Source of the DNA: a virus
IMG/VR virus record: IMGVR_UViG_3300046512_000193
Span: 1 to 33,649 of that record
Direction: 5' to 3' (one strand)
Length of the DNA stretch: 33,649 bases
Shown here one piece after another: positions 1-33,649 of this stretch; within the stretch, counting starts at the first letter, position 1; each line of letters starts with the position of its first letter. The position numbers and the translations under genes were made by a program. The notes beneath the pieces were generated by a model. That model was not told where the DNA came from and did not search any database. It saw only the letters and a list, made by a program, of their open reading frames with translations.

Positions 1-1
1 G

Positions 2-496
2 GGCGCAGGTCTGGAGGTGCGCCCCGTGCCGCCTAACCGTCATATAACCCTCATTGAACCGTCAGGTGAACCGCCATTTCCGGCGGGCCTGTCGGCGCCG
101 CCGGCGAAGGTCGATGCGGAAACCGAACTGCAGGCTGCATGCCGTGCAACCTGGGCGGCCTACGCGAAGGCCTATGCCGTCCGCCACGGCGCCACGCCGG
201 TGCGAAACGCGAAGGTCAACGCCAACGTCAAGCAGCTGGTTCAGCGCCTGGGGCACAGCGAGGCGCCGCTGGTGGCTGCGTGGTTCCTGTCGGTGAACGA
301 ACGCTTCGTCGTCCAGGGCATGCATGACCTCGGCCAGCTGCTGCAGCGCTGCGAGGCTTACCGCACGCAGTGGGTCACTGGCCGGCAGGTCACCGAGACC
401 AGCGCTCGCCAAGCGGACCAGACCCAGTCGAACCGTAGTGCGGCCGACGAGGCCAAGGCGCTGCTGGCGCAGGGGAGGGCATCCCATGCTGGCTGA
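2..496 (+). CDS. Phage replication protein, C-terminal part (5' end cut by window edge)
   Basis: The reading frame is open to the first base of the window. The GTG at 17 has GGAG only one base before it, which is the wrong spacing for a ribosome site, so I read this as the tail of a longer gene. Residues from about 45 to 125 (numbered from the GTG) form an alpha-helical block with a TWAAYAKAYAVRHG stretch and PVRNAKVNANV. From memory this is the C-terminal domain of helix-turn-helix phage replication proteins that act like lambda O. The family match is by recall and the DNA-binding part lies outside the window. The end overlaps the next gene by 11 bases, pointing to one operon. Confidence 0.6.
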   Translation, partial: GAGLEVRPVPPNRHITLIEPSGEPPFPAGLSAPPAKVDAETELQAACRATWAAYAKAYAVRHGATPVRNAKVNANVKQLVQRLGHSEAPLVAAWFLSVNERFVVQGMHDLGQLLQRCEAYRTQWVTGRQVTETSARQADQTQSNRSAADEAKALLAQGRASHAG

Positions 497-1157
497 CTTC
501 GAGCAGGACCGGCTGGTAGAGCTGCTGGTGGTCACGGCGGAGGTGATCGGCGACCAGCTGCGCCCAACCACGGCGGTGTTCATGGTGTCCGACCTGGCCA
601 CCTACCCATTGCCGGCACTGGAGCGTGCGCTGGCCGCATGCCGCCGTGAGCTGAAGGGCAGACTGTCCCTCGCAGCGATTCTGGAGCGCATCGAGGACGG
701 CCACCCGGCACCCAACGAAGCGTGGGCGATTGCGATTCGGGCCGCGGATGAGGGTGCAACGGTCGTGTGGACCGAGCAGACCCGGGATGCCTGGGCGAAG
801 GCTCTGCCGCTGGTGCAGGCGGGCGACAAGATCGCTGCCCGGCCGGCGTTCCTCGAGGTCTATGCGCGGCTGGTGAAAGAGGCGCGCGCTGCCGGTCAGC
901 TCGCCGCGCACCAGCTGTCGCTCGGGTCGGACGTGTCTGGACGGGACAGCGTCCTTCGCCAGGCCGTTGCCACTGGCCAGCTGGCGCACGAGCAGGTAGC
1001 CGAGCACCTGGCGCTTCCTGCGGCCAGCCCTGCGTTCAATGCGATCGCGCTGCTGGCAGGTCGAGTTGAGGCGGCACCCGGCGCCAACGAGCGCACGCGC
1101 GCGCGGCTTGCCGAAGTGGCCGAGCTGCTGGCAGCGCCAGCGGGCAGGGCGGCATGA
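486..1157 (+). CDS. Phage hypothetical protein in replication operon (223 aa)
   Basis: The start is the ATG at 486, preceded by GGGGAGGG at good distance; the frame extends upstream but lies inside the previous gene. The product is helical and Ala/Arg-rich, beginning MLADFEQDRLVELLVVTAEV. A segment near residues 40-75 (LATYPLPALERALAACRREL) resembles proteins that sit beside phage replication initiators, but I do not recognise a named domain. Its place right after a replication gene suggests a helicase-loader or replication accessory role, which is inference only. It overlaps the next gene by ATGA. Confidence 0.7.
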   Translation: MLADFEQDRLVELLVVTAEVIGDQLRPTTAVFMVSDLATYPLPALERALAACRRELKGRLSLAAILERIEDGHPAPNEAWAIAIRAADEGATVVWTEQTRDAWAKALPLVQAGDKIAARPAFLEVYARLVKEARAAGQLAAHQLSLGSDVSGRDSVLRQAVATGQLAHEQVAEHLALPAASPAFNAIALLAGRVEAAPGANERTRARLAEVAELLAAPAGRAA

Positions 1158-1348
1158 GCGCTGAGCAGATGAGCTTTCCCGTGCGGCAGGCCGGCGAGCC
1201 GGTGCAGGAAGCCGGCTGGTATCTGGCTTTCGGCTACGGCACGCGCCCTCTGGTGCTGTATGCGGCGCGCGGCTTGACCGTCTGGCGCGATGGCATGCGC
1301 GCCATCCCGGTGAAGAGTTACGCGGGCCCTATCCCGGAGGTCCGCTGA
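1154..1348 (+). CDS. Small phage hypothetical protein (64 aa)
   Basis: This short gene is translationally coupled on both sides (ATGA with the gene before, TGATG with the gene after), the main evidence that it is real. The product has a central aromatic segment (AGWYLAFGYGTRPLVLY) with no cysteines or clear membrane helix. No family is recognised. It sits in the early/middle operon between replication-type genes and a Ref-like nuclease. Confidence 0.6.
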   Translation: MSAEQMSFPVRQAGEPVQEAGWYLAFGYGTRPLVLYAARGLTVWRDGMRAIPVKSYAGPIPEVR

Positions 1349-1587
1349 TGCGCTCGCACGGCAAGCAGCTGGATATCTTCGACCACGACCCGCGGGTCAA
1401 GGCGCCAAAGCTGGCAAAGGCGTTCCGTGCCGCTGCCGACCATGCCCTGACGCAGTTCGAGTTCACCGCTGCGGTGCGCCAAGAGCGCCATGACTACTAC
1501 TTGGCCGAGGCGAAACGCATTGAGGCTGAGGTGAGGCAGAACAAGCGAGCTGCGGGCCGCCGCCGTCGCGCCAAGGGACTGGGCTGA
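1348..1587 (+). CDS. Small basic phage hypothetical protein (79 aa)
   Basis: Its start overlaps the previous stop (TGATG), as does its own stop with the next start. It begins with a short LDIFDHDPR segment, continues as one amphipathic helix (residues about 22-68) and ends in a cluster of Lys/Arg (KRAAGRRRRAKG) that could bind nucleic acid. No family is recognised. Coupling to the Ref-like gene downstream suggests a DNA-metabolism setting. Confidence 0.6.
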   Translation: MRSHGKQLDIFDHDPRVKAPKLAKAFRAAADHALTQFEFTAAVRQERHDYYLAEAKRIEAEVRQNKRAAGRRRRAKGLG

Positions 1588-1955
1588 TGTGGTCGAAAGC
1601 ACCGCCACCGACCCGCTCAGAGAAAGCGCGGATCGATGTCGCCAAGGAAGGGCCGTGCATGGTGTGCCTGTTGCTGTTCATGCGGAACCTACTGCCGCAG
1701 CACCTGGTGGTCTACGGCTGCGACTACCACCACTGCAAGTCCGGAAACATCCGCCGCGGCCACTTCTTCGGGTTCGCCATGTGCCAGTGGCACCACGAAC
1801 GCGTTCCGCAGGAGGGCCGGTCCTTCGAATGGATGAGCCAGACGTACGGATGGAGCCTCAAGGAGGGCTCCAGAACCTTCCACCAGCTGTACTGCTCGGA
1901 TGACGAGCTGATCGCCCAACAGACCTACATAAACGAACTGAGGCAGGCCGCATGA
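1587..1955 (+). CDS. Ref-like recombination enhancement nuclease (HNH/zinc type)
   Basis: The 122-residue product has a Cys/His layout like phage P1 Ref, a RecA-dependent HNH-type nuclease: CMVC at 24-27, HH at 48-49, then CQWHH at 66-70. Downstream is an aromatic segment (FEWMSQTYGWS) where Ref proteins have their FEARYG-type motif. By family knowledge Ref cuts DNA at RecA-formed D-loops and boosts recombination; here it would act during phage replication or repair. Start and stop overlap its neighbours (TGATG, ATGA), placing it in the early/middle operon. Another HNH nuclease type is possible, but size and Cys/His spacing favour Ref. Confidence 0.7.
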   Translation: MWSKAPPPTRSEKARIDVAKEGPCMVCLLLFMRNLLPQHLVVYGCDYHHCKSGNIRRGHFFGFAMCQWHHERVPQEGRSFEWMSQTYGWSLKEGSRTFHQLYCSDDELIAQQTYINELRQAA

Positions 1956-2455
1956 CCACCACCAAAACCAATCTGTCCCCGGCCGCCGTTCGGGAATGGC
2001 TCAACAGGAACGCAGAGGACCTGCCGTGGACCATGCTCGGAATCTGCGAGGGCATCGGGGCGGCTCCAGGTAGCGAGCGAGCGCAGGTGCACGATGCCGT
2101 GCGGTACTGCGTCATTGCGGGCTTCCTGACTCGGACCGATACCAAGATGGGCCCCGTGTTCCAGCGCACTGGTGAGGGCATGCGCCGGGTAGTCCTCACC
2201 GACGAACAGCGTAAAGAGCGCAAGCGCACCGCAGATGCCAAGCGCATACGTACGCGTACGCCACTTCCGTCTGGAGCTGCGGCTATCGGCCGTCCCAAGC
2301 GCTCGCGCGCTGCACGAGTAGCTGTCCAGGCGGCAAATACCCCAGCGCCGACGGTAGTGCCGAAGCCGAAGGCGGCGGAGACCGTAGACCAGTTCCTCGC
2401 CCGTGGCGGTCGCGTTCAGGTCCTCCCGACGGTGTGGGATAAGGCAGCTGCGTGA
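1952..2455 (+). CDS. Phage hypothetical protein, winged-helix-like N-terminus (167 aa)
   Basis: Residues 8-75 look like a small winged-helix unit: helix-rich with CEGIGAAPGSERAQVHDAVR followed by a YCVIAGFLTR wing-like strand. A basic linker (KERKRTADAKRIRTRT) comes next, then a conserved-looking C-terminal motif, VDQFLARGGRVQVLP, which I recall from small phage regulators. The start overlaps the Ref-like gene by ATGA. Located just before the late antiterminator, it may be a DNA-binding regulator, but that is inference. Confidence 0.6.
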   Translation: MTTTKTNLSPAAVREWLNRNAEDLPWTMLGICEGIGAAPGSERAQVHDAVRYCVIAGFLTRTDTKMGPVFQRTGEGMRRVVLTDEQRKERKRTADAKRIRTRTPLPSGAAAIGRPKRSRAARVAVQAANTPAPTVVPKPKAAETVDQFLARGGRVQVLPTVWDKAAA

Positions 2456-2530
2456 AGCACAAATACTCGTGTTGGTGGGCAGGCGGTGGGACCACGGGTG
2501 AGCAGCAGGACTATCAAAAGGGGAACGCAG

Positions 2531-3235
2531 ATGAGTAGCGGGCGGGAGCTGTTGGCTCGGCTGGGGCCGAGTACGGTCAAGTTCGACACTGGTCGCGGCG
2601 GGATGCCCGACCTCACCAATCAGGACATCGCGGCGGCACTGGGGATGGTGCCGGCCGGGATGGGTCGGGAACTGCTGGAGGCACTGTGGTGGCCGGACAG
2701 TGGCGCGCGGCGGTCGCAGCAGTTGCGGCAGGCGGTGATTGCCCTAGTGGCACCGGAGTACGTCCGCCAGCAGCAGGCCTTGAACGTAGCGCGCACGGAG
2801 TTCGGCATTGCGAAGGCATGCATGGGCTGGGCGGGCGGTCCGGTCACTGATGCGCAGCGCATTGAGCACCAACGGGCAGCGGCCCGGCTGGAGGCCACGC
2901 GCGCGCTGTGCTGGCCGAACAACACCATGGAGCAGCTCGGGGTGCTAACTCGTGCGATCGTCGAAGAAATGGCAAGCGCGGGCTGTTGCAAGGCGTGCCG
3001 GGGACTGCGGATCCAGGCGGCGAAGGATGGAAGTGGGGTGGTCGAGTGCGAATCCTGCGACGCAACGGGGGTAGAGGCGCTCAGCGGGCGGGCGCGTGCG
3101 GTCGCTATCGGCGCGGACAAATCGGCTTACCAGCGCTACTGGCAGCCGGTGTACGAGTGGATGCTTGAGCGCATGCGTGCTGCTGAATCGATTGCAGCAA
3201 GGGACTTCAACCGGATGGTCTCGCGCGCTGCCTAG
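2531..3235 (+). CDS. Q-type late antitermination protein (zinc motif)
   Basis: The chosen ATG at 2,531 follows an AAAAGGGG ribosome site; a frame extension to 2,486 lacks one. The 234-residue product has a CKAC (153-156) / CESC (173-176) zinc ribbon followed by a basic helical tail (SAYQRYWQPVYEWMLERMR). This is the plan of lambdoid Q-like antiterminators and related phage late regulators. Position supports the call: last gene of the middle operon, immediately before a strong terminator and the lysis genes. Q proteins load on RNA polymerase paused near the late promoter and let it pass terminators. The family assignment rests on architecture and position, since sequence identity to lambda Q cannot be judged by eye. 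Confidence 0.65.
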   Translation: MSSGRELLARLGPSTVKFDTGRGGMPDLTNQDIAAALGMVPAGMGRELLEALWWPDSGARRSQQLRQAVIALVAPEYVRQQQALNVARTEFGIAKACMGWAGGPVTDAQRIEHQRAAARLEATRALCWPNNTMEQLGVLTRAIVEEMASAGCCKACRGLRIQAAKDGSGVVECESCDATGVEALSGRARAVAIGADKSAYQRYWQPVYEWMLERMRAAESIAARDFNRMVSRAA

Positions 3236-3291
3236 CGGGGACTTGCTGGGTCCCCGGAAGTGCGGGCAATCTATCCACCATCCAGACGCAA

Positions 3292-3315
3292 GCCCCGGTC
3301 AAGCCGGGGCTTTTT
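3292..3315 (+). terminator. Rho-independent terminator after Q-like gene (tR'-like)
   Basis: GCCCCGG (3,292-3,298) and CCGGGGC (3,304-3,310) form a 7-bp GC stem with a 5-base loop, followed by TTTTTC. It lies 57 bases after the Q-like gene and before the endolysin, where a terminator would block late genes unless antitermination occurs. Confidence 0.85.
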
Positions 3316-3388
3316 CTTTGCCCGCGTCCCAGCCGGATCAACCCTCGTGCCCAGCCGGCGCAGGGGCGGGCACCCTATCGAGGCGACC

Positions 3389-3877
3389 ATGGCACGCATC
3401 ACTCCCCAACAAGCAGGCGGCGTGAACGTCGTGGCCTTCCTCGACATGCTGGCCTGGTCCGAAGGGACCGATAACGGCAAGCAGCCGACAAAAGACGACG
3501 GCTACGACGTGATCGTGGGTGGACAGCTGTTCAAGAGCTACGCCGACCATCCGCGCGTGCTGGTGGACATCCCCAAGCTCAAGATCCAGTCCTCCGCAGC
3601 TGGGCGCTACCAGCTGCTTCGCCGCTACTACGACGCTTACAGCAAGACGCTGGGGCTGAAGGATTTCTCTCCGCTGAGCCAGGACCTCATTGCCTTGCAG
3701 CAGATCCGTGAGCGCCGAGCGCTGCCGCTGATCCAGGCAGGCAGGATTGCGGAGGCCATCAAGGCTGTCCGCAACATCTGGGCAAGCCTGCCGGGAGCCG
3801 GGTACGGGCAGCACGAGCAGAAGCTTGAGAGCCTGCTGGCGACGTACCGCAAGGCAGGCGGGGTGATTGCACCATGA
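3389..3877 (+). CDS. Endolysin, lambda R-type lytic transglycosylase
   Basis: The 162-residue product matches lambda R very closely from memory: FLDMLAWSEGTDNG with the catalytic Glu at residue 25, GYDVIVGGQLF, AGRYQLL and NIWASLPGAGYGQ are all present. Lambda R cleaves the MurNAc-GlcNAc bond of peptidoglycan and leaves 1,6-anhydro ends, acting in the periplasm after holin opens the inner membrane. No signal peptide or SAR segment is seen, consistent with canonical holin dependence. The ATG at 3,389 follows GAGGCG; the frame extends upstream, but through the terminator. It is the first gene of the lysis cassette and overlaps the next start by ATGA. Confidence 0.95.
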   Translation: MARITPQQAGGVNVVAFLDMLAWSEGTDNGKQPTKDDGYDVIVGGQLFKSYADHPRVLVDIPKLKIQSSAAGRYQLLRRYYDAYSKTLGLKDFSPLSQDLIALQQIRERRALPLIQAGRIAEAIKAVRNIWASLPGAGYGQHEQKLESLLATYRKAGGVIAP

Positions 3878-4329
3878 CCGAGCCGGTTAGCACCCTCAAA
3901 GCTGCCGTCGGCGCGTTCACTGCGGCAGTCGTAGCTCCCGCGACCGCCGACGCCCTCCGTCAAGCCGAACGAATCATCCTCGGCGTCCCGCAATCCACGC
4001 TTCTTGTCGCTATTGCGGGAGCCCTGATCGGCGTCCTTCTGCTTCCGGACAAGGACACGGACCGGGTTTCAGCCGATTCGACTCGCAGCCGCGGGCGTCG
4101 TTGGTTCCAGACAGTGGCGCGGCTGCTGGCGCTGGGCGTTGCGGTAATCGCCTACGCGATTGTGGCTGCGTGGCTAATTGCAGTAGCTGCCACCTGGTTC
4201 CCGTCGCTGGCGGGTGCGCCGCAGCTTCCACTTGCCGGCCTGTCCGGCGTGGTCATCCGTCGGCTGCTGCCGGGCTACCTGAAGGTGGTCGAGCGCGTGA
4301 CCGGCAACTTAGGGGGCGAAAAGCCATGA
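3874..4329 (+). CDS. Putative holin (multi-pass membrane protein, 151 aa)
   Basis: Two clear hydrophobic segments are present, at about residues 40-57 (STLLVAIAGALIGVLLLP) and 82-108, with a weaker one near 113-130; between them is a basic stretch (RSRGRRW). This size, membrane pattern and location between the endolysin and the Rz-like gene fit a holin, which forms holes in the inner membrane to release the endolysin. No holin family motif is recognised, and it lacks the dual-start signature of lambda S. Starts with ATGA overlap on the endolysin. Confidence 0.65.
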   Translation: MTEPVSTLKAAVGAFTAAVVAPATADALRQAERIILGVPQSTLLVAIAGALIGVLLLPDKDTDRVSADSTRSRGRRWFQTVARLLALGVAVIAYAIVAAWLIAVAATWFPSLAGAPQLPLAGLSGVVIRRLLPGYLKVVERVTGNLGGEKP

Positions 4330-4808
4330 GCGAACTGATTCGATTGGCGATAGGCCTGTGGGGTCTGATCGTTGGTGCGATCGCTGACGCGGTTGCCTGG
4401 CTGCGCAAGCCGGGCAGCAAGATCAAACTGGTGTGTGCGGTCCTGGCATTCGGCTTCATGGTTGCCGGTCTTTCCGCATACGAGAAAGAGCAGCGCATCC
4501 GTGATTTGAGCGCGCAGGTCGTCAAGGTCCAAGCCGATTGGGATGCAGATGCATCGAGGCTGCAGGCTGACGTGGACGACCGCGACCAGCGCCTGGCCGA
4601 CGTAGCGGCCGCGCTGCGCGCCGAGGCCGAGAAGCTGGAAGCCCTGAAGGCAGAGAGCGCTGCGGCACTTAACGGTCTGGCCAGCAAAATTGAAGCGGCC
4701 GAGCAGGATGCCGCGACGTGGAGGGCGCAGTACGAGCGCCGCCCCGATACATGCAAGGCAGCTTTGGAGCTGCTCGATTCCGCCTGTCCGGCGCTGAAGG
4801 GATACTGA
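4326..4808 (+). CDS. Rz-like inner-membrane spanin subunit
   Basis: The 160-residue product has one strong membrane segment at about 34-51 (KLVCAVLAFGFMVAGLSA) after a hydrophobic N-terminus, then a long coiled coil from about 55 to 135 rich in Ala, Glu and Lys, ending near a Cys-containing tail. This is the plan of an i-spanin, which spans the periplasm and joins an outer-membrane lipoprotein to disrupt the outer membrane in the last step of lysis. ATGA overlap with the holin candidate and the adjacent lipoprotein gene support the role. Sequence identity to lambda Rz is not obvious. Confidence 0.75.
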   Translation: MSELIRLAIGLWGLIVGAIADAVAWLRKPGSKIKLVCAVLAFGFMVAGLSAYEKEQRIRDLSAQVVKVQADWDADASRLQADVDDRDQRLADVAAALRAEAEKLEALKAESAAALNGLASKIEAAEQDAATWRAQYERRPDTCKAALELLDSACPALKGY

Positions 4809-4809
4809 C

Positions 4810-5091
4810 ATGCGGATGTTGATTATCGCGGCGTTGTTGGGGCTGGCAGCATGTGGCACCGCCCCTGACAAGAAGAACTCGCCAGCGCCTGTTGTCATGC
4901 AGGTGCCGGTGGCCACCTATGTACCCATCGATGCCGCCCTGACCAAGCGTTGCAGCTGGGTCAGAGCCGGCAAGCCCTCGGAAGTGTTCGACGTAAGTAA
5001 CGGGCGGAAGCGCTGCCTGCTGCAGTACGAGGCACAGCTCGACGGGATCGACCAAGTGCAAGGCAAGCCCGCTCCGGACGTGAAGCCTTGA
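4810..5091 (+). CDS. Rz1-like outer-membrane spanin lipoprotein
   Basis: The 93-residue product starts MRMLIIAALLGLAACG: a short signal sequence ending in a lipobox (LAAC, Cys15). A Pro-containing segment follows (APVVMQVPVATYVP), as expected of an o-spanin. The gene starts two bases after the Rz-like stop, so the pair is tandem rather than embedded as in lambda. A second ATG at 4,816 is also possible and keeps the lipobox. The mature protein is longer than typical Rz1 and has two further Cys, so part of it may have another function. Confidence 0.75.
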   Translation: MRMLIIAALLGLAACGTAPDKKNSPAPVVMQVPVATYVPIDAALTKRCSWVRAGKPSEVFDVSNGRKRCLLQYEAQLDGIDQVQGKPAPDVKP

Positions 5092-5438
5092 GCCCTGGTA
5101 AGCGGATGCTCGCCCTCGGGCGCCTCAAGGCCGGCCAGCTCAACAAGACCGAGGCCGCCTACGCACAAAGGCTGCGTGCGCTGCAAGCGGATGGACAGAT
5201 CATGTGGCACCGGTTCGAGGGCCTGAAGCTGCGGCTGGCGGACAACACGTTCTTTACCCCTGACTTCGCTGTCATGGCTGCCGACGGCGTCATGGAATGC
5301 CACGAGGTAAAGGGGCATTGGCAGGACGATGCGAGAGCCAAGATCAAGATAGCCGCTGCCATGTACCCGTTCCGCTTCATCGCCGTGAAGGTCAGGGCCA
5401 AGCGTGATGGTGGTGGGTGGTTGGTGGAGGAGTTCTGA
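5088..5438 (+). CDS. DUF1064-type PD-(D/E)XK phage nuclease
   Basis: The 116-residue product has an acidic helix (NKTEAAYAQRL, Glu22), then a FTPDF segment (Asp59) and a CHEVKGHW segment (Glu73, Lys75): the D-ExK core of small phage nucleases annotated DUF1064. These are thought to act as Holliday-junction resolvase-like or packaging-linked nucleases; the exact reaction is not settled. The longest start is a TTG at 5,088 overlapping the lipoprotein stop; an ATG at 5,106 is an alternative that would remove six residues without touching the domain. Confidence 0.75.
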   Translation: MSPGKRMLALGRLKAGQLNKTEAAYAQRLRALQADGQIMWHRFEGLKLRLADNTFFTPDFAVMAADGVMECHEVKGHWQDDARAKIKIAAAMYPFRFIAVKVRAKRDGGGWLVEEF

Positions 5439-5653
5439 TGGACGAGCGCATAGATCGCCTTCTCAGCCTAGCCGAAACGCAGCACGCCACCATCGTGGAG
5501 CTGGGCCAGCAGATCACCCGGCAGGCAGAGCAGATCGGTTTGCTGGTGCAGTCCGTCGCATTGCTGCTGGGTGAAGAGCTGGGTGCGCCTGTGCCAGAGG
5601 ATGGACAGGAGGCCGAGGCAGGGCGCACGGACCTGGACGGGAATCCCTACTGA
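5438..5653 (+). CDS. Small coiled-coil phage protein (71 aa)
   Basis: ATG overlaps the previous stop (TGATG) and the stop overlaps the next ATG, so it is translationally coupled between two nuclease genes. The first 50 residues form a single amphipathic helix with heptad-like leucines (IDRLLSLAETQHATIVELG) and the tail is acidic. No family is recognised. A helper of nuclease or packaging genes is possible but not shown. Confidence 0.6.
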   Translation: MDERIDRLLSLAETQHATIVELGQQITRQAEQIGLLVQSVALLLGEELGAPVPEDGQEAEAGRTDLDGNPY

Positions 5654-5991
5654 TGGCCGGCACCGCATCGAAGTATCGGCCGCGAACGCGTCAGGCCGGT
5701 GGCTGTGCCTTCGCCCACCTCTACGGGACTGCGCGCTGGCAGCGCACGCGCAAAGCGCAGCTGGACCGTGAGCCGCTGTGCAGCAAGTGCAGTGCCCGAG
5801 GGCACGCGACCGTAGCCACGGTGTGCAACCACACCAACGGTCACCCTGCCGGCGAGACGGAGGAGATGTTCTGGAACGGACCCTTCGACAGCCAGTGCGC
5901 CAACTGCCACAACACCGACCAAGCGCGCCTTGAGCGGGGAGCGCTGCAGATCCGAGGATGCGACGCGAACGGATGGCCCGTCGGGACGTGA
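5653..5991 (+). CDS. HNH endonuclease next to terminase genes
   Basis: The 112-residue product carries an LYGTARWQRTRKA segment, a CSKC (43-46), the HNH core VCNHTNGH (His60, His64), a later Asn in MFWNGPFD, and CANCHN (82-87): a zinc-stabilised beta-beta-alpha-metal nuclease. HNH proteins encoded immediately before TerS in HK97-like phages (HK97 gp74 is the model) are needed for terminase cleavage and head assembly. Its position directly before the probable cos site and TerS fits this role well. Confidence 0.9.
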   Translation: MAGTASKYRPRTRQAGGCAFAHLYGTARWQRTRKAQLDREPLCSKCSARGHATVATVCNHTNGHPAGETEEMFWNGPFDSQCANCHNTDQARLERGALQIRGCDANGWPVGT

Positions 5992-6162
5992 TCGTTCCAC
6001 GGCGCCGGGTTTCACGCTGCGGGGGTAGGGGGGGGCGAATTTATGGGGATCGGCCGGACCTAGACCGTCCGTCCCCCTTTCATTTCGTATCCACAATTCA
6101 CGGGACGACCCGGTGAGGGTGGCCCATCACGTCGAAAACGCGCTGTTTTCTAGAGGATTTTC
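5992..6162 (+). other. Probable cos / packaging region
   Basis: This 171-base gap between the HNH and TerS genes contains no credible ORF. It holds an 8-G run followed by CGAATTTATGGGG (about 6,030-6,046), then pyrimidine-rich and GC-rich blocks (CCGTCCGTCCCCC near 6,067). In HNH-TerS-TerL phages with HK97-type heads the cohesive-end site usually sits in this gap with a similar G-run. The exact nick positions cannot be read from sequence alone. Confidence 0.5.
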
Positions 6163-6567
6163 ATGGCTCGGCCTCGATTGCCCGTGGCAAAAGCCGCGAC
6201 CGGCGGTGCGGCCATCAAGAACCCGGGTCGTCACGCTGGCAGGAAGAAGCCCAAGGGCACTCGCACGCTGGGGGAACCGTACAAAACCATGACGCCGCCG
6301 CAGAAGCGGGCGTGGGCCGAGTTCGAGCAGGAGATGCCGTGGCTCAACGCCTCGCACCGCGTGCTGCTGAGGCTCGCCTGCTTCTGGACGGCAAAGATGG
6401 ACGACCCCGAGGCCGATTTCGGTGTGTCAGCGACCCAAGCGTTGAGCTCGATTCTTTCCAAGCTCGGCGCGACACCCGTGGATGAGTCAAAGGTTTCGCA
6501 TGGCACAGACGAAGACGACCCCGACGACGAGTTCTTCGAAGGCGCCGGCGCCGGTCGATCGCACTAA
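6163..6567 (+). CDS. Terminase small subunit
   Basis: The 134-residue product starts with a basic, flexible N-terminus (KNPGRHAGRKKPKG), continues with helices around residues 42-80 (PPQKRAWAEFEQEMPWLNASHRVLLRLACFW style) and ends with a very acidic tail. This is the plan of P27-family small terminases, which bind DNA at cos and hand it to TerL. Position between the HNH gene and TerL supports it. Its 3' end overlaps TerL by 68 bases in another frame. Confidence 0.85.
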   Translation: MARPRLPVAKAATGGAAIKNPGRHAGRKKPKGTRTLGEPYKTMTPPQKRAWAEFEQEMPWLNASHRVLLRLACFWTAKMDDPEADFGVSATQALSSILSKLGATPVDESKVSHGTDEDDPDDEFFEGAGAGRSH

Positions 6568-8407
6568 GGCATATGCCCTGGACGTGCTTGCCGGGCGCAT
6601 CGTGGCTGGGCCGCACGTGCGGAACGCCTGCCGGCGCCACCTTCAAGACCTAGTGCAAGGTCCGGAGAGGGGGCTGCGCTTCGATCTTGAGGCGGCCGAG
6701 TTCGCCTTCGGTTTCTTCGAACGGATCCTGCGTCTCTCCGAGGGCCAGTTCGAAGGGCGCAAGTTCGAACTGCACCCGTCCCAGGCGTTCATCGTCGGCT
6801 CGCTGTTCGGTTGGAAAGGGCCAGACGGGTTCCGCCGCTTCCGCCGGGCATACATCGAGCAAGGGAAGGGCAACGGAAAAAGCCCGCTTGCTGGCGGCCT
6901 CGGTCTGCTGGGGATGACGGCCGCGGGCGAAGCCGGGGCGCAGATCTACTCAGCTGCGGCCAAAAAGGATCAGGCAGGGATCCTGTTCGCCGATGCCGTG
7001 AAGATGGTCAAGCAGTCCCCGGCGCTGGCCAAGCGCGTGGAGTTCGCCGGCGGTGACGGGCGCGAGTACAACATGGCGCACCAGGCCAGCCAGAGCTTCT
7101 TCCGGCCGGTGTCGCGCGACACCGGTAAGACCGGCTCCGGGCCGCGGCCGTTCTTCGTCCTGGTGGACGAGGTGCACGAGCTGCCCGATCGCAAGATCAT
7201 CGAAATGCTGGAGCGGGGGTTCAAGTTTCGCCGCGAACCACTGCTGTTCATGATCACCAACTCCGGCAGTGATCGCACGTCGGTGTGCTGGGAAGAGCAC
7301 GAGCACGCGGTAAAGGTCGCCGCGGGGCACACGGCCGCTGTGAATGACGCGACCTTCGTGGGCGAGCCGATCGACGACCGGACCTTCAGCTACGTCTGCG
7401 CGCTGGACGACGGTGACGACCCGCTGGAAGACCCGACATGCTGGGCAAAGGCCAACCCTCTGCTCGGCGTCACCATCACAGAACAGTACCTCTCGGACCT
7501 GGTGAAACAGGCGAGGGCGATTCCGGGTTCCTTGAACGGAATCCTCCGCCTTCATTTCTGCATCTGGACCGACGCGGAGACGGCGTGGATGACTCGATCA
7601 ACTCTTGAGCCGGCGCTCGCCGACTTCGATCCCGCACAGCACCACGGATCCAAGGTCTACCTTGGTCTGGACCTGTCGCAAGCCCGGGATATCACCGCCC
7701 TCGGCGCAATCGTGGCAACCGGCAGCGTCGAGGTGTCCGTCGAAGTGGATGGACAGAAACAGATGATCAGCAAACCCACCTACGACGGGTGGGTGGAAGC
7801 GTGGACACCCGGCGACACCGTGGCGGCGCGCGAGTTGCGCGACAAGCTGCCCTACCGGACCTGGATCAACGGCGGGCATCTGCACGCGCCCCAGGGCCAG
7901 ACGATCAGCTTCCGGCATGTGGCTCAGACCTTGGCCGAATACGACCGGGACTACCAGGTCGAGCTCATTGCCTACGACCGGTACGCGTTCCGCAAGTTCG
8001 AAGACGAGGTAATCGAACTCGGGCTGTCGCTGCCGTTTGCCGAGCATCCCCAAGGCGGCACGAAGAAGGGTAGGCCGCTTGAGGTGGCAGTCAAGGCGGC
8101 CGAGGACCAAGGGTTGCCCGCACCCGAAGGGATGTGGATGCCGGGTTCCCTGCGGCTGTTCGAAGAGGCGCTGCTGGAAGGGCGGCTCCGGCTGAAAGGA
8201 AACCCGGTGTTGGTGTCCGCAATCATGTCGGCCGTCATCGAGTCGGATAAGTGGGAAAACCGCTGGCTGTCCAAGGCACGTTCTGTGAACAAGATCGATG
8301 CGGCGGTGGCCCTGTGCATGGCCTTCGGCGCTGCGCATGCCATGCCCGCAGAGGGCGGCGGCATTGATGACTACCTGGAAAACGGCTTCTTTGGACTGAT
8401 CGGATGA
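6500..8407 (+). CDS. Terminase large subunit (HK97 type)
   Basis: The 635-residue product has a Walker A motif QGKGNGKS (about 121-128), Walker B FFVLVDE (about 218-224) and a C-terminal nuclease domain with GLDLSQARDIT, YDRYAF and NKIDAAVAL. It is the ATPase motor and nuclease that cuts concatemers at cos and pumps DNA through the portal. The ATG at 6,500 is preferred because AAAGG precedes it by six bases; an ATG at 6,482 is in frame but lacks such a site. The stop overlaps the portal start (ATGA). Confidence 0.97.
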   Translation: MAQTKTTPTTSSSKAPAPVDRTKAYALDVLAGRIVAGPHVRNACRRHLQDLVQGPERGLRFDLEAAEFAFGFFERILRLSEGQFEGRKFELHPSQAFIVGSLFGWKGPDGFRRFRRAYIEQGKGNGKSPLAGGLGLLGMTAAGEAGAQIYSAAAKKDQAGILFADAVKMVKQSPALAKRVEFAGGDGREYNMAHQASQSFFRPVSRDTGKTGSGPRPFFVLVDEVHELPDRKIIEMLERGFKFRREPLLFMITNSGSDRTSVCWEEHEHAVKVAAGHTAAVNDATFVGEPIDDRTFSYVCALDDGDDPLEDPTCWAKANPLLGVTITEQYLSDLVKQARAIPGSLNGILRLHFCIWTDAETAWMTRSTLEPALADFDPAQHHGSKVYLGLDLSQARDITALGAIVATGSVEVSVEVDGQKQMISKPTYDGWVEAWTPGDTVAARELRDKLPYRTWINGGHLHAPQGQTISFRHVAQTLAEYDRDYQVELIAYDRYAFRKFEDEVIELGLSLPFAEHPQGGTKKGRPLEVAVKAAEDQGLPAPEGMWMPGSLRLFEEALLEGRLRLKGNPVLVSAIMSAVIESDKWENRWLSKARSVNKIDAAVALCMAFGAAHAMPAEGGGIDDYLENGFFGLIG

Positions 8408-9666
8408 AAAACTTTCGCTGGTATAACCCGCTGAGCTGGCGATTCTTCGGCTATGACGATCCCGTGACTGGGAACTATGTTGAGGTCGACCTATCGGTAG
8501 GTGGAAAAGGCACCAAGGCCGGCGTACGCGTGACCTCCAAGACAGCGCTCACGGTGAGCATCGTCTGGGCGTGCCTGAAGGTGCTGAGCGAATCGGCGTC
8601 TGGCCTGCCATGGAAGCTCTACGAGGATGTCAATGGCGTTCGCTCGCTGGTCAAGGGGAGCAGCCCGCAACGCCGCCGGCTCCTGCGGCTGCTGACCAAG
8701 CCGAACCCCTACGTCAAGTGGCTGGACCTGATCAAAGCCATAGTGGTGAACATGGCACTGCGTGGGAACGCCTTCGCCATCATCCAGCGCAACGACGATG
8801 ACGAATGGATTGGGTTGATTCCTGTCGCCGCCGACAACGTCCGGATCGACACCGATGACGGCTTGCTCTACTGGGCGAACATCGGTGGAAAAGAGACGCC
8901 GGTGTCGCCAACGAACATGCTGCACTTCAAGCTGTTCAGCCCGGACGGGATCATTGGGCTCTCACCGATCGAATGCCAGGCCGAGACCATCGGCCTGGCG
9001 CGCGCGGCACAGGATTGGTCTGCACGTTTCATGCGCAAAGGTGGCTTCACGGGTGGGTACATCATCTATCCCGGCTTCCTGACTAAGGAACAGCAGGCAC
9101 AGATCAAGGCCAAGCTGCCGGACATCCGACAGGGTGATGTGGACGACCTGGGCAAGATGGCGATCCTGCAGGGTGGTCCCACGATCACTCCGGCCGGCAT
9201 GACGCAGAAGGACAGCCAGTTCATCGAGTCGCAGCAGTTTCAGGAAGAAGCGCTGGCCGGTATCTGGGGCGTCCCGCTTTACCTCACCAATCGGGCGCGC
9301 TCTACGTCTGTCCTGGGGTCGAACCTTGAGCAGCAGACCAGCGGCTTTGTCACCTTCGGGTTGAAGCCGTACCTGGACGCCATCGAGAGCGAGATCAACG
9401 ACAAGCTGTTCGGCGACAGCAGCATGTTTGTTGAGGCCGTGGTCGAGGGACTGCTGCGGGCCGATAGCGTTGCGCGGGGCAACTACTTCAAGACCGCTTT
9501 GGGTGGGTCCGGCGGCTCCGGTTGGATGAGCATCAACGAGGTTCGGGTGAAAGAGAACCTGCCCGTGCTGGCCGGTGAGCACTACAACCAGGTCACCCGC
9601 TGGAGCAGCAACAAGCCCGACTCGGTCGGGGACGACAACAGCACGGGAGATCCGGCAAATGCTTAG
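8404..9666 (+). CDS. Portal protein (HK97 family)
   Basis: The 420-residue product shows the HK97 portal pattern: VSIVWACLKVLSESASGLPW near residues 51-70, LRGNAFAII near 120, a LFSPDGIIGLSPIE segment and a SSNLEQQ-like region (STSVLGSNLEQQT) near 305. Twelve copies form the ring at one capsid vertex through which DNA enters and leaves and to which the connector binds. The C-terminus is Ser/Asp/Asn-rich. Downstream protease gene overlaps its end by 8 bases. Confidence 0.95.
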   Translation: MKNFRWYNPLSWRFFGYDDPVTGNYVEVDLSVGGKGTKAGVRVTSKTALTVSIVWACLKVLSESASGLPWKLYEDVNGVRSLVKGSSPQRRRLLRLLTKPNPYVKWLDLIKAIVVNMALRGNAFAIIQRNDDDEWIGLIPVAADNVRIDTDDGLLYWANIGGKETPVSPTNMLHFKLFSPDGIIGLSPIECQAETIGLARAAQDWSARFMRKGGFTGGYIIYPGFLTKEQQAQIKAKLPDIRQGDVDDLGKMAILQGGPTITPAGMTQKDSQFIESQQFQEEALAGIWGVPLYLTNRARSTSVLGSNLEQQTSGFVTFGLKPYLDAIESEINDKLFGDSSMFVEAVVEGLLRADSVARGNYFKTALGGSGGSGWMSINEVRVKENLPVLAGEHYNQVTRWSSNKPDSVGDDNSTGDPANA

Positions 9667-10303
9667 CACCTACGCCTGTCCCTTCGAGGTCAAGTCCGCT
9701 GACGAATCGGGCAACTTCGAAGGCTATGCCTCGGTATTCAACAACATCGACCTAGGCGACGACCTGATCCTGCCGGGTGCCTTCGTCAAGGTGAAGACCA
9801 CGCGCACCGGCCGGCTGCGGCTGGCGCTCTACCACAACCTGACGCAGCTGATCGGTGATGCCGAGTTCAAGCAGGACGGCAACGGGCTGCTGCTCAAGGG
9901 CAAGGTCAACCTCAACGTCAGCTACGCGAAGGATGCCTACGAGCTGATGAAGGAGGGCACGCTCGATGAGATGTCGGTCGGCTTCAACACCCTCGAGGAC
10001 GCGGTGGAAACCCGCGAAGGGCGCCGCGTCCGCGTCATCAAGCGCGCCGAACTGTGGGAGGCCTCGGTCGTTCCCTTCGGCATGAATCCGGAAGCGCAGG
10101 TCTTCAGTGTGAAGTCGGACATTCGCAGTTTCGAGAGCGCCTTGCGCGAACGCATGGGGCTCTCACAGAAGGAGGCGGCTGCCGTCGCCTCACTCGGCTT
10201 TCCCGCGATCCACCGAGACGGTGGACTTGCGGCCACGGAGACCGTGGAACAGCTGAAGCAGCTTGGCAACTCCATCCAATCCATCTTTGAAGGAATTCAC
10301 TAA
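9659..10303 (+). CDS. Prohead protease (HK97 gp4/U35 family)
   Basis: The 214-residue product contains the family core: EGYASVFNNIDLGDDLILPGAF, then YHNL with His59, and EMSVGFN with the nucleophile Ser106. It processes the capsid delta domain and then itself inside the prohead. I chose the ATG at 9,659, which follows ACGGGAGAT and overlaps the portal stop; upstream codons in the frame lie well inside the portal gene and are not needed. Confidence 0.95.
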   Translation: MLSTYACPFEVKSADESGNFEGYASVFNNIDLGDDLILPGAFVKVKTTRTGRLRLALYHNLTQLIGDAEFKQDGNGLLLKGKVNLNVSYAKDAYELMKEGTLDEMSVGFNTLEDAVETREGRRVRVIKRAELWEASVVPFGMNPEAQVFSVKSDIRSFESALRERMGLSQKEAAAVASLGFPAIHRDGGLAATETVEQLKQLGNSIQSIFEGIH

Positions 10304-11511
10304 TGCCGGACAACATCAACGAGATCCGCGAAGGCCTCGAAAAGCAGCTGAAGGACGGCTTTGCCGGCCTGCAGAAGAAGTACGACAGCGCCTCGGCCGA
10401 GATCGAGAAGGGCAACCAGGTCACCACCGACCTCAAGAGCCAGATTCAGACCGCCACCGACGAGATCCAGAAGGTCGTCGACAAGGTCCTGAAGATGGAA
10501 GAAAAGGGTGTTGCGCTGGGCAACCAGCCGGGCCAGAAGAAGGGCTTCATCGACTTCATCAAGGACAACGGCGAATACAAGGCGCTGCAGGGGCGCGAAA
10601 AGGGTTCGGCCGAGATCGAGCTCAAGAAGGAAGACCTGGCCGCCATGGAAGTGAAGGCGGTCACCAGCGCCGGTATCGTTGTGCCGAACTTCGACCCGAC
10701 CATCCAGCCGGGCATGCGCCAGGAACTGCGGATCCGCGACCTGATCCCGTCGATCTCCGTCACCGGGCAGAGCTACACCTACTTCCGCGAGCTGCTGCAC
10801 ACCCGCGGCGCCGGTCCGGTAGCCGAAGGTGGCGCCAAGCCGCAGAGCAACGTCACCTTCGAGCAGAAGACCGACCTGGTCAAGAAGCTGGCCGTCTGGA
10901 TTCCGGTGACCGACGAAACCCTGGACGACGTGCCGCAGATGTACGGCTACCTGCAGCAGCTGCTGCGATATGACCTCAAGCTGGAAGAGGAAGCGCAGAT
11001 CCTCAAGGGTGACGGCCTGGGCAACAACCTGCCGGGCCTGATGACTGACGCCATCGTGTTCGATGATGACCTGTCCAAGGCCAGCGATACCTCCATCGAC
11101 ACGGTGCGCCGCGCCATCTACCAGGTCCGCAAGCAGTCCAAGCTGTCGGCCGATGCCACGGTAATGACCGAGCTGGACTGGATGAACATCGAGCTGGAGA
11201 AGGACAGCCAGAACCGCTACCTGTTCGCCAACCTGCAGGGCTTCGTTACCCCGATCCTGTGGGGCCGCCCGGTGGTTGCCTCGGACAGCATGGACGAAGG
11301 CGACGGCACCACCACCGGTGGCGAGTTCCTGGTGGCCAACTTCCAGCGCGGCGCGACGATCTATGACCGCATGAACTTCCTGTTCAAGGTCGGCATGATC
11401 AACGACGACTTCGTGAAGAACCAGCGCGTGCTGCTGGTCGAAGAGCGCCTGGGCCTGGCAAAGCGTCGCCGCGAAGCCTTCGTCAAGGGGCGCTTCAAGC
11501 CCGCCGCCTAA
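10303..11511 (+). CDS. Major capsid protein (HK97 gp5 family)
   Basis: The 402-residue product has a coiled-coil N-terminal delta-like domain (about 1-115), a likely cleavage region near VKAVTSAG (117-124) and an HK97-fold body (ELRIRDLIP, GDGLGNNLPG, PILWGRPVV). By alignment from memory, Lys179 (in AKPQSN), Asn373 (DFVKN) and Glu380 (VEERLGLA) correspond to HK97 Lys169, Asn356 and Glu363, which form the isopeptide cross-link. Downstream of the protease with TAATG coupling and an AAGGA ribosome site. Confidence 0.97.
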   Translation: MPDNINEIREGLEKQLKDGFAGLQKKYDSASAEIEKGNQVTTDLKSQIQTATDEIQKVVDKVLKMEEKGVALGNQPGQKKGFIDFIKDNGEYKALQGREKGSAEIELKKEDLAAMEVKAVTSAGIVVPNFDPTIQPGMRQELRIRDLIPSISVTGQSYTYFRELLHTRGAGPVAEGGAKPQSNVTFEQKTDLVKKLAVWIPVTDETLDDVPQMYGYLQQLLRYDLKLEEEAQILKGDGLGNNLPGLMTDAIVFDDDLSKASDTSIDTVRRAIYQVRKQSKLSADATVMTELDWMNIELEKDSQNRYLFANLQGFVTPILWGRPVVASDSMDEGDGTTTGGEFLVANFQRGATIYDRMNFLFKVGMINDDFVKNQRVLLVEERLGLAKRRREAFVKGRFKPAA

Positions 11512-11524
11512 GCCACTGCACCCC

Positions 11525-11555
11525 GTGGTGACGGCCGCAACTGCGGCCGCACCAC
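11525..11555 (+). other. Strong hairpin after capsid gene
   Basis: GTGGTG (11,525-11,530) with CACCAC (11,550-11,555) and GGCCGC (11,533-11,538) with GCGGCC (11,543-11,548) form one long GC-rich stem with small bulges. No T-run follows, so it is a weak terminator candidate; it may instead stabilise the capsid transcript end or limit downstream transcription. Confidence 0.5.
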
Positions 11556-11574
11556 ATACAGGAGATCCATCCAC

Positions 11575-12114
11575 ATGAAAATTAAAGTCCTCTGGGGCTT
11601 CTGCGGCGACGTGGAAAAGCTGGGCCCGGATACCAACGGTGACAAGGTGTCGCTGACCCGTGCTGGCCAGGTGTTCGAACACGCCGAAGACGAGTACGCA
11701 CACACGCTGATCGGGAAAGCTCTGGTCCAGCAGCTGGGCGATGCCGCCCCCGCCTCCACGAAACCGGCCACCGCACCTTTCCCGAGCCAGCCCGGCCCGG
11801 CGGTGACGCTGCAGCCGGCCCCGTTCGACATCAAGGTAGTCGGCTTGGCAACCACCAGCGCCGATCCCGACGAAGCCGTGGGCGCGCCCTCCGTCGGCGT
11901 GGAAGCCCTCACCGGTGCAACCGGGAATATCACGACCACAACCACGACCACGAGCGCTCCAGCACCCCCCGCGACGGCTGAGCTTGGGACCGAGGCTGAG
12001 AAGGCCGCGCTGATCACCGAGCTGGAAGCTGCCGGTGTCACCTTTGATCGCCGCTGGGGTGTCGCCAAGCTGGCCGAGGCACTGAAGAGCGCCCAGGGCG
12101 CGAAGGCGGAGTAA
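11575..12114 (+). CDS. Phage protein with HeH/SAP-like C-terminus (179 aa)
   Basis: The start is well supported by AGGAGAT at 11,560. Residues 1-55 form a small beta-rich domain (MKIKVLWGFCGDVEKLG); the middle, about 60-135, is Pro/Thr/Ala-rich with a run of seven threonines; residues 140-175 (AALITELEAAGVTFDRRWGVAKL) look like a helix-extended-loop-helix unit as in HeH/SAP domains of phage head proteins. Position between capsid and connector suggests a head-associated or decoration role, which is inference. Confidence 0.65.
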   Translation: MKIKVLWGFCGDVEKLGPDTNGDKVSLTRAGQVFEHAEDEYAHTLIGKALVQQLGDAAPASTKPATAPFPSQPGPAVTLQPAPFDIKVVGLATTSADPDEAVGAPSVGVEALTGATGNITTTTTTTSAPAPPATAELGTEAEKAALITELEAAGVTFDRRWGVAKLAEALKSAQGAKAE

Positions 12115-12416
12115 TGGTGATCGCCCTCGATCTTGCCCTGGTGCGGGAGCAGTGCCGCATCGTAGATGAGGTCAGTGACGCGTTGCTGCAGACCTACGTC
12201 GATGCGGCACTGGCTCATGTGCAGATGCACTGTGACCGCACTTTGGTCGAGGGCGATCCCGCAACGGATGACCAGATGGCCTTCACCGCCGACGTGCGGC
12301 AGGCGGTGCTGCTGATGGTCGGCCATTGGGCCGAAAACCGTGGCGCCGCCGGCGAACTGAGCACCGAGATTGCACTCGGGGTGTCGCGGCTGCTCTGGTA
12401 TAGGAAGCAGTTCTGA
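12114..12416 (+). CDS. Head-tail connector (HK97 gp6-like)
   Basis: The 100-residue, mostly helical product begins LDLALVREQCRIVDEVSDALL, has AALAHVQMHC in the middle and ends with a LLWYRKQF tail. This matches the short all-helical connector family (gp6/gp15 type) that forms a ring under the portal. Coupled by TAATG upstream and TGATG downstream, and located in the standard place after the head genes. Confidence 0.85.
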   Translation: MVIALDLALVREQCRIVDEVSDALLQTYVDAALAHVQMHCDRTLVEGDPATDDQMAFTADVRQAVLLMVGHWAENRGAAGELSTEIALGVSRLLWYRKQF

Positions 12417-12751
12417 TGGCTACGCACGCAGGTGAACGGCGTCACAGGATCCGGTTCGAGCGGCCGGTGATCGAGGGCGACCCGCTGGGCGGTGATTCGG
12501 CCGTCCGCTGGGAGCTGGTGGTTGAGGTGTGGGCCAAGAAGACCAACCAGCTGAGCGCCACCGCAGAAGCGGTCGCAGCGGGAGCGGATCGATACCGGGA
12601 GCAGGTTCGCTTCGACATGCTGGCGCGCAAGGTGGATCCGAAATGGCGCATCGTGGAAGGGGGCACCATCTACGACATCAAGAGTGCTGGCATCAGCAAC
12701 GACCGCAGTGAAACTGCCGTCCTGGCGGTATCGGGGTTGAACGATGGCTGA
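12416..12751 (+). CDS. Head closure / head-tail adaptor protein
   Basis: The 111-residue product shows the beta-barrel pattern of phage head-tail adaptors: GERRHRIRFERPV at the start, ELVVEVWAKKT in the middle, VRFDMLARKVDPKWRIV and IYDIKSAG near the end. Proteins of this type (HK97 gp7/SPP1 gp16-like) plug the portal-connector assembly and offer a docking face for the tail. It overlaps the next gene by 8 bases. Confidence 0.88.
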   Translation: MATHAGERRHRIRFERPVIEGDPLGGDSAVRWELVVEVWAKKTNQLSATAEAVAAGADRYREQVRFDMLARKVDPKWRIVEGGTIYDIKSAGISNDRSETAVLAVSGLNDG

Positions 12752-13247
12752 GGCCTTGGAAATCCGTGGTCTGGGCGGTCTGCTCGCCTCGCTGCGTGAG
12801 CTGCCCAAGCAGCTGCAGGGCAAGGCGGTCCAGGCCGGCATGCGAAAGGGCGGCAACATCATCCGCGACGACGCGCGCGCCAGGGTCGCCCGCGAAACCG
12901 GCTTCCTTGCGTCGCAGATCGTGGTGCGGCGCGCCAGCGCCAAGAGTCGCCGCAAGGCGGGGGTCGGCCAAGGTGGCGAGTACTACACCATAGGCGTGCG
13001 CAGCGGAAAGCGAGCGAAGTACGCCAACACGAAGCGGAACCAACGGTCTGGGCGCGCTGGCAAGGCATACGAGCAAAGCGGCTGGGCCCATTACTGGCGT
13101 TTCCTCGAGTTCGGTACGAAAAGGATGGGCGCAAAGCCGTTCCTGACGCCGGCCGGCGAGGCCAAGGGCGGCCAGGCCGCGCAAGTCATCATTGATGAGA
13201 CCACCGCAGCGATCGACAAGCTGATGAAGGCAAGGGGCTGGAAATGA
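12744..13247 (+). CDS. HK97 gp10-like tail completion protein
   Basis: The 167-residue product has a typical gp10 layout: GLLASLRELPKQLQGKAVQAG at the N-terminus, IIRDDARARV, and a conserved WRFLEFGTKRMGAKPFLTPA segment at about 116-136. Members of this family join head and tail in siphoviruses. The central region is rich in Arg, Lys and Gly. It ends with ATGA overlap into the next gene. Confidence 0.92.
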   Translation: MAEALEIRGLGGLLASLRELPKQLQGKAVQAGMRKGGNIIRDDARARVARETGFLASQIVVRRASAKSRRKAGVGQGGEYYTIGVRSGKRAKYANTKRNQRSGRAGKAYEQSGWAHYWRFLEFGTKRMGAKPFLTPAGEAKGGQAAQVIIDETTAAIDKLMKARGWK

Positions 13248-13606
13248 TGGTTCCACTGATCCAGTCGATTCTGCAAGGAAGCCCGCCTGTGCGTGCGGAG
13301 CTAGGCGATCCGATCCGAGTCTGGCCCAAGGTCGCCCCGGAAGGGGCGGCGCTGCCCTACGCAACGTGGGACGTGGTGGGGGGCTCACCCTTGGCCCAAC
13401 TGTCGGACCCGCCGCCGGCCGATGGCTGGCGCGTACGCCTGACGGTGTGGGGCAAGGGCGCCAGTGAGGCCAACGCCGCGGCGGTAGCCATCCGGGACGA
13501 GGTCGAGCGTCGCGGCAGCATCGAGTCCTACAACCCGACCCCGGACGACGACGACACCGGCGCCTTCGGCATCTCCTTCGACGTGCGGTTGCTCGCCGTC
13601 CGGTAG
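13244..13606 (+). CDS. Tail completion protein (DUF3168 type)
   Basis: The 120-residue product has the DUF3168 pattern: MVPLIQSILQ helix, a PYATWDVVGG strand near residue 38, a WRVRLTVWGK strand and a FDVRLLAVR end. These proteins cap the head-proximal end of the tail tube (lambda gpU-like). Two ATG codons in tandem (13,244 and 13,247) could start it. It is the last gene before a terminator. Confidence 0.85.
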   Translation: MMVPLIQSILQGSPPVRAELGDPIRVWPKVAPEGAALPYATWDVVGGSPLAQLSDPPPADGWRVRLTVWGKGASEANAAAVAIRDEVERRGSIESYNPTPDDDDTGAFGISFDVRLLAVR

Positions 13607-13630
13607 TCGTACACCGCCGCAACCCCAACC

Positions 13631-13652
13631 GCCGGCAGCTGCCGGCTTTTTT
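13631..13652 (+). terminator. Rho-independent terminator before tail tube gene
   Basis: GCCGGCAGCTGCCGGC (13,631-13,646) forms a self-complementary stem followed directly by TTTTTT. In the late operon it would need antitermination to be passed, or it trims transcript levels between head and tail genes. Confidence 0.75.
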
Positions 13653-13692
13653 CTGCCCGGCGATCGGGCTTCACTCCAAGAGGTACAGCGCA

Positions 13693-14166
13693 ATGGGCAA
13701 TGTGCTCAAGTCCAAACACACACAGCTTTTCATCGCCATTGGCGCGGCCGAGGTCATCAAGGTAACCCGTGTCCGTTCCGTAGGTTTCCCGGACGGCCAG
13801 GCCTCGGAGATCGACATCTCTGACTTCGACGACGACTGGGATCAGTTCGTGGCCGGGCGCAAGGCAACCGGCAGCACCACCATCGAAGTGATCTACGACT
13901 CCGTGGACTCCGAGGCGCTGGAAAGGCTCCATGAGACCGGCGAAGTGGTGAACTTCCTGGTGACCGCCCCGCTGTCCGAAGTCGCCGGTGTGCCGAAGCC
14001 GGCTGCGGTGGGGGGCGTCATCACCCCGCCGGCCACCGTGCTGTGCAAGCAGTTCAACGGCTTCGTGCAGAACTTCGCGGTCCAGGTCGCCGACAACGAC
14101 GTGTGGAAGGGGACCATGACCATCCGGGGTTCCGGCGCCGTTCTGACGCACCGCCCGGCGCCCTGA
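13693..14166 (+). CDS. Major tail tube protein
   Basis: The 157-residue product starts with a KHTQLFIAIG segment, contains EIDISDFDDDWDQFVAGRK and a TIEVIYDS strand at about 58-76, and ends in TMTIRGSGAV. This DFDDDWDQF-type pattern (subtle changes, strand-rich) is seen in lambda V-like and related tube proteins that stack as hexameric rings. Ribosome site AAGAGG lies before the ATG. A terminator follows the gene, typical for an abundant structural protein. Confidence 0.88.
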   Translation: MGNVLKSKHTQLFIAIGAAEVIKVTRVRSVGFPDGQASEIDISDFDDDWDQFVAGRKATGSTTIEVIYDSVDSEALERLHETGEVVNFLVTAPLSEVAGVPKPAAVGGVITPPATVLCKQFNGFVQNFAVQVADNDVWKGTMTIRGSGAVLTHRPAP

Positions 14167-14189
14167 CTGCGGCAACGGCGTTCGCTACT

Positions 14190-14216
14190 GGCCCGCTTCG
14201 GCGGGCCTTCTCTTTG
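14190..14216 (+). terminator. Rho-independent terminator after tail tube gene
   Basis: GGCCCGC (14,190-14,196) and GCGGGCC (14,201-14,207) pair around a TTCG tetraloop and are followed by TTCTCTTT. Partial termination here would lower expression of the chaperone and tail-tip genes relative to the tube. Confidence 0.8.
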
Positions 14217-14288
14217 GTAGGGCGCGCGGATCCTCCGTGTGTTCGCCGTGCGCGACCCGCGCCCTGCCGCCATTCAAGGAAACGGCCA

Positions 14289-14666
14289 ATGAGCAAGACC
14301 AACGAAACCCTCCCGCTTGAAGCGGTCGCTCCCCCCCAGACGGTGCTCCAGGCGTTCACCAGCTTGGGCATGTTCGCGTCCAAGGACGTGCACGCCGATA
14401 CCGTCACGCTGCCCAGCGGCGAAAAGGCCCAGTTCTATGTACGTGAGCTGCCCGATGCAGAGTTCCGCAAGCTCTGGCAGGACGCGGATCGCGCCAAGCT
14501 GATCGCCGCCACCATCTGCGACGAAGACGGCAAGCCGGTTCTGACCGTGGAGCAGGCTGCGCAGCTCAAGCCCATCGTGGCTGCCGAGCTGCAGCAGGTT
14601 GCGATGAAGCACTCGGGCTTCGGTGACAAAGCCACTGACGCCCAGGCCGAGGCGGGAAACGCCTAA
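14289..14666 (+). CDS. Tail assembly chaperone G
   Basis: The 125-residue product sits between the tail tube gene and a downstream -1 frame ORF, the standard place for the lambda G-like chaperone. It has an LPSGEKAQFYVRELPDAEF segment like other G proteins, which bind the tape measure during tail assembly. Near its stop, in the zero frame, it reads G GGA AAC, a perfect X-XXY-YYZ slippery heptamer at 14,654-14,660, which would give the G-T fusion described separately. Confidence 0.88.
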   Translation: MSKTNETLPLEAVAPPQTVLQAFTSLGMFASKDVHADTVTLPSGEKAQFYVRELPDAEFRKLWQDADRAKLIAATICDEDGKPVLTVEQAAQLKPIVAAELQQVAMKHSGFGDKATDAQAEAGNA

Positions 14667-14956
14667 GGCAGCGCGGCGAGGAATGGTTCTGGCATGTCCT
14701 GGCCTGGCACCTGCACCGGACGGTGTCCGACCTGCGCGCGACCATGTCGCGCCGCGAGTACCTGGGCTGGTGGGAGTTCCACAAGCGGAACCCCATCGAC
14801 CCGGTCAGCCTACATATCAAGCCCGCTGCCTTCATGGCCTACATCACCGCTGCGCACAGCCAAGGTGGCACCAAGCGCGGCATGCAGCACTTCCTCGATG
14901 CACTCGTGCCGCGGTCGGACGAGGACGAGGCACAGGACTGGTTCGATTCACTGTGA
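14289..14956 (+). CDS. Tail assembly chaperone G-T fusion (programmed -1 frameshift)
   Basis: Ribosomes slipping back one base on GGGAAAC (14,654-14,660) continue at CGC 14,660 in the -1 frame to the TGA at 14,954-14,956. This yields a product of about 222 residues: 124 from G and 98 from T. The T part reads RLRQRGEEWFWHVLAWHLH and then RATMSRREYLGWWEFHKR, a typical T-protein pattern (MS..E...W..F). No good T start with a ribosome site is visible, supporting the frameshift. In lambda the G-to-GT ratio is essential for tail assembly. Confidence 0.85.
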
Positions 14957-14962
14957 GGATCC

Positions 14963-16930
14963 ATGGCTGACACCTTCGGGCGCTTCGCGGCCCTCCCCAT
15001 CGGCCCGCTGCTCGCCGCTCGCGACGGCGGTCTGACCCTGACCACCACCGAGGCAGCCGACCTCAACCGCATGGCGCGGTCGGATATAGGTCTGGCCAGC
15101 GGCATCGCCGGGGTCGAGTTCGCCGTGTGGGGTGACGATGACCTCGCAGCGATTGTCGGCCTGGCGATGGCCGCCGCGCCGCTGACTACCTTCCCTGGCG
15201 CCAACAGCGGCGGGATCGGCTGGGACTTGGCGACCGGCAGGGTGCTGCAGAACGGCGGGGCCATCGCTACCGGCCTGCCCGTCGTCATCCATGGCGATAT
15301 CGTCGGTCTGCTGATCCAGTTCGGCACGCCCAGCCGGCTGCAGTTCTTCCTCAACGGCAGCCTGATTCACCAGCGGGACGTGGCGCTGACCGGCCCGCTG
15401 CACTTCGCTGCGGCGCTGAGCGCAACCAGGGCCGGCGGCCTCTGCCTGGCCGTCAACGCGGGGCAGTGGGTTGCCCGCAGCCCTGCCGCTGAGGCTGGAT
15501 GGCGGATTCCTCCCCCCAATCTCGGTGTGACGCGCCTTGCAGACGAGGACTGGCTGACCGCACCAGGTGACAGCCCGGCCAACGCTCGTTACGAGGGCTT
15601 GCTGGCGGAAGGTGTGAACCTGATCAGCGAGATCAATTTTTGGCCTTGGGGTGGCGAGCCGGTGAGCCAGACGAGCGCCGCCGAGTGCGTTGTGGTGGAT
15701 GCTGACGGGATGCTGGACGACCTGGCCCTGAGCGGCGGTAGCGGCATGGCCGTGCGAATCCGCGCCGGCGCGGGCACTGGCATGCTCGCCGATGCCCAGG
15801 ACGTGTTCCGCTTCACTGTGGATCGAATCGAGATCAACGATGACGGCAGCAAGACCTTCCACTTCCGCGATGCCCACGATGACCTGGATGGGACGATCAA
15901 CCGCGGCGTGTTCCTTCCGAACATTCCGTCGCTGGCGTGGAAGCCGCAGCCGGCGGTGATCGGCGCAGTGGCCAGCGTGCCGGCCATGGGGGCCAACTCA
16001 GACGCGACAGCCATGTTCGTGTCGGATGCACCGATCTACGCTGACGCCGTGATGGACCGCGGCGACCTGATGGAACACGGCACGTTCTCGGTGTCGCCCG
16101 ACGGCCAGCAGCTGATCATGAAGTCGCCGCCGGTCACCCCTGTGGTGGCCGATCTGTCGAGCATCGGCCCCGGGCAGACGCCGGCCACCCTGCAGCAGGC
16201 CATGGCGGACATCATGGGGCGACTGCGCAAGGATGCGTGGGCGGCTGCGGACTGCGCGGCGATTGACTTGGCCTGCGGGTACGCCGGCATCGGCTACTAC
16301 GCCGGCAACGCGATCACCGGCCGTGCGGCGATGAACGCCATCCTGCCCAGCTACGGAGCCGGGTGCTATCAGGATGACGACGGCGTGCTGCGGTTCGTGC
16401 GGGTGGTCGCGCCGGAGGACTACATCGGCGACATGGCTTTCAGCATCACAGCCGACGACATGGCCGAGGATCTGCTGGCCCTGCCCGACGACGCGCCAAA
16501 CCTTACTCGTCGAATGGCCTACCGGCCCAACGCGCAGGCCTTGGCAGCTGCCGACCTGGTCACCGACGTAGTCGACGTGCCCCAGGCCCGGCGAGACGAG
16601 CTGGTCGGCCTGTTCCGGGCCCAGGTCTTCGGTGGGGCCGCGCTGCATCCGCACTACCGCCTGGCCGATGCGGCCGATCCGGTGATCTCGCTGTTCTGGA
16701 ACGCGGCCGATGCTCAGGCCGAGATCGACCGGGTGGTAGCCATGTACCGGGTGCAGCGCTTCTTCTACCGGATCAGCGTGAAGGGCGACCAGGCGCTGGC
16801 GCCAAAGGCCGGGCAGGTCGGACGGTTGACTTACGGCCGCTACGGCCTTCACGACGGCATACCGGTGCTGGTACGGCGCGTAGAGCGCAACCCTGCCACG
16901 GGGGACGTGGTCATGACGGTGTGGGGATAG
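14963..16930 (+). CDS. Large tail structural protein with SPRY-like N-terminal domain
   Basis: The 655-residue product has, at about 80-170, a beta-sandwich pattern like SPRY/concanavalin folds: GGIGWDLATGRVL, GDIVGLLIQF, LQFFLNGSLI, then GPLHFAAALS and an LAVNAGQ end. From about 190 to 655 it is a strand-rich region with VNLISEINFWPWGG, FRFTVDRIEINDDGSKTFHF and a RVQRFFYRISVKG end that looks like a tail-tip/baseplate protein. It follows the chaperones where the tape measure is normally found. The tail role is inferred from position; I do not recognise the full-length family. Confidence 0.65.
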   Translation: MADTFGRFAALPIGPLLAARDGGLTLTTTEAADLNRMARSDIGLASGIAGVEFAVWGDDDLAAIVGLAMAAAPLTTFPGANSGGIGWDLATGRVLQNGGAIATGLPVVIHGDIVGLLIQFGTPSRLQFFLNGSLIHQRDVALTGPLHFAAALSATRAGGLCLAVNAGQWVARSPAAEAGWRIPPPNLGVTRLADEDWLTAPGDSPANARYEGLLAEGVNLISEINFWPWGGEPVSQTSAAECVVVDADGMLDDLALSGGSGMAVRIRAGAGTGMLADAQDVFRFTVDRIEINDDGSKTFHFRDAHDDLDGTINRGVFLPNIPSLAWKPQPAVIGAVASVPAMGANSDATAMFVSDAPIYADAVMDRGDLMEHGTFSVSPDGQQLIMKSPPVTPVVADLSSIGPGQTPATLQQAMADIMGRLRKDAWAAADCAAIDLACGYAGIGYYAGNAITGRAAMNAILPSYGAGCYQDDDGVLRFVRVVAPEDYIGDMAFSITADDMAEDLLALPDDAPNLTRRMAYRPNAQALAAADLVTDVVDVPQARRDELVGLFRAQVFGGAALHPHYRLADAADPVISLFWNAADAQAEIDRVVAMYRVQRFFYRISVKGDQALAPKAGQVGRLTYGRYGLHDGIPVLVRRVERNPATGDVVMTVWG

Positions 16931-16933
16931 CGC

Positions 16934-17692
16934 ATGTTGATCGGATACGGAGCGCCACCCCAATCGGTCGCGCTTGTGGGCGGCAGCTGGCTGACCGCTG
17001 ATGGCGGTGCCGCACTGTTCGATGGCAAGCCCGCGCGGCGCGCCAGGATCGCGCGCACGGGTGCGCTGGCCATCAACGTGACGCTGGACGCCGCGATCGT
17101 GCCGGGCATCGTCGCGGTGCTGGGCCTGAACCTGCCGCCCGGGGTAGAGATCACCGCCGCCGGAGTCAGCGGGAGGACCATACGGCTGCCCGACGGCAGC
17201 GTATGCGCCTGGCTGTTCCCGACCGGCACGGCCCTGGTCAGCAGCGTTGCGGTCACGATCGACACGGTAGTGACCAACGTCGAGGTGGGGCAGATCGCGA
17301 TCTTCAGCGCGGTGGATGTGGGCATCACCGATGGCTGGGCAGTCGCGCCGATCGATACCAGCGTTCACAGCAGGACGAAGGGCGCGCAAGTCAACACGGT
17401 GCCTGGTCCGGTGTATCGCCGCCTGACCGCCACGCTCACCGGCCGGCCTACCGAGGTCGTCCGCAAAGGCGGCTTGGCTGGCGTGGACTGGGAGACGGTG
17501 GCGCACGCCCTTGCGGGACGCCGCCGGGCATGCGTCGTGCCGCAGTACCGCGACATGGTGACCAAGGCATTTGACCAGGTGCTGGCGGCGCGCTCGGCAA
17601 TCTACGGCTACGCCAGTCTGCTTCCCACAGCGGAGAACATCAGCAGGCAGTACTTTCGTGGAACCCTGGAATTTGAGGAGATTCCCGCCTAA
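16934..17692 (+). CDS. Tail-tip-like structural protein (252 aa)
   Basis: It begins three bases after the previous gene and is likely co-translated. The product is strand-rich in the first half (ALAINVTLDAAIVPGIVAVL, SSVAVTIDTVVTNVEVGQ) and ends with a mixed region containing YRRLTATLTGR, RRRACVVPQYRDM and GTLEFEEIPA. This overall shape recalls galactose-binding-like and distal-tail-type proteins, but no family is firmly recognised. Its partner is probably the SPRY-like protein upstream. Confidence 0.6.
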   Translation: MLIGYGAPPQSVALVGGSWLTADGGAALFDGKPARRARIARTGALAINVTLDAAIVPGIVAVLGLNLPPGVEITAAGVSGRTIRLPDGSVCAWLFPTGTALVSSVAVTIDTVVTNVEVGQIAIFSAVDVGITDGWAVAPIDTSVHSRTKGAQVNTVPGPVYRRLTATLTGRPTEVVRKGGLAGVDWETVAHALAGRRRACVVPQYRDMVTKAFDQVLAARSAIYGYASLLPTAENISRQYFRGTLEFEEIPA

Positions 17693-17747
17693 TCGTCTGG
17701 ATCGGACTAAAGTGGCACAATTTCCTTTCCGAAGAGAGGGGGCTGTC

Positions 17748-18068
17748 GTGAACAAAAGTAGCAACGCAATGGCGTCCGGCATTGCCGCACAAGAGCCATT
17801 GCCTACACGAGCAGGTGCTGGTCTGGAGACTATTGGTCGTCTCATGATGTTGCTATCCCTTGTCGCTGGTGTCGTAGGTGCCTTCGCTTTTGGGCGCATG
17901 CCGAGTGTTTCTTCCTGGGGAAGCGTTTCGTACCAGTGGAATGGCCTGTCACTGTTCGCTGTGCTGCTGAGCACCGTTTGGGCTATGGCGCTTTCATGGG
18001 CGGTGTATCGCTTGGGTACGGTTCTTTGCTGGCTTGAGCGCATTGGAAAAAACCTGTCGGTGCAGTAA
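17748..18068 (+). CDS. Small two-helix membrane protein (moron-like)
   Basis: A GTG at 17,748 preceded by GAGAGGGGG gives 106 residues with two membrane segments: about 27-51 (LETIGRLMMLLSLVAGVVGA) and 67-93. Base use is less GC-rich than its neighbours and a strong terminator follows directly. A lone membrane gene with its own terminator inside the tail operon fits a moron: an accessory gene added to a phage and often expressed in the lysogen, for example for superinfection exclusion. The function is unknown. Confidence 0.6.
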   Translation: MNKSSNAMASGIAAQEPLPTRAGAGLETIGRLMMLLSLVAGVVGAFAFGRMPSVSSWGSVSYQWNGLSLFAVLLSTVWAMALSWAVYRLGTVLCWLERIGKNLSVQ

Positions 18069-18093
18069 CCAACACTATCAACCGTGTTCCAAC

Positions 18094-18120
18094 AAGGCCC
18101 GCCATGAGCGGGCCTTTTCT
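18094..18120 (+). terminator. Rho-independent terminator after the membrane moron
   Basis: AAGGCCCGC (18,094-18,102) and GCGGGCCTT (18,108-18,116) form a perfect 9-bp stem with a 5-base loop, followed by TTCTTT. It lies 12 bases before the tape measure start. Confidence 0.85.
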
Positions 18121-18131
18121 TTGGATGAACC

Positions 18132-21100
18132 ATGAGCCTGTACACCCTAACTGTTGATCTTCTGATGAAGACGGGCGCCTTCGAGCGCGATTCCGGCAAG
18201 GCTGCCCGAGTGGTTCAGCGCGACATGGCAACCATTCAGTCATCCATGTCCGACGCGGCGCGGCGCGGCGCCGATGAGGTTGCCTCGGGCTTCCGTAGAG
18301 TGGCCCTTGAGGCGGTCGGTTTGACCTCTGCACTGGCGGCCGTGCGTGCGGTCGTTGGCAAGGCAGATGAATGGACAAATCTAAACAATCGCCTGCGACT
18401 TGTAACCAAATCTCAAGCGGACTTCGCTTCCGCCCAATCTGATGTGATCAGGATCGCTACAGCAGCGAGGCAGCCACTGGGTGCGACGGCCGAACTGTAT
18501 CAACGCATTGCGATGAACCAAGATGCGCTTGGTCTATCCGGCGTCGCCCTTGGCAGGGTGGTGGAAACCATCAGCAAGACGTTGGTCATCAGTGGGAGCA
18601 GCGCTGCCGCCGCGGAGGGCGCACTTGTGCAGCTGGGGCAAGCATTTGCATCTGGAACGCTCCGTGGCGAGGAGCTGAATTCGGTTCTCGAAGGCGCCCC
18701 GGCCTTGGCGCAAGCGATAGCGAAAGGGTTGAACGTACCTATCGGGAAACTGAGGGAGCTCGGGCAGGCAGGAAAGCTGTCGGCGGATCAGGTAGTCGGC
18801 GCGCTGCAGAGGCAGGCAGACGAAGTTGATGTTGCGTTCGGGAAGATGGACGCGACTGCTGGTCAGGCAATGACCCAGTTCAACACGAACCTGCAGGTGA
18901 TGATCGGCAAAGCCGACGAGGCGACCGGCGCGTCCCAGGCACTGGCCGCCGGCATTGGCCTGCTGGGCAACAATCTACAGATTGCCGCAATTGCTGGCGC
19001 CGCCGTCGCCGCAGGTCCGCTGACTAAGGCCTTGATGGCGCGGGTAGCCGCCGCCAACGCAAGCATCGTGGCGGACAGGGCTGCTGCTGCACAGAACGTG
19101 GCCGCCGCGCAAGCGCTTGAGTTGCGGACCCGAGCCGCTGTGCTCGATACGCAGGCAGAAGTGCGGCGGGCTGCATCGATCGGAGGCAGTGTGTCCGTCA
19201 GTGCCAAGGCTGCGGCTGCCACGTTGGAGCACAGGCAGGCAACCTTACTTCTTGCTCAGGCGCAGACCCAGGCCACAGCCGCCAACGCCAGCTGGGCGGC
19301 GCGAGCCGGCGCATCCACGTTGGCAATGCTTGGTGGGCCCGCCGGCATCGTCGCGATGCTGGCGACTGCTGCCGCTGGCTGGCTCATCTTCCGCGACAGC
19401 ACCAATACCGCTGCTGCCGCACTGATCGACTTCGGCGGCGCTGCGGACACCGCCATAGAGAAGTTCCGCGAGTTGAACCGCCAGCAGCAGGCCGGTGAGA
19501 TCCTGCGGCTGCAGAAAGAGATTGACCAGAATTACCGAACCATTACCGGCTCGATCACCGAGATGGTGGCTGCTGCTACCAACTTCTCCAACGTTGGCCA
19601 GGCATCGGTCTTTATCAAGGAGACAGAGCGGCTTGATGCCGCGTTCAAGGCGGGGAAGATAAGTGCGGACGACTTCGCCGGAGGCTTGGACGCAGCTTGG
19701 AAGGCGATGATTGAGGGATCGCCCGCCGCAGCTGCGGTGGCCAAGAGCCTGACCGAGGAGACCGCTGCAGCAGCTACTGCCGGGCGCGAGGTTGACCGGA
19801 AGCGATCGATTCTTGAGGCATTTACCGGCAGCAGCACACAAGCAAAGAGCGCCACCGATGCGCTGTCGGGCTCGTTCAACGTCCTCGGTGAGTCGGCCGG
19901 CGCGGCAGGAAAGCGCATTTCATCGGCGATGCAGTCGCTACCTGGTCAGATCGCTCGCATCGGCAAAAGCGCCGCCGAAACTGCCCGGCTCGATGTCAGC
20001 GACTGGTTCAAGGAAGCCCAAGCCACCGGCGTCGATTTCACCAAGCGGGATGATCCCCGGGTGAAGCAGTACATTGCGGAAGGCGCCCGATACATCCGTC
20101 TGCAGACCGAGCTTGCCGCATCGCAGAGGGGCTACACCGAGTCGCGTAAGGCGTCTGCAGCAGCGGATAGGGCCGGCGAGAAAGACAGGAAAGCCGACGC
20201 TGAGTCGATCAAACGCTACAACGAGGAGGCTGCGATGGCGGCAGCCACAATGCGCGGGCCGCTGGCGGAGGCTACCGAGCGTCAGAAGCAGCTAGAGGAC
20301 AAGCTCAACGAATCCCTCAAGGAGGGCCGGATCGAGCGCGAAGCCTACAACACCATGGTGAAAGAGTCCGAACGGGCTCTGGCGGACTCGAGTGCGGAGA
20401 TTATGAAGGCGCTTGCGAGCCCGGAGGCGCTTCTCGCCACAATGGATGGCGAGCTGGTGATGCTTGGGAAGGTTGGCCGCGCTCGCGAGCTGTACCGCCG
20501 GCAGCTCCAGAATGAGCGGGACATGCGCCAAGAACTGCAGAAGGCCGTCGAGGCTGCCGGCAGCAAGGAAGCGCTCGCCGTGGCCAAGGGTGCGAGCAGC
20601 TATCAGGAATATGAGCGGTCCATGCTGGGGGCCGCCGACGCCGCGGCGGAAATTTCGCTACGGGTTGAGGAAACGGCGGCGAACGTCGAGGCTTGGGCCG
20701 ATGTGGTCCTGCACGGCGTGGACGGCGCCGCCGATGCCTTCGCCGACTTTGCCGCCAGTGGCCTCCGCGACTTCGACAACCTGTGGGACGACCTGAAGGA
20801 TGTCGCCAAGCAGGGGCTGCGGGACATCGCGCGCGAGCTCCTGCAGCAGAAGCTGGTGATCCCGATCCAGACCAAGGTCATGGAGGGGATCAGCAACTGG
20901 GGCAATCAGGGTGGCGGCTTCAGCATGGACAGCCTGATGGGGCTGTTCGGCGGCAACGGCACGGCCGGCGGCGGCCAGAACGTCGGGAACCTGGCTGGGT
21001 TGCTCTCTAAGGGGCAGGGTCTGTTTTCGAGCGTGGGTGCTGCGAGCGGCGGGGCGAGCGCCGGCAGCATTGCAGGGTTCGGCAACAACTTGGCTGCCTT

Positions 21101-22712
21101 CACCGGCGGCACTGCTGGCGCTGCCGGCGGCGTCAGCGCCGGTGCTGGTGCGGGCGCGGCCGGGTCGTCTGCCGCAGCAGCGGTGCCGATCATCGGCTGG
21201 ATCATCGCCGGCATGATGAAGAACGCCGAGCTGTTCGACGAGGGCTGGGACATTGCCAACGGTGAGAGCTGGGCAGGCAAGATTGCGACCGCCGGTGCAG
21301 TTGGCCTGGCGGACAAGAGCTTCCGCGGGCTGGGCTTCAACGACAAGACCTCGTCGATCCTTTCCGGGTCCAGCATTCACGCCAAACTCTTCGGTCGAAA
21401 GGCACCCCAGATCACGGGGCAGGGCATCACCGGGAGCTATGGCTTTGGTGGCTTCGATGGTGAGAGCTACGCGGACATCAAGGCCAAGGGCGGCATGTTC
21501 CGCAGCGACAAGAAGTGGACCCAGTACACCGGGCTGGATCCGAACATCGATCGCACGTTCGACATGGCCGCCCGCCAGGTGCGCGGTGCCAGCACGGACC
21601 TAGCCAAGCAGCTGGGCGTGGATATGTCGCAGCAGTTGGCGGGCGTCAAGGTCACGCTGGGCAAGCTGACGCTGTCTGCCGATTCGGCCGAGGCAAAGGA
21701 ACAGCTCGCGGCTTACCTAGGCGACATGACCGACCGACTGTTCACCGAGGCGGTGAAGGCGGCAGGGTTCGGTGCGCAGCTGGATGGGTACTTCGAGGCC
21801 TCGGACGTCTTCACCGCGCTCAGCGCATCCGTTGCGCTTGCGGTCGGCAACGCAGATGAGCTGGGGCGCGCGCTGAATGGCATGGAGATCGAGAAGGTCA
21901 ACAAGGCCGTGGACTACTTCCAGGACTTGGCCAGTGTGGCCGGCACTGACCTGGCCACCCAGATTGAAAAGGTGACCGGTCTGCTTGGGAGCTACGCCAC
22001 CCTGATGGCCGATGTCAGCACCCAGCTTCTGACCAGCAACCTGTCCGGCTACCAGTCACAGGCCCTGACGGTAGAGCGCACCTATCGCCAGCAGGTGAAG
22101 GCAGCGAACGACTACGCCAAGGCACTGGGTCTGTCGGGCGCGCGAGCCGAAGACCTGGCCAAGATCGAGGCCCTGCGGGCCACGAACATGGGCAAGCTGC
22201 AGGCGCAGATCGACGCCGACAAAAAGGCGATGCGCTACGGACTCGACACCAGCGAGCTGTCCCCGCTGACGGACCAGCAGAAGCTTCAGGAGACGATGCA
22301 GGAGCTGGAGCGGGCGGTGGGTTCCGGAGACAGCAGCGCGGCGCAGGCGGCCGCGCAGGCGGCACTGGGCTTCGGTCGGAACCTCTACGCCAGCGGCAAG
22401 GACTACAACGGCCTGTATGGCCAGGTGACCGGCCTGATCGACAGCATGAAGGTGGGCAACCTCGACCTGGAAGACGGCACCAGCATGGGGGCTCTGGCAG
22501 ATGCGATCGAGGCACTGCCGGATAACTTCAGCCGGGCAGTGTTCGATCTGGTGGTGGACGGAAAGGGCCAGGCCGAAACCAATGCGGCGCTCCAGCAAGG
22601 CAATGCGCTGCTCGCCGAGCAGAACCAGGTGCTGCGCGAGCTGCTGTCCGTGACGACGCAAGGCGTGCGTACCGGCAGCAGCACCGCAATACGCACAACT
22701 CTCAACAGGTAA
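18132..22712 (+). CDS. Tape measure protein (1,526 aa)
   Basis: This is the longest gene of the window. The N-terminal 260 residues show the tape-measure domain: LNNRLRLVTKSQADF, ISKTLVISGSSAAAAEGALV, RGEELNSVLEGAPALAQAI. Hydrophobic stretches lie near residues 275-305 and 390-420, and a Gly/Ala-rich segment at about 940-1,025 contains PIIGWIIAGMM. The rest is long helical coiled coil. Tape measures fix tail length and are ejected with DNA; the hydrophobic segments may enter the host inner membrane. Only a weak ribosome site (GGAT) precedes the ATG. Confidence 0.95.
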   Translation: MSLYTLTVDLLMKTGAFERDSGKAARVVQRDMATIQSSMSDAARRGADEVASGFRRVALEAVGLTSALAAVRAVVGKADEWTNLNNRLRLVTKSQADFASAQSDVIRIATAARQPLGATAELYQRIAMNQDALGLSGVALGRVVETISKTLVISGSSAAAAEGALVQLGQAFASGTLRGEELNSVLEGAPALAQAIAKGLNVPIGKLRELGQAGKLSADQVVGALQRQADEVDVAFGKMDATAGQAMTQFNTNLQVMIGKADEATGASQALAAGIGLLGNNLQIAAIAGAAVAAGPLTKALMARVAAANASIVADRAAAAQNVAAAQALELRTRAAVLDTQAEVRRAASIGGSVSVSAKAAAATLEHRQATLLLAQAQTQATAANASWAARAGASTLAMLGGPAGIVAMLATAAAGWLIFRDSTNTAAAALIDFGGAADTAIEKFRELNRQQQAGEILRLQKEIDQNYRTITGSITEMVAAATNFSNVGQASVFIKETERLDAAFKAGKISADDFAGGLDAAWKAMIEGSPAAAAVAKSLTEETAAAATAGREVDRKRSILEAFTGSSTQAKSATDALSGSFNVLGESAGAAGKRISSAMQSLPGQIARIGKSAAETARLDVSDWFKEAQATGVDFTKRDDPRVKQYIAEGARYIRLQTELAASQRGYTESRKASAAADRAGEKDRKADAESIKRYNEEAAMAAATMRGPLAEATERQKQLEDKLNESLKEGRIEREAYNTMVKESERALADSSAEIMKALASPEALLATMDGELVMLGKVGRARELYRRQLQNERDMRQELQKAVEAAGSKEALAVAKGASSYQEYERSMLGAADAAAEISLRVEETAANVEAWADVVLHGVDGAADAFADFAASGLRDFDNLWDDLKDVAKQGLRDIARELLQQKLVIPIQTKVMEGISNWGNQGGGFSMDSLMGLFGGNGTAGGGQNVGNLAGLLSKGQGLFSSVGAASGGASAGSIAGFGNNLAAFTGGTAGAAGGVSAGAGAGAAGSSAAAAVPIIGWIIAGMMKNAELFDEGWDIANGESWAGKIATAGAVGLADKSFRGLGFNDKTSSILSGSSIHAKLFGRKAPQITGQGITGSYGFGGFDGESYADIKAKGGMFRSDKKWTQYTGLDPNIDRTFDMAARQVRGASTDLAKQLGVDMSQQLAGVKVTLGKLTLSADSAEAKEQLAAYLGDMTDRLFTEAVKAAGFGAQLDGYFEASDVFTALSASVALAVGNADELGRALNGMEIEKVNKAVDYFQDLASVAGTDLATQIEKVTGLLGSYATLMADVSTQLLTSNLSGYQSQALTVERTYRQQVKAANDYAKALGLSGARAEDLAKIEALRATNMGKLQAQIDADKKAMRYGLDTSELSPLTDQQKLQETMQELERAVGSGDSSAAQAAAQAALGFGRNLYASGKDYNGLYGQVTGLIDSMKVGNLDLEDGTSMGALADAIEALPDNFSRAVFDLVVDGKGQAETNAALQQGNALLAEQNQVLRELLSVTTQGVRTGSSTAIRTTLNR

Positions 22713-22717
22713 CCCCA

Positions 22718-25525
22718 ATGCAGGCAAGGAAAATCACCCTGATCGAGATCGGGGCGGGCGCGCTTCCGGAAGAGACGCCTGTGGTGCCGCGCTATGCGTC
22801 GTGGTTCCCGGTGATCCATACGTCGCCAGAGATCCCTCCAGTCGACGGCGTCATTCCGGAACCCATCGCCGACGGCGTACTGATCGAGTGGACGCCGGTG
22901 AATCAGGCCGGCGTGATCTACATCATCGAGCGCGGCCCCACCCAGCAGGGGCCGTGGACCGAGATCCACCGCACCACTGACACCCGATACCTATATAGCG
23001 ACGGCAGCGGCCAGACCTGGTTTTTCCGGATCACTGCGGCGGTGCGCGGCAAGCCGGGGCAGGGCACGGTCATCGAAGCCACACCGGCCCCTACGACGTC
23101 TGACCTGGTCGAGCAGCAACAGAAGCTCGCGCAGGAGATCGCTGACAGGTTCGAGGCCGATGCGCAGGAGGCTGCTGCGCGGGCCGCCGGCCTGGCCCAG
23201 GCGGCCGAGGACCTGGCCGCCGAGTCCCAAGCGCGCGCTGCGGGCGTCAGTCAGGCAATGGATGCAGTAGAGGCCGAAGCGCAGGCGCGCGGGGAGGCGC
23301 TGCTGAACGAGCAGACAGAGCGCACTGCGGCCATCACTGAGTTGGCAGAGATCCAGCAGAGCGACCATGAATCGTTCTCTCGCGCGCTGTCTGAGGTTGC
23401 CGCTGGCAGCGGCGCTCAGTTCGATAGCAAGCGAGTCTGGTACTTCGACGATTCCGTAGAGGGGTGGACCGGGAACGGTGACCCCGGCTGGGCCGACGGG
23501 TGGCTACGCCCGGCGAACGCGTCGTCGTTCCCCTACGTCCAGTCGCCGGATGCCCTGGAGGTGGACGGAGCCACCTACAGCTACGTCAAGCTGCGCGTCA
23601 GGCGCGTGGGCACCCCCGAATGGGCCGGTGTCGTGCAGTGGGTGGTGGCGGGCGATCTCGATTGGACCCCGTCCAAGTCCATGGCGCTGAGCGAGCCAGT
23701 CTGGGACCGCAACGGTATCGCCACCGTCACCGCCGCTGACATCCCGTGGGTAACGGCCCAGGTGGAGGCATTTCGCCTACAGCCCGGCTCTGCGCAGACA
23801 GTGTCGGACTACTACCTGATCGACTGGGTGGCTGTGGGCCGGCCAACGCCAGGTGCCGGCGTGGCGCTGGTGCAGCAAGAGGTGTCAGCGCTGGTCGACG
23901 CAGACCGTGCCGAAGCGACCCAGCGCGAGACGCTGGCGGTCCAGCTGCGTGGTGACTACGAAGGTGGCGACCTCGGGAGTGTTTCCACCGGCCTGATCGC
24001 GATCGAGCGAGACGCGCGAGTGGAAGCCGATGAGGCGATGGTCAGGGTAGTGGAGGTCATTAAGGCGCGCCTGCCGCCCGGTGAAGGCGCACTCGCCACG
24101 GAAGCAAGCGTCATATCGGAGCGCGAAGCGCGCGTATCTGAAGACCAGGCCTTGGCGGAAGCCAGCCAGCAGATCAAGGCACGACTGCCCGACGGTGACG
24201 GGATGGTGGCATCTGTCGAGGCGCTGGAGAGCGTAAGCGCCAAGGTGGATGACACCGAGCAGGGCTTGGTGGCCATGGGTGAGCGGGTCGTCTCGCTGAC
24301 CGCCCAGCTCGATGGCCCGCATGCGGGCGATGAAGATACCTTCGCCGGCGACGAGGACACGTATGCCGGCACCATTACGGTCTACTCGGTCATTGCGGAC
24401 GGTGATCGCGCCGTCGGCAAGTTGGTCGATCAAGTCAATGCCAACCTGGGCGCTTTTGAGGCATCGGCGACCAGCCAGTTGGTAGCGATGGCCACGGCCG
24501 TGGCGGCATCTGCAGAGAAGGTTGACGTAGTGCAGGCCGAGCTGGACGGGAAGGCATCAGCAGAGTCCGTGAGTCAGCTGCGTAGCTCGGTAGAGCAGAA
24601 CGCAGACGGCATCGAGGCGGTCGCCGAATCCTTGCAGTCGGTGAAGGTGGATCTGGACGGGAAGGCCAGCGCCCAAGTGGTGTCCGGCATGGAGACGCGC
24701 GTCCAGCAGAACGAGCAGGGCCTGATACAGGTCCTGGCTCGGGCATTCATGCAGGTAATGGCCGATGCCGGTGGTGGCCCGCTGATTGGCGGCATGGTGA
24801 TCGACAACGACGGGCACGTCGTCAATACCAGGTTCTTGAGCACTACGTTTGAGGTTGTGGCACCTGGTGCTGCCAGTGGCATGGAGCTGCGCGACGGTTA
24901 CCTCCGGGTGTGGGGAGGTAACTCCCAGCGCATCATCGGCAACGGATTCGGTGCCGATGGTCTCATGGACTACTTCGGCCCCAACGTGGGCGTTGCCGCC
25001 GCCAACAAGTTCAACGCCACGATGTGGATGGATCGCAATGGTGACGCGTACTGGGGTGGAACCCTGCGCGCTGGTGCGATCAACAGCTCCGGCCAGTTCA
25101 ACCTCAACAACGCGAACTGGGACAGCGCCAGCAACATCAGCGTGATTCACGCGGGCTCACAAGGGCGCACGAAGGTGGTGCTGTGGTCATGCAGGCTCAG
25201 CGCTGAAGTCATTTCGTTTGGCAATTCGCCCCAGCCGACGCGCACCGGGACGATGCGCCTTCGTCTGTGGCGCGACGCCACGCTGCTGTGGGACGAGAGC
25301 ATCACCGCCTCATCGGCCAACGTCTACGAGGTAGACAGCAACCGAACGCTCGCCACCCAGACCTGGCAGTGGCCACAGCGCTCATTCACCGATACGACCA
25401 GCGCCACCGGGAACATCCCTTACCGCATGCAGATCGATTTCGTGGGCGGAACCCGCTACGACATCCCCGCGTTCGTTGTGGGGGCTGAGGCCAGCGTTGC
25501 AGTTTTGAACATCATCGAAAGCTAA
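22718..25525 (+). CDS. J-like central tail fibre / host specificity protein C-terminal type (935 aa)
   Basis: Domains in order: a short N-terminal region, a fibronectin-III-like unit at about 50-120 (VLIEWTPVNQAG, TWFFRITAAVRG), a coiled coil at about 130-225, a beta domain (WYFDDSVEGWTG, about 238-375), a region like the DUF1983 part of lambda J (LAVQLRGDYEGGDLGS), internal repeats (IKARLPxGxG near 447 and 485; DLDGKAS-type near 607 and 644) and a C-terminal beta domain. It lacks the hub part of lambda J, so the hub role may rest with the two proteins before the tape measure. It likely forms the central fibre that contacts the host. Confidence 0.8.
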   Translation: MQARKITLIEIGAGALPEETPVVPRYASWFPVIHTSPEIPPVDGVIPEPIADGVLIEWTPVNQAGVIYIIERGPTQQGPWTEIHRTTDTRYLYSDGSGQTWFFRITAAVRGKPGQGTVIEATPAPTTSDLVEQQQKLAQEIADRFEADAQEAAARAAGLAQAAEDLAAESQARAAGVSQAMDAVEAEAQARGEALLNEQTERTAAITELAEIQQSDHESFSRALSEVAAGSGAQFDSKRVWYFDDSVEGWTGNGDPGWADGWLRPANASSFPYVQSPDALEVDGATYSYVKLRVRRVGTPEWAGVVQWVVAGDLDWTPSKSMALSEPVWDRNGIATVTAADIPWVTAQVEAFRLQPGSAQTVSDYYLIDWVAVGRPTPGAGVALVQQEVSALVDADRAEATQRETLAVQLRGDYEGGDLGSVSTGLIAIERDARVEADEAMVRVVEVIKARLPPGEGALATEASVISEREARVSEDQALAEASQQIKARLPDGDGMVASVEALESVSAKVDDTEQGLVAMGERVVSLTAQLDGPHAGDEDTFAGDEDTYAGTITVYSVIADGDRAVGKLVDQVNANLGAFEASATSQLVAMATAVAASAEKVDVVQAELDGKASAESVSQLRSSVEQNADGIEAVAESLQSVKVDLDGKASAQVVSGMETRVQQNEQGLIQVLARAFMQVMADAGGGPLIGGMVIDNDGHVVNTRFLSTTFEVVAPGAASGMELRDGYLRVWGGNSQRIIGNGFGADGLMDYFGPNVGVAAANKFNATMWMDRNGDAYWGGTLRAGAINSSGQFNLNNANWDSASNISVIHAGSQGRTKVVLWSCRLSAEVISFGNSPQPTRTGTMRLRLWRDATLLWDESITASSANVYEVDSNRTLATQTWQWPQRSFTDTTSATGNIPYRMQIDFVGGTRYDIPAFVVGAEASVAVLNIIES

Positions 25526-25537
25526 GAAGGAACAGAT

Positions 25538-26845
25538 ATGGCGCTCCGGCTCATTGACCTCGATACCCCGAGGCCTAACAACCATCGTGGGGATCCAACG
25601 CGCACGGCGAACGGGATCACGAACGAGAACATGCAGGCAATCGACCAACGACTTGGCGCGCTGGAGGGCGGCACGCCTGCGATCGATACGCGCCTGGACG
25701 CTCTCGACGATGCGGTGGAAGAGCTCGGCGATTCCATGGGGGCGGTTGGAGATTCACTCGCTCAGGAAAGTTTGGCCCGTGCCGCTGCCGATCTCCAGTT
25801 GCAGCAGGCCATCAGTGCGGCCGTCGCCGGCACGGAGGTAGTTGCGGGTCGCATCGTTGGCCGGAACCGATTCATCAACGGCGACCTGCGGATATGGCAA
25901 CGCCGCACCTCAGGCCGCGTAGGCGCTGGAGCTGGGACCCTTGGCAGTGAGGCATTCTGCGCAGACCGCTTTACCTTCTCGGCTTTGAACTGCACTCACG
26001 ACGCGTCGCGGGGTGTAGTGGGGAGCGGTGGAACTACGCTGCCACCGCAGACCACCTATGCACTAATTCACAACGTCAGCGGTGCGTCAGCGACAAGTGC
26101 TGCATGGGGCGGACAACGTATCGAGGGCGTGCGCTCCTTGCAGGGCAAGGTCACGTTCTCCATCGAGCTTAGCGGGACCGTCGGCAATAAAGTTGGGATC
26201 CGCGTCATTCAGAATTTTGGGACGGGAGGTGCGCCTTCTGCCGAAGTCTCAACCATTGCCGGTGTGCTGACGTGCGGCGCCAACCCGGAGCGGAAGTGGC
26301 TCACGTTCGACATTCCTAGCACGGCTGGCAAAACTCTTGGAACGAACGGAAACGACTTCCTCTACTTTGTGTATGACATGTGCGGCGCGGGCTACTCAGG
26401 GCAAATTAGCGCCCAGAACGGGGCATATGCGTTCTCTGATTTCCAGATAGAGATCGGTGATCTGGCCACGAATTTCGAGTTCAGGCCCTATCCCTTGGAG
26501 CTTCTGTTTTGCCAGCGCTACTATGAGATTGTACCGATGGGTGGCATTTCGGGTGTCACCTACACAGCAAACGGCGATACGCGTGGTGCGCTTGTGAACT
26601 ACAAAGTTCCTAAGCGTGGAACCCCATCTATCACCCGCACTGGTACTCTTGATGTTATTGCAACTGGTTCGGCAAGTGACGTTGCCAATGTGAACCTCGG
26701 TACGGTTAGCCTCAATGGCGATACGAACCGTGTGTTTGTGAGCAGTATCAGCAATTTTGTGGGCCTCGCGGGCGTGGGTGGCGTTGCCATTTGGGGCGAC
26801 AACCGCAGCCAGTTGCTGACCGCCCTTATCGACGCGGAGTTCTAA
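25538..26845 (+). CDS. Receptor-binding tail fibre protein (435 aa)
   Basis: Residues 1-100 contain a coiled coil (LDALDDAVEELGDSMG). At 110-126 the motif NRFINGDLRIWQRRTSG is seen, which I recall as the start of the C-terminal carbohydrate-binding-like domain of many phage fibres (N..I.GD..IWQR), followed by ADRFTF. The rest is strand-rich and ends LLTALIDAEF, the usual fibre end. Base use toward the 3' end is less GC-rich than the neighbouring genes, as often seen in exchanged host-range domains. Confidence 0.82.
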   Translation: MALRLIDLDTPRPNNHRGDPTRTANGITNENMQAIDQRLGALEGGTPAIDTRLDALDDAVEELGDSMGAVGDSLAQESLARAAADLQLQQAISAAVAGTEVVAGRIVGRNRFINGDLRIWQRRTSGRVGAGAGTLGSEAFCADRFTFSALNCTHDASRGVVGSGGTTLPPQTTYALIHNVSGASATSAAWGGQRIEGVRSLQGKVTFSIELSGTVGNKVGIRVIQNFGTGGAPSAEVSTIAGVLTCGANPERKWLTFDIPSTAGKTLGTNGNDFLYFVYDMCGAGYSGQISAQNGAYAFSDFQIEIGDLATNFEFRPYPLELLFCQRYYEIVPMGGISGVTYTANGDTRGALVNYKVPKRGTPSITRTGTLDVIATGSASDVANVNLGTVSLNGDTNRVFVSSISNFVGLAGVGGVAIWGDNRSQLLTALIDAEF

Positions 26846-26847
26846 GC

Positions 26848-27342
26848 ATGTACCAGCTCACCGAAGATCCGGACGTCGTGTGTCTCCTGACGCCGCACGA
26901 TGAAACCCGAGTTGCGCGGGGGACATGGCTGTGGAGGAATTACGAAGAATGGTGCGCAGGCGGAAACAACGCCGACCCGGTGCCGGAGCTTGCGCCGCCG
27001 TTCTTGCCGAATTCCCCTGCGCATCATCGCGCGATTCGCGATGCCGCATGGAAGTGGATGGCCTCGATCGTGATGGAGCGCGGCTACGACAGCATCGAGA
27101 CGTGCTGCAGCTACTACAACAGCAGCGTGGAGCGGTACAGGCGGGAGGCCCGGGCTATGGTCGCGTGGCGCGACGCAGTGAATCAGGCGCTGGAGGCGCT
27201 GGTGCTGAACCCTCCGGTTGGCGTCGACACTTGGGAAGAGGTCTGCCCGCTGTTGCCGCAGCCTGGCGTATTCAACTGGCCGGTGAAGGTTGACCTGCCG
27301 CTGTTCGCCCCCGAAGCACCGGTCACACTATCGGTAGCCTGA
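26848..27342 (+). CDS. Tail fibre assembly-like protein (164 aa)
   Basis: The ATG at 26,848 lies directly after the fibre stop. The N-terminus MYQLTEDPDVVCLLTP with TWLWRNYEEWCAGGNN resembles the NR.W.EY..WLA.GNTP pattern of fibre assembly proteins. Residues about 65-125 are helical with a repeated Arg/Trp pattern (REARAMVAWRDAVNQAL), as in DUF4376-type proteins. These proteins are thought to help fibre trimer formation. Assignment is by pattern and by position after the fibre gene. Confidence 0.6.
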   Translation: MYQLTEDPDVVCLLTPHDETRVARGTWLWRNYEEWCAGGNNADPVPELAPPFLPNSPAHHRAIRDAAWKWMASIVMERGYDSIETCCSYYNSSVERYRREARAMVAWRDAVNQALEALVLNPPVGVDTWEEVCPLLPQPGVFNWPVKVDLPLFAPEAPVTLSVA

Positions 27343-27354
27343 GACGCAGCGTTA

Positions 27355-27370
27355 GGCGGCGCATGCCGCC
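27355..27370 (+). other. Hairpin after fibre assembly gene
   Basis: GGCGGC-GCAT-GCCGCC (27,355-27,370) forms a tight GC hairpin 12 bases after the gene end. No T-run follows, so its role as a terminator is uncertain; it marks the end of the late structural operon. Confidence 0.4.
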
Positions 27371-27457
27371 CACATGGTTGTTCGATCACGCCACGTTTCT
27401 TTTCTCGGGCGTACCGTCGAGCTCCCGGGGGGGACCGATCAGAAAAGGAGCACCGGC

Positions 27458-27880
27458 ATGGCCCTTCAAGCGATTGCCTACGCCAGTGAGGCGGTCCTAG
27501 ACCTGGGACCGGATGGGCTCGAGCAATTAGCTCAGCGGTCCTTCGTCCGCAACCAGTTGGCGGGCGTCACAGGACTGCTGCTATTCGACGGCAGGCGGTT
27601 CCTTCAGTACATCGAGGGACCTGACGACGGCATGGCGGTCATCTACTCGCGCATCACCTATTCCCGCCAGCACACCGACCTGATTGAACTCGCGAGGGGC
27701 AGGGTAGCCCAGCGCCGTATGCCGTATTGGTCCATGCGGTTGATACCGGTGGAAGACACCCAGCTCAGGGAGGCTGCCTTCAGCGACTGGACGAGCCTGA
27801 CCCGGCGCGCGGTAGGGTCGCGGGCCTCGCCGACGGGAGTGGAACGGCTCGCCACCCTTGTGGCTCCTTACCTGGCTTAG
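27458..27880 (+). CDS. Short BLUF blue-light photoreceptor protein (140 aa)
   Basis: The ATG at 27,458 follows AAAAGGAG. Residues 1-95 match the BLUF (blue light using FAD) fold: IAYASEA with Tyr8, a helix ending FVRN with Asn32, GVTGLLLFDGRRFLQYIEGP with Gln50, and a YWSM segment with Trp91 and Met93. These positions equal those I remember as the flavin-switch residues of the short cyanobacterial PixD proteins. About 45 more residues form a helical cap and there is no effector domain. BLUF proteins sense blue light through FAD hydrogen bonding and pass the signal to partners by protein contact. It lies after the tail genes, in the accessory zone of the prophage; the partner is unknown. Confidence 0.9.
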   Translation: MALQAIAYASEAVLDLGPDGLEQLAQRSFVRNQLAGVTGLLLFDGRRFLQYIEGPDDGMAVIYSRITYSRQHTDLIELARGRVAQRRMPYWSMRLIPVEDTQLREAAFSDWTSLTRRAVGSRASPTGVERLATLVAPYLA

Positions 27881-28059
27881 GGGGGCGCCTTGTCACCATT
27901 TCGCAGGCGCTTAACGGCGACGGGTGCAAATTCCTGCTCATAAACGGGGGAGACGCCACCCAGCGTGGGTGGGCTCCAGCTGGACGCGGCGCGGATCCGC
28001 AGGCGCTCGGGCGGTAATAGATTCGCCCTGAGGCCTTGCGGGTCCGCGATGCGGACCAT
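27877..28059 (-). CDS. Possible small protein, convergent with BLUF gene (60 aa)
   Basis: An ATG-started frame encodes MVRIADPQGLRANLLPPERL and then TLGGVSPVYEQEFAPVAV and a basic end. Its stop overlaps the BLUF stop by four bases, in convergent orientation. The sequence looks more protein-like than a random antisense frame, but no ribosome site is clear and no family is recognised. It could be real, a remnant, or chance. Confidence 0.25.
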   Translation of the reverse strand: MVRIADPQGLRANLLPPERLRIRAASSWSPPTLGGVSPVYEQEFAPVAVKRLRNGDKAPP

Positions 28060-28108
28060 GAGAACGGCCGTCGCAGCCCCTGAGCCAGCCGGATATTACG
28101 GTGAGCGC

Positions 28109-28297
28109 ATGGATACCCCTGACAAACCCACGCCCGCCCCCGATCGCTGCGACCCCACCAAGATGACTCCGACCCTCGGGCATCTGCTCCTGCGTGACAC
28201 CCGCACGCCCGAAGAGCAAAGGGCCGCCTCGCTCAAGGAGTCGGCCCGGCGGAAGGGCAGGGGGCGCGGGAAGTGGTGGGAGAAGGGCGGGGCGTGA
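28109..28297 (+). CDS. Small basic hypothetical protein (62 aa)
   Basis: The ATG at 28,109 follows ACGGTGAGCG. The product starts MDTPDKPTPAPDRCDP, contains LGHLLLRDTRTPEEQRAA and ends in a strongly basic, Trp-containing tail (RRKGRGRGKWWEK). The frame extends upstream without a better start. No family is recognised; the basic tail suggests nucleic-acid contact. Confidence is limited by the short length. Confidence 0.4.
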   Translation: MDTPDKPTPAPDRCDPTKMTPTLGHLLLRDTRTPEEQRAASLKESARRKGRGRGKWWEKGGA

Positions 28298-28430
28298 TGG
28301 TCTGCGGGGTGACCCCAAACTGACCCCATGCACCAGCTAACCCACTGATTCCCAACGGACGCCGATGATCGCGGGTGATCCGCTGAGTCGTTGATTCTAT
28401 TGATCTTCCGCGACCTTGACATGGTCGGGG

Positions 28431-28907
28431 TCAATAACCACTTGGAGGGCCGACCGGGAAGCTCTGTGCCTGCGCGAAAAGTAGCCCAGGCCCCTTGAGA
28501 CGGTAGTCCGTACCGCCGTAGGCGTGCCGATCTCCGGCCCAGCCCATCTCGACCAGTTCCTCCATCGCGTGCCGAACATCTGCCCTCGGCGTGCCTGGGG
28601 GCAATCGTGCAACGATCATATCGGGGGTGACCCACTCGTAATCGTAGTAGCGAAGCGCCCGGATGCAATTGATCTGAAGCGAGGACGGCTCGAAGGGTGG
28701 TAGTGCGGCGACGGGCCTTTTAGGCTTCGGAACCGGCGGAGCTTCGACCGGCTTCGGCCTTGCAGAAGTCAGCGCTGCCCAGCCCTTGTTCAGCAGAACG
28801 CCAATCGTCACGCCGACCAAGAACGCCCACAAGAACTCCCAAGGGTGCTGTGCAATCAGTGGCCAGTTCTTCTGGAGGGTATCCAAGTCAGGCATTGCCG
28901 TATCCAT
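28431..28907 (-). CDS. Membrane-anchored winged-helix protein (158 aa)
   Basis: On the minus strand, against the phage late genes. Residues about 20-46 hold one membrane segment (PWEFLWAFLVGVTIGVLLNKG), followed by a Pro/Lys-rich linker (55-75) and a winged-helix-like domain at about 78-148 (INCIRALRYYDYEWVTPDMI, then RADVRHAMEELVEMGW and a YGGTDYRLKGPG wing). An ATG at 28,895 is an alternative start. A membrane tether plus winged helix on the opposite strand suggests lysogenic expression, perhaps superinfection exclusion or sensing, but no family is recognised. Confidence 0.65.
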   Translation of the reverse strand: MDTAMPDLDTLQKNWPLIAQHPWEFLWAFLVGVTIGVLLNKGWAALTSARPKPVEAPPVPKPKRPVAALPPFEPSSLQINCIRALRYYDYEWVTPDMIVARLPPGTPRADVRHAMEELVEMGWAGDRHAYGGTDYRLKGPGLLFAQAQSFPVGPPSGY

Positions 28908-29244
28908 ACGTGGTCGCGAGGTGATTCTGGCACATCTCCCAAACAGACAATTTTTCGCTCCGCAATCGAAAGAAGGCCAGTGAATTTGCCGGCAATAGCA
29001 GGTCCGACGTTGGTGCTATTGCGGAGCGAAATGTGGAGTTAAGTCATTGAGTATTGAAAAGCTCTGGAGCTTCCCAAGCTACTGCCGATCTTTGTGACTC
29101 GGGATCACTTCGGCGCCTTGGGCCACTCCTGGGGCGAGTAGAACTACTGAGCGCCCATTGGTAGAAGTTCGGGTGCCTGCGGCTACGTGTTGAGCTCTAC
29201 TGTCCATGGATGTTGGCGTCCGCCGGCAGCCTTCGGAGCGTGCT
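28908..29244. promoter_or_regulatory. Divergent intergenic region with competing inverted repeats
   Basis: This 337-base gap separates the minus-strand membrane protein from the plus-strand sulfatase and has no credible ORF. TTTCGCTCCGCAAT (28,953-28,966) is the exact inverse of ATTGCGGAGCGAAA (29,018-29,031). Inside, GCAATAGCA (28,992-29,000) pairs with TGCTATTGC (29,014-29,022), which overlaps the right arm. The two stems exclude each other, as in attenuators. A smaller AAGCT-CTGG-AGCTT palindrome lies near 29,058. The sulfatase start is preceded by GGAG. Confidence 0.55.
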
Positions 29245-30786
29245 ATGACTAACGAGGAAAAGCCGAACATCGTCATGATCATGGCGGACGACGTTGGTAT
29301 TTGGAACATCAGTGCTTACCATCGAGGCATGATGGGTGGTAGCACGCCGAACATAGACAGGTTGGCGCGCGAGGGTGCTCTCTTCACTGACTACTACGGG
29401 CAGCAGTCCTGCACAGCGGGTAGGGCGGCCTTCATCACTGGGCAGACGCCATTCCGGACCGGCCTTCTTAAAGTGGGCCTGCCGGCTGCCAAGCAGGGCC
29501 TGCAAGATACCGATCCAACGATCGCAGAAATCCTAAAGCCGTTGGGGTACGCCACGGCCCAGATCGGCAAGAACCATCTGGGTGATCGCAATGAGTATCT
29601 ACCCACGGTGCACGGTTTCGACGAGTTCCACGGGATCCTCTATCACCTTAATGCGATGGAAGAGCCCTACGACCCGGAGTATCCGAAGGAGGCGAGCTTC
29701 CGAGGGAAGTTCGGTCCACGCAACATCATCCACAGTGTGGCAACAGATGAGGACGATGCTACCGAGGATGCGCGCTGGGGGCGGGTGGGCAGGCAGACGA
29801 TCACCGATGCTGGTCCATTGCCGCCGCATCCGGGCATGGATGAGGCTGCCACAGTTAGCATGGAGGATATCGACGCCGACCTGGTTAAGCGCTCCTGCGC
29901 ATTCATCGAGCGATCGGTCAGCGCGGGCCAGCCGTTCTTCTTGTGGCATAACTCCACGCGCTGCCATTCCTGGACGCATTTGTCCAAAGCGTGGGACGGC
30001 AAAACTGGATTTGGCCTCTTTGCCGATGCCATGGCTGAACTGGATTGGATAGTGGGTGAGTTGCTGGCCAAGCTGGATGCGCTGGGGGTTGCCGACAACA
30101 CGGTGGTGCTGTTCACCAGCGACAACGGCGCCGAGATATTCAGCTGGCCCGACGGCGGCAACCATCCGTTCCGGGGCGAAAAGGGGACCGTGTACGAGGG
30201 CGGCTTCCGGGTGCCAATGCTGGCGCGCTGGCCCGGTGTGATCCAGCCCGGGGTCATCATCAACGAGATCATGTCAGCTGAGGACTGGATGCCGACCTTG
30301 GTCGCCGCCGCCGGCGAGCCTGCCCTGAAGGAAAAGCTGCTGGACGGATACCAGGCCGGCACAAAGCACTTCAGGAACCACCTTGACGGCTACAACTTCA
30401 AGCCGTTTTTCGAAGGCAACGAGGCGCAGAGTCCGCGCCGCGAGTTCTTCTATTTCAGCGACAACGCCGATCTGATGGCGGTGCGCTACAACCAGTGGAA
30501 GATCACCTTCAAGACGATCGTCGGAAATCTGTTTAGTGGCAAGGAAGATTCCACCAACGTACCGCTGGTGACGAACTTGCGTGTAGACCCGTGGGAGCGC
30601 TACCAGACCGAGTCGACATCGTACGGGCAATGGTGGGGTGAGAAACTCTGGGTGATGATGCCAGCAACAGGCATCGTCGGTACGTTCTTGGCGACCTTCA
30701 AAGACTATCCGCCCAGCCAAGTCTCGGGATCGTTGAGCGTGGATAAGGCGCTGCAGGCACTCGAAGAAGGCGGGCGAAAAAATTGA
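29245..30786 (+). CDS. Cys-type sulfatase (arylsulfatase family) in prophage cargo
   Basis: The ATG at 29,245 follows GGAGCGTGCT; an upstream ATG at 29,206 lacks such a site. The 513-residue product has NIVMIMADDVG (Asp15/Asp16 metal ligands), the sulfatase signature SCTAGR with Cys56 as the residue converted to formylglycine, GKNHLG (Lys109, His111), SDNGAE (Asp293, Asn294) and EKGTVYEGGFRVP. All active-site blocks are present, so a working sulfate-ester hydrolase is likely once modified. No signal peptide is seen, so it may act in the cytoplasm. No formylglycine-generating enzyme is in the window. It is not a known phage function, so it is cargo; its substrate is unknown. Confidence 0.9.
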   Translation: MTNEEKPNIVMIMADDVGIWNISAYHRGMMGGSTPNIDRLAREGALFTDYYGQQSCTAGRAAFITGQTPFRTGLLKVGLPAAKQGLQDTDPTIAEILKPLGYATAQIGKNHLGDRNEYLPTVHGFDEFHGILYHLNAMEEPYDPEYPKEASFRGKFGPRNIIHSVATDEDDATEDARWGRVGRQTITDAGPLPPHPGMDEAATVSMEDIDADLVKRSCAFIERSVSAGQPFFLWHNSTRCHSWTHLSKAWDGKTGFGLFADAMAELDWIVGELLAKLDALGVADNTVVLFTSDNGAEIFSWPDGGNHPFRGEKGTVYEGGFRVPMLARWPGVIQPGVIINEIMSAEDWMPTLVAAAGEPALKEKLLDGYQAGTKHFRNHLDGYNFKPFFEGNEAQSPRREFFYFSDNADLMAVRYNQWKITFKTIVGNLFSGKEDSTNVPLVTNLRVDPWERYQTESTSYGQWWGEKLWVMMPATGIVGTFLATFKDYPPSQVSGSLSVDKALQALEEGGRKN

Positions 30787-30836
30787 CCCACCCCATCGCT
30801 GCCAAACGGCCAATAACGGGCCAGGCCTGACGCGAC

Positions 30837-30919
30837 CCCCTTTCGCAAGCGGGTCAAGTAATCAACTCCTGCATCATCCGCACCCGCTCCGCAACGTGCG
30901 GCTTCGCGTGGAAACGCAT
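30837..30919 (-). pseudogene. Frameshifted relic of a second integrase C-terminus
   Basis: On the minus strand the reading VAERVRMMQE, then after a frame change VDYLTRLRKG, aligns with the intact integrase end LAERTRMMQE-WADYLDRLRTG. The DNA ACTCCTGCATCATCCGC at 30,865-30,881 is identical to 31,311-31,327 inside the integrase gene. A gap of 4 bases relative to the integrase explains the frame change, and the position of the catalytic Tyr reads Phe. I see no further integrase similarity upstream, so this is a short tail of an older, related integrase. Confidence 0.7.
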
Positions 30920-31060
30920 CACCGAATCGACCGGCTGAGTATCGGGAAGTCATTCATGATGCGCTCGCGGCAGTAGCAGGACAGTCAGCCGCCGTTGCCT
31001 CCGTATCGCGCAGTGCGACGTCCCGCATTCACCATGAGTCCATGACGAAAACAGAAATAG

Positions 31061-31255
31061 GTAAGGCGCTGGGCGCGCGCACGGGCGGCTTCGTTATGGC
31101 AGCAGGCCGATGCCTTGGACATCGATCTAAGCGGCGACTGGCGCGCTCGGGTGCGGCGGGGAAGGGGAGCGGCGCGACTCCGTACCGATGCTGCCAAGTT
31201 CGACAGCATCGCCAACCGCCTTGAGTCCTTCTGGGACGATCAGGCAGCAGCCTGA
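31061..31255 (+). pseudogene. Orphan coding-like remnant, convergent with integrase
   Basis: A frame opened by a TAG at 31,058-31,060 reads ARAASLWQQADALDIDLSGD and later TDAAKFDSIANRLESFWDDQ before its TGA at 31,253-31,255. The composition is that of a real protein, but there is no ATG or ribosome site, so the 5' part seems lost. Its last 16 bases overlap the integrase 3' end from the other strand. No family is recognised. The rest of 30,787-31,060, apart from the integrase relic, shows no credible gene. Confidence 0.35.
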
Positions 31256-32457
31256 CCAGCCCGTAACGGCACCACGTTGCCGGTGCGCAGCCGGTCCAGG
31301 TAGTCCGCCCACTCCTGCATCATCCGCGTCCGCTCCGCCAAGTGCGTGGTGCGGTTATACGCGCGCCCGTTCGGATCCTTCACCGCGTGCGCGAGCTGGT
31401 GCTCGATGATGTCCGGGCGGAAACACAGCACTTCATCCAGCAGGGTGCGCGCGGTCGCGCGGAATCCGTGACCGGTGACGGTGTCCTTGTCGAACCCCAT
31501 GACACGGAGGGCAGCCAATACGGCAACCTCGGACATCGGCCGCTTCTCGCTGCGGCCGCCGGGGAATACGTATTTTCCCTGACCAGTCCAAGCATGGAGC
31601 TCTCGAAGAACTTCCACCGCCTGCCGAGCCAGGGGCACGATGTGTGCCTGCCGCATCTTCATGCGCGCGGCCGGGATGCTCCACAGGCCGGCATCCAGAT
31701 CCACCTCCGCCCATTCCGCCTGGCGCAGCTCGCCGGGCCGGACGAACACCATCGGTGCTAGCTTCAGCGCGGCCTGCACGGGCGGGGTGCCGTGGTAGGC
31801 GTGCAGGGCACGCAGCAGGCCACCCAGCTGGACTGGATCCACCACCGCGGCATGGTTCTTCTCAGGGGGCGGGATCAGTGCGCCGCGCAGGTCGGCGACA
31901 GGGTTGCGTTCCGCTCGGTCAGTGGCCACGGCGTACCGCATCACCTGGCCGCAGTTCTGCATGATCCGATGAGCCGACTCGAAAGCGTCCCGGGCCTCCA
32001 TCCGGCGGGCGACCTGCAGGAAGTCCGACGCCTTGAGCTCTGCGGCGCGCCGTGAACCCACGAAGGGGAACACGTCCTTCTCGAACCAGGCCTCGACCTT
32101 CTTCTGGTAGCCCGGCACCCAAGGGCGACCGGCCAGCCACTCGCGCGCGATCACTTCGAAGCTCTCGACGAGGTCGGCGGCCTTCGTGGCAGCTGCGGCC
32201 TTGCGCTGCTCGCTGGGATCTACGCCGCTGGCCAGCAGCCGCCGAGCATCTTCCCTGGCCTCCCGCGCCATGGCCAGGCTCACGTCGGGGTACAGGCCGA
32301 GGGTCAGCAGCTTCTCCCTGCCGGCGACGCGGTATTTCCAGCGCCAGCTCTTGGCGCCAGCAACGGTGATGAGGAGAAACAGGCCGCCGCCGTCAGCAAG
32401 CTTCTGAGGCTTGACGGCAGGCTTGGCGCGACGAATGGCAGCGTCGGTCAGGGGCAT
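31240..32457 (-). CDS. int: P4-type tyrosine integrase
   Basis: The 405-residue product opens MPLTDAAIRRAKP with LADGGGLFLLI (the DUF4102 arm-binding domain), has a SAM-like core-binding domain at about 100-185 and a catalytic domain with Arg240 (VRPGELRQAEW), HGFR (His330, Arg333), HQLAH (His353) and the nucleophile Tyr367 (AYNR). It cuts and joins attP and attB. Its 5' end faces the ssrA 3' end 160 bases away, as is usual for P4-type integrases that use tRNA or tmRNA genes. The repeats upstream are probable binding sites. The gene looks intact. Confidence 0.97.
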   Translation of the reverse strand: MPLTDAAIRRAKPAVKPQKLADGGGLFLLITVAGAKSWRWKYRVAGREKLLTLGLYPDVSLAMAREAREDARRLLASGVDPSEQRKAAAATKAADLVESFEVIAREWLAGRPWVPGYQKKVEAWFEKDVFPFVGSRRAAELKASDFLQVARRMEARDAFESAHRIMQNCGQVMRYAVATDRAERNPVADLRGALIPPPEKNHAAVVDPVQLGGLLRALHAYHGTPPVQAALKLAPMVFVRPGELRQAEWAEVDLDAGLWSIPAARMKMRQAHIVPLARQAVEVLRELHAWTGQGKYVFPGGRSEKRPMSEVAVLAALRVMGFDKDTVTGHGFRATARTLLDEVLCFRPDIIEHQLAHAVKDPNGRAYNRTTHLAERTRMMQEWADYLDRLRTGNVVPLRAGQAAA

Positions 32458-32553
32458 GGGGGTATCGGGTTTTCGGGGAGGGCGGATACCCCTAGATATA
32501 CCCCCACCGTCTCATGGGCTGCAACGGAATACCCCGGACAGCCCCGGACAACA
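32458..32553. promoter_or_regulatory. Integrase upstream region with arm-type repeats
   Basis: GGGGTATC (32,459-32,466) is inverted as GATACCCC (32,485-32,492), and another ATACCCCC lies at 32,498-32,505, giving three GGGGTAT-type units just before the integrase start. Downstream, CCCCGGACA occurs twice in tandem (32,532-32,540 and 32,542-32,550). Such short repeats between integrase and att are typical binding sites for integrase arms or excisionase, and may also control the integrase promoter. No direct proof is possible here. Confidence 0.45.
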
Positions 32554-32554
32554 A

Positions 32555-32595
32555 AAAAGCCGGAACCCCTTGTTTGATGGGAGGTTCCGGCTTTT
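32555..32595 (-). terminator. Terminator of ssrA
   Basis: AAAAGCCGGAACC (32,555-32,567) and GGTTCCGGCTTTT (32,583-32,595) form a 13-bp stem with a 15-base loop; on the minus strand it is followed by a T-run. It lies 25 bases after the tmRNA 3' end and could also stop transcription from the plus strand. Confidence 0.85.
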
Positions 32596-32610
32596 CGTGG
32601 TCCTTGTGGG

Positions 32611-32640
32611 ACCGTCTAATGGTGGAGGTGGGCGGAATTG
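32611..32640. other. Probable prophage attachment core at ssrA 3' end
   Basis: The prophage integrase gene stops short of the tmRNA 3' end, whose T-arm and CCA end (32,620-32,645) are typical targets. A near copy of ACCGTCTAATGG (32,611-32,622) occurs at 32,506-32,517 with one mismatch. The second att copy would be left of the window, so the core cannot be defined here. Confidence 0.4.
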
Positions 32641-33020
32641 AACCGCCGTCCGAAGGCACTCCATCCCCGGTACTACATGCTTAGCTCACCGTTGAATCTC
32701 GCCCTGTGGCAGCACGGTGTGCAAAGCGCACCCCAGGACCAGCCTGCTTTAGTTAAGCCGTGACTGACAGGCAGCCATCACAGCCGGTTCCGTGATAATG
32801 ACCCTACATCTACGAGCACGGGCACAAGTAGGTTCGGGGGTTCGCCTAAGGCGGCTGTAGAACTTAACGCACTTGCTGCTGTTTAGGCGGCGAGGCGGAA
32901 GTCCGAACCGTAGTTGTCGTCGTTGGCAACTAAAAGTTTGCTGCTGGATTTACGAGGAAAGCTGCCCCCTCGGCATGCACCAAGTAACTTCACAACCCCC
33001 GTCGAAACCAATGCACCCCC
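32620..33020 (-). ncRNA. ssrA: tmRNA
   Basis: On the minus strand the RNA starts GGGGGTGCATTGGTTTCGAC and ends CACCTCCACCA with CCA encoded. The 5' GGGGGTG pairs with the 3' CACCTCC as the tRNA-like acceptor stem, and a TTCAATTC T-loop precedes it. The tag frame at 32,883-32,927 begins at GCC and encodes ANDDNYGSDFRLAA then TAA. tmRNA rescues stalled ribosomes and tags the products for ClpXP. It is a host gene; its 3' end seems to be the phage integration site. Confidence 0.98.
32883..32927 (-). other. tmRNA tag-peptide reading frame
   Basis: Resume codon GCC (32,925-32,927 on minus), then AAC GAC GAC AAC TAC and so on to TAA (32,883-32,885). The encoded tag ANDDNYGSDFRLAA ends in the LAA needed for protease recognition; ANDDNYGSDF is typical of xanthomonads from memory. 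Confidence 0.93.
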
Positions 33021-33076
33021 GGTTTCTTCAAGAACCGCAAGACGCCTGGCGAACCAGACGCTACTTGACGGGGCCG

Positions 33077-33105
33077 ATGCTACTCCACTTCAGCTGAACA
33101 GTCAC
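33077..33105 (-). promoter_or_regulatory. Possible ssrA promoter
   Basis: On the minus strand GTGACT and TAGCAT are 17 bases apart, each matching the sigma-70 consensus at four of six positions. The start would give a leader of about 50 bases, which RNase P would remove. The match is modest. Confidence 0.3.
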
Positions 33106-33133
33106 CTGAAGCGTGCAACGACCCTGAATGGAC

Positions 33134-33490
33134 TTACCTGCCTTCGCGCTGGCGCTTGCTGTCGGCCTGGTGCTTGGCCCGCACCTTGCGGTCGTGGTTC
33201 TGCGCGTTGCGTTGGGTCATGGCCTGCTTGCGGGCTTCCGGCTGGACCTGGGCCGTCAGCGCGTCCACCAGGGCGACCAGGCGGCGGTGCTCCAGTGTGT
33301 CGTAGGTCTGGTTCTCGGACGCGTCGCGCTTGGCGTTGCGCTGCGTGTAGGTCAGCACCTTGAGCAGGGCGGCCGGGTCCATCGCGCGGGTCAGCTCGCC
33401 GAAAATCGACTCGTATGCGGCGACATCGGCCTGGAGCTCGGCGATCGGGTCCGCGGTCACGACCGTCTCCTGGGGGATTTCCTGTGTCAC
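33134..33490 (-). CDS. Conserved small host protein beside ssrA (118 aa)
   Basis: The chosen start is a GTG at 33,490, preceded by GGAG six bases upstream; the frame reads on to an ATG at 33,571 but without a ribosome site. The product is helical: VTQEIPQETVVTADPIAELQ at the start, a central EHRRLVALVDAL helix and a very basic Gln-rich end (RKVRAKHQADSKRQREGR). No domain is recognised. Located upstream of ssrA on the same strand, it belongs to the host side of the junction. Confidence 0.7.
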   Translation of the reverse strand: MTQEIPQETVVTADPIAELQADVAAYESIFGELTRAMDPAALLKVLTYTQRNAKRDASENQTYDTLEHRRLVALVDALTAQVQPEARKQAMTQRNAQNHDRKVRAKHQADSKRQREGR

Positions 33491-33649
33491 GCAACGCTCC
33501 AGTACTGGGTAATAGGCGGGGATTCTGACACTTGTGGGGCTGCGGCGGGAAACTTCGACAAGCCAGCGCAACCTGCGGCCAAACCGCGCCCGCCGCGTGG
33601 ATCGATGCTGGCCGTGTCGTTGCTGCCACCGGCGGCGCGACGCGGCGGC

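Follow-up and report, generated by a model that had tools for sequence, protein, structure and literature searches.

The window, by which we mean the whole stretch of DNA that was analysed, is a virus record of 33,649 bases in which terminase, portal, major head, tape measure and tail proteins were recognised with PHROG profiles. A tail protein (phrog_2589, positions 22718-25525, plus strand) and a tail fibre protein (phrog_4492, 25538-26845, plus strand) are followed by an open reading frame without assigned function (26791-27342, plus strand), which has a 52% relative in the sister phage L004, and then by a gene for a BLUF protein of 140 residues (27458-27880, plus strand). Beyond the BLUF gene lie a palindromic element (27940-28056), a cargo-zone reading frame to which the Pfam and PHROG scans of the ORF list assigned no function (28431-28907, minus strand), an arylsulfatase (PF00884; 29206-30786, plus strand) as second cargo gene, a tyrosine integrase recognised by both Pfam and PHROG (31240-32457, minus strand) and the host tmRNA gene (32620-33020, minus strand), which is the integration target and whose 3' end holds a 14-base attachment core, TGGTGGAGGTGGGC, at 32620-32633. 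A copy of the arylsulfatase with 94% identity was found in the host genome G205 (L046:17190-18749), where its neighbour is another BLUF and the surrounding stretch includes a serine recombinase and a RepB-like gene. Just beyond the sulfatase, a 36-base repeat (89%; 30865-30900 and 31311-31346) looks like the remnant of an integrase C-terminus, which would fit the replacement of an earlier element at this spot.

The same phage is present in a second virus record of 42,962 bases (G001), in which the compared proteins (324 to the integrase) were 99.9-100% identical to those of the window, and the core TGGTGGAGGTGGGC recurs at the far end of that record (42317). The core was also located at both ends of the sister phage G004 (107 and 42327), at the far end of G406 (40086) and twice in the host genome G266 (804252 and 854174), where a BLUF gene at 851109 lies between the two copies; it was absent from G405 and G408, two of the six records searched. 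From base composition, chance would supply about 0.001 copies of the core in 43 kb and 0.1 in 4.4 Mb. A reversed control word also occurs twice in the 4.4 Mb of G266, so that the core count in this genome is not in itself proof, and the attachment argument rests on the position of the core exactly at the tmRNA end and on the flank TCTAC that L055, L058 and L219 have in common after the far-end core. On these sequences the window phage is a tailed temperate phage, predicted to integrate at the 3' end of the tmRNA gene of its host. The first-pass annotation had described the BLUF gene as carried by a prophage between the tail genes and the integrase; the site agrees with the PHROG tail families before the gene and the tyrosine integrase after it, and carriage by a prophage is supported by the surrounding phage genes, by the core repeats in the same phage, a sister phage and a host chromosome, and by the same slot elsewhere.

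The Pfam BLUF profile PF04940 matched residues 4-93 of the protein encoded at 27458-27880 with an E-value of 1.1e-18 and 67.6 bits, against a curated cut-off of 25 bits. Tyr8, Asn32, Gln50, Trp91 and Met93 are all present and are invariant or nearly invariant across 23 aligned sequences. The AlphaFold model built with this alignment (mean pLDDT 89.5) predicts two helices (100-107 and 127-138) after the BLUF domain and no enzyme domain, consistent with the short PixD-type layout. When the model was compared with PDB structures by Foldseek, the top matches were Slr1694/PixD and Tll0078 (E 1.5e-11, 24-25% identity), and all 50 of the matches listed were BLUF-containing proteins. A sequence search of the PDB returned 21 sequences named as BLUF receptors or BLUF-bearing enzymes, including three bare-named entries that we take to be BLUF proteins. 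The ATG at 27458 is a likelier start than an in-frame upstream ATG at 27374, as the window gene and five sister genes align from Met1. An AGGAG ribosome site was read at 27446-27450, and the alignment has AAGGAGC or GAGGAGC as the ribosome site of BLUF in five sister phages. The reading frame is thus a genuine short BLUF protein of the PixD/BlsA type with its switch residues intact, and the first-pass claims of a BLUF photoreceptor, of five switch residues at PixD-type positions and of a ribosome site of its own are borne out by profile, alignment, fold and sequence, the response to light being putative. Neither a failed profile match nor evidence that the gene lies in host DNA beyond the prophage, two outcomes that would have spoken against the first-pass reading, was seen.

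Upstream of the BLUF gene, a leader (27383-27457, plus strand) is conserved in five sister phages (L003-L007); no consensus match to a sigma-70 promoter or a terminator was found near the gene, the conserved leader included. The palindromic element beyond the gene, likewise conserved, has its arms at 27991-28003 and 28034-28047, and reads GCGGATCCGCAGG ... CCTGCGGATCCGC in sister phages. As a structured RNA it was rejected: both partners differ in 8 of 51 pairs, but the energy term for covariation (0.17) lends no support, and no Rfam family was matched. In L061, L063 and L064 the element adjoins cargo other than BLUF, the stretches fetched from these loci containing the DNA-damage protein SRAP and no BLUF, and it is treated here as a putative cargo-border feature. 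An integron cassette was likewise discarded: words resembling GTTRRRY and RYYYAAC flank the window BLUF by eye, but the sister phages lack them in the alignment, which points to chance.

A search with the window BLUF retrieved seven viral loci, six at 83-100% identity and one at 52%; in five of the seven the gene lies between tail genes and an integrase, while L008 gave no integrase match and L007 neither match. The integrase of the window was used to fetch 76 viral loci with a related integrase, of which 13 have BLUF close to that gene (14 BLUF genes in all, as L072 has two), so the slot is variable, filled in some phages and empty of BLUF in relatives. A BLUF profile scan identified 57 loci in 56 virus records; the BLUF cut-off was passed by all 50 of the records tested, and separately by the remaining six. 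Of these 50 records, 20 have an integrase on the outer side of BLUF at most 10 kb away, 13 have it elsewhere, and in 17 none was detected. In nine of those 20 the GpJ tail gene could be placed, and each time BLUF lies between it and the integrase. These arrangements place BLUF inside a phage in part of the 50 records, and in the remainder such a location is likely. The genes occur in phages with different tails and integrases, and the search for phage-borne BLUF proteins in the same context that the first-pass annotation had proposed showed many further phages with a gene of this kind in this slot. Beyond what that annotation had described, the gene thus belongs to a large phage-borne set, some members of which have lost switch residues. 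Other cargo was observed in this slot in sister phages, namely a Schlafen AlbA_2/HATPase protein (L003:8772-10364), a carboxymuconolactone decarboxylase-family protein (L005:11013-11468) and an aspartyl protease (L006:7188-7715).

Among 50,697 phage records no relative was found for three different BLUF queries, and a viral structure library gave no match at E up to 0.001. The plasmid search returned 271 records, all below 60% identity, and named genomes gave five loci, the best at 47%. All five phage BLUFs scanned matched one PHROG, itself without a named function. Two phages carry two different BLUF genes in tandem (L072:5837-7205 and L149:8001-9620), and single phage BLUFs were observed with Arg in place of Trp91 (L074:2491-2919) and with Ile in place of Tyr8 (L183:7962-8417). 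Profile A2, used for the viral scan, was derived largely from phage BLUF sequences, and the genome rows are the top hits of two phage queries, so that the virus-rich clade in the BLUF tree, a 64-row fork with support of 85/89 only, is partly a sampling effect.

Selection on the window gene was estimated against five sister genes, giving dN/dS values of 0.104-0.112 (Nei-Gojobori) over synonymous distances of 0.69-0.91. A ratio of about 0.11 denotes purifying selection and argues that the gene is kept for its protein. BLUF is a recurrent, selectively maintained phage cargo.

The residues of the flavin switch were counted in 107 distinct BLUFs of 120-200 residues, a set that leaves out BLUF pieces shorter than 120 residues (L014/L045/L211, L031, L221) and L194, a viral reading frame of 616 residues with Tyr8 and Gln50 kept and Glu at position 91. 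Of the 107, 89 keep all five switch residues, 41 of these coming from viral records or prophages and 48 from genomes; three more (one genome row, two viral rows) carry a single change of another kind. The other 15 combine Phe at position 8 with Ala or Ser at position 50 (L088, L105, L166, L169, L171, L174, L176, L181, L184, L187, L188, L192 and L195-L197). The change extends beyond these two positions: Ala stands at position 66 in all 15 and in none of the other 92, and position 41 is Thr or Ala in all 15 versus Leu in 91 of the others and Val in one. Leu41 and Ile66 presumably line the flavin. Asn32, Tyr51, Glu53, Trp91 and Met93 are kept throughout the 15. The twelve members included in the tree form one branch (support 100/99); its sister is an intact BLUF from the host genome G277. 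A structure prediction for one protein of this rebuilt-pocket branch was poor (mean pLDDT 55.6).

Among the 107, twelve of the 15 rebuilt-pocket proteins come from viral records and three from host genomes, all of the 15 standing in viral records or prophage-like loci. The locus in genome G189 is a prophage in which central tail fibre J, SRAP, BLUF and a tmRNA gene with the core were recognised, together with an integrase that shares 81% identity with that of the window; the same genome carries two other BLUF matches, one of which (L020) reads as intact. The gene in G134 is accompanied by SRAP and by a tail match that is weak (28%). Close to the gene in G381, families of phage lytic tail proteins and endolysins are matched by one protein, and two other reading frames match nothing; a phage origin is likely here. 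Pairwise dN/dS among 11 members was 0.057-0.182 in 53 of 55 pairs, the remaining two being one pair at 0.70, based on three differences only, and one saturated pair. Judged by their residues and these ratios, the proteins of the branch are probably insensitive to light yet as constrained as the intact ones, and their retention implies that light sensing is not required for keeping every phage BLUF.

Laboratory variants offer a parallel to the branch. One passage of PMC6695109 reports Slr1694 Q50A and AppA Q63E to be locked in a pseudo-lit state, and describes a double Tyr-Gln mutant of BlsA as unlike the Gln mutant, such mutants being insoluble; a passage of PMC3915823 states that removal of the Gln prevents the signalling state. 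These accounts differ on the consequence of losing Gln50, but both passages imply that the light switch is lost. Y8F is described in a passage of PMC10799861 as altering the photoreaction. The branch thus constitutes a natural set of BLUF switch variants resembling laboratory mutants (e.g., TePixD Y8F, PDB 8i98), a resemblance that offers a direct test of signalling without light and of which state is the output.

Paralogues of the window protein occur in genomes of the host family (that of Stenotrophomonas sp. ISL-67, labelled Lysobacteraceae), with up to ten BLUF matches in one genome (G277), which means that a signalling network is available for a phage BLUF to plug into. They belong to the same protein family, with 39-66% identity to the window protein among those fetched; the switch residues are intact in 48 of 49 genome rows and several read as chromosomal clusters. 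Host chromosomes with several BLUFs close together were observed at L047:6125-16472, L218:4215-9926, L220 and L221, and host clusters adjoin a putative manganese catalase and ferritin-like stress genes (names by reading). A response regulator is convergent with BLUF in host loci of G277, G173 and G287 (in the last, BLUF is cut by the end of the stretch), and in G266 a weak response-regulator match (E 1e-5) lies on the same strand as the host BLUF, 439 bases away. No response-regulator neighbour was detected at viral BLUF loci with one response-regulator fragment as query, which is a weak test.

The reading that we favour, and consider reasonably probable, is that the window gene encodes an intact short BLUF blue-light receptor carried as lysogenic-conversion cargo between the tail genes and the integrase of a tmRNA-integrating temperate phage, where it would alter a host regulator by protein contact. 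The protein would bind FAD and form the usual red-shifted state in blue light, upon which its C-terminal helices would change their binding to a host protein, in the manner of PixD, which works through PixE, and of BlsA with Fur. The partner is probably a host regulator already serving the host BLUF paralogues, and the behaviour of the lysogen towards light and stress may shift as a result in surface growth, motility, oxidative stress or iron. A protein of the rebuilt-pocket branch would hold the output state, or occupy the partner, without light.

One competing account starts from the neighbours. In the sister phages the tail genes are followed by SRAP (minus strand), BLUF (plus strand), the palindromic element, small genes and the integrase, in this order; a strong SRAP match was found in 15 of 50 records searched and is the divergent neighbour of BLUF in all 15, and SRAP is present in 10 of 13 BLUF-bearing integrase loci versus 15 of 63 without BLUF. 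Combined with the handling of abasic sites by YedK-type SRAP (PMC9436759), this speaks for a light-coupled DNA-damage module, in which BLUF and SRAP would link light or photo-oxidative stress to the protection of phage or host DNA. We nevertheless regard such a module as unlikely: the window phage has no SRAP beside BLUF, and carries an arylsulfatase in its cargo zone; SRAP often occupies the same slot without BLUF, so that adjacency may only mirror slot order; and eleven further records, excluded from the 15, have weak SRAP matches only, ten with one on the BLUF strand.

Slightly less likely still is a light-dependent switch between lysis and lysogeny, in which BLUF would act on the phage repressor or integrase and light would trigger or block induction. 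The 20 records of 50 that have an integrase at most 10 kb outward of BLUF are compatible with this, but the BLUF gene belongs to a cargo zone and no repressor gene was recognised next to it, it occurs with varied tails and integrases, and phages retain a branch that is apparently blind to light. The first-pass annotation had suggested both an effect on host behaviour and a light-dependent choice of lysis or lysogeny; both are hypotheses, and the data favour the former, a light-driven induction switch being made less likely by the gene being cargo and by the persistence of blind forms. That BLUF is a passenger without benefit, acquired from host BLUF clusters, is more doubtful again: host genomes do contain many BLUFs, and on the host chromosome of G205 a BLUF 66% identical to the window protein stands beside a broken BLUF, but a dN/dS of about 0.1 over the synonymous distances given above and the repeated presence of the gene in separate phages argue against neutral carriage. 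Finally, although IMG/VR records can include host flanks and the window itself ends in host DNA (the tmRNA gene), a location of the gene in host DNA outside the prophage is largely refuted and barely credible, since BLUF lies between tail genes and integrase and inside the core repeats (the far end of G001 with the tmRNA end of the window; G004; G266).

Host conversion through BLUF, the reading preferred here, can be carried one step further, tentatively and with clearly less confidence than the proposal for the window gene itself. Temperate phages whose hosts are of the Lysobacteraceae type may have recruited the BLUF scaffold to rewire host BLUF signalling, mostly with intact receptors and, in one branch, with a rebuilt chromophore pocket (Tyr8 to Phe, Leu41 to Thr/Ala, Gln50 to Ala/Ser, Ile66 to Ala) that could serve as a constitutive signal, as a decoy for host BLUF partners or as a sensor of something other than light. 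Light reading in bacteria is tied to surface life, motility and stress, and phage light-receptor genes with a recurrent place and under strong selection would let infection change how a non-photosynthetic bacterium reads light. The data suggest that viruses use BLUF to alter the response of their hosts to light or stress.

Among known systems, PixD of cyanobacteria (Slr1694, Tll0078) has its length, fold and switch residues in common with the window BLUF. PixD is chromosomal and acts with its partner PixE in phototaxis, whereas the window BLUF is phage cargo. BlsA of Acinetobacter baumannii, described in PMC5955987 as a short BLUF that acts by contact with Fur, is similar in having a C-terminal output part, a likeness by that description and not by sequence, and is unlike the window BLUF in being chromosomal. 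As for carriage by viruses, PMC4844311, a review of bacterial blue-light sensing, contains no word beginning with phage, PMC5334351 has BLUF only in its reference list, and PMC12122733 and PMC3835674 have no BLUF passage. Within full-text literature on BLUF or photoreceptors with phage or prophage, a scope that leaves subscription papers and preprints mostly outside, two papers were pertinent in the passages concerned. In PMC10564846 the BLUF Pfam domain is noted on two large viral scaffolds from rain, linked to Flavobacteriaceae, which resemble the window in having BLUF on viral DNA, in a passage without analysis of gene, context or function; a passage of PMC3509220 suggests that phage DNA brought in the bluF region of E. 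coli, and the bluR-bluF locus described there has a BLUF-EAL protein beside prophage genes which, unlike the window gene, is not the cargo of an intact phage. By family the window protein is an ordinary BLUF; what is new is a phage-borne set with a recurrent slot and a branch in which the pocket has been rebuilt.

Follow-up and report, generated by a model that had tools for sequence, protein, structure and literature searches.

A perfect 14-bp inverted repeat in the window, the whole 33,649-nt stretch of DNA analysed here (IMGVR_UViG_3300046512_000193), is very probably the P arm of a lambda-type phage attachment site (attP), made up of predicted integrase arm-type sites, and not an RNA switch. 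The window, a viral record, represents a tailed prophage that carries terminase and tail genes, and the repeat recurs with constant spacing and unrelated loops in dozens of beta- and gammaproteobacterial prophages. Comparison of these loci makes the identification of an attachment-site arm near certain.

The repeat region in the window

The repeat lies between a winged-helix-like gene and a sulfatase gene that diverge from each other, as an earlier note on this DNA had said. That note had also described a 14-bp repeat with a 51-base spacer and a 9-bp inner hairpin whose right arm overlaps the outer one, and all of these were found exactly in place. The outer arms (28953-28966 and 29018-29031) pair at 14 of 14 positions with 51 nt between them, and the inner arms (28992-29000, GCAATAGCA, and 29014-29022, TGCTATTGC) at 9 of 9 with 13 nt between. 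The claim that only one of the two stems can form was overstated, because they share only 5 nt (29018-29022); the minimum-energy fold of the minus strand holds most of both. About 0.08 perfect inverted repeats of at least 14 bp with a spacer of 20-100 nt are expected by chance in a window of the same composition. Taken alone the outer repeat is only mildly surprising; what rules out a chance origin is that it turns up in other loci at a single, exact spacing. The repeat and its neighbours are laid out as follows:

28431-28907, minus strand: gene for a winged-helix-like, membrane-anchored protein, with 45 bp between its start codon and the distal arm
28953-28966, plus strand: predicted distal arm-type site (P1-like), TTTCGCTCCGCAAT, with the conserved part CGCTCCGCAAT at 28956-28966
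28967-29017, plus strand: spacer of 51 nt, unrelated across loci except for GGC at 28991-28993
29018-29031, plus strand: predicted proximal arm-type site (P2-like), ATTGCGGAGCGAAA, with the conserved part ATTGCGGAGCG at 29018-29028
29040-29052, minus strand: IHF-like site, ACTCAATGACTTA, one mismatch to WATCAANNNNTTR
29066-29084, plus strand: predicted crossover core, the 19-bp tRNA-Gly(CCC) anticodon arm GGAGCTTCCCAAGCTACTG, matching the tRNA-Gly(CCC) of Stenotrophomonas genomes
29206-30786, plus strand: sulfatase cargo gene (PF00884, E 1.1e-51), outside the Gly core
31240-32457, minus strand: present integrase gene, with Arm-DNA-bind_3 and Phage_integrase domains
32620-33020, minus strand: tmRNA, the sole Rfam match in the window

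The outer repeat consists of two inverted copies of TTGCGGAGCG with a start-to-start distance of 62 bp, and the mid-loop GGC of its spacer is enclosed by a palindrome, TTGCCGGCAA, at 28986-28995. An attP arm would be expected to have a core identical to its host target and a bending site between the arms and that core; both are found in the window, the core over 19 bp of the tRNA anticodon arm and the bending site with its single mismatch. The winged-helix-like protein had no match in Pfam, PHROG or NCBIfam. Two further features of the window were noted. A gene for a BLUF blue-light sensor (27374-27880; PF04940, E 1.9e-18), unusual as prophage cargo, directly follows the tail fibre genes. Beside the sulfatase gene, a 36-bp direct repeat (89%; 30865-30900 and 31311-31346) repeats a segment of the integrase gene's 3' end, a remnant of a former copy of that gene.

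The repeat in other prophages

We searched genome and viral collections with the pattern GCTCCGCAA-N-TTGCGGAGC, leaving the gap free between 43 and 63, and obtained 31 genome loci and at least 80 viral loci. The gap was 53 nt in 65 of the 111 pattern matches listed and 52, 54 or 55 nt in 24, the remainder being scattered. Most loci were picked by the arm sequence itself, and the invariance of the arms among them is partly selection; that selection does not account for the exact spacing, the linkage to integrases, the direct pairs, the IHF register or the cores. Hosts with the repeat include Stenotrophomonas, Collimonas, Herbaspirillum, Paraburkholderia, Methylotenera, Xylophilus and Polaromonas. 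Among the loci listed, 44 non-redundant ones were aligned and oriented, and they have in common the arms, the mid-loop GGC and an A/T-rich edge, a subset also carrying a site that fits WATCAANNNNTTR outside the proximal arm. The distal arm is invariant in this alignment, where selection was on these same 9 bases, and it is invariant too in L003, a locus found by protein rather than by pattern, in which 28308-29085 of the window is kept at 86% identity. Loop positions 34-36 are GGC at 82, 77 and 64% in the same 44 loci, and the rest of the loop is not conserved. An IHF-like site stands at one register in 27 of 136 outer flanks of the loci listed, compared with 3.4 +/- 1.6 in shuffles, and only these 27 flanks satisfy the strict consensus. 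Within the loop we observed one IHF site where 1.8 were expected, leaving the GGC as the sole remaining loop feature.

The core sequence GGAGCTTCCCAAGCTACTG is conserved just to the right of the repeat and led to two further loci, L011 and L013, in which the repeat has an unrelated loop and the 3' half of tRNA-Gly(CCC) comes next. The arm starts are exactly 62 bp apart in the window, L003, L011 and L013, and the distance from the end of the inverted repeat to the Gly core is 38-41 bp in all 17 Gly-type loci among those listed. At other loci the core, at a similar distance, is the anticodon arm of a differing tRNA (read as Gly, Leu, Lys, Arg, Cys and Met). In 33 of the loci listed, a gene for a lambda-Int-like tyrosine integrase lies less than 200 bp from the inverted repeat, always with its 3' end towards it. 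A cognate integrase with a predicted arm-binding domain thus accompanies the site in the family, though not in cis in the window. The distance is mostly 2-17 bp and otherwise about 150-190 bp, and in most loci of the latter kind a direct pair and the core intervene. This gives two layouts, integrase - inverted repeat - tRNA core and integrase - direct pair TTGCGGAGC-N10-TTGCGGAGC - tRNA core - inverted repeat; 13 of the loci listed have exact direct pairs, with a period of 19 bp. A profile of these integrases matches lambda Int over its full length from profile position 2, N-terminal domain included (E 1.1e-25), and matches the structures 1Z1B, 1Z1G and 5J0N (E about 1e-25). Integrase identity within the TTGCGGAGCG group is 0.58 for the N-terminal domain and 0.51 for the C-terminal part, against 0.41 and 0.41 to other integrases. 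The idea that the N-terminal domain tracks the arm sequence was set aside as weakly supported by the difference within the group.

A complete integrated example is provided by Stenotrophomonas sepilia SM16975 (G012, contig C72), where a 40.5-kb prophage lies between two identical 48-bp tRNA-Gly(CCC) repeats. Its attL consists of the integrase stop codon, a direct pair of TTGCGGAGCG with a 19-bp period and the complete tRNA-Gly(CCC), and its attR of the tRNA-Gly 3' half, the core, an IHF-like site and an inverted repeat matching that of the window. From the layout of these ends, the inverted repeat is therefore one arm of the attP and the direct pair the other. In S. sepilia and in 13 of the loci listed, short sites flank the core on either side, while the window retains the inverted-repeat side only. 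Another genome, G005, has the inverted repeat and tRNA-Gly at one end, with no direct pair after its integrase.

The arms, their spacing, the IHF register, the core, the integrase linkage and the integrated example, all seen in these sequences, point to a way in which the half-site may work. We infer that protein binding, bending and bridging would take place there in the following manner. The N-terminal arm-binding domain of a lambda-Int-like integrase would bind the two inverted TTGCGGAGCG sites, 62 bp or about six helical turns apart; the IHF-like bend site, which lies some 10 bp beyond the proximal arm on its outer side, would fold the P arm back; and the folded arm would let integrase subunits bridge to the crossover core in the tRNA-Gly(CCC) anticodon arm (29066-29084). 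The direct pair, TTGCGGAGCG-N9/10-TTGCGGAGCG with a 19-bp period, would form the other arm of the complete attP.

Several single loci deserve mention in their own right. In L013 (9205-9283) the inverted repeat makes the 3' end of another cargo gene, whose protein ends ...AIAERK before the stop, and further along lies a gene that we take from its translated sequence to be rimK. In L115 (265-325 and 457) the repeat has a gap of 43 nt, one helical turn shorter, and is accompanied by an exact direct pair, which makes it a natural phasing variant. L056 (JAHXDM010000007.1) is filed as a Rickettsia endosymbiont contig and carries an att repeat nearly identical to those of the Stenotrophomonas loci L033 and L055; the assignment is probably a binning error. 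Finally, the winged-helix gene was seen only beside inverted repeats whose core lacks the tRNA-Gly 3' half (window, L003, L030 and L106/L117), with 38-45 bp between its start codon and the distal arm.

Alternative readings and the state of the half-site

One geometry that the earlier note had named is that of an attenuator or anti-antiterminator. In such a reading, alternative leader stems would decide the expression of the sulfatase or the winged-helix gene. The region does lie between divergent genes and folds stably on both strands (z -2.5 and -3.7), but any 14-bp inverted repeat scores well. A stem of at least 9 bp overlapping an arm was found in 1 of the 69 loci listed (0.2 in shuffled loops), and that one is the window; a mismatch breaks it in L003. 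Since among these loci the inner stem occurs in the window alone and loop structure is not conserved, the loops being unrelated at fixed spacing, comparison across relatives yields no conserved alternative stems. Relatives, where the repeat lies immediately past an integrase stop codon or within the 3' end of a different gene, already contradict an RNA switch, and we consider it highly improbable. According to the note, neither a simple terminator nor a known riboswitch explains the repeats. In the terminator scan no candidate uses the repeat, the only hit being at 28976-28993 on the minus strand, a 5-bp stem that is weak and unrelated to it, and the Rfam scan of the window returned no family there. 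Its other suggestion, a two-site operator with a loop, captured the paired inverted sites and the loop geometry. Their function is very probably not transcriptional, these being predicted integrase arm-type sites beside a tRNA-derived core. Autoregulation by the winged-helix protein bound to both arms could account for the fact that, in three lineages (window/L003, L030 and L106/L117), its gene starts at a similar distance from the distal arm. Most loci, however, have other cargo or an integrase at the inverted repeat in place of that gene, and the arms match the direct pair across the core, where the gene is not needed, so that such an operator is very unlikely, even though the arms could have been co-opted as one. 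Conservation of the arms divides between the flanking genes: they are kept in relatives with the winged-helix gene (L003, L030 and L106/L117) and not beside the sulfatase, a 92% identical copy of which stands in L005 with no inverted-repeat module. Outer inverted repeats flanking a short non-coding stretch would also suit a miniature transposon; its chances are negligible, as the interiors are unrelated, the length is fixed and so are the distances to the tRNA core and integrase, which already contradicts it. Substitutions between the window and L003 at 28983-29025 have a period of three, with short conserved peptides on both strands. A coding reading was nevertheless rejected as a general explanation, the loops being unrelated in other loci, though the inverted repeat of L013 does end a gene.

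With the repeat taken as an attachment-site arm, its relation to the present integration system can be considered. The features that bear on this are:

28310-28433, plus strand: second inner att-like half-site, with a TGACCCC pair, an IHF-like TAACCCACTGATT at 28338-28350 and a tRNA-Val(GAC)-like anticodon arm at about 28413-28433
32458-32505, plus strand: probable arm sites of the present tmRNA system, an inverted pair of GGGGGTA (32458-32464) and TACCCCC (32499-32505)
32618-32633, plus strand: present att core, AATGGTGGAGGTGGGC, the tmRNA 3' end, with a second copy 42,466 bp away

An identical twin contig of the window (L002/L004; 42,962 bp) carries a second copy of the tmRNA 3' end at the far end of the prophage, together with an excisionase-like gene. 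This repeat at 42,466 bp indicates that a prophage of about 42.5 kb now sits in the tmRNA gene through the integrase at 31240-32457. The opposite end carries a direct pair of TACCCCC, and the GGGGGTA/TACCCCC repeats are probably the arm sites of the present system. A prophage bounded by the Gly core was rejected, as the left extension of the twin contig holds the tmRNA repeat and no second Gly core. In L023 (10434-10961), the start of an integrase-like gene (DUF6538) lies just outside the left tmRNA att copy and runs off the contig end, near which there is a doubtful poly-G stretch.

The Gly half-site is internal and unaccompanied, because the sole integrase, the single PF00589 match above cut-off in the twin contig, is of a different type from those linked to the inverted repeat, no TTGCGGAGC direct pair was found in the window, and the prophage ends at tmRNA. 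Most likely it is a leftover, or relic, of an integration system that preceded the present one, and a prophage carrying a cognate integrase could perhaps still use it in trans. A stronger version, competing with the relic part of our reading alone and not with the identification of the arm, would have it still active, a functional site that other prophages in the same cell, if they encode the cognate integrase, would use in trans, such as for tandem integration. Arms, spacing, IHF-like site and core are intact in the window despite diverged loops, and the arms are intact in L106/L117, which were found via the winged-helix protein rather than the repeat. Against this, the tRNA 3' half and direct pair are missing, no cognate integrase is present in cis and L003 has a substitution in one arm, and on balance we think continued activity unlikely, if a serious competitor.

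Beyond the probable relic itself, the prophage ends contain further cores. The block at 28310-28433 is about 80% identical in L011 and L013 and aligns with a tRNA-Val gene, confirmed as tRNA-Val(GAC); its Val-like arm lies inward of the Gly half-site in the window, L003, L011 and L013. In L003, L030, L100 and L106/L117, TTTGGCACA-like repeats follow the Gly core without a break, along with a core from tRNA-Arg(CCT); in L030 an integrase of the window's type and tmRNA come after these. The inside-to-outside order Val - Gly - Arg - tmRNA, seen in few lineages, suggests successive systems that left half-sites behind. We propose tentatively, giving it slightly less than even chances, that the ends of prophages in this group preserve, layer upon layer, a history of integration switches in a repeatable order, with cargo trapped between them and retained arms that could aid moving or stacking. 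If so, a new integrase would take over outside the old half-site, catching the winged-helix gene and sulfatase between, and several integrases per cell could move or stack prophages through the retained arms. Layered half-sites, if general, would show how phages change integration site and acquire cargo.

A half-site of this kind is ordinary; the noteworthy part is the common arm across many target tRNAs together with the layered half-sites. The 62-bp inverted pair and the 19-22 bp direct pair around a tRNA core form a searchable attP signature of a large group of lambda-Int-like prophages, from which arm sequence, target tRNA and prophage ends can be read. A constant arm sequence facing about six target tRNAs offers a natural test of the separation of arm and core specificity.

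Known phages and attachment systems

A nucleotide search of deposited phages with the repeat region gave no match. Seven phages (F10, KL3, Carl1, PseuP_222, AUS531phi, Mannheimia 587AP2 and Pacha_bin_1) have integrases 37-41% identical to that of G005 and direct pairs with a 20-22 bp period near the integrase stop codons, in PseuP_222 beyond the tRNA. F10, Carl1, PseuP_222 and Mannheimia 587AP2 have an inverted pair as well, displaced by about 61-67 bp, and KL3, AUS531phi and Pacha_bin_1 the direct pair only; a comparable layout was not seen after the integrase of Vaitephage. Arm sequences vary between these phages and agree within one phage, the arms here being TTGCGGAAA, ATTGGAAACG, TAATGGAACG and TTTCGGAACG in contrast to the family's TTGCGGAGCG. 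Burkholderia phage KL3 inserts in the middle of a tRNA-Thr gene, and the cited part of that report gives no description of its arm sites (PMC3091744). In Xylella, fragments of tRNA-Val, Asn and Lys and a tRNA-Gly are associated with or inside prophages and were termed probable insertion relics; arm sites or ordered stacks are not described in the part of that work drawn on here (PMC2605562). The tyrosine integrases IntS of KplE1 and IntS of ICEMlSym(R7A), both of them subjects of experiments, have several short arm-type sites around a core (PMC2951348, PMC11963761). The arm sequences and arrangements of these att regions are unlike those of the family.

Among the closest parallels is lambda, whose P arm has the exact order P1-H1-P2-H2. 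Unlike lambda, the family has a different arm sequence, a core that is a tRNA anticodon arm, a strict IHF consensus only between the inverted repeat and the core, and no identified Xis sites. Lambda attP combines a P arm (P1, P2 and the IHF sites H1 and H2) with a P' arm (H', P'1 and P'2), and the family's succession of arm site, spacer, second arm site, IHF site, core and tandem pair of arm sites matches this layout (PMC4880445); lambda Int is a relative of the family integrase over its full length, arm-binding domain included.
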